A stretch of DNA of 49,593 nucleotides, taken from positions 1-49,593 of the forward strand of contig NW_003132863.1 of the NCBI RefSeq assembly GCF_000003605.2, given 5' to 3'. Both the position numbers and the translations under genes were made by a program. Position 1 is the stretch's first letter. Every line of letters starts with the position of its first letter. This DNA comes from Saccoglossus kowalevskii (Eukaryota > Hemichordata > Enteropneusta > Harrimaniidae). Shown in pieces: positions 1-49,593 of this stretch. The notes under the pieces were generated by a model. That model was not told the origin of the DNA. It saw nothing but the letters and a program-made list of their open reading frames with translations, and ran no database searches.

Positions 1-559
1 CAGTAAATAGAGATATAGAAACAAAAAATACATTCTGCAAAGACTTGCTTTATAATCTATAAGAACCCAGCTGTCAAAATGCAAATAATTCATTTTTTAT
101 TGCTTTAAATCCTAAAAGTTTATGTTTTGTATCTGTTTTTTTCTGTTTTTGACATTGGATGTTTTTTAGTATTAACTTGTCAGAGCCTAACTGAAATACA
201 AATATTATTAATCTTATAGTACCTGAATGAACTTTTACATATCTATTATCTACAATAATGAGAACTTAAGACCAATATTGACATAACTATTATCACACAC
301 GTAATTTACATGAATGCAACAGGTGACTGGGTTAACATGACCTCAGTGAACCTCTCATTTGCATAATATAAGAGTACAAAGTGAAACTAACAAATGTGTT
401 TTGAGTTTAAAAACAACAACAGTATTTCATAACATCAAATAAAGTGAAGATGAAAAAGTTTAACCATTATTTCTCAAATTTACCTGCTAACTACTGATTT
501 GTCTTGGAACGTATCCATAGCAATCAAAAAATCATTTATAAACTACCAAGAGGAGTGTT
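1..559. other. AT-rich sequence, nothing recognised
   Basis: No frame, repeat or convincing signal seen before the first minisatellite. Confidence 0.5.
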
Positions 560-1255
560 TTTTTTCTACAGAGGACTTCAGTCTATGGAGGTCTTCATTC
601 TAAAGAGGTCTTAAGCCAACTAAAGTCTTCAGTCTAAAGAGGTCTTCAGCCAACTAAAGTTTTCGGTCTAAAGAGGTCTTCAGTCTAAAGAGGTCTTAAG
701 CCAACTAAAGTCTTCAGTCTAAAGAGGTCTTCAGCCAACTAAAGTTTTCGGTCTAAAGAGGTCTTCAGCCAACTAAAGTTTTCGGTCTAAAGAGGTCTTC
801 AGTCTACAGAGGTCTTAAGCCAACTAAAGTTTTCGGTCTAAAGAGGTCTTCGGTCTAAAGAGGTCTTCAGTCTAAAGAGGTCTTCAGCCAACTAAAGTTT
901 TCGGTCTAAAGAGGTCTTCAGTCTAAAGAGGCCTTAAGACAACTAAAGTTTTCGGTCTAAAGAGGTCTTCAGTCTAAAGAGGTCTTCAGCCAACTAAAGT
1001 TTTCAGTCTAAAGAGGTCTTCAGTCTAAAGAGGTCTTTAGCCAACTAAAGTCTTCAGTTTAAAGAGGTCTTCAGTTTAAAGAGGTCTTCAGTCTAAAGAG
1101 GTCTTCAGTCTAAGGAGGATTTCAGCCAACTAAAGTCTTCAGTCTAAAGAGGTCTTCAGTCTAAAGAGGTCTTCAGCCTAAAGAGGTCTCAATCTATAAA
1201 GGTCTTCACAGTCTAAAGGGGTCTTCAGTTTATATAGGTCTTCAGTCTATGGAAA
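560..1255. repeat. Minisatellite, 17-bp unit GGTCTTCAGTCTAAAGA
   Basis: About 700 bases of head-to-tail 17-mers. Two main variants alternate: GGTCTTCAGTCTAAAGA and the pair GGTCTTCAGCCAACTAA plus AGTTTTCGGTCTAAAGA, giving a 34-bp higher-order unit. The edges decay (GGTCTTCAATCTATAAA-type copies), as expected for array ends. Confidence 0.92.
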
Positions 1256-4200
1256 ACTTCAGTATATTATATATCAACACAACATATTTTATACTACTAG
1301 AAGCAACTCTCCAACCATACACACACCTCTGTAATTACACAAGCACATGCGATACAAATAGAACAAATACAGTATTTATAAATTTCAATGACAGTTGAAT
1401 GCAACCAGCCAATCAATGAGCACAGTATGCAATGTTGTCATTTAAATATTAGTATTTCAATATTATATCATCGGCCAATAGAAATCCCCAGTTTCAGTTT
1501 GATTTGTGAAATTTATAAATAAATATAAAAATGAGAAAAATGTTGTGTTGATACTACCGGGTATATATAGCTCTTTAAATATCTTACATGTATGTGGGTC
1601 TATTGAAATATGTTTGTGTTAGTCTTGCACAAGATTCACTTTATATGTTTTACGCTATAACAGTTAATGAACAAATCATAGCATACTAAACAAACTAAAC
1701 AACGAAAGAAGATGTTGATGAAGCATTCCAAATAAATTTTTAGATAACACTAAAAAGAAAGCAAGTTTGCTCTATGTTTGAAATTATGTTAAAATTATTT
1801 ACCACTAAGCCTGTCACGATTTGGGATGTAATTTGATGAGGTATCGAAAGCAAAATATCACAAAGCCACTGTGACTCATTGTCTTAGAGACCCCACAGAA
1901 ATGTTCACTACATTTTTGTGAATTCCCCTCACAAGTCTCACTTGAACAAAAAAAATATGTTTACTAAAAAAAATTCAATGTTTAGAGTTTTCACAGTGAC
2001 ATAACTGAATTACAAAAACATAGGAATGCGGAAAAGAGTAGGAACTTTGAAACATTAACCTGCTTGGGTAGAAAACAAGGAGGTGAAAGGATTGCAATCT
2101 ACCATGCCATGTTTGGGGTATGTGTGACTGTCCTTTGTCAAGTCATACACAGGTAGCTGGGGGTCATAGAGCCTATTCAGACTTACTTCAATGGCGTTCA
2201 CAACTATAACAACAATAAAATTTCATTACAGATTCGAGGGGGGGTGATTAACACGTGGATCTACCTGCATTCCATAAAGCTCACAGATTGAAACAGGACT
2301 TTCCCTCGCGGATTACACAAAGTGGTTCAACCTCAAAATGAAACCCAGTTCAAGACAGAAAAGTTTTCATCAGATCATATTAATTTTGTCCACAACAACT
2401 CTTGGCATAAATTCAGTCAGGAAATCACCTTTGTATAGAAATCATGTTAAAACAAGTTTTGTTTATATATCCGGACAATACGGGGGAGTAGCCTATCAAA
2501 TTGCAACACGCCAACAAATACTTAACATTCTTAAATTAATTTCTGTAAAAATAAAAAAAAAAGACATGGTATTATTTATTTTTAATTTTACAATTCATAA
2601 CTGCATAGAGTAGTATGAATAAATGCTGCTAGACGCCATGAATAGCACTGGTTAAGTCAACCTGTTTGTAATCACACACCTTAATAACGTGTCTATACAC
2701 ATATCGCTATTATCATTTATTCGGTGCTATGTCCTTCTTACTGTTTGAATAGCATTCTTTGACCGTGTTCTGTATGTCCAACCAATCCAGGGTACACACA
2801 CATAGCTAGTACTTCACTTAATGTTACCTGCGAGACACTACCCACAAACCCCTGCAGCTATTTCCACCTATAGATAGACATTCCATACGCTAGCCTAACA
2901 GAGACGACTCATATCTACAGTCCCAAATTGAAACTCACTTATCTCTTAAAATCCGTCCAGTAACACACGGTAAGTCACTTATCTACTTCATAGTTCTTCA
3001 ATTTATCATTTATTTGGAAGTTATTTTTCAACTGCTTGTTTTAAATGCATGCATTTTAAAGTAGTTTATAGTTACAACTGGTAGCATTGGGGTCTGAACT
3101 TTACACTCTATGCAGAGATCCCACAGTAGACACCTGTTGCTTCATAACATGTGCACAAAGCACACTATCCAAAATATTGCAAACACACAAACGTGGTTGA
3201 TCACAACACATGCTGAATTTTCCCGCCAATAATCGATCAATACAGCAATTGGTTGATCGAAAAATCACATGACCATGTGATCGATAGCATACAAATAAAG
3301 CGTGTGGAATAAATGTTGGCAAAGTGCCTATCGAAAACTGTACTGAAATTTGAAACAGTGCCAATTAAGCGGATATTTCTTGTTCAAGTCAGACTTTTTT
3401 ATTTATTTTTAATTATTGTGGTGCCTTACCATGTTTTCATATGATGTTCATAACACATAATTTAATATAATTTGAGAGGAAGGCATTACGTTAAAGTTTT
3501 CGAGGAGAATAAAAACCAATGCCAATTTTGATATTCATAGGACAACCCAGTACAATAGTGTAGAATTTAAAAATGCTTAAACCTTAATTTGCTCAGTAAC
3601 AAGCTACTACATTTTAGCACTAGGTAACAATCTCTAAAAGCTATATCAAAATAACAAGATAGGAAGCCTTCTTAAAACCCAAGGTACAAAATGTTCTTTA
3701 AAAAAAAATGATCTGTTTAAAAGATTTTATTGAGAGAGTTATAAACAGGTAAAACTTTGTATACAGTGTTGTTAAAGACGAGTCCCTGACATTGGTATGC
3801 AGGTTACTAGCGTCAGTTTGTTGCTAAGCAGTAACCCTATGCAAATGATATGCAAATGTGATCTCTTGATGCAGCGTGGGAAGTAACCATGGGCAACGCG
3901 TTTGATTTAAATTTCCAGGGTATTTTAAATCAGATGACAATACACTAGTGACAGCAGAGAATAAAGACTGCACATACCCGCACGCTAAATCTACCTGAAA
4001 AATGTCTTTTGTTGAAACAAGTTCTTCTTTTTGAACATAGTACGGGGGCTAAGGCAGACGTTTGCTTAACGAGGAACCTTGGCCGTGATCATGCCTGTAT
4101 CACTGGCATACATAAAATATCATTACCTTTATTTATAACATAAAAGTTGACTGTGAAAATAAAATTAACTATCCCCTGAGGCATCTCACGTTTCACAGCC

Positions 4201-4574
4201 ACCACTGTGTTGTGTTTAAATTAGTGAGATATTCAGGTCAACACAATGTAAATATAAAATATTTGTTATTGATGGTGTTGATGACTGTGAGTCCAAAGGT
4301 TTTGTTGATGGCATGGTCAAAGCATGTGCCACTGCTTGCTGGGATAGCATCAGGTGCTAGTAGCAGTATTTACAAAACACGTGCTTCTCATAAAACAATG
4401 CTGTGTACACGTCTACAATGTGATTAAAGCAATGACATCAAACACTTTTCCAAGCATAATTTAAAATCAAATCAATAACCATATTTTGAAAACTACTCGC
4501 GTGTTCTGAACCTGATTGTCATCATTGACCCCTAAGCTTAATGTACCGGGTATTATTAACTTACCGAAAGGGGT
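1256..4574. other. AT-rich non-coding stretch
   Basis: Frames at 2338, 3101 and 4212 have no family resemblance or coding-like composition. Apart from the motif cluster at 3783-3900 I see nothing of note. Confidence 0.5.
3783..3900. promoter_or_regulatory. Cluster of X-box-like and octamer motifs
   Basis: Within 120 bases: GTTGCTAAGCAGTAAC (3820-3835), two ATGCAAAT-type octamers (TATGCAAATGATATGCAAAT at about 3839-3858) and GTAACCATGGGCAAC (3883-3897). It looks like a small regulatory module in an otherwise featureless AT-rich stretch. No gene start is evident nearby. Confidence 0.3.
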
Positions 4575-5095
4575 TAATTATTCAATGGGTTTTAATTTTG
4601 CTTATTTCGCTTACTGGAAAATGCGCTAAATTAAAACCCAGTGAATATGTACTAGTAGAATTTAGCATAGAACACATTATCTAAATGATAAAACGGTGAA
4701 TTTAAAACCCACAGTGATAATTTTACAGTATTCATTTATCATTTTTCAAAAAAAACAATCAATATCAAGATCGCATTTTCCTTCACAGTAATCCTTTTTA
4801 ACATGAACATACATTTAAGCGGCTACCCAACACAATTTCACCAGGTTACAAGCATTACTATGCACAGCTTATCAGGTTGACTCACCTAGGCGCAAGAATG
4901 CCATAATTCACCCAGTTTTTATAAACCCTGGAGCAGCACCATGTCACATGCAAGTACTATATAGGGCTTAATTATGTGCTGGGTTTTATTTTCATGTCTT
5001 TCACGGCCAATTAAAACCCAATTATTATTCAAATTTAAACTCAAAAAGCATTGTTTCCTTCACAAACCAGTAAATTTAAAACCGAGTGAATATCC
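4575..5095. repeat. Hairpin-rich MITE-like region, family A
   Basis: Contains a near-perfect inverted repeat, ATTCAATGGGTTTTAATTT (4580-4598) against AAATTAAAACCCAGTGAAT (4628-4646), one mismatch in 19. A second hairpin around GGGTTTTATTTTC..AATTAAAACCC lies at about 4978-5022. Further copies of the TTTAAAACCC..GTGAATA core are at about 4696 and 5068. The arrangement parallels the element at 40873-41124, so both appear to belong to one family. The frame at 4974 is part of this repeat, not a gene. Confidence 0.6.
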
Positions 5096-8000
5096 TCATG
5101 CATTAAATCTTCTTACACAGCAGACATTTTTGCCAGTATTCACAGTCTATTACCTTTTTCTGTATTGAAAATTGTTTTTGGAATACTGAAAAACTTATTG
5201 AAGATTTCAGAAAATGTGGTTTGCATTATTTCCACAATTACCTAGGTTATAATACTAGCTACCCTGGAGCATAAACAATCTTTGCAAAACTTTTTTTTTA
5301 TTGGTGTGAAGGTATGTATGTAAATATATCACGACCTCAGATAAACTTTGTAAAAAATATATTTCAGGTATCAGTCTTTGGTATCATCGTTCCAATCATG
5401 GTCTTGGCATTCTATGGGAAAGAATCACAACGATAGGCAGAAAAAATGAGGATTTTAGACTATGGGTTTTACTCAGATATTTGAGCATGCACACCTCTGT
5501 ATGTTTAGGTAGCACCGCACATATAACAACACCCTCTGAAAAACTGACAACATCAACTAGTTCAATATACTCTCACACTCTTGAGGTCAAAGTTCACACA
5601 TCAATCAATACTGTCTCATTTCAAAAGAACTTGGACTCAGCAGATATTTGACATTCATCACCACAGCAACTTGTCAAAGATATTTACTGCAAGAGGGATG
5701 AGAGGGGTGTTTTCTACCCCAATATCCTCCTTTTAGGTGCAGCATTTTTAGAAAAGATGACATATAGGCAAAAATAACTGGAAAATGAGAGAAATACTCT
5801 TGTGACCACTTGTGATCTTTGAGGTTAGACACACCCAATATGACATCCCCCTTCAGTTTTCTAAACTCCGTCGATTCAATAGCTTTTCAGAATATAATAA
5901 GTATAGAATAAAACCGGTTTCTGGTCAGTGAATGGGTCACATTTCACTGAACTGGACTACAGAGACTCATTACTGAGACAGGCATTACAGTGAAGATGCA
6001 TGGCCAAAGGGGTATTACAATTTGCAGAAGGGCTCCTAAGGTGTCAAGGGGCAGTACATCAGATTTGCAGGGGGGTCAGTTGTGCAAACGTCAAGAGTTC
6101 ACTTGCTCACATGATGCAGTTCTAGGATGAAAGGTTTTATAGAGCATGTAAATAAAATATTTAGAGCACTAGTAAAATACTATTAAAGAACAGTTTTTTT
6201 AAACCCATGGCCATGCGCCCCCTTACCCTGGGGAGCAGATCATCTGGCAACCATACAGTTCTGATTTACCGGGGATCACATGTGGCCAGTCTTCAACTGT
6301 GACCTGTCTGATAGTAATTTTGGCCCTAAGGAAGCCATAGAATGCTCCATTTTAACTTAGAATTATCAAAAACTCCACACCCTGATAGGGAGAACCCTAT
6401 CTCTTGCAGTTTTTTTCTAGAAAAACCCCTGAAAATAGTTAATAAATACTTGTATACTATTTGATTCAGTAGTAATGCACTTGTCTAGTGTGTCCATAGT
6501 AACTAAATGCTACTGTTCTAATATAAATACCAAGAGATGGCATGTCAACAGACATTGCTGTGTAGTGATCATTAACCAAATATTTGAAATATAGCTTGCT
6601 CTCATTTTATTCTTTACGGCAAAAAGTTGTAATTTGTTCTGAGAATTGTCAGGTTTGTCTACTTTTATTATTATGAGTTCATACCATCAGAATACCGAAA
6701 ATTAAAAAAAAATGAGTCATCAAATGATTTTTTAAGATTCAAAAGTCTCAAATATCATGAAAAATGGTCAAAATTGTCATTTTTACACTGGTTTCCATGG
6801 TGAGATTATTAATTCATATCATAAATTTTGCTCCATGACATAGGATGATGAAAAAGTTGTAATTTGTTATTGTTATGAAACCTAACATTGTGACATCATT
6901 GAGTTTCCATGGTGATATTATTTGTCCATTATATACAATGAGAGGTTATCTCCCATAATGCATTGCTGAGTAACATGCTCAGTAGTGGAAAATTTGAATT
7001 TGGCTTAAACCACCTTAAGTAATTCAAATAAAATAGACAAGATACTATTCATTCACGGATCACAGAGAGTAGCTGTCAGTTTTATTAGTTGATAGGAAGT
7101 ACTGAGCATCACACAATATAAAGGACACTTTATGACACAGCAGTATTCAATGGTTATGGAGGAAATGATGAAACAAGATTAAACAGGTTTTCTTTATTCA
7201 AGGACACTAGAAAACACTGGGAAGTGTACTGAGGGAGTCGTAAAGTCTATGTAAGCTGTGATTGGGTGATAAGACTAGCTGCTATACACAAATAAAGTGA
7301 ATCACACCACAGTACACAATAGAAGGCATCTCTATTGTTTATGACAGAACTAAAACAATAACATGCATTGTACAACATACCTTTTATTGAAATAGAAAAT
7401 GAAGCAAGCTTTAACAAGTCTTTTTCTCATTCAGAACAAATGTCTGTTTGTTCTTTAAAATTCAATTTCATTTACACCTAGCTTATGCTAATGAACAGTT
7501 GTGATTCTTAATTTTATTTAACTCTTTGGGAGTCAGTTATTTGCCGGTCTTTACTAAACAAAACAGGTTTTTCACACAAAGTTCATGACTCAGGAAACTT
7601 AATTAACAACATGACTTTAAAATACTTGAAACAAATTGGCTAGCCAGAAAAAAAAATTGTCTTTGCTGGAATACAATTCAATGAGAAGTTTATAATTTTT
7701 CAAATTGCACACATCTATACATATAAACTGATTAACATGGCATTGTATTGAGGCAGCAAGTTAGCAAACAGAATCACTAATTTGTCAACCACTTTGGTTT
7801 TGACTTAACCAAATGACCTACAATTCAAATATTACCACTCATTTTATCACCACGTAATAATACAATATTTTAAGGAAGTTTATGAGGTTTTACAGAACTG
7901 AAAAGTGTGCAAAATTATTTGCCAAGCCTTGGATAGTTCACCCCTCAACAGGAAACATGAGTTGGAAACATAAGACCGATGTGAGACAGGTTACTACTGA

Positions 8001-10493
8001 TTTGAAATCAATAAAACAATTATAAACAAAATTAAAAAAAAAACAATTATAAATATTTTAATATAAAATGCCTTCATGAAATTAATAAAGCATATACCAT
8101 TACTAAAAGTTCACTATAAATAATAATGATTTTGTCAAAACTGTCAAAATGTCAAAGAAACAGATTATGTAATCAAACCAGTAACAATAAATTAAATCAA
8201 CAAATTTACTCTGAAAAAAAAACTGTTTTTGTTTTTTAAAGGCAGCATGAATGTAGTTAATTACTAATTAGTAATTTAGTGAATTAAATAAGTTGACATT
8301 GCAGCTCATTATGAGTATAACTTTCCAGACAGATGGTAAGTTAATACCTGACATTCTTAAAATAATATGATCATTTTTGTTCAAATTTATCTCTAGAAAG
8401 CAAAATTTAGTTGTAAACAGAATTAGTCAAAGAAGAATGTGAAATGTGACAATTACTGAAAGCCCAGAAGCCACATGGGGTGCTCAATTCAAATATAAAA
8501 TTTGCATACATTGACTTCTAGGGTTTGAATTGTCATACTGCCCTCTTGAGTTGGCTTCCTACATATTGTACTACATTTGTTTTCTCTCAGTTGCATGCAA
8601 ATGAATGAACTCAGAAAATGTAAACAAAAGAGACAATGCTAGACACTGAGGGCGCTTTGCTTTCAGAATATGGCTCCCAACACAGTTCGTACATTTTTTA
8701 CATCATTTTTATGATATTTTATCTTATTGTCTTTCTTGTTTTTTCTTTCATCCACACTTTATTGTAATTTAACTCAAGATCCTATAAAGAATACAATATC
8801 AATAAAGTTTATTATTATTATTATTATCACATTCTGATACAGGAACAATCTGTTCACTGTTGTATGGATATGAAAAACAAGGTAAATTTAGAGACGCCAT
8901 GGGCTGAATTATGGAGGTGTGACTGTGTGCTAACTAGCTGTCTGTTAAAATGTATAAGTACAGGAAAAGCCTACTTTTAAACGGATTAACAGAAAGTAGT
9001 TCATTCTTATATAACAGTAACTGACAAGAGTTTATTTACAATGACTTTATTTATCTTCTCTTGGATGATTAGAAAATCTTAACACACGCGCATAATCATA
9101 AATTTGTCATACAGTCTGTGCTATATATGCAGGGTTGTGAATTGCCAGAAAAAAAGTTTTTGATTTAAAAGAGAAATATGCAGGTTTTGACATCTTACGC
9201 CAAAGGTGTTGATTGTATGCTGATTACTGATATTATGATAGCTTTCTAGATTAGTTACATAGTCTGAAGAGAGGGGGGGTAACATAATATTGAAGCCACT
9301 AATGTTTAGCAATGTGGTTGGGTTTTACAAGGCTAAAATCATAAACATGTATCCTAGAACTGTTAAACTTTTATTTTCACTGACATTTAATACCCAATTT
9401 CAATGATTTGAGAAAAGGATTTCAAGTTCACAAAATTGCCAAGGGAAAAAATGTGCAGGGTTTGCGCTAGTATCTCGGCAAGACAAGTCCCACTTAAAAC
9501 ATTTTAAGAAATTGAAATTTGACCCTCGATAACTTTATTAGAGATTGGACCCCAGCATGCCTGAAAAACTGGGTCCCTCTTCAATAATTGGAGTTCGGGA
9601 AGCAAAATATGGGGTTAACGCAGTCCTTGCTGAATGTGCACATGCATTTAATTTAGCATATCTTACCTAATCAACGAAAATAGCAAAATTAAAAACCAGC
9701 AAATAATAATTAATGTATTTACTGTATATATCACTGCATACTTATACAAATCTCACCAGATACTAATCTATAAGTATTAACAGGATTACCATAAATGCTC
9801 ATTACAGTTGATGGTCAGCTGTTTATTTAAAGCCACATGTCAGGTGACCCAGTCACAAGATAATCTTTATTTATTTATTGATTGATGGTACATTTCATGT
9901 TTGTGTTTTTTGACATTCCTTGACAAAATCTTTAAAGTAGGCAATATTTTATTTTTATAATTGTGACATAAAATAATTACTATTATATTTATAATCATGT
10001 AACTAAAATCTAGTGAAAATGTGGCACACAACTGTTAACAGTTGCATTTGGAGAAGAATTTAGGAAATAATAGTACAGGAAAAATTTCCAGCTGAATTCC
10101 CCCAGTAAAATGGCACACTGTCATAATACAGATAAATACACAGTTTAGCTAGCCATTTTTAACAAAAGTAATGTAATCCATGTTTGGCTAAAAAAAATGA
10201 GTTTTTGGTCAAAAAACCATTGTATGAGATTGGCTTGTTCTCTCATTTTTGGCAGAAATTTGATTAAAAAATGTTGTGCACTGACACATACTGACTGACC
10301 AGACCAGAAACAAAACCTTTTTTTTTTTTACCTTATCATAATATTGTCTTCTATATGCCACACAGTGACAGCTTCCAAGCTCATAATCCAGCCATTGTTG
10401 TAGTATTAACAGCTGTGAGCAAAAATACTTAAGTAAACATGATGCAATACAGTCTTTCCTGTTTGTATAGACTGATTGACATCTGACTTTCTG
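5096..10493. other. AT-rich non-coding stretch
   Basis: No supportable exon. A simple (TTA)n run after AATAAAGTTTATTATTATTA near 8805-8827 looks like the 3' end of a retroposon or a microsatellite. The sequence is otherwise featureless. Confidence 0.5.
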
Positions 10494-10659
10494 NNNNNNN
10501 NNNNNNNNNNNNNNNNNNNNNNNNNNNNNNNNNNNNNNNNNNNNNNNNNNNNNNNNNNNNNNNNNNNNNNNNNNNNNNNNNNNNNNNNNNNNNNNNNNNN
10601 NNNNNNNNNNNNNNNNNNNNNNNNNNNNNNNNNNNNNNNNNNNNNNNNNNNNNNNNNNN
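10494..10659. other. Assembly gap (N run)
   Basis: 166 unresolved bases. The open frames that cross it on both strands are artefacts of translating N. Confidence 0.99.
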
Positions 10660-13600
10660 CCCATAACATTAGTGATATCATTTCATTTCACTTAAGATCA
10701 TTAACAGGTGTGATTAAATTAGCTTAAATTTTTTCGATGATTTTCTAATAACTTTAAAAACAAAGCTTCTAAAATAGCACATGAGTACAATCTGAATTTC
10801 ATAATGGATCTTGACAAAAGAGATCTATGATATTAAAACTCTCAAAGTTTAAAGTATGGCTTACACTTTTATAAGTAGCCGCTACCTCAATACTTACAAC
10901 AATATTAGTTATCACTTTTAACTATGGCCTCACTATTTTAAGCCTTCTATCCAAATGACAGCACTAAGAAGAAAACCATTTAATCACAGAGGTGGGATAG
11001 GGAGTGGCTGTATTAATCATTAAGAACATTACAGACCTAAGAAGAGTATATAATATATAATGCTCCTCCAACACCCATGTTGCATGTCAGTTTTACTTTG
11101 AATATCTGATGTTTCAGCCCTCCACATTTTCGGCCTTTGGCATTTTGGCCCTGGGTGTTTTGGAATCATTTTGAATATTGCTTTATTCCAAACCAAGAAT
11201 TTCGGTCATGGCATTTTATTTCTTGGCTGGGAACATTATGTACTTTATAAAAACCATGTATGTATTTGTTAGTTAGAGATTTTCCCAGAATATACAAGTT
11301 ACAGATATATTTGCGTTTGAGTCTAAAACAAATGAGCCATTGGACAACTGCGACATTGGACAACTGCGACATTGAACAACTGCGACATTGGACAACTGCG
11401 ACATTGGACAATTGCGACATTGAACAACTGCGACATTGAACAACTGCGACATTGGACAACTGCGACATTGGACAACTGCGGCATTGGACAACTGCGACAT
11501 TGAACAACTGCGACATTGGACAACTGCGACATTGGACAACTGCGACATTGGACAACTGCGACATTGGACAACTGCGACATTGGACAACTGCGACATTGGA
11601 CAACTGCGACATTGGACAACTGGGGCATAAGAAATTATACGCGATATACCTGGGTAGTTGCTGTCTATAATGAATATTAAAAAAAAGTGAGATTATTTTC
11701 TTTCTAGTCTAGCAGCTCTGATCAAGTACAATTTATCATTGGGTTTTAGGTCACTACTAAGTTCCAAATTGGATAATAGTGACAATCAACATTACATCAA
11801 CAACTGCATTATGGGTTCCATCCATGCAAGGTCATATACAAACTGGAAAACATTATCAATAATGATGTTTCCAATGCAGACAGCCGATGAAATTTACTAT
11901 CATGCCAGAATGAAAAAATTTCATACCCCCCCCCCCTGCGGGAGAGAGTTCATAGAGTTTGACCCAATAGCGTCCATGATAACTTAGAGTACTGAAACAA
12001 GATAAACATGAAAGGTACACAGATTGAAAAGAAACTTGGTACATTGTTGTAACTACACAGACTTCTCCCTTTGAAGTGTCCGATAAGAATGTCACACACA
12101 CAGCCTTGGCATCACTAATTACAGATGTCACTGTATGCATTGGAATCTCTAATGCAGTCTCTATTGTCAAGATAAATTAAACTTACTCTCATTAACAGCA
12201 ATGTCATTGAAAACAAAGAAAGATTCACCAAAGAACATTTTAGAAATGCATCAATGAATTCGTAAAATCAGTTTATAAATGGTGCTGTTAGACTTTCAAC
12301 TACCCATCAGCTTATTATATGTAATTAGTTAGGATCACAAAAAAAAACCAGATAATTGCATTTGTTGTAGCTTATAACACTGAATAATGATGAACAATCA
12401 TGACTATAAACCTCAGTAAGTCAGAAAAACCTAAAGTAACCACACGTCAGTCTCTTTGTACACCAAAATATGATTTAGTAGCTAGTTTTGGTTTAAAGTC
12501 TTGATAATGGCCTTCAGCAGGTGGTACTGCAGCTATTTCAATTAATTTGATCAAAGAACACAATGTTTACTTGCTTAACAACATTTTTGCAGATCCCCAT
12601 TTTGCAGATGTTTCTCTAAACAAACTCAATTAACTACACCACCATGTTTCTAAAGTTCAGAATTCACAGATGTATGTCTTTGTGATTTATGCTACGCTAT
12701 TTATAGAAAACTTACTGGAAACTTATCGTGTTATGTGCAAATATCACAAAATAACCTCCATGTTTTCTTCACACATTAATTTGTTTTTAATATTTTATTG
12801 AATGCAAAACCATTCAGATTGCTGTAAATAATCTATATGTATTTAATAAAATAATTTAATATAATATTTTATATATAGTTATGTAAGATAACTAATCTGG
12901 AAAATTATACAATAAAAATATTTTCTGAATAGTCAAACTACCGTATTTACAATCCTGACATCAATTCAGTCGTTAGTTACCCAATTGATTATCCAAAATA
13001 TCATGAGGAGATATGATGATTGTACATCGTGAAATCCATTCATTTAAACATTACAAGTTTTAATATTTCATATCTTATTTGGTGAATAGAATACTGGAAA
13101 CATATTTCATATTTTAATATCAGGAAGTTATTTAATTTATATTACTCAAAATAAAAAACATTATTAATTATATTTAAAGATTCATTGAAAATTGCTTCAT
13201 TTGTGTCTACATTACTACTGACCCTCAGCCTCAGTGATTCTAAAGCTCACCATACATTGTCAATAGAGGGCAGTATTTGGGTGACAGGGCAATCAGTTGA
13301 GAGTAGCTTGATGATGGATAGATGAACACACACTGATATGGACAACATGTAAAACAGCAAGAAGGCCACCGGCAACCAGCCTGTTGTCAGAACAATACAA
13401 CAGCCACCCCAATTATACGTAAACACGCGCCCTTTCATTTACACACATGGTCCACAATTGTCAGAGGACACGTGCCATGACAAAAAGATTCTGTCTAACA
13501 AAGAAAAACACACTCAATGAACAAACAAAATAAATTCCATCAGTCTAAGTATGGGCATGCAGCTGGTCTCTCGTATCATTCCATTAGCTGACATGCTTTG

Positions 13601-14291
13601 CCGACCAACAAATACGCTATAAGTAGCCAAAGGAAATTGAATGAGCAGCTTCGGCTTTGACTAGATGAATAGACACATAGTGCATTGGAATCTCAGACAC
13701 CACCCCCTCATAACTGTCCTGCAGTTATTGATGGATACCCGCATGCTGTGTCATTCAATGTTGTCATAGTAAATGCATTCTTCTCTGATATACAACCCTA
13801 GCAAACTTTCGCTAAATATTTGTCTATGAATTGGTATCACTTTAAATCTAACAAAAAATCGATAATGTTCAGAAAACCAGATTATCAATTATTATACAAA
13901 TTATTTATGATTTGAAGTGGAATGGATCTCTCAATACCAATTTTATAGTTATTTTAAAAGTATTGACAAAGATGATGAAATTATTTTTGCACCATATAAT
14001 GTTTAGTAAAAGTGTGTTACTACATCTATACATGATTAACCACAAAAGCTTTACAAATTAAAACCCACATATTTTTTTTCATATTTTCTAAAATGTTGAC
14101 CAAACCCTGTAGTTGGTAAAAGTGGTCACAAAATGATCAAAACAATCACCAAGAATACCTAAAAACAGGTAAGAAGATGCACCAAACTTGTGAAAACAGT
14201 GTTCAAATGATTGCAGTTGACAACCACTGTAAATTAATGAATGTACTATAGCAGGTGAGATTCTAGGTTGCAGGGATATTCAGTAAGCTTA
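10660..14291. other. AT-rich non-coding stretch around the 16-bp minisatellite
   Basis: Only the 11336-11620 array and a C-homopolymer (about 11926-11937) stand out. Frames at 11739, 11856 and 13247 look like chance. Confidence 0.5.
11336..11620. repeat. Minisatellite, 16-bp unit GGACAACTGCGACATT
   Basis: About 17-18 nearly identical units with GGACAACT/GAACAACT variants. Since 16 is not a multiple of three and the unit lacks stops, all frames on both strands are open and give repetitive pseudo-proteins. High identity suggests recent expansion. Confidence 0.95.
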
Positions 14292-14530
14292 ACCTTTTTA
14301 CCTCCATACTTCCTTGCTCAAATTTTTCTGCACTTTTTTTTCTTATATTCTTCAATATTTCTGGAAGTGAACCCTAATTTTGGAGCCAACAAACAAAATT
14401 TGAGTAAATTTTTTGTTTTTACCCAAAAACTTTGGCTATTTTTGTCGCTATCTTCTAATGGATAGTGCAGACTATAAACAGAACTATTTTGTGAATTTGT
14501 GATGAAAAGAGGTAACTGGTGGTGAAACAG
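14292..14530. mobile_element. TA-flanked MITE, family B (longer copy)
   Basis: Begins ACCTTTTTACCTCCA after TA and ends CTGGTGGTGAAACAG before TA. The interior (TTTCTGGAAGTGAACCCTAA, GGAGCCAACA, GCAGACTATAAA) matches, in opposite orientation, the element at 37726-37887. It is non-coding; the frames at 14268 and 14318 are internal to it. Confidence 0.7.
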
Positions 14531-15289
14531 TAAAAAGACACTGATTTGTACTAGTATCGTTGCATATTTACTCACTGAGTTTTAATTTAGTATATCATAA
14601 AATACCAGTATGTAATAATAAAACACAGGTAGAAACTTCATCCTCTAATAGATTGGGAAGACTTGGATATGTTGTATCTGGATACTTAAGTTAGATCTCA
14701 TTCATGTGCCCAGGATTGCAAAGCTTTACAAGGACAAGTCTGCTTCTTCTTCAGAAGCAAGCACTAGACGTGTCAAACATGTCCTTGAAATCTTACCTAT
14801 GAACAGTGTCGGTATTTTAAAAGGAGATTTAAACCTATTCTAATCAAGTTAAGGAATTCAACATAGCAAGATCTTTGATTGTCACACTATTTGCCTATGA
14901 ATACCTGTATTGGCAGCAGGCTTGCCGTCTGCCACGTGCCATCAGACAACCCATCTATTGAAGTTGTGGACACACCTGCCTGCCTTGTGTGTATCAGTCA
15001 TGGGGGGATGTTGAAACAGCCACCCTTTTATCCGCATCTATCCAATCGAGTTCACCAGTTGGGGGACATTGAAACTGAATATCTAATGGTGGTATTAAAA
15101 GTCGTGATAAAGGGTAATAACTACTTGGACATTGAGAGGTTTAGGATTTCCATATCAATAGAAATCATCACCTATCTATCACTCCACATCACTATAGTCA
15201 ATACGTCACCAATCTCATCTGAATTTACATAATCACACCCCCATTTTTGCTGGTATCCTGTCACTAGTCCAAAAGAATAGCAAACTAAA

Positions 15290-15473
15290 TACTGTAAAAC
15301 ACACTGAAATAGCTACATGTTATTTTAGCGAATTTGACTCAATACATGAATTAACAGAATCTTAATTTAGCTAAAATGCCAACAATCTCATTGTGAGAAT
15401 ATACTTTATTTTAAATTAGTGACATTTTGAATTAGCCAAATTGTGGATTAGCTAAAATATGTACTCCACAGTA
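15290..15473. mobile_element. TA-flanked MITE, family C (CTGT..ACAG ends)
   Basis: Inverted ends CTGTAAAACACACTG..ACATGTTATTTTAGC against GGATTAGCTAAAATATGT..CTCCACAG, flanked by TA on both sides, with internal TTAGCTAAAAT motifs. The size is about 180 bp. Such ends and a TA target are typical of non-autonomous mariner-like elements. Confidence 0.6.
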
Positions 15474-18400
15474 TGTATACATGGAAGTAAAAAAGTTATC
15501 TCCATGATATTTTTTTCTTCTTTTTTTTTTTCAGTGTTTTTACAATGCTTTGTGTTATCCTATCTTAAAAAACACAATTCATGAAATTTTCATCGCTAAA
15601 AGTTTCTGCAAATTGTGGGGTTATTCGTGGGGTCCCACAAGGACAAAACTATGCAAAATAACCACAGATGTTCTTAAGGTAGAAGACTACTGATAATTTT
15701 GAGAAAGTTGGTCATAAATCGCATGACAATGTTTATTATGTAAAATCATGAAGCTATTGTCCCATGGCACCATGAAATATCATTTTTTTGTGTGTTACAG
15801 TGACAAATTTTGAGAAACTTGTCATAATATTTTTCAAAAATTGCTATTTTTAGAATAATTCCATAGAACACAATGTTGAAGAAAAATTACATTTTTTAAA
15901 AGCCAGATTTTTGAAACAATTTAGGACAACAATAAGTACTCCATCATAAATAATATATAAATTTTTCAGCCTATGTCACCAGGCTACAATTTGAGATAAT
16001 GCATAATATCTCTGCCATGGGAACCTATAATACTGTCAAAATGGCCACTATACACTAAAATACAACCATCATTTTCTCGAAAATTAAGCTGGTGACCCTC
16101 AACTTTTTTCAAGTTAATATCCTTATAATGCCAGGAAGTACAATTTATTGGAAAATGAATATATGTTGGGTATTTCAAGTTGCATTCATGAGTAGGCTTC
16201 TACCTTCAGAGGAACATGTATACAATTACATTTCCCACCACCAATTCAGATGTTATGCTATACCCAAGACAAACAATTCATTCTAGCTACGCATCCACAC
16301 AAATGGTGCAATCAAATATTAGGAAATAAGAACAAGAAAAAACAAATACTGGCATTGACAAATCTACTTAGAATCTTACAGGGTGACATTATACTATATA
16401 AAATGGGAATAGGGTGACAGTCCATAGACTGTTTCTAAAAAAAAATAGCCATAGAGGGACTGTGAAATAACCACAGGATCACGAACTAGAACATTCTAAA
16501 CGTAAGCTTTTTCACCATTGTAGATTATTGAATAAAGCATACTAAGCTAGAAACTCTCATCAATTGATAAAATAATGGAACGCATACATCGACGCACGCA
16601 AGACATGTGAAAAATAGAAGATGCCGTAACTACCAAGCTTTGTGTACTTTTGACATTGACAGTAATCTTGAAAAACACGAACGAAGTGTCACAAATCCAG
16701 GGTTGCCGTTGAGAGGTTTCATACAAACTAACGCATAAATTAGCATAAATTTGACACAATTATGAATAGAATCAAGACTGTAGCCTTACCTTGATTGTAG
16801 ATAGAGTGTATTGTTCAAAGCCGGAACTGGGACGGACCATGTAAACATAGAAACCAGTCAACTGAAGCAATCTCGCAACTCAGCCAAGTCTCTAACTTCA
16901 TAAAAATGGCGTATCTCGACCATCGAAAGAACACGAAATTCTAATCAGAAGTCAAGTTGACGATAAAAATAATTAGCTACGAGGGATCCACGAAACATAA
17001 ACTGTGAATCGGTACGTTTTTAGAGCAAATCGAGTGACCTCGTTGATTATGCGGTGTGGTCATCAAAGAACAGATAAACATAAGACCTACCTCCGGACTT
17101 CAACAACTCATTCAAAAAGACCACCTAACTAACTTGAAATAAGCATCCAGCTCTCTATTTTAGTATTCACCAAAGCAATGAGCCGGGCCACTCCACTTTC
17201 GTGATGCGATGATGTTCAATATTTCACAGAAAGAAAAACTTTCGATATGTTTGCGATTATTATATTACATCACGATAAACCTCAATCCAAAACAAGATGG
17301 CGGATAGATAATCACGTGGGGGTTTCAGATTATTTATTTGTAGTGAGGTAAAATAGGTAATTGAACTCCCAGTTTGAATTACTTTACGGGCTAGTTTACG
17401 GGGTGCCAGCTGATGTTCTAGAATCTGACTCTCATCATTATCTTTGCTGATTAAAAACTAGAACAGTAAATAGATAGTTTGTCTTAACAGATGAGCTGAC
17501 ACCACCCACGTTCAGACCAGCACGATAGCAAGAGACAAGTTGCGCAAACTAAACAGGACACGGATGGATTCACGGAATTAAGGATGTACTTCGCGGATAA
17601 CCAGTACGGAGTTACAGAAATGTTTCGGTTTATGTAATTGAAACTAAACATAATGAATAACAGTGGAAGCAAAAATCATGACGCGATGAATCTCTTCCTC
17701 TAATTTGAATTTGCGTATAATCTTCTGCTAGTATAAGACACTCCTAGTAAATTAGTCTGGATTCCGGACTGTCCTCGAAGTTTAATCACACTGAGTTCAC
17801 ATCCGCCAATGCCATATGTGCACGGTCATTGGCGATTATTAAAACTTTACATTAATCTTTTTCAACTGAATAAGTACTGTGACAGTAGGCAAATTCGTGG
17901 TTTAGCCATACTGAGTGCAAGGGTAAGCGAGATTTTGGTGAGTTACTTTATTCCATATGCCCCCCCCCCCTCATGGATGTATCGATGTTATGAATAATGC
18001 TGCTCCTACCACGTGGAGCGATATCTGATAGTATTCCACATTGCACGGAAGTCGCAGAGCAGATTGCCAATCTTGATACGACCGTTGCGAAGACCGTTGC
18101 TAAGTGACTACTGCTTCATTATACGACGTGTGGTCATATTCAGAGACATCTATTCTGTCAAACCATGGAGGTAAAATACTTTTTTTTACCTCTATGGTCA
18201 AACGTGCCTCTCACCCGTCACGGGACAACTATTTTGTAAAATGTTTTCATCTATGGTAATAAAGATAAAATTGATTGTAGATAGTTCGACAGACCTCGCA
18301 AAGTGCGTAGATTTTAAGTTTAGAAATCGAACAGTTCACATATTACACTAATATAAACTTGTCTATTTAGGAGATGATTATAAACATTTCCGAAGTCCGT

Positions 18401-19650
18401 GCTACTAGATACTTTGCTAGTGAGAACAATACAAAGACAGGCCATTGTATCGCTTTGAGTTCTTTTATTGACCGTTGGCTTGTACAATTTCAGCATGGAA
18501 ATTTTGGGTTAGGTTGCGCTGGCAACGTTGAAAAAGGGCGATGTTTACTGAGAATTGCAATGGAATTTGTTCAAAATTTGAATATAAGCTTGTTTGGATG
18601 TGTGATAATGTGTTAACAACTTTTATAGTTATTAATTGTCGTGTTCTCTCTGTGGTTATTAAATCACCATGACAACCAATCCATCTGTTCTTATGTGTAC
18701 ACATCACTTCAATTACTAGCACGCGAGGAGTTGGGGTATGCCAACGTGCGCATTATGATGATTGTCTCAAGTGACGAAGAATTGAACTAAATATATATAT
18801 TTGTTACTGCTGAATACGACGACTTTTAGTAAAGTTTTGATGAGGAAACACACGTGTAATGGCGAATCTTATAGTTCTGTGCAAGAGGATTACGTATAGT
18901 AATACTCTCGTGCAAATCGAATTTAAATTTTGAGTCAATTAACAATACGCCGTCATGGAGACGTAGCAAATTGACGATCTTATCATCGCATTTGAATACT
19001 TCATTTGAATACGACACCCAGTAACTCTCGGTCGGAACCTCACCCCTCTCGAAAACCACGACTATGTGGCAATACGATGAACACCTCACGAAATGATATT
19101 ATGGATATCAACGATGTTGGGGAGGGGGGCTCAACTCACATACTTATCTAGTACGAAAAGCAAATATTATGACATGAACAACATCCTGGCGGCTTTCTTT
19201 TAGACACCTGTCTTTGCTGGATACCACTCCATCTGACAGACAAACCACGTGACTGCCTTATCAATTCGGAAGTTATTACTTATGACTGATTGCTTAGTGG
19301 TCTATAAACTGTGCTGTCACATTATTAGCTGCAACATAACGCCATTGACATAAATTACAGTTTGTCAAAATTTCGACCACACATCATATGCATGTCAACG
19401 ACAGAATTCGGCAAATGCATAAACTGATATTGAATGGTCCGCAAACCAATTTTAAAATGTGTATGAATCTGAATTGCTAAAGTCGGTTTACATTTATTTT
19501 GCTTAAACTATGTCTGTACCATAACTTCCGAAAAGTGACTAGTTGTATACATTCGTCTGAGACAGAATGAATACTGGGACGTCTGCGTAGAAACGGACGT
19601 CACGTGGGTAATTGTTGCCGGGGTCGAATAGCGGATAATCCGGTTTTATG
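15474..19650. other. Non-coding stretch, AT-rich to CpG-richer transition
   Basis: Composition shifts at about 16.8 kb from T/A-rich to a more mixed, CpG-containing sequence. Frames at 16092, 16547, 18374 and 18465 show no family resemblance. A C-homopolymer lies at about 17961-17970. Confidence 0.45.
16895..17310. promoter_or_regulatory. Promoter-like stretch with YY1-type boxes
   Basis: AAAATGGCGTATC (about 16903) and AACAAGATGGCGGATAG (about 17292) are YY1-type initiator boxes in DNA that becomes visibly richer in CpG. Frames after both ATGs are very short. Donor-like CTTACC and CCTACC (- strand sense) at about 16788 and 17088 would suit a non-coding first exon of a leftward gene, but no following exon was found. 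Confidence 0.3.
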
Positions 19651-19651
19651 A

Positions 19652-19664
19652 ATTGCTAGGCGAC
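19652..19664. promoter_or_regulatory. RFX X-box-like site
   Basis: ATTGCTAGGCGAC differs from the palindromic GTTGCTAGGCAAC by two bases. It stands about 40 bases upstream of the ATG at 19705. Confidence 0.35.
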
Positions 19665-19704
19665 ATACATTTTCACGTTTCAGATTTTCTATACGGGTCC
19701 AAGG

Positions 19705-19968
19705 ATGCAGGAGAAAAGTACAAAAAAGTCTTCAAACTTCGACAGCCTTGAAATTATCAGCCCTATATTCAGTGAATCTGAAATCAATGACATCCGGGCC
19801 CCGTTTTTTGTACAAGGCCGTACCTTGCAACCACTTCCCACCTCGCCCGAAAGCCTCGTAATTAGGTCAGTGTTGGATTACTGGGATATATTGGTAGAAC
19901 TAGACACATATAGATTGGCTGACCTTTCAAGTCGCAATAAACGACCATTGAATCGGTGTCACATCTAG
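19705..19968 (+). CDS. Possible short first exon or small ORF behind an X-box-like site
   Basis: An ATG frame of 87 codons with coding-like composition: MQEKSTKKSSNFDSLEIISP, then SESEINDI and LQPLPTSPESLVI. A donor-like TTAG|GTCAGT at 19866 would end the exon after 53 codons (phase 2); otherwise the frame runs to TAG. An RFX-like TTGCTAGGCGAC lies about 40 bases upstream of the ATG, the usual distance for ciliary-gene X-boxes. I cannot identify the product or a following exon, so the call is tentative. Confidence 0.3.
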   Translation: MQEKSTKKSSNFDSLEIISPIFSESEINDIRAPFFVQGRTLQPLPTSPESLVIRSVLDYWDILVELDTYRLADLSSRNKRPLNRCHI

Positions 19969-22900
19969 AAAGGAATACAAATTTCGGTTTTAATCAAAGT
20001 TTTCTTGCACTGAATGCTTCGAAGATTTTGAGATGCGGTTCAATTTGATGAAATTACCAGACAGTTTGAAACAATTTAAAAAATAAATGAAAATTAATAG
20101 TTTTGACTAAAACATTGGACATATTTTAATTTTAATAAACAGCCTTTAAGAAACTCAGAGTGTATAGTAACATTGGAGGAAACCATGTGACCGTTCAGTG
20201 AGTGCGGTACGGTGACGGTCATGATTTATTATCAATTGACGATGGAATATATTACCGTGACTGCAAAATATGTCAATCGCAAAGCCATAAATTAGGAGTC
20301 AAACATCTTTGAATAATATGGGGGGGGTGTATCGATACATCTGATAATCTTTCAGATATTATAGATAACTGGTTAAGAATAACTCGACCCTGAACGCTAT
20401 GTGAACGTTTCCGTTTTGTGTTCAATTTGTAGTTCGGTTCTTCTAAAGTTCAAGGATGTTCCAGGACATATAAATCTAGATAGAATTCGTCCACAAATTA
20501 ATTAGTGCGAAAATCGTTTTGCCAGTTATTATAATCTTCTATGAACAGGACTTCGCCGTGACTTCGTCCCATTATATTTTTGCTCCGTCAAAACGATTTC
20601 AATTGGCCATATAAATTTGGTAGGAGCGAATTGACAAACAAACAAATCTAGATACGTGGTAGTCAAACTCCCGCCATCACAAATGTCGTAAACAGCGACC
20701 CCGTATCTCCCGGGTTTGGTTTTTTGCGACGACGCCGTCAGTGATTAGGGTACCATAGACTAAACGGACGTTGGGGGCCGGGAGACTAGAAAAATAAACA
20801 CACGTAAACGGGCTTGGTTGACCTGCGTGCCATTCCTCGCATATTTCTCACTTTCTTTCCCACGCATTCTGCAAATATACGCACACGGCCTGAAATTGTT
20901 GTTTCTTTCGCGCATGCGATCAACAATTGCGGAAGCTCCAACACCCCGATACATTTTTAATTGCTCTATGAACCATAAACTTTCAGAAAATGAGGTTGAA
21001 GTTTTCAATTTTCTTTAAAAAATGATATGTTTTAACACGGTTTCTAGATACGGTCTTCTAGTAACCGTGGTTTTAACAACAAGCGTTTAATACGCTTGAA
21101 GATAATGTAGTGTTTGATATGCTTTGGCAAATTACTTTGGAAGTGATAATACGTTTCTGAAAGCGGTAAAGCTGAATTTTATTCAAGTGTATATGTAGGT
21201 ACCATTTACGTGGAGTTGATGTGTAAAATAAATTAGGGATCTTCATTTCTTTCGAATTGCTATATAGTTAGAATTCCGCAAAGTATGTACGAAGGTGGTA
21301 CGGTGATCGTATCTACCGACGCGTGGCAGAGGTTGACGCGATTCCGTTCTGCCTGAGTGCATACTTTGCGGTATTCTCACGATAACCTTATAATATTATT
21401 GTACGTCTCCTGCTTGTAGCCATAAAGTAGTGATCTATAACAGCAAAAAGTGTTCGTGCCTACGCGAGTTTGCGTCACGCATCTGGAGGTACACGCACAC
21501 ATCCATTAGTCACGTGGTACGATAATGGTGTGGCCGACGTAAACTAGTGTTCAGATATCACGTGACTATGAAATCCATTTTCCAAATAAGGAATACTTTC
21601 GACCACGTCTTTTACACTTTTGAACACGTCCGTGCTGTCTTTGCTATATTATATTTTGCCTTGACCATTATAATTACCTTAATCTCACAACGTTATGGTT
21701 TGATAAAGTGACCCCGGCAACCATATGGTTCGACCCCAGACAACGTTGACTCACTAATCTCCTTGTACTCTTTTTCCGGAAATGCCCCTGTTGGGTTCAG
21801 AATGTTTAAATGTCATCTCCATGGTTGCTATGCCGACGGGAGGTGGCTTCACACAGAGTGCCCTCAAACAGGAATGATTTTGTAAGGATTCTCAGTCAAA
21901 ATGGAATCCCACAAAAATCACGTTGAGTCAGCTTCTTGGCTTCTGTGAAAGCCGGTCTTCAAGAAAAATGTAAGTGACTGTGTAGATGGTAACAAAAAGG
22001 TTATTGGCCCTGATTTTTACACGCATTTTGTTAATAAAATATAATTTTAGTAAGGAGTCGGACCATTTGAAAATGATGTGGGTGACGGGAAGATTTTTTT
22101 TTAAAAATGCAAGGCACAAGAAAAAATAAATAAAAATTCTTCCAGCCATCATGCCCTACGATGTTTCGAAATCACTATATGTGTGATTTTCTGTGCGTCG
22201 GTGGCTCGTCATAATTTCGGATTAAAGCCCTACAGTTGCCTCGCCGCGTTCTGTTCGACGTGGGACTCACGGCGACGTCTAGTAACGCGTGTAACATACA
22301 TCGTTTATTTAGACGAAATTCGAACACGCGCCGCGCGTCGACTGTACCACTGTGCAAGATTGTATCAATTTCTATTCGCAATCCATTTTCGGGTAAAATG
22401 TATCAAATTTGCGTATACCGGCAAATTTTCAAATTTGAAGCCGGGCCGAGTGGAGTGGTAGCTGTGTACCTCTTTGTAAGGATGTGTGTTTTAACAACCT
22501 AATACCAGCGTGAGCATGAGGATACGTGTTTATAGAAGCGGGAACTAAGTAAACCAGGACACTGTCATGCTGGTACAAACCACAGCAGGTGAGCGAATGG
22601 GCAATTCTTAGAGAATGTTGATGAAAATGAACAACCGGGCCGTTACGCTATAATTTCACCCGTCACACACAGGGTCCGGACGGTGTCACAATATTTCTAC
22701 AGAGAGATGCTATGGTAGAGGTTGAAACGTACAAATATGATCATATGAGGTGTCGCTATAAATAACGAGGTCCATCATTCCCGGTGATAATTAAACTCTC
22801 GAACTTCCGACACAGCTCACATCTCAGCTGAACACAACAGAAGTAGAGGCATGAGATGAACTGGACCGTACCGTGTCATCGCCGTACAAACGCGCGTTAT

Positions 22901-24076
22901 GGATAAAACTGTTCCGACGATGTGTGATAACACAGTCTTTAAAAGAATTCTACAAAGTCTATGGCGATATCAATTTGTTCAAAACAAAAACACGGTATAA
23001 CATTTCATTTATATTTTAGGTCTTGGTGCTAAGGGATAAGTATCACATCCCACATCCCTGACCCAGGCTCGTCTAACCGTCGCCAAGCTCGTCCTAAAAC
23101 CTGTTCTACGCCAACGACTACGCGGTTCATTGTCCTTTTCGTGGCCGTAGTTTGTTATTTATATGTACATTCACGTTTAATAGAAGAATCTAGTAACATT
23201 GTACCCTCTCGATATTGCATGCGATCAAAACACGTCAGATATTACACCTCATGACCTATATAAAGTAAAACTAAGCGTGTAAAAAAACAGTCGTCTGTAG
23301 GCGACGGAATCCAAGCTAGTATAGTACAGTCCCATTTAGGAGTACACGCGATTTGGGACACCTGTTTTACCGAACGTATACCCATTTCATTCAAGTCATA
23401 CAAGCTTAATTGTAAACATAAATTTATTTTCTTAAATTGACGACAAATTCACGTCTCCTGTAATGCTTGTCTATGCCCATATCATTAGTATCGGTCCGTA
23501 GTGTTAGAGTGTGTGGTTGTTTGTGTTCAATTAAAAACTGATATCCACTGTCATGTTCAGCTGTGCCCTTATCTTTTTCGTCCTGAGAAAAATATAATAA
23601 AGGCATAAGTATCCGCTAAAAAAGGCATAAGTGTCTGAATGCCGTGGTTAGCCAGACGTTTGCGTTTGCGTTTTCTACTAAAACAAAATATAAACATACA
23701 AATCAGGACAAACGTCAATAGCCTAAGTCCCAAGATCGATTTGTGTGGTTGAAACCATTTGCGAGATATTCTTTTCACCAGACGAGATCTGGTAATTCAA
23801 TCGAAAACAGAAAAGCTGTTTAGGTTAAAATTCACGCAAGATGACAGAGAAGACCACAGCTTGTTTTCCTGAATGCGAGATTTTGTTTTGTATACTGTGT
23901 CAAGGTCTCAATCAACAGTAACGTCATACTACTTTCAATTCAGTGTATTATATGGCGCCAAATTCAGGCATGTAATTTTCCCGGCAAAACTGCGTCTAAT
24001 GATAATAGGGTGAATACGTTGAATGGGGGATGCCACGCGTCACTATTTAATTATCCATTTCATGTTCGCCGACACA
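19969..24076. other. CpG-containing non-coding stretch
   Basis: No exon recognised. Short open frames (20760, 21928, 22183, 23424) lack coding character. X-box-like half sites are present near 21720 and 21825. Confidence 0.45.
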
Positions 24077-24271
24077 GTCATTCATCCCGCGAAATTGGCA
24101 CGTGGGCACAGGCAACAATTCGCAAAGCATTGTGGATCTATTATACTATTTTGAAGGATTAAAAAGTGTGTATATGAATCTCGAATTGTTTTGTGTTTTC
24201 CCCCCTTTTGTTTTGTTGTGTTTTCTTTCTTCTGTGTTGGCATGTCATTCAGACTCCAGCATCGGCACGTG
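23954..24271 (+). promoter_or_regulatory. E2F-like sites and E-boxes upstream of cyclin D
   Basis: GGCGCCAAA at 23954-23962 and TCCCGCGAAA at 24085-24094 match E2F consensus forms. CACGTG E-boxes are at 24099-24104 and 24266-24271. The setting (CpG-richer DNA upstream of a G1 cyclin) makes a distal promoter or enhancer plausible, but short motifs occur by chance. Confidence 0.3.
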
Positions 24272-24380
24272 GCGAGGAGGAACAATATCGCAATGCATTG
24301 TGGATTTCGTTGTGGAAGGCCAAAGTTTATTCATTAAAATTGGTGTGTTTTTGTATTTTAGTTGTGCTTTCTTTGTTAGT
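24077..24380. repeat. Tandem duplication, about 167-bp unit, two diverged copies
   Basis: GTCATTCA..GGCACGTGG..CAACAAT..GCATTGTGGAT..TTGTGTTTT is seen from 24077 and again from 24244. The copies are offset by exactly 167 bases at the CACGTG boxes (24099 and 24266). The overlapping frames at 24102 and 24193 show the duplication at protein level (a shared RxALWI string in one frame), but I see no evidence of a real protein. It lies about 2.6 kb upstream of cyclin D. Confidence 0.65.
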
Positions 24381-26762
24381 TGAAGTGAGAGCACGCGTGG
24401 CGCTCACTATCATTCTTACTGTGAAAATGAAAGTGGTTGTCCCCAAGGATGTGATCAGGATGCCCGAAGGAAGGCCAGAAGGCGTCAATTGTTGCTGGAG
24501 AAATACACGCCGAGTATTCGCCTGTGGATGTTTTAAGAAAGCACACATTAACGATTCACACCTGTTGTAAGCGTAATGAAATTAACACGGTATACCGTCT
24601 AGGCGACTCGTTTTCCCTCTTGTTTGGGTGTTAATCGCGCAAACAGGATAGGATATGCCCCCCCCCCCTTGTGCGGCACTCATTTCAAGTCGTACCGTCG
24701 CCAAAAAAAATCCTACTTCAAGTTAGTTTTGCATTTATACATGTGTTTTTCCTGCTTATTAAAATATGAACGAAAGTATTTATCGAACAATTATTGTATT
24801 TGTAGCCCATTGTATTAATTACATATAATTTTGGAATATGTTTTACGGCGATCTCAACTTTAAAATATTTACACGTGACGGTTATATACCGTTTCAACAC
24901 TTGTGATCATTTGTAAAATGCTCGTATGGAAAGGTGGTTAGGGAACTTGATCTGAGTATAAAGACGATAGTAATTAGTTTAAGCTTTTGAGGTGTCGGAC
25001 ACTGGATATGGCAAAAGAACGCCAGGAATTCGCGATTCCCCGCCCATGTGTCACGTATCCAGTCTGAATTCGATCAGATCGGTGCACGTGTGACAACCGC
25101 GCAGCATTGCTTTGAAATAACAAAACCGGAGAAGGCGAAAGTGAAATGAAAACGATTTTGTTGTGGCGTTTGCACAAGTAAAAAAGGAAAATTTGCATAC
25201 ACGACAAGAACGTGTATGCTTGTGTGTGTCAGTGGACCACCTTGCCGGGACAATAATTCTTCAGCGGAGAATTTTTTTTTTTCAAATGACAAAAACGTCT
25301 TGGCGAAGTCCGCGAAGTTTTTGGAATAAACGAAAGATCTTTTAACATGTCATATAATCAAATAATAATTTTGTCTGCAATTCGCGACCCTTTAACAATT
25401 AGCAGATTTAAATTTAATAATAAAATATGTTTTAATAATTGATAAAGTAAAATTCATAATTTGATTTCGACAAGGGCTACTTGAGTGGACACACCGCTGT
25501 TCTGACAGTGACTTGATATTATGCAAATGTCTTGGCAAGCGTCAATCGCTGATTTGACTCAACTCCGGAGTCGGGACACTATAGAATGCCGACCTGAGCT
25601 GTCATTGGCCATGCGAGCGGCCAGTGTTGCTCATTGACCATTCCTTACCCTCTCTGCACTGTACGCTGTAGTGACTAAAAATAGAAATCTCTGCCTGGCA
25701 ACTTCCTCCTGTTGGTGTGGGCGCGGAGCGTGTACTCTAGCAACAAAGTAACCATAGGAATGGCAAATGAATTTGCATATTGGTTCCCTTGATTATCTAA
25801 AAACTTCCCGGAAATTATAACAGTGATGGTGAAATATAGAAATTAAACATTCAAATGCGCTAATAAAAATGAAATATAATAATACTTAAATAAAGCACGA
25901 TCTATATCCGAAAATATCTTAGATGCAACCCTAGTTTTTGATTGCGAATGGATCTCCGTATACACTCTATCTAGTGCCGCAACGCAATCCAGGCCCTGAA
26001 ACAAAAAAAAGGGGGTATAAAAGTTCTAATTGAATGGTGATGTATAGAGTGGAGAGAATTAAGAATTGATCTGGTGTTTGTTAAACATCTGGGGAAAATC
26101 CTAAAAGCAAAGATCCGTTCCCACATGATGCTCGGTAGATAACGGAGTATTGCTTGGCTTCGGAATTGATTGTATTTACAAACCACGTTCATTTTTATCC
26201 GAAATTCAATGCTGTGCTGAAAAAAAGACGAGCAACATAACCAGAGAATGAATGAAATTTGATTTGCAGCCCACCTAAAGTCGTAAAAAAGCACCTAAAA
26301 GTGGGGGGAAATGAAAAAAAAACGTTACACATATACACAACATCAAATTTTTCACTATTTAGGAAGGCGCTTTTTTCAATAACTTTTGTGTAAAAAAACA
26401 AACTGATTTCTAATTCTCCCAAGTATACGTGTGGAGGATTGCTATACATGTTGTGCCCTTGTTGACTTGCAAATACATACACAAAAAAAACAATCAGTCA
26501 ACCAAGCAGTCAATGGTTCCCACTTCGACGCAGTACTGGGTAGTATGAATATTCATGTTTCGTTAACCGCACCTCTGAGCCACCTAATTTGCATATAACT
26601 CCCTATGTTCGTGACTTGCGAACGCATCAAGTTGTTGCGGTGTTGTGCATGTGTGTTGTTGGCTGGAAGTGTTGGCCGAAGAAACACCGCCTGGCGTCCT
26701 AGCTCTTTGTAACGCCATCCAGCAACCACCGCCAAACTACATTATTTCTACCTCACTCGGAC
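24381..26762. other. Upstream region of cyclin D
   Basis: Contains ATTTGCAT-type octamers (about 25772 and 26588) and CpG-bearing sequence around 25560-25760, candidates for a promoter. No coding exon was found; the transcription start cannot be fixed from sequence. Confidence 0.4.
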
Positions 26763-26839
26763 GTATGTAAAGATGAATTTAGGATTGAATTGCCAATTTG
26801 ATTGCTAGTCTTCGTTTTTTCTTCTTTGCAATACAGTCA
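26763..26839 (+). promoter_or_regulatory. Possible 5' UTR splice acceptor (and mini-intron) before cyclin D start
   Basis: A run TCTTCGTTTTTTCTTCTTTG followed by CAATACAG ends at 26836, four bases before the ATG. This is the best acceptor-like tract near the start. A donor-like GTATGT lies at 26763, which would make a 74-base 5' UTR intron, but a more distant non-coding exon could equally splice here. A short upstream ATG frame (26773) lies inside this candidate intron and would be removed by splicing. Transcript data would decide. Confidence 0.45.
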
Positions 26840-27049
26840 ATGTGTGATCACCGTACAATGGATCTCCTGTGCTTCGAAGTCGATCAAATCAAAAGGGCTT
26901 ACGAAGATCCTGTTTTATTAAAAGACAACAGAGTTTTAGAAAATCTGCTATCGTCTGAGGACAAGTATACTCCTTCATTTGGGTATTTCAAATGGCAAAC
27001 GGACTTGAAAGATTTCATGAGGAAAATGGTAGCGACTTGGATGTTGGAG
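26840..27049 (+). CDS. CCND: Cyclin D coding exon 1
   Basis: Encodes residues 1-70, from MCDHRT through the LxCxE motif to WMLE at the start of the cyclin box. The donor is GAG|GTCAGT, phase 0. A second in-frame ATG at 26858 aligns with the usual D-cyclin start. A pyrimidine-rich tract ending CAATACAG (AG at 26835-26836) lies immediately upstream and looks like a splice acceptor. Confidence 0.93.
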
Positions 27050-30000
27050 GTCAGTATTGCTTTCACATGCGACATGAGACTCAAGTTTGTACATTAGTGT
27101 CTAAAATAGTTTGTTTAGAAGGGTAAATCTCGTTAGATTTCTCAAAAAATCGCACTGTGTTGAATTTAGATGTGTTAAATATATGAACCAGTCGATTCGA
27201 TCATTTTGGGTACTTTCTGTATTTTTTGAACAATTTTTGAAAAAAATAATACATTTGGCCATTGTGTGCGAACATGGTGTGTCTGCTATCTCACAACACC
27301 GTGCGTTGGTTAGCGGTTGATTTCATCACTAAACGTCAACGCTGATTAAATAGCAACGTTTCAAATGAATATACAAGACATTGATCTTTGATTTGACGGA
27401 GGAATTTTAAAAATCGGTTGTCGCCTTAATTTTTTATGAATTTTTGAAAACGCAATATGAAATGCTGAATGTTAGGGTGGGTTCGGGCAATACAAAGGCG
27501 CATACCATTACACAGAGCAGTGGGGCTTTGCTGGTGGCGTGGCATGCCTAAGCATTCCAGCACCAATTAACAGAGTGTATCCGTCTTTCTTTTTAATTTC
27601 TAGGTCTGCGAAGAACAGCAATGCGAAGAGGAAGTTTTTACCCTTTCTATGAACTATGTTGATCGGTTTTTATCCGTGACGCAAATGAAGAAAAAATACC
27701 TTCAACTTCTTGGAGCAGCATGCATGTTCCTGGCATCCAAACTCAAAGAGACTCTACCACTGACGGCGGAAAAACTATGCATTTACACAGATCACTCAAT
27801 TACATGTGACGAACTCTTGGTAAATGAAGCATTCATTTTCCGCAAAAAAGTTTTATCAATTTTAATTAATCAACGCGATTGGTTATGTATACCATACAGT
27901 GTATTGGAATGTCGTTAAAATCTATTGTGTGGTCTGTGAAGGCCCTTCATGTCAGTAAAGTACCACATGTTCAGCGAAGCCCTTATCTGTGTTTTCAATA
28001 GTGGGAAATGTTCGATATCCGATTGGCCTGGTGTTGTGGCGGTATAAACCAAAATAAGATATCATGTTTCATTTTAAGTTAAAAAATGGAAATTGCAATC
28101 TGATTGTGTTTTACTTTGCTAATTTTGGAGTTTTTTGTTGCAATTTAAATTATAACCTAGTTTGCTACTGAGTCAGTTAATTACCAGTACTATACACAGT
28201 TGGGCTAATGATAGTTTTTTGGCCGATCAAGTTACAGCCCCCGACTTTAGTTAAGAAGATTTGTCTTATAAGTTGACATAAATTTGAATTATTTTGTTGG
28301 TTTTGATTCTCAAATTTAATGTCTAACTTTTTTTTATTTTTATGACTGTTCAAAATGATAAATTACACCTATAAACCTATATATCCCTGTTTCAACAATT
28401 ATGTTAATCCAACATTTCCTTTTGTTGCTATGGATCAATGGATAATTCCTTCGGTTAAGCTGGGTATTTATCAACTTTTCAAAATCACGTTTCCTTTTGA
28501 TAATCTTGAATAATACTTAAATATTCCACAAAATTTAAGTTTTACTAAATTCATGAGTGATTAATTTTTTTTTAAATGAAATCTACAAGTTTGTGATTTC
28601 TCAATAGTTTTTCTAATCTAATCAAACTTTCCTGGAGACTGATTTAGATTTATCGTGAAATGATGTAAAACAAAGCTTAAGTTAGATTTTCAAGATGTGT
28701 TGGTTTGGTTCATGGTTCACTTGAATGCATGAATATAAAAAGCAGACTTAAAATGCTTGGCTGTATTTGTTTATGTATTTAGTTTTTGGACAAGTTGAAG
28801 GTTGAAACTTGCAAAGGCATAGACATATATGCCTCCAAGCAGATTAAATTACAACTAGTTTTAAACACTTTTTAACTTGTTTATAAAAGTTATACAAAGA
28901 TTCATTGGCTGATAAATTGAAACTTTCAAATATTTTAGCCAATCAGATTGCAATTCTCACATGCTGTCTTTGATACGACTATCATCATTGGTTGTTTTTG
29001 TGAAAACATTAACCTACAGTAGAGAGTTGAGCTGTTTGCTGACGGTATTTTACCATTTCTACCCTAGGACATGGAACTGCTTGTATTGACCAAACTTAAA
29101 TGGGATTTGTCGGCCGTCACGCCTCATGACTTTCTTGAGCAAATTCTCAGTCGATTACCGCTTGATAAAGACAATAGTGACGTGGTCAAGAAGCATTCAC
29201 GAACATTTATCGCACTTTGTGCAACAGGTTGGTTTGTTTGTAGATTATTTTCTCCCCCTGCTTGAGAAGTGTTTAATGTACCCAGCGATTACAACAAAAT
29301 CACTGCAGTGTAAATATATTTCAAGTGAAATGTAACACCATTATAGTATTGTTAAATATCAAGTAGTTTTTTGCATCAAAGATGTTTTGTATCATATGAA
29401 TTCACTTATAAAAAATCAATGCACAATATTTAGGTTTTATTTAAAGTAAACAAAATAGAACACAATTTACAACTATCATGATTGCCAGATTGTGTCTATA
29501 GTTATGGAGCTGTTTTGTGCAATTTATGTTAATTGCATTAATCAGAAGTACACCTAATTACTGTAGTCTAATTAGTGGAAAAGTGATACAATTGATACAT
29601 TGTAATAATTCAAGTTCAAAATCACGGCATGATGTAAAACAAAGAGTGACTTTGATTTTGATAAAACCTTGGTACCTCTCTTGTCTATTCAAAACTCTGT
29701 GCTGCCTGAACAACAATTTAGTGTACAGTTGGTTTAGTGTCTATAAAATGGTGACTGGCTATTGAAGTATTTTGAGTGTTTTCATTGACAATGATGACCA
29801 GTTATCTCTGATAAATTAGACCATCATTGTTGGCATGGTTATTGGAATTTATATTACCCGTACACTGTCACGGATGTTAATTGCTGTCTATGAAATAAAT
29901 CTTCTTGTGAAAGACGCTAAATCGAGTGTTCATTTTTGCCAGCATTTTTTAAATGTGTATTTGTTTTATTTATTGACAGATTACAGGTTTGCAGTTTACC

Positions 30001-33000
30001 CACCGTCCATGATAGCTGCAGGAAGTATTGGCGCTGCAATACATGGTTTGAATGATGTCCACTCACAATGCAAATCTTACACAAATATTACAGAACGTTT
30101 ACAAACTATTACAGCAATCGATTCGGTAAGTTTGCTCCGTACAACTCTAAGTATCGTTGGTAAAAATGTAGTGTAACCAAAATGTGTCATAAACCGCTCA
30201 AACAACGCAAGTTACGACTTTTGATTCGTTATGAAATAAAGAAAGCTTTCGTTGTTCTTCAAAACCGCGTTATTTTTTGTTAGGTTTGGAAACCTGCTGG
30301 TTATGTCATGGCATGCATATTGTACAGTTGTAACTGCTTCACCTCGTTTTGTCTGATTTGAGAATATCACAGCTGGTTTTTAAAATCCCTACTGAGCTGC
30401 GATATAAACATTATTGTGTTTGTAGCAATGGCTTATAGTAAGCCATAGTGTGAATGCATTTCATCCTGTTTTGAAATGCAGTGTTGATTAGAGAAGGTGT
30501 TAACCCATTAGCATTCAATATACAAACAGTCAGTGAATTGTATAATCTTCTTCCTTCTCTAAAAGATAGGATAAATCTAAAACTATGGTGTTTTCAGTGA
30601 TAATCATAATTTAATCCAATACATAACAATTATTACGGTGTTGTAGTACATATCTTTTTTTTAAATGTTTTGTGCTAGGCGACAGTTTCGAACATTGACT
30701 GTCTCTCCTGACTAGTGCTGACACATAGTGCATTTTTGTCACAGAAGCCCTATTCATGCTTGGGACCAAATGACAGGGCTGTGCGATCCTCCCCCAATCA
30801 AATGGCAATTCAATGCGCTATCCTGGTGTCAACCATGCCTGGTCTCACACAAACAGACCTTAACCAATTGTTCCTTCAAAGTCGTGAATGAATCTCAGCC
30901 AGTGGATTTTGCTTTTCTGTTGAGTCTGTGGCACACTCATCCAGGGTAAGGGGTCAAACCTTTTTTGTATTCAGCCTAAGGTAGGATTTGAACTTGGCTT
31001 CTACCGACCGACCGAGTCTGATGCAACAACCACTATGCTACCAGTTAGTCGTACATATCTTAGCGTCTTGGACTTTATATTAGATTAAGGTGAAAATGAG
31101 GAATTCAAGGGAGTTGTTCCACACCCATTCAGGCCACTGCATATAGCACACCTACTCATATTAAGCATGTGGGTGACAGAATTTTTTCCATGTCCTAGTT
31201 TCGCTTTGTGCAAAATGCTTCAACTCGTGGGTGATCTTGTTCACACTTTGTAGCGATGAACTGCTTAGATTTTATTTCAATTTGAGAAATCTGTACTGTT
31301 TGTCCAAAAAGCAGAGTGCTGTTGAAAAAATGTGCATCTTTATCACAAATGAATATCCTGTCCCAAAATGAGAAAATTGTTCGTGGGAAGTGGTTTTGAT
31401 TAAAGGGCATTACGTGTGTTGGCCAATGAATTCAGTTTCTAAAATCTGAATTGTTCGTTCTCGCATAATCTCGTCTTGTCTAAAGCCGATCACATGCTTC
31501 AAGGAAGGCATTAGAGGATGCAATCATTTTGGGTTTGTTTTTCCACTAGTTACTTTACATAAAAATAAAATGTATTTTCTCCACCTTAATTAATTAATTG
31601 ACGTATTCTTTTTTACTGTTTGCATTTGTTGTCAGCCTTGTTGTATAACGCAGTCATGACCTTTCTTAGTAGTTACCGCACTTGTACATTTCTATGTCCG
31701 TTGTCCTTGTGGTTTTCATTATAGATTCTTTTCATGAGGTATTTAAACTAGAAACAATGTCTGTTTCACCACTTTTATTAATCCCTTAGACAAAGGTGTG
31801 TGTGAACTACATTCACCAATGTCCAGTCCTGTTAAATCAGAATTGTAACTGGACAACACAATTGCTAATGTGTGTGCCAATTCTTACGATCTGATTATGA
31901 CTGATCTGTGATCAGTTGATGTCCCAAGAGACGTAATGTCTCACATTTCACCCTGGAATGACATTGCTATCACAAATCTTGTATTGAAATGCTTTTGACG
32001 ATACATTGATAAGGTTGACATTAAAAAATAGGGATTCTCTCTGTTCGGGTTGAATGCGAATATACCTTTCCCGAATCAGATTGTTCATTAAGTTGGACCT
32101 GTCCTATCTGCGTGTTTACTCCCCACCCATCCTATGCCACTACTCTGATAAAACTTATCAGTTCTGTATCTTAAAACCACTTGAAATCATTGTGACCCAT
32201 ATATACTGCTATTTTGGTAATGGATAACTGATTTCTTGGAATTGAGTTACACTATCTCTGCTCTGTTCAAGGTCATTATAGGTCAGTTGAGCAGGTATTT
32301 TAATGTCAGTGTCTGACTTGTAAAAGAATAATTTATTTTAAAGGTCCATTTGACCAATCAGATGCCGACGCTGCTTAACCGTTGGGTTGTCCCTCAGACA
32401 TGCATTGCATTTGGTATGAGTGTGTGTCTCTATTCTTCTTCATCTTTTCATTGACCGCTCCTTTTGTTAAATACTTCCGTTCTGCATCAAGAGATTAATA
32501 GAAACGAACCACCATTACAAAAAGTCTGTGTAGTCAGTACACAATTGACCTATATCACGCTGTTGTCTCTATTTTTAGGCTCAGTAACTTCAGGTACCTG
32601 TTAGTGGGTGACCATTCATTTGTCAGTGGTCACTCATCGGCCAGAGGCCGTACTTTGAATGGTTAATCAAAATTTTGAATACATTCCTCTGTGTTCTCTC
32701 AAGCCAATAACTGAGAACTCACAGGAGTCTGTAAGTTCAAACAGCGGCCACTACGCTCTGGTGCATAGGTGAACACACCACTGGACTCAACATGCAGTAA
32801 ATATGGTCAGTTTATTCCCACAGGCCGCTGTATGTAAATTGTATACAGACCCACTACGCAACTAATGTTAACGGCCTAACTGATCACAGAGGTATGATGT
32901 GATGATTAAGGCACATTGGTAATAAATTCTGAAATACTCAGCTGCTAACATTTGAAGGCCATACATATCATAGCCTGGTTCCTTTCCAAACATATCCAGT

Positions 33001-34948
33001 ATCGACTGGTGGCTGCCAATCTACCGCTGCTCTAATATTGTTAAAAACCCACCACTGTATTTTTCGTTTTTTCTGTTAGGAGTTGAAGTTTATGAAAAAT
33101 GAGGGATAATTTTGGTTTAAAACTTTCTCATTCTTTGTGTGTTTGAGGGCTGTCCAGCTGCAATGCATTGACCGAAAACCAGAGAGATAGTAGAAAAAAA
33201 ATGCAAATTTTATATTCTTGTACATAGTTCGGAAGTTTTTTATTTTTTCTCTTGATGTTGTAGCTGTAGCTTTTCTTCATCAAATGTTTTTGGTGTTATT
33301 TTTTAAAGTGTTATTTTCTCTGGGCAAATTTTTGTTTTTTTAAAATATACCACCATTATCTTACATGCATTCAGTCCTAGTCTTGTAGCTGGTGTTCTTA
33401 CTTTTAGGCGTGGAATATACGATTTTGTTAGAGGGGTGGCTGGGTGTGGTTCATGGTAGACATATTCGAAGTTATGCAGAACAATTTGAAGTGGTCCTTT
33501 GTGAGTTCAGAATGGCTTTCGTTTGTAAGAATTTCCCTACTCCACATTATAAGGACAAAATAACACTAGCATAATGTCATTGGTTTAATGCTACTGTTCT
33601 TTTCTTTACTAACAAAGGATGCAACAAAACACGGCAATTAAAAAATGTGGATATCAGTTTTCGGTTTATGAAAGAAGACTCCATTTTGTTACAGTGCTTT
33701 ATTCTGTGGTCTTCATGCTTGTCTTGTTTTAGGTACAGCCAGCCTTACTTGGCCACTCATAATAATACTCGTGTTTACCGTCTTACCATATTGTCATGCA
33801 TCAATAATATTTCTTCCCATTCATTAAAATTAAATTTAGTTAAAGCAATTTTTTCTTATTCTTTCCTTTCAAACAAAAGTATTATTTATCATCTGTTTTT
33901 CATGTACGCTTCAAAGTTTTTTAAAGTTCACAAATCTAGTTTTATCATAGAGTAACAAATTTAAATTTTCAAATGGCCTAGTGTTTATTATTCCAGTGCT
34001 CTTATATTGTAGGCTCTTTGCCCTTTGACCTTGCAAATATTTCTCTAACCACTTTTCTGGTGTCAATTACACTAACAAGAAAAGCTGAGATTCGGCATAT
34101 TTTGGAGTTCAGCAGAAGCATTCATTGTTCAAATCACTGAAAACCCATCATAGTTTTGGTTCAATAGTTGAGTGGTCTACAATTGTCCATGGTGTTTCAT
34201 CATAATGGCATTTTGATTCAATCTAAATAAAATTGTTAGAAAAAGTTATAAAAACAAATTTGTTTTTATTGTGATCTTAGGTAATAATGTGCAACACTTT
34301 AATACTTTGCAAATTATGGAAATGTAATTTGCTAAATGAGTGTGAGTAAATAAATAGTATTTTAAGACTGATTTTTCTTGTGACTGTAAACTATGTGTTT
34401 ACATAAATCAGTCAAGATATTCTAAAAAAAAAGCTAATGATGTGACTAAAACAGAAAAGACAGAAGCTGTAAAATATATTAACTAATTTAAAATTCACCC
34501 TCAGTTAAGGATTAAATGGGGGTTAAAATCTTGTTTAGGTTATGCGAGATTAATTAAGATTAAACTAACCAAAGAATGCACTCAGTACACTGTGTGAAAA
34601 TTACCACTACCATGTGTGTGGCCAGTATATCAATTCACCCACACCCAGATTAGGTTACAGTGGCGCCCTCAATAGTTTGAATTGGGAAATTCGGGAATCT
34701 TATTACAGAAGCGCCCTCACATGTTTTGATGTGGAAATTTTGTTTGAAATATTTAAAACGGGCCTTTAATGTGTACAAATTTTAATGTTCATTTATTCTG
34801 TTTATTTTAGGATTGTTTAAAGGAGTGCCAGGAACAGATAGAACAGCTACTCAATAACAACCTATGTCCTGTTCCAACAAAGCATGAGAATGAGAAAGAA
34901 ATTGAACAGCCAACAACCCCCACCGATGTCCAGGACGTTCATTTTTGA
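26840..34948 (+). CDS. CCND: G1/S-specific cyclin D (D2/D1-like), five coding exons, 289 aa
   Basis: D-type cyclin, the mitogen-responsive nuclear partner of CDK4/6 that drives Rb phosphorylation in G1. Exons are 26840-27049, 27604-27819, 29068-29227, 29980-30125 and 34811-34948, all bounded by GT..AG. Junction phases 0,0,1,0 join without a break into 289 aa, the length of vertebrate cyclin D2. The Rb-binding LxCxE motif (LLCFE) is at residues 9-13. The first cyclin box follows from about residue 60 (MVATWMLE, then MNYVDRFL at 86-93), with the CDK-contacting lysine region SKLKE at 115-119. The second fold spans about 155-250. The C-terminus keeps the TPTDV phosphodegron core with Thr280 before Pro281. 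Oddities: six residues (MCDHRT) precede the Met that aligns with the usual start, so either ATG (26840 or 26858) could be used, and the tail ends QDVHF instead of the common RDVDI/RDIDL. Exon structure is seen directly; function is from family knowledge. Confidence 0.95.
27604..27819 (+). CDS. CCND: Cyclin D coding exon 2
   Basis: Encodes residues 71-142, [10 protein letters not shown] to TCDELL: the core of the N-terminal cyclin box with [11 protein letters not shown] and the near-invariant [11 protein letters not shown]. The acceptor is TTTAATTTCTAG and the donor CTCTTG|GTAAAT. Translation past the donor leaves the family alignment at once, which supports this exon end. Confidence 0.95.
29068..29227 (+). 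CDS. CCND: Cyclin D coding exon 3
   Basis: Encodes [22 protein letters not shown] through to FIALCAT. The acceptor is TTTCTACCCTAG and the donor ACAG|GTTGGT, phase 1. The split codon G|AT restores the Asp of CATDYRFA across the junction. The TPHDF and KH.(Q/R)TFIALCAT blocks are D-cyclin hallmarks of the second cyclin fold. Confidence 0.94.
29980..30125 (+). CDS. CCND: Cyclin D coding exon 4
   Basis: Encodes (D)[20 protein letters not shown] through ITAIDS. The acceptor is TTATTTATTGACAG and the donor TCG|GTAAGT, phase 0. YPPSMIA.GS.GAAI is strongly conserved among D cyclins. The following 4.7-kb intron is the longest in the gene. Confidence 0.94.
30657..31050 (-). mobile_element. tRNA-derived SINE with perfect target-site duplication
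   Basis: Lies antisense in cyclin D intron 4. On the - strand its head has an A-box-like TGGTAGCATAGTGG (31043-31030) and a B-box-like AAGTTCAAATCCTACC (about 30996-30981). The other end is a poly-T (poly-A in element sense) at 30654-30662. It is bracketed by the 11-bp direct repeat GTACATATCTT at 30646-30656 and 31051-31061. Perfect repeats imply a fairly recent insertion. Confidence 0.8.
34655..34745. repeat. Two-copy tandem repeat with GCGCCCTCA
   Basis: TTACAGTGGCGCCCTCAATA and TTACAGAAGCGCCCTCACAT lie about 47 bases apart, each followed by TTTGA..GGAAATT. A small local duplication in intron 4, close to the last cyclin exon. Confidence 0.5.
34811..34948 (+). CDS. CCND: Cyclin D coding exon 5 (C-terminus)
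   Basis: Encodes 45 residues, [14 protein letters not shown] to the TGA stop. The acceptor is TTTATTTTAG. It carries the last helix of the second fold, a hydrophilic linker rich in Glu and Lys, and [11 protein letters not shown]. Thr280-Pro281 matches the site that, in vertebrate D cyclins, is phosphorylated to trigger export and degradation. The flanking charged residues are only partly kept. Confidence 0.94.
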   Translation, partial: DCLKECQEQIEQLLNNNLCPVPTKHENEKEIEQPTTPTDVQDVHF

Positions 34949-35195
34949 ATACTGCAATCAACTAAACTGATCCGATTCGTAGAATGTTATAAGAATGCTA
35001 CGTTGCTATGTACAATACGGTTCCTAAAACATCGTGATGTAAAGCTGTGTTCCAGAAATCTTCAAAACTGCAATGATCTAGTCATGTTACTTCATCTCAC
35101 AGGACAGTCTTTGTAATCAACGAGAAAACTGACAATCAATCCAACTTTGCTGTTACTTTCGTGGAACACTGCCCTCTATGTGACTTTTTAGTTTT

Positions 35196-36662
35196 GTTGC
35201 CTAGTAACATCACTAAAATCTACACTGCTAACCAGTTTACTGTCTACTGCCCAATTCATGTGTACAATTTATTTGTATAAAACTGCCCAAATTTGTAAGT
35301 TAGAAAGAAAAAAAACTGCCTGTTTTCCAGTCTTCATAATTTCTCTTTTGCATATCATCGTTAACTGCCAGTTGCTAATCAATATGCGAAAGAGAAACTG
35401 CCAATTTTTAGACGAATATTGTATTTTTATAACGTTTTTATCAAAATTTTGAACCAAATTATGTTTGTATGAATCCCCAGATTCATCTCTACTGAGATAT
35501 TCATTCATTCGTTTGTTTTTGTTTAAAATTTTTTTTATCTTGCTATCACTATGGTAACCCACTGATACTCAGTTGCTGAAACTGATGGAGTCGTTTATTG
35601 TCACTAGAAATTTATTTTCATGGTTTTGAACGTAATTTTTACCGATTTGTTATGAATCAGTTTTGTTACCATAGCAACCATGAAAATGAAGTCTGCAGTT
35701 TGAATGATTTCACATTAGACAGCTGGGATTTATTTTAAATCTGCTTTTTTATCTCTAATTATATTCGATTATCCCTACTTTTATTGTGGAGTTGCATCAA
35801 TGGAATTCCTGTCATACAAGATTTGGGAAATTTTCATGAATTTAAAAAAAAAATCATCTTCTAAAAAAAATTATACATTTAAATGTATTCATTGCACCAG
35901 CCAACTATTGTTTTAACAGTTTTGTGTGAACTTTGAACTTAGTGTTTGTTTGGTTGAATTGGGTTTTATTATTATATTCCGTCATGACATACGGAAAATG
36001 TTATTGCTTGTCTTATCTATTTATGAAAATAATGGAATATCCCACCTTCCCAGAATGCACTATCAAAATTAGTGAGGGAACTAAGGATTGTGGGACAATT
36101 ACAATATTATTTACAATTATTGTATCGTTTGTTTGTTGGTTGGTTGATAATTTACTCTTGATTTCTCTTTTATACCTCATGTATGTATAAAATACAGTAA
36201 GTTAGATGAAGTCTTGTTACCTAGCAACTGTAGCCATATTGTTATTTACGTAATTTGTCCAGATAAATGTATTAGCAAACTTGCTTGAAAACTAAAGTTA
36301 AAATAAATTGTTCATGCGTGTTTGTAAACAAATTTTACCTCATACCGTACCAGAATGAGGCTATATTTTCTCAAAATTCCACTTTTTAAAATTCTATTTT
36401 AATATGCAAAAAGATTCAAATCTGGGATAAATTTACTTAAAAATTGTGGAAACATTTTGGGTGAATTTTGACATGAAATGTTTTTTTTTTTTTTTTTGAA
36501 CTGTGAAAGTCAACTGTATATGCTGTACTTCTGTTGGTTGCCTGGGTAACAATTCATTTCCCCCCCACAATGCAACTACATCTTTACTTTCAAAATTATA
36601 TATTTGAGATTTGATGATAATTATATACATTCATTGTGAGAAATTGCTGTTACCATGGTAAT
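35196..36662. promoter_or_regulatory. Five X-box-like palindromes in the cyclin D 3' UTR
   Basis: GTTGCCTAGTAAC (35196-35208), GTTACCATAGCAAC (35665-35678), GTTACCTAGCAAC (36216-36228), GTTGCCTGGGTAAC (36537-36550) and GTTACCATGGTAAT (36649-36662), plus a half site GGTAAC at 35553. All fit the RFX-type pattern GTTRCC..GYAAC. They may be DNA binding sites, RNA hairpins or seeds of a repeat; which one cannot be told from sequence alone. Confidence 0.5.
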
Positions 36663-36754
36663 TGGTCAGCCATCTTGGTTGTGTTTGTAAATGGTGTGAC
36701 TATAGTCAGTGGTCAAGTGGTGAAAGATTCATTGTATATATAATGATATTATGA

Positions 36755-36760
36755 AATAAA
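36755..36760 (+). terminator. Polyadenylation signal AATAAA of cyclin D
   Basis: Canonical hexamer in ATGAAATAAAGCACA, followed by A-rich sequence and the T-rich GTTTGAGTTGTTTGAATATT downstream. It is the last good signal before the repeat-bearing intergenic region begins. Confidence 0.5.
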
Positions 36761-36813
36761 GCACATTTCATATGAAGAAGAAAGTTTGAGTTGTTTGAAT
36801 ATTTTTTGCAGTT

Positions 36814-36970
36814 AAAGGGCTCCCTTGGGTCTCCTCACCCATAAATCTGCCCCTCCAGTACCCCAGTTAATTGTATATACCCTAACTTCAAGATGCAGAT
36901 TAATAGTTATCTGAAGGAGCATATACAATTACATTGGGGGGGCTGGAGGGTTAAGGAACTCTTTCAATTT
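36814..36970. repeat. Palindromic MITE-like element just past the cyclin D polyA site
   Basis: Arms CCCTCCAGTACCCCAGTTAA with TTGTATAT (36851-36878) and ATATACAATTACATTGGGG with GCTGGAGGG (36921-36950) pair across a loop of about 42 bases. Weaker flanking arms, AAAGGGCTCCCTT and AAGGAACTCTTT, extend the structure. Confidence 0.6.
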
Positions 36971-37147
36971 TTCTTGCGTGTTACAGAATTATGTCTTATG
37001 TGAATTATGTGAATTATGTCTATTCGGTCTAATACTGAAAACGAAAGGAAATTCTGAACTTTTTGACTGAAATGTTGGGGGGAAAAATTTGACATGCCCA
37101 CTCAGAGCATGTCGCATACGACTTATTTACCACTTCCGTGTCACTGA

Positions 37148-37331
37148 GAATGTTCTAGAACCGTACTGTGTCTGGGTGGAATATTCTATATTTTTTAGAA
37201 ATGGTTGAATAGGTAATAGAACACTGTAGGAGGCAATAGAAGGTAATGGAACATTCTAGAAATTTGTAGTAAGTTCCAGACTCATGTATGCTGATGTAAT
37301 GGTCTATTTATAGACAGTGGGGGTATATATA
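37148..37331 (+). promoter_or_regulatory. Heat-shock-element cluster with TATA box
   Basis: Two perfect three-unit HSEs, GAATGTTCTAGAA (37148-37160) and GAACATTCTAGAA (37249-37261), and a two-unit GAATATTC (37179-37186) precede GGTATATATAGG (TATA at about 37323-37331) by 62 bases. This is the layout of a heat-inducible promoter, or of an LTR carrying one. Downstream to about 37680 there is no long frame. HSF responsiveness is inference. Confidence 0.5.
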
Positions 37332-37725
37332 GGGGAGTTGTTCAGCACTGAGTTCAGATCGGAGATCTCGTTGAATTGTATTGGAGTTTAAGTATCTAGT
37401 TATTGGAGTAGTGGAGTTTTACCGCGTTATTGTACTTGATGTTTGCAGAGTATAATAATACCAGTACCAGTTGAAACCTCATCTGTTGGCTCCGTGTTCG
37501 TATGTTATCATCGCCGCCAGGAAAGTCTTTCTGTTACTGTTGCCATTTTGGTATTTGAACCATCACACCTGTACTAAACCAATTACGGTAATATTATGTT
37601 GCGTGTGACAGAGCATCATATTGTTGTATTCAACACAAGTTCTGTCATTGCCTGGAAATATAAACTGCTGGTGTGTTACAAACTAGTTTGAGTTTGGTGA
37701 ACTTAAAATCCCAACAAAACATGTA

Positions 37726-37887
37726 ACCTTTTCACCACCAGTTCTCATCACAAAATATTTTATAGTCTGCCCCTTTCTTCAAAAGATTGGGTCAAAAATA
37801 GTAAAAACTGAAAATTTTGTCTGTTGGCTCCAAACAAAATTAGGGCTCATTTCCAGAAATATGAGAAAGTCTGGTGGTGAAAAGGTT
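37726..37887. mobile_element. TA-flanked MITE, family B (short copy, perfect ends)
   Basis: The terminal inverted repeats ACCTTTTCACCACCAG and CTGGTGGTGAAAAGGT are perfect and flanked by TA on each side. The interior is homologous to the reverse of the element at 14292-14530. The - strand frame starting at 38051 runs through it and is not a gene. Confidence 0.8.
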
Positions 37888-38153
37888 ACTAGAGTTTTTG
37901 TATAAAAGACGCGATGTGATTCTTGTGGTCCCAACAACGATTTACATGTTATTGGTGGCGTACTACCGAATTTGCTGAGTATGCCACCAACGGCGTTAGT
38001 TGTAGTCGTACTATACTGTTGGCTGGTCCCCGCCTCTACGCACAAGCTCAAAGAGGCAGGTTACGCCATTAATAAAATATGAAATCTGATTGGTCGGGAC
38101 ATGGATTCTTCTAATTGGCTATTCAATAGTACTTCCGGGGCACTTGTTCAAAC

Positions 38154-38312
38154 ATGGCGGCAAATTTCAATTTGAAGTTGTCTACGAAAATTGCCCTATC
38201 AAAGAGGAATATTTGCCAAAAAGGAGGCACTCCATGGTCTGACTCAGCAGAATCTAGGAACGCACCTTTCGCGGCTTCATTGGGGAGCCCGACGTACAGT
38301 CCCTCATTTTAA
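38154..38312 (+). CDS. Compact 52-codon ORF with promoter-like sites and polyA signals
   Basis: ATG GCG GCA opens a 52-aa frame, MAANFNLKLSTKIALSKRNI at the N-terminus and GSPTYSPSF at the C-terminus, ending TAA at 38310-38312. It is preceded by two inverted CCAAT boxes (ATTGG at 38089 and 38114) and an ETS-like ACTTCCGGGG (38131-38140). The ATG sits in a YY1-type ACATGGCGGC box. Two AATAAA hexamers follow within 25 bases (38321 and 38329), and a Tc1-like element begins 80 bases later. I do not recognise the protein. It is Ser-rich and basic, with no membrane segment. It could be a small gene, the first exon of a gene cut off by the insertion, or a chance frame at a promoter. Confidence 0.4.
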   Translation: MAANFNLKLSTKIALSKRNICQKGGTPWSDSAESRNAPFAASLGSPTYSPSF

Positions 38313-38393
38313 AAGTGCAAAATAAAGTAATAAATACTCACACGTATCAGCAGTGTGGTACTATGTAGCACTTTTTTTTTAATGTTACATGTA

Positions 38394-39691
38394 CAGCCAA
38401 AACAAAGTCAGCTTGGACGTTCAGTTGCGAGACATGACAAAATAAACGCAGCGAGTGCTACATTTCGAAAATAAAAATACAAAACAAACGCGCCGGCCAC
38501 GCGCGTTGCAAATAAATAGAACGCGTTGTGAAACCAGCCACTCACGCAATATAATTATGCTCTTTTAAAACGCATTGTACATGTGGGAAATCGATGAGTG
38601 AACTCGAGCAAAATTATGCTAGTGCGAGAATTCGCTATATACCCAGCGGAGTACTTGCTAAAACATAGAGAAAATTTGTCATTTCAAAGGGCACCCCTTA
38701 CAAATAATTTTGTGAACATGACGTGCAAACAAGGATATAGCAAATTATCTTTTTTTCTGTAATATTCGTGTGTAATCAGTAATTATGAAAATAATTTATG
38801 GGTGCAATGAATTTTTCTTAATGTACATTTCTGATTTATCTTGTCAAAATCTTTTTTTTTTTTTCAGTTTTTTTTTCTCCCAAAAATCGAAATAATTTCA
38901 CAATGTCAAGAACCAAAAGTAGTGTTCAACATTGTAAAATGTTGACTTCATGACACAGCAAACTCATGACTGACCGGAGCCGTTGTCTTTGTTGAAAATT
39001 TGCCAATTCACCATAATTGTGGTTGTGAACTGTTTCACTGATTTTCCAAAAGATCATATGGATACTCAGTATTTAATTCATATTCACCCCAACCATAGAC
39101 CTTAATAGATATTTGAAGGTTTATGCCCCAACTAGTATTCGAATATTTTTTTGGAAATGTGAGACATTGTTCAAAAATCCTGGACAAGGATATGTCTGAT
39201 AACAATTAATAATACGCAATTCTCCATGCAGTACTAGAAATTATTGTTGATACTAATCACGTTTTTATCGGAAAGTTACTCGCACGTGTAGTAGACGAAC
39301 ATAATAGTACTGTCGCATGTCCTTCGTCTTAGCCACATAACCGCCGCAGTTCGCTTCATGTATGTAACATCGATTATTTAGTTTGATGATTGATAAACTT
39401 GTATTCACCGTTGCTTTCATGTTACGTTAATACGAACATGATTTAAACTTGTCTCTTCCGGTGTTTTTTTCTTAGCCGAAATATACAGAAATAGCACGTG
39501 CGTGTGCGTTTTCGTGAGTAAAAGAGGCAGGTGAGACTCCTTGCCGCAATGCGTTCTATTCATTTCCAGCGCGCGTGGTCGGCGTCTTTGATTGCGTTTA
39601 TTTTGTTGTTTTATTCTCGAAATGTATCACTGGCTGTGTTTATTTTGTCATGTCTCACAACTGAACGTCCAAGCTGACTTTGTTTTGGCTG
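38394..39691. mobile_element. Non-autonomous Tc1/mariner-like element with long inverted repeats, about 1.3 kb
   Basis: Starts CAGCCAAAACAAAGTCAGCT after TA and ends AGCTGACTTTGTTTTGGCTG before TA. The inverted arms extend about 150 bases (to about 38545 on the left and from about 39540 on the right) with moderate divergence, sharing TTGGACGTTCAGTTG, GAGACATGACAAAATAAAC and AATAGAACGC. No transposase frame is present in the interior, so it must have been moved in trans, or is an internally deleted or degenerate copy. Confidence 0.8.
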
Positions 39692-39769
39692 TATAATCAC
39701 CGCATGGACGTACGTGCAGTCGAGCGTCTGCTTCAGGATCACCTGATCTCATGTCAAAACACATGCGCA

Positions 39770-39830
39770 TTTAGGAACTTCCGGAATCGCATGTTTATGC
39801 TCATTGCAAAATGGCGGGTTGTCAGTATCT
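39770..39830 (+). promoter_or_regulatory. ETS plus YY1-type promoter-like module
   Basis: GGAACTTCCGGAATCG (about 39775) followed by GCAAAATGGCGGGTTG (about 39806). The ATG opens only a very short frame. The pairing echoes the one before the ORF at 38154. No transcript can be inferred. Confidence 0.25.
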
Positions 39831-40872
39831 GTGGTCAATCACGCCCAGCCGGATCACGTGATCTGACGCACAGTTCAGCGAAACTATACTGCTCGTTTTC
39901 CGTATCCCAGATTCAATGATTGTAGGACTAATTTGCATAGTTGCACGTGTTTGCGTATGACAACGAATATAGAATATCCCCATACTATTTCAACTACGCG
40001 TTGATATGCATTCAGTCGGTTTGAATACCACGCACGGAAACTACGAATAATTCGTTTTCACAAAATATAATCAAAAAATGCCTAAAAACAACAATTTAAA
40101 GCGCGGTGGTCGTCGCGCAGCGCGTGTTCGAATTTCAAGTAAATAAACAATGTATTTTACACGCGTTGTATACGTCGCTATGAGTCATATGTCGAACAGG
40201 GCGCGGCACGACAATTGCCGCCATTTAAATCCTCCGTGTTTTCAGCATGATTCCAAGAAGATGACAATGTCAGTACCGTCGCCCGCATTACCGATGCGAC
40301 AACTATGATTACACTCATCGTACGATCATAAATAAAATGTCCACGGTTATAATATGAAAACAGTGTACGCTGGTTTCAGAAATACGAACCAGTGTATTTG
40401 TCAATTCTAATTAATATTAATGAGTTAGTTCAACATTTTCCAAACAGCAAGCGCATCATTTTGAATAAGTGGGCGGACACGTTGCTGTTTTCCATGACGA
40501 CGGACGAGGCGCATATTGTTACACAAACTAATATTAGACCTTAGAATTGACAAAACCACGCGTTGATTCACGTAGAATTAGTACAGAAACTCTGTGTACA
40601 AACAGATGTAATATTCAACATAAATAAAATGATTACATGTGAGAAGCAATTTGGATAATATTTGTTAGCTTGTTCAAAGATATTGTTTGTTACTGTATCT
40701 GTATAAAAACACTAGGATACAATTTGTCGTACCAAAAGCACAAGTTAATGAAAACGCTTGCGCTTCAAATTATCTGTAAATCATCCGGGCGCATGTGTAC
40801 TAGCAACTTCACTATTATGAATACTTCTATGTTTATTGTCAGAACAGCACTGAGTAACATAGTTATAATATA

Positions 40873-41124
40873 GTTATTGCGCCCTCAGGCGCGATTATTT
40901 TCGCTTGGAATTTATTTTCGCTATTTTCGCTGAAGGGATGATTCCGTGAAAATAAAATCCAGCGAATATACTTTTTGTTCTATATTTTACATTAAACTTA
41001 TCAAAAATCAGTGAAAATAAATTCCATACAAAATGCCCAAAAAGCCTTTTCAATGAAAATTATTTCCAGCGAAAATAAAGTAGTTTGTGTCCACCTGAGC
41101 CGTTGTCGGCGAGGGCGCAATAAC
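40873..41124. mobile_element. TA-flanked MITE, family A (252 bp)
   Basis: Terminal inverted repeats GTTATTGCGCCCTC and GAGGGCGCAATAAC are perfect, with TA flanks. Inside are repeated GTGAAAATAAAATCCAGCGA and AGCGAAAATAA motifs in both orientations. Their order and spacing match the region at 4575-5095. Confidence 0.8.
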
Positions 41125-41476
41125 TATCGCTGACCATGTGTGGCTACAGTATAAACACACATGCATTCAACATTTTTAAAACGCTCCTCGTGAAATCACG
41201 CCCAATGACGTTCCGTTAAACTTACTGTGTGTGGAGAAATTAAAACATACTGAAAGGAAATTTGATTTGTTATGTCATTCTTAGCAAATGATATGGCACC
41301 AACACATGAAATATTGGGTATTTTGGCCAGAATCAAACGTTCGAAATACCAGAAATTCTATGGTTAGTCATATTTCCGAGAGTTGCCATATAAATTGTAG
41401 TTTTCTCTTATCGGGTATTTCCGGTAGTTCTTATTTACGTTACGATATCCGGGTACTCGGGAATGACTGACAGTTT
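41125..41476. other. Presumed 3' flank of the O-fucosyltransferase-like gene
   Basis: Between the MITE and the stop codon. It should hold the - strand 3' UTR, but I see no convincing AATAAA on that strand close to the stop. Confidence 0.35.
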
Positions 41477-41616
41477 TCATATAAGTTGTGGTCTTTTGTA
41501 CTCGGGTACTCCAGGCAGTTGTCGTATCAGATATGTACGTTTGTGGTTTATATTTCTCTCATTTACAACAAATTCCGACCAACTTGACATCCTGGCAGCT
41601 AAAAAGATCTCGGACC
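41477..41616 (-). CDS. O-fucosyltransferase-like exon D (C-terminus)
   Basis: The acceptor is GGATTATTTGCAG. The leading GG completes an Arg codon from exon C, and the frame ends in TGA at 41479-41477. It encodes SEIFLAARMSSWSEFVVNER and a short basic tail ending PQLI. The SSWSEFV block matches the family's C-terminal SSFS/SSWS motif. The tail has no KDEL-like ER-retention signal. Confidence 0.83.
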
Positions 41617-44600
41617 CTGCAAATAATCCACACGTGTGTTAATGTCACTTAGAATCTATGCGACGTTGTACTCGCTATGCTAATCCACTGGCGCCTAGAT
41701 ACGACGCTAGTAATACATATTATGGGATGTCTCGAGAAATAAAATACTCTGTGTTCATTGGCCAGTTTGAATTTGAATGGTACACGCGGGGAGGTATATA
41801 ACCACGTGATTTTAGATGATTGTGACAATGTATCGTAGCAAAGACTATAGTCTTTGATAGTAGGGAGGCAAATAGTGGGATGGCTTTCAAGTGAGAGGAA
41901 TGTCGCATATAATCTAGTCTAATTATAGTCTTCTAGTCTATTGCTATTTAAAAAAACGATAATTAATCAGCGGGAATGACTTATAACTTACTGTAACATA
42001 TTTCTTGCTCCACCAGTGACTTGAAATAGTAATCTTTCATAATACCCGTGTTGTCTTTATTCACAGGGAGGTCCCTCAATGAGAACACCTTCTCACTTGG
42101 TAATACTTTAGAAAAATGGTCCAATATTGACTGATGGATAACGTAAAATTAATACAACGTAATTTTATTTGTTTATTTGATTATGTTATATTTTCAATGT
42201 ACGCAAATATGTAATGCGTATATACAATGAATATATTAATAAGTCATAAAACAACAATTGCGTTAAACTTGTTCTTAAATGCATGACAATAGCAACACAT
42301 GTTGTTCTGTGTATCTTACCATGTTGTAGACTGACAGACTGACAGACAGATGGTAACTGTATTGTTTTCCAATGGAAGGATTGGTTTAACATTAGTTAGC
42401 TGGGAAGTGGTGTTTATATATTAAGAAAAATCATAATATCAAATTTGTTTAAAATGAAAAGTTATTGGGTGCGATATGTGCTGTTACAACTTGCCATTAA
42501 TATTTACTTGACAAAATACAAATATTAACAGCCACAATTTGTTGATTACCAAAACGCCACATCATTTAGGCGAACAACTATCATGGCTTTGGCTAAACAT
42601 TTTCTACTTGCAATTGGTAATCCGTTGAAAGTGTTATTTATTGACCAAATTGTTGGCAGCGTCACGGGTGGTGCCCATTATTACCCTGATCAGTTAAAAT
42701 TATTTGTAAAACCTGGTCAGCTGTCGTACCCTGACGCATATTATAGGTCAATACAAGATTTCCACTTACACCTGTGAAGGCTGTGGATATAAAGTCACTT
42801 GACCCATAGAGTGATAACCATTGTACCATGTTGTATCCCGTATAATTATGTTATTGTGTAGAGAAAATGGAATTCTTTCTTACCAAAGACCATTCAGGGC
42901 AGCTGATATATAAGCAGGATATATTTCTTTGTTTCATTAATTTTGCCACTGCCTGGGTGATGTTTGGTACAACTTCAGACAACTGTGATTTAACTTTATT
43001 GCACTTGTTTGCGTCACGTTGAAAATAACATCTAAAACAAAAACATAATATAACGTGTACGTTACAAGCACTTCGCATTTTATTTTTTAACTAATAACTT
43101 GCACGTTACAAGCACTTCGCATTTTATTTTTTTAACTAATAACTTGCACGTTACAAGCATTTCGCATTTTATTTTGAACTAATAACTTGCACGTTACAAG
43201 CACTTCGCATTATATTTTTTAATTAATAACTTGCACGTTACAAGCACTTCGCATTTTATTTGTTTAACTAATAATTTGTACGTTACAAGCACTTCGCATT
43301 TTATTTTTAACTAATAACTTGCACGTTACAAGCACTTCGCATTTTATTTTTAACTAATAACTTGCACGTTACAAGCACTTCGCATTTTATTTTTTAACTA
43401 ATAATTTGTATGTTACAAGCACTTCGCATTTTATTTACTAATAACTTGCACGTTACAAGCACTTCGCATTTTATTTTTTAACTAATAATTTGTATGTTAC
43501 AAGCACTTCGCATTTTATTTACTAATAACCTGCACGTTACAAGCACTTCGCATTTTATTTTTTTAACTAATAACCTGCACGTTACAAGCACTTCGCATTT
43601 TATTTTATTTACTAATAACTTGCACGTTACAAGCACTTCGCATTTCATTTTTTAACTAATAACCTGCACGTTACAAGCACTTCGCATTTTATTTTTTAAC
43701 TAATAACCTGCACGTTACAAGCACTTCGCATTTTATTTTTTAACTAATAACCTGCACGTTACAAGCACTTCGCATTTTATTTTTTAACTAATAACCTGCA
43801 CGTTACAAGCACTTCGCATTTTATTTTTTAACTAATAACTTGCACGTTACAAGCACTTCGCATTTTATTTTTTACCTAATAATTTGTATCTTACAAGCAC
43901 TTCGCATTTTATTTTTTACCTAATAATTTGTATCTTACAAGCACTTCGCATTCATTTTATTTACCCATAACTTGTACGTTACAAGCACTTCGCATTTTAT
44001 TTTTTAACTAATAACTTGCACGTTACAAGCACTTCGCATTTTATTTTATTTACTAATAACTTGCACGTTACAAGCACTTCGCATTTTATTTTTTAACGGC
44101 AGGAACGAGAACTCCAGGACAATGCCAACATAAAATCGCGCCCTCTGTCGGTATATAACGCATAGATTGTGTTTTTTCGACTCGTTGTATGTTTTGTTTT
44201 CGAATAATTCTTGCTGTTATCATAGATTACTTCAATATTTCACAGTTACCCATACGCAGTTGAGAGATTGGTCACGTAACAGCGCGCACTGGGAAGACGT
44301 CAGTTATCATTCTACCTTAATATCTGACCACCAATCTTCAACCTGTCACATGACTTATGGCTTCTAATGATATTTCGTGATTGCAATCACAACATGAACG
44401 TCATATGACTTTAGTGTGACTAAAAGTGTTAAAAACGGTATTTTCAGTAGTTAGAACAGTCAAAAACGACAGTAGCAAAATTGGTCGTCATGTAATCCCT
44501 TAGACAAACTTACAATAACGTGTTCGCCTATATCTACGCATTCAGGTGATATATAGGCTGTTAAAGTAAAATGCTTATTGACTTTTAGAGAATTTCTGAA

Positions 44601-46911
44601 TCACACATATTTTTTTAGCTCGCGTTCCTCTGTTTTTACCTTAAATATGGGACTCTAACCATATATTTATATAGAATACCACATGAAAATACGCTATACA
44701 CTGATAATCGTAATCTCCCAGCTGTGCATAATCCCAGTTTCGTATCAACAGATTGATCTATTATTGAATTGAAAGTTCAAATGCCATATAAACTGACACG
44801 TGCATATTAGTGTTTGGCGTTTTACTGTATTTACCCAATAAGTTAATTAGTCATGGCAATGTATTGATGCGATACATACGACATTTCTGCTTACGTGTTA
44901 CGTCAGTGGAACGAGGCGATACTTAAGATATTTTTGTTGATTCACAATAATAATGCGCAGGCATTTATACGTCCAGATAACTGCCCATAAGCACTTTACA
45001 TTATTATCCCTGGTCACTGGGTCTTATGAAACAATCCTTAAACTATCTCCAACAACCTGAGCAGCTCAAGCCGTATCAGAGCCAAGCACATACATATCAG
45101 TCTTTACCCTACCGTGATATCGAGTTACTCCTGGGTGGAGACAAGCACATGAGTAAAATGCCTTGCCCAAGAACACAAACAATTTTAAATCGGTGATATT
45201 CGACTCAACAATCCTCTGAATCTGAGTTCAAAATCCTTGCCATTATACCCTACCCGGCTAACGCATGGGACCGATACTTACGACTTGTTACGTTACTGTA
45301 TTGAGAGAAGCGATACTTGCAGTATTCTTTATTACGCCCATATATTTGTCCAATATTACTTGCTGAATACGCCACTGTACTACAGTTGATACGACAACGT
45401 ATTATTCAATATTACTTGTTACGCCAACGTATTGGTCCGATGCGCCACTGTATTGATGCGATACTTACAACCTAACTTTCGCCTTGCTACGATAACGTAC
45501 TAGTTTGATATTACTTATTACGCCCACGTATTGGTCCGATACTACTTGTTTAATACGCCACTGTATTGGAGTGATACTTACAACCTAACTTTCGCTTTGT
45601 TACGATATCGTACTAGTTCGATATTACTTATTACGCCCACGTATTGGTCCGATACTACTTGTTTAATACGCCACTGTATTGGAGTGATACTTACAACCTA
45701 ACTTTCGCTTTGTTACGATAACGTACTAGTTCGATATTACTTGTTACGCGAACGTCACTGTATTGATGCGATACTCACGGTATTACGTTTGACTTGTTAC
45801 ACTAACATATTGATTCGATATTACTTGTTACACCAAATTATTGATGCGATATCACTTATTACGTTAACGTAATGGTCTGATACTCCACAGTAATGGTCAG
45901 ATATTACTTGTTACGCCAACGTAATGGTTCTCTACGCCATAGTATTGATGCGATACTCACGGTATTACGTTTGACTTGTTACACTAACATATTGATCCGA
46001 TATTATTTGTTACGCCAACGTAATGGTTCTCTACGCCATAGTATTGATGCGATACTTACGGCATTAATTCTGACTGTTACGCAAACGTATTGGTCCGATA
46101 TTATTGTACACGCTAATGTATTAGCGCTATATACTTACGGCATTTCTGCTGATTTGTTACGCCAATGCATCGCCAGGTAAGGCTTGCCACCACAGAAACC
46201 AGTTAAAAGACGGTCAGTGACATTTCTCACATTAGCGGACCTTCTCAAGTGTGTTCTTACTTTATCCAACATTTCTTCCGTGTTATTTACTTGAAGTCGT
46301 GATCTTGATGATTGATATATTCCAAGACACGGTGCATGGTTCACAATCTCTTCTAGTCTATGAATATCGACTTTTTTCATCATGATGACGTCATCATTGT
46401 CCGGAAGTCTAATCTCTAATTCTGAATCAAATAACTTCTCTTTTGATCGTTGATATGCCGACAAATTCCACGTTACTACTTTAGTCTCCTTTGAAGTACA
46501 TTTCTCCCTGAATTCATCAACTGTTGCTAATGGTAACAGCTCGTTCAAGATTTTCACATCAAATGTGTCATTGAATTGTCTCATATGTTCAGTGCTGTAT
46601 CCACGAACATGTCCTCCATGAAGAAAAAATGGTGTCATCACCAGAGTACGATTTGACAATAGAGCCATAACTATCACTTTCTCCATCGCCAAGTACTGGT
46701 TGTTCTGGCCGCCGGAATCACTTCGTTGTATCCCAAGCAGGAACGGCGCTGTGATATTAGCTACATTGGTAATCGACTGCCCCCTCACTCTGGTTGAGTA
46801 TGACCCATTCAACGCTGTATTTTCAACCTTTTTTGTTTTCTTAGTATGTCCAATTAATGTTGGTGATTTATTCATCGAAACCATATTCAGTTCTACGTTG
46901 TACTTTTTATG
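41477..46911 (-). CDS. GDP-fucose protein O-fucosyltransferase-like protein, four visible exons
   Basis: Predicted secretory-pathway glycosyltransferase of the O-FucT fold (POFUT1/GT65-like), which would move fucose from GDP-fucose to Ser/Thr of a folded domain. Exons on the - strand are 46911-46139, 43031-42884, 42130-41992 and 41616-41477, with phases 2, 0, 1. From the ATG at 46884 they join into 390 aa ending in TGA. Landmarks: nucleotide-sugar loop GGQNNQ (58-63) then LLSNRTLV; FNDTFDV (104-110); YLAMHWRNKSAE (236-247), where Arg242 sits where the family has its catalytic HxR arginine; NISCLYISCPEW (285-296); SLVEQEICYRSEIFLAARMSSWSEFV (336-361). There are at least ten N-glycosylation sequons, fitting a lumenal protein. 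No signal anchor is visible, and an acceptor-like CAG at 46914-46912 precedes an open frame, so a 5' exon is probably missing from this model. It is too divergent to name POFUT1 or POFUT2 with confidence. Confidence 0.85.
41992..42130 (-). CDS. O-fucosyltransferase-like exon C
   Basis: The acceptor is TTATCCATCAG and the donor TGTTACA|GTAAGT. It encodes 46 aa, SILDHFSKVLPSEK through KDYYFKSLVEQEICY, with phase 1 at the end. SLVEQEICYR is a clear C-terminal block of the O-fucosyltransferase family (helix before the GDP-binding SSxS turn). The acceptor's pyrimidine tract is weak, but phase and alignment fit. Confidence 0.82.
42884..43031 (-). CDS. O-fucosyltransferase-like exon B
   Basis: The acceptor is TATGTTTTTGTTTTAG and the donor TCTTTG|GTAAGA. 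The single leading A completes a Pro codon with CC from the previous exon. It encodes CYFQRDANKCNKV through SCPEWSL (49 aa) with two sequons and a hydrophobic strand SCLYISCPEW typical of the nucleotide-binding half. A 44-bp minisatellite begins only about 20 bases upstream of its acceptor. Confidence 0.85.
43053..44096. repeat. Minisatellite, 44-bp unit, about 24 copies
   Basis: The unit contains GCACGTTACAAGCACTTCGC followed by ATTTTATTTTTTAACTAATAA. Variation is confined mostly to the T-tract length and the start of the unit (CTTGCACG, CCTGCACG, TTTGTATG, TTTGTATC), whereas TTACAAGCACTTCGCATT is almost invariant. It lies wholly in the intron between exons A and B of the O-fucosyltransferase-like gene and ends about 20 bases from exon B's acceptor. 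Confidence 0.95.
44947..45275 (-). mobile_element. tRNA-derived SINE with TTCTTGGGCAAGGCATTTTA core
   Basis: On the - strand: head GCCGGGTAGGGTATAATGGC and a degenerate B-box (GTTGAGTCGAATATC), then the widely shared invertebrate SINE block TTCTTGGGCAAGGCATTTTA (about 45175-45156). The 3' end is TGTAAAGTGCTT..TATAAATGC..ATTATTATTG. It lies in the first visible intron of the O-fucosyltransferase-like gene, same strand, next to a satellite array. No clear target duplication was found. Confidence 0.75.
45270..46135. repeat. Degenerate satellite with TTGTTACGCCAACGTATTGG motif
   Basis: Loosely repeated pieces of TTACGCCAACGTATTGGTCC, GCCACTGTATTGATGCGATA and CTTACGGCATT. A clear 113-bp higher-order unit recurs, with ATACTTAC at 45461, 45574 and 45687; a second block repeats around 45740-46060. 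It runs directly into exon A's splice donor. The frame at 45893 is an array translation. Confidence 0.85.
46139..46911 (-). CDS. O-fucosyltransferase-like exon A (largest, N-terminal half)
   Basis: Open from the acceptor TTGATTTCAG (AG at 46913-46912) to the donor ATGCC|GTAAGT, phase 2. The first in-frame ATG is 46884. Upstream in-frame residues HKKYNVELN would be coding if an upstream exon joins here. It carries GGQNNQ, FNDTFDV and the HWRN motif. If unspliced it would stop two bases past the donor (CCG TAA). Confidence 0.87.
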
Positions 46912-49169
46912 CTGAAATCAATGTTCACAGGTTTAGTACAGAGCTGTGTTGGTGGTGGTCACGTGGGGGAGGGGTATTCATCCAGTTTGTCAGACAGGGT
47001 AGAACAATATTGTCGCTAGGGTAGGACAAAACTAACGCTTTGTTATAATTGAACAAGAAGTGAATAATTTGTATGAAAGGAAGAGAATGTCACGAAATCA
47101 AATACAAGTATTCAACTTGAAAATGGTAATGTAACTATCCACCCACATAAAAATGGTGCCGGCCAAAGTGAATGCAAACGTAATAGGCTGAACGCTGCTA
47201 CCAAAATTTTACCTTGTTGCACACTCCCGGTTTTGACAAAAGCTATCGATATTGTTATACCTTCTCTGCAATTTTACCTGAAAACTGTCGACAAAGAAAT
47301 TTCTTACGTGAAATTTAAAGAGATTATTTTGCAGAATTTGGTTTTAAAGAGAAACCGACAAACCTATCTTAATCCATGTCAGGTGGAAATGAACGAATTA
47401 ATTTACTGAATTTACTGTGTGAACTTTTAACAAAAATACGACCGTCAAAAACCGAACACCGAACTAAATTGCGAACCAATCACTAAATTCTCATATGAAA
47501 CAAAAATAAAATTGATATTGTGGTATGTACAAATTTTTCATTAAGATCAAAAACCGAATCTCTTAAATCACGTGATCACAGTTATATTATGCTGATAACA
47601 TATCTGTTGACTACTGGCAATGTTTTAACACCAGATTTTAATCTTGCGGTAACACGGTGATGTTCTGAAAAATTATGCCTTGATAAAACCAATGAACGGT
47701 TGTCAGGGAGAACGCCACATTAAAACTCATTAATGACAAATATGTAAATGAAGAAGGTTCAGTTCAGTCTGTATCTCATTCGTCGATGTATTTAAAAGTC
47801 AAGAATTACATTCTCCGAGTGTACACATTGACAAGTAATGGAAAAAGAGATATTACAATGTTGTGTCGTTGGTGGCGCTGTTTCCATGTCTACGCAGACA
47901 GCAGAACTAGTTTTTCTAAAGAGATCACCTGACGAGCACAATGACCAAAAAAGTACCGAACTAAAGCTTGGTAACCTCTCAGCTTGTACTCCTTGATCTG
48001 CACAACAGTCAAAATCGCCATCTTATGAGACCCATATCTTGCGCATGCATAGCGCGACGACCACCACCCTTTAAGTTTCTTATATATCTAAAACTTGTTT
48101 TTCATTCAATTCAATTAAAAAAAATCATAGGAATAATACAGTGTGTCAAATTTTTAAAAAAGCCTTTGAAAATGGTCGGACGCAAGCAATGAATAGATTT
48201 GTTTAGTGAAATGCAAACGCCGTCCGGTGCCAGGCATCAGTTACGAAATTTGTCGAGATTTTCTGTGATGATATTCCAATATTTTATGCAACCACCCAGT
48301 AAGCCAAAACTCTAATGCATTCTACTGACAAACACTAGTAATACCGACCAGAAACCTAATAATATATTTCTATGGTATCCCACGCAGTTTGATCACATGG
48401 GGGTCAATAAACTCACTTTTTAGACATCCACTACACGAAGCCTTTTTTGCAGATTATTTTTATCCTATAACGATCTATAACGTTTTCGACTCCAAAATCG
48501 ATTGGTTTTTATTGCATTTTCAACGAGTTCGCCTGTTTGTTCTTCCATTGACGTAGGGAAATTTGGACAATTGCGAATAGAAAAACATGCAAGTCTGGTG
48601 TTGTACAATGTGTCACGTGTCAACGCGTTTTATTTTATTTTATTTTTCTTTCGGATGTCGATGCTTTCATTTCGGGTTCACAGCGTTTTACCAATAAAGC
48701 GTAAATAAAATATAAAACATGGCAACATTATAATGCGTCGATCGATGGATAAAGAAAATCCTGAACACGGTGAAACATCACGTTTTCCTTCTATCGTCAC
48801 AATTGAAGTAAAATGAAAAAAAAAAAGATCGTGCGATTACCACGGATTAGTAAATATGGATTTATATTTGCATGCTAACAAATATCGAATTTTTTTAGTT
48901 AGAAAAGTGTATTAATATTGCATTAACATACAATAACCCACTCTCATTATCTCTATATATATGATATTTTTAATAATATTTTAAACTTATAATTGTTATA
49001 TATCAGTGTTATCTACGGATACAGTAGGCAGTAGAATGAGGTAATTTTTAGCCACGGCGTCTAATTTAGCATGTAATTAAGGAATAACCACCCCAGGAAC
49101 CAGTATGCCACTATATTGTGATCAATTGCACAACACACTGAGTACACACAAGCAATATGCATAATTAAA
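46912..49169. other. Upstream region of the O-fucosyltransferase-like gene
   Basis: No recognisable exon on either strand. A small 5' exon with a signal anchor is expected for the - strand gene but could not be identified. Frames at 47968 and 48502 look like chance. Confidence 0.4.
48016..48024 (-). promoter_or_regulatory. YY1-type box upstream of the O-fucosyltransferase-like gene
   Basis: AAGATGGCG on the - strand, about 1.1 kb upstream of exon A. Its ATG opens a 43-codon frame (MAILTVVQIKEYK at the start) with no evident signal anchor. It is a candidate transcription start region for the - strand gene, on weak evidence. Confidence 0.25.
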
Positions 49170-49330
49170 ACAGTCTGGCCAATCAGAACAGCGTATAAAG
49201 GTATGCTACTCTTTAGCGCATCAAGAGGTGACTATTTCGTGTCAAAATCTGTCTACACTTAATCGCATTAGTCATCAGAACGTGAAGTTTTCTTCATCTC
49301 ATTGTCATTTTTTGTTGTTGTGAAAAATGG
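49170..49330 (+). promoter_or_regulatory. CCAAT-TATA promoter-like block
   Basis: GGCCAATCAGAA (about 49178) is followed closely by GTATAAAGG (about 49193), the tight CCAAT-TATA spacing known from histone promoters. The first ATG (49327) opens only 17 codons (MVKIMCMKCHSAVTVFP), which is not a histone. It could drive a short first exon continuing beyond the window, or be fortuitous. Confidence 0.35.
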
Positions 49331-49593
49331 TGAAAATAATGTGCATGAAATGCCATTCAGCAGTCACGGTGTTTCCTTAGACCACATTCAAAGCATTTCC
49401 TCGTAAAAACACACTAAAATATTAGCAATTTTTATTTCAAGACATCAAAAGGAACATTATAAGACAATGTATATCTTTTTTTCACCACATGTCACCAAGA
49501 TATTAAGATATATCGCTGCCACAGGAAACAACAGTAAATGCCCTAAACAAACAAAGCATGTTATTTCACTATATTTTATTGATCGATTTTCTT

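Follow-up and report, generated by a model that had tools for sequence, protein, structure and literature searches.

The window, i.e., the whole stretch of 49,593 nucleotides that was analyzed, contains an O-FucT-like gene on the minus strand, and a tandem array lies at the head of the first intron of this gene. An open frame of 260 amino acids with a match to PF10250 (GDP-fucose protein O-fucosyltransferase) was found on this strand at about 46135-46917. The exon A frame alone matched PF10250 with an E value of 6e-12 and 46.2 bits, which exceeded the curated cut-off of 31.5 bits and placed the gene in the O-FucT family. As the gene has introns and belongs to this family, the source of the DNA was considered to be eukaryotic. 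Another Pfam match on exon A, to Pox_A11 (E 0.036), was under its own cut-off and was disregarded. The parts of the gene were located as follows:

46139..46911, minus strand: exon A of the O-FucT-like gene (acceptor TTTCAG, start at 46911; PF10250 match; end conserved in paralogs)
46131..46138, minus strand: real 5' splice site GTAAGTAT (donor G at 46138, directly after the last exon base at 46139)
46138-43032, minus strand: intron 1, ~3.1 kb
42884..43031, minus strand: exon B (from the A-B join and tblastn with paralog frames, which placed it near 43033-42860)
41984..42148, minus strand: exon C, approximate limits (tblastn with paralog frames; open in the paralogs' frame)
41480..41626, minus strand: exon D including the stop codon, approximate limits (tblastn with paralog frames; open to the stop)

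The final 32 nt of exon A (46170-46139) encode MHWRNKSAEMP, including the split last codon, and the sense strand at the exon end reads ATGCATTGGCGTAACAAATCAGCAGAAATGCC followed, across the splice site, by GTAAGTAT. Splicing of exon A to exon B preserves a single open frame (..KSAEMP-CYFQRD..), and exons C and D read open in the paralogs' frame, each by itself and unjoined to A and B; over exons A-D the gene looks intact. Intron 1 measures ~3105 nt, compared with ~540, 1038, 837, and 203 nt in four paralogs. The single Rfam match, mir-135 at 44338-44419, was taken as chance, as its 20.8 bits were far under the gathering score of 59.2 and its E value was 0.74.

The array consists of tandem units of minisatellite size, with units of 31 and 47 bp and TRF periods of 113 and 99 bp. 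Its main elements are listed below:

45266..46130, minus strand: main array, with approximate lower limit (short units of 31 bp, long donor-bearing units, and pieces of other lengths)
46045..46090, minus strand: first intronic long-type unit, 46 nt (donor motif at 46059, with ATGCC before it as in the exon)
45900-46105, minus strand: 99-bp higher-order repeat (TRF, 2.1 copies, 89% matches)
45443-45749, minus strand: 113-bp higher-order repeat (TRF, 2.7 copies, 95% matches)

The long units (46-47 bp) carry the donor motif, while the short units of 31 bp, which are close to ATACGTTGGCGTAACAAGTAATATCGGACCA as judged by eye, lack it and mostly have GTAATATC in its place. Other pieces of 30 to 68 nt are long or short units fused to a partial unit. 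In the 47-bp unit, 32 nt align to the end of exon A and ~15 nt to the start of the intron. When cut at the phase of the array, the true junction is itself the first unit, and a degenerate short unit follows shortly after. The unit at 46090-46045 reads ATACGTTTGCGTAACAGTCAGAATTAATGCC GTAAGTATCGCATCA in the sense direction and shares with the exon end the 13 identical nucleotides ATGCCGTAAGTAT. A preliminary description of this DNA had announced a donor in the first intronic unit; it is present, but at 46059 rather than at 46062. The looser copies announced for the remainder of the array were also found, as 20 cores of 17 nt (the exon's own counted), six full long-type units with GT[A/G]AGTAT at 46059, 45960, 45778, 45694, 45581, and 45468, and two partial long-type units at 45320 and 45281. 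In a shortened form at 45301-45267, AACAAGTC directly abuts GTAAGTATCGG, and this form is a possible intermediate between the 47-bp and 31-bp kinds.

The array copies were compared with the real donor using a consensus table. On this table, the real donor (gccGTAAGTAT) scored 1.37, and the array donors at 46059, 45960, 45778, 45694, 45581, 45468, and 45281 scored 1.37-2.58. Decoy donors therefore exist as sequence, as had been proposed, since all seven motifs equal or exceed the real site on this table. In the case of the six full long units, one had the score of the real site (1.37), two had 1.58, and three had 2.58 by the same table, and nine GT sites in 45265-46130 scored above the real donor or at most 1 bit below it. 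However, several intron sites outside the array and the exonic site at 46230 (3.18) rank as high or higher on that table, so the donor score alone does not predict use. The expected consequence of reading on past the real donor was confirmed as well, because CCG TAA follows directly. Among four array lineages, seven of the nine donor columns were invariant (mean identity 0.89), compared with all six columns of the 6-nt tail and 7/17 and 2/15 columns of the exonic part. We know of no splicing role for the tail; as this best-kept part has none known, column conservation was not read as selection.

These donors raise the reading that the array is regulatory, in which U1 would bind to the extra donors, and these would either compete with the real site or shield it; some transcripts would then stop at the TAA as an off-switch, or the long intron would be guarded against premature polyadenylation. 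We regard this as unlikely. The nine near-equal or better GT sites, on the consensus table, would suit such a role, as would the lower variation of donor and tail than of the exonic part among the four lineages. However, the motif is not generally retained, the 31-bp units having lost it, and 0 of the 28 paralogs examined show junction copies in the next 1.4 kb. Moreover, the even better preservation of the tail is in line with shared ancestry or homogenization rather than with selection on the donor, and the table gives equal or higher ranks to the non-array sites and the exonic site. A more specific version, judged slightly less likely still, would make the array a candidate donor bank at the head of the intron, whose intact copy number would set the fraction of TAA-terminated transcripts and tune the output of one member of a large family. 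Most likely, the array has no function, and the reading preferred here is a minisatellite that derived from the exon A-intron 1 junction and expanded neutrally.

The preferred reading requires that the array unit be homologous to the junction. When the 74-nt junction was locally aligned to the array, the score was 38. The score was reached by none of 1000 shuffled arrays (mean 18.7, sd 2.3, maximum 28) and by none of 1000 shuffled junctions (maximum 33). The central claim of the preliminary description, that the satellite resembles the exon end plus its splice donor, was thus upheld; the claim was to be abandoned if the score was no better than for shuffled sequence, and 38 lies above both maxima. 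With softer scoring, the observed score of 23 was reached by 1/1000 shuffled arrays and 0/1000 shuffled junctions. Along exon A plus 200 nt upstream, 74-nt windows taken in steps of 20 scored at most 22 against the array, except the last one (-79 to -6), which comprises exon alone without the donor and scored 28. Because this donor-free window still scored 28, the match lies partly in coding sequence and goes beyond the donor consensus.

A profile was also built from the six full long-type intronic units, excluding the own exon, and was searched against 128,210 bases comprising 3.5 kb of the window, from the junction upstream, and 29 paralog loci. The top match was the own junction (17.7 bits, E 3.5e-4). 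The second to fourth ranks went to the homologous junctions of L010 (E 0.0016), L009 (E 0.02), and L011 (E 0.025), three paralogs that lie on a different contig from the own gene, and the fifth match had an E value of 0.34; as the paralog junctions are mutually homologous, these matches are not independent. Column-permuted profiles (n = 100) reached 6.7 ± 1.4 bits with a maximum of 11.2, compared with the 17.7 observed. Single subtypes were weak queries, with the 46059 unit finding junctions at E 0.012-0.12 and the 45960 type at E 0.058-0.26. The 45694 type (three units) found no junction in the profile search, so it is linked to the junction only via its fellow units. The mean identity to the array lineages was 21.2/32 for the junction and 21.0/32 for the 46059 unit, and the junction therefore does not clearly appear more central to the lineages than this unit. 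The 46059 unit is equally near the 45960 unit and the junction (24/32 each), which would speak against a neat star-shaped history.

The array unit is thus homologous, in register, to the end of the host exon plus its donor. That the array merely holds a donor consensus beside a few exon-like bases by chance is very improbable. GTAAGT is a common consensus, the softer scheme was equaled by one of the 1000 shuffled arrays, and the 45694 subtype lacks similarity to the junction, all of which speak for chance. However, none of the 100 permuted profiles attained the observed score, and the four best profile matches all fall, in register, on the equivalent junction, with two contigs represented. In addition, the similarity extends upstream of the donor, and a separate relic at 44915-44864, described below, is concordant.

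The direction of copying was examined using the paralogs. Exon A as a query gave 103 matches in the genome at E ≤ 0.001, with some genes giving more than one match; 30 of these 103 matches, the own one included, were used as loci, leaving 29 paralogs. The O-FucT-like family is very large in this genome, and several matches can lie on one contig (e.g., C2856, C4449, and C1864). In 28 of the 29 paralogs, a GT donor follows HWRNK or a variant of this motif and lies no more than a few nucleotides from where the exon end aligns; these donors were picked automatically, and those of L027, L028, L040, L041, and L043, for example, are probably a few nucleotides off. In L039, no donor was found near the aligned exon end, and this locus was dropped from the intron comparison. 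In the next 1.4 kb of the 28 paralogs, no junction copy scored above shuffled sequence, as at least 6 of 100 shuffles reached the score in each. In contrast, the own junction scored 39 against the first 1.4 kb of its own intron, where the shuffle maximum was 26 and 0 of 100 reached the observed value. Since the exon end is conserved in paralogs without junction-like copies, it predates the array. Two directions had been left side by side in the preliminary description, namely, an array grown from the junction and an exon end rebuilt from an array unit. The former is supported by the paralogs, with their conserved exon ends free of copies and three of their junctions found by the profile, and the array is accordingly taken to have grown from the exon/intron junction.

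Over the 32 exonic nucleotides, the own exon disagrees with the state shared by its three closest paralogs only at position -15, where it has A for G, a silent change in a lysine codon. G is present at -15 in four of the five array sequences compared. The array could therefore have been seeded while the exon still had G; this dating is weak because A at -15 also occurs in L018, L020, and L021 and in two of the three 45694-type units. The alternative, in which gene conversion from an array unit rebuilt the exon end, is the least probable of all and was rejected, although 13 identical nucleotides span the donor in the exon and the nearest unit. The exon end is conserved among paralogs in which the array was not found. 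Moreover, the own exon shows no clear shift toward the array over its 32 exonic nucleotides; its sole deviation from its closest paralogs is at -15, a position at which these paralogs are matched by most of the array sequences compared. Regarding one of the paralogs, L011 (contig C2856), the exon B at about 5333-5479 has an in-frame stop (CP*WSL) and the exon A match of the same gene contains a TGA, so this gene is possibly a pseudogene.

The array also appears to be confined to this locus. When the array (45260-46133) was used as a query against the 572-Mb genome, only itself was found, in a search that scored one candidate and could miss degenerate copies. The other matches in a further genome search were self-matches of the array within the window and O-FucT junctions. 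A dispersed satellite was thus rejected as an explanation for the array, no unlinked copy having been found at the sensitivity of the one-candidate search. The far end of the same intron differs in this respect:

43050..44097, no strand assigned: 44-bp satellite, 24 copies (far end of intron 1, stopping 18 nt before exon B)

The same tool that found the array only at its own locus gave 62 genome matches for the 44-bp satellite, itself included, and many of them lie along contig C1548. The 44-bp satellite thus has the unlinked copies of a dispersed family, such as were not found for the junction array, and the two ends of intron 1 differ, one being occupied by an array of local origin and the other by a dispersed satellite.

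Beyond the lower end of the main array, two further elements were identified in intron 1:

44960..45268, no strand assigned: low-copy interspersed repeat, one copy (separates the relic from the main array)
44864..44915, minus strand: isolated relic of the junction unit, ..CGTAACACGTAAGCAGAAATGTC followed by GTATGTATCGCATCAATAC (donor motif at 44879)

The relic at 44879 had not been listed previously. Within the first 1.4 kb of intron 1, nothing matches the own junction better, and the score of 39 given above is that of the relic. At the 32 exonic sites, it agrees with the own junction at 24 and with that of L009 at 25 (range 23-25 over the own junction and L009-L011), compared with 20, 16, and 15 for the three array lineages compared. 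The relic thus resembles the junction more than it does these lineages. When the relic was used as a query, matches were obtained at L009 (E 3.6e-4), L011 (E 0.0025), the own junction (E 0.0031), and L010 (E 0.014), and all eight matches listed, down to E 9.5, were at O-FucT exon ends by their coordinates. In the case of 44960-45268, a whole-genome search found partial matches at four further places with 69-82% identity, and a blast search against the O-FucT loci found nothing. Because of these partial matches elsewhere, the segment looks like an inserted interspersed repeat.

The findings are best explained, and very probably so, by a junction-derived minisatellite, i.e., a neutral local expansion with latent decoy donors. 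This explanation is built on the homology, its direction, the gene being open across the intron, and the presence of the donor motifs, all read from the sequence; from these we infer the mechanism of duplication, the order of events, the deletion step, the role of the insertion, neutrality, and the choice of splice site. A stretch of approximately 47 bp, made up of the terminal 32 nt of exon A and the first ~15 nt of intron 1 (similar to GTAAGTATCGCATCA), would have been copied in tandem on the downstream side of the true junction and then expanded into a locus-specific minisatellite, probably by slippage or unequal exchange. The 31-bp unit would have arisen from the 47-bp unit by the loss of ~16 bp, including most of the sequence between AACAA and the donor, and parts of the array would have been homogenized later by the 113- and 99-bp higher-order copies. 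The insertion of the interspersed repeat may have separated the distal end from the rest of the array, so that the relic was spared homogenization. Since the upstream-most unit encodes the conserved MHWRNKSAEMP, it would have continued to serve as exon end and donor, and the array beyond the first unit would be removed by splicing as part of the intron. A latent cost would remain, since several copies keep GTAAGTAT or GTGAGTAT and the use of any of them would place a TAA right after the exon.

The precedents considered were drawn from open-licence PMC papers and are not claimed to be exhaustive. The human IFI6 gene (6-16, G1P3) has a minisatellite with a 12-bp unit at an exon boundary. Turri et al. 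(1995) reportedly described multiple splice donor sites in it. This minisatellite is the closest precedent; the kind of element is already known, with the present array as a new and unusually readable case. According to the cited account, two downstream repeat units of IFI6 serve as donors, giving three mRNA species (PMC4526556). Both are tandem repeats with host-gene 5' splice sites in their units; unlike the two IFI6 units, which that account describes as used donors (PMC4526556), those of the present array are putative donors, reading on meets a TAA directly, and the units are degenerate and 47/31 bp long. In potato RdRp, the cited text describes a tandem genomic duplication across an intron-exon boundary (PMC4974935). 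There, as here, a segment straddling a splice boundary was duplicated and its splice signals were inherited, but the potato case as described involves one duplication, a 3' splice site, and a new intron (PMC4974935), whereas the present array comprises many copies of a 5' boundary inside the existing intron 1 of the gene model. Internal tandem repeats that are variable, with units of 30 bp on average, are described for human segmental duplications (PMC2812944). These human repeats, like the present array, are minisatellites that lengthen exons or introns, sometimes at exon-intron boundaries; in the cited account, most of their expansion took place in primates and some differ between individuals (PMC2812944), whereas the present array is degenerate.

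It is rarely obvious from which sequence a minisatellite arose. In the present case, a single intron presents the likely founding unit, the direction of copying, a putative deletion intermediate, and a separate relic, and the paralogs without junction copies serve as outgroups. Moreover, the locus would provide a natural test of the fidelity of the spliceosome to one donor, as copies that match or surpass it in consensus are located between 79 and about 860 nt further downstream.

Elsewhere in the window, two other tandem arrays were observed, a 17-bp-based array at 565-1249 (TCTAAAGAGGTCTTCAG) and a 16-bp array at 11338-11622 (CATTGGACAACTGCGA) with 96% matches. Short pieces of 40094-40230 showed up to 95% amino-acid identity to frames of L009, with weaker matches at 22282-22351, and the segment 40094-40230 is probably a fragment of a transposable element.
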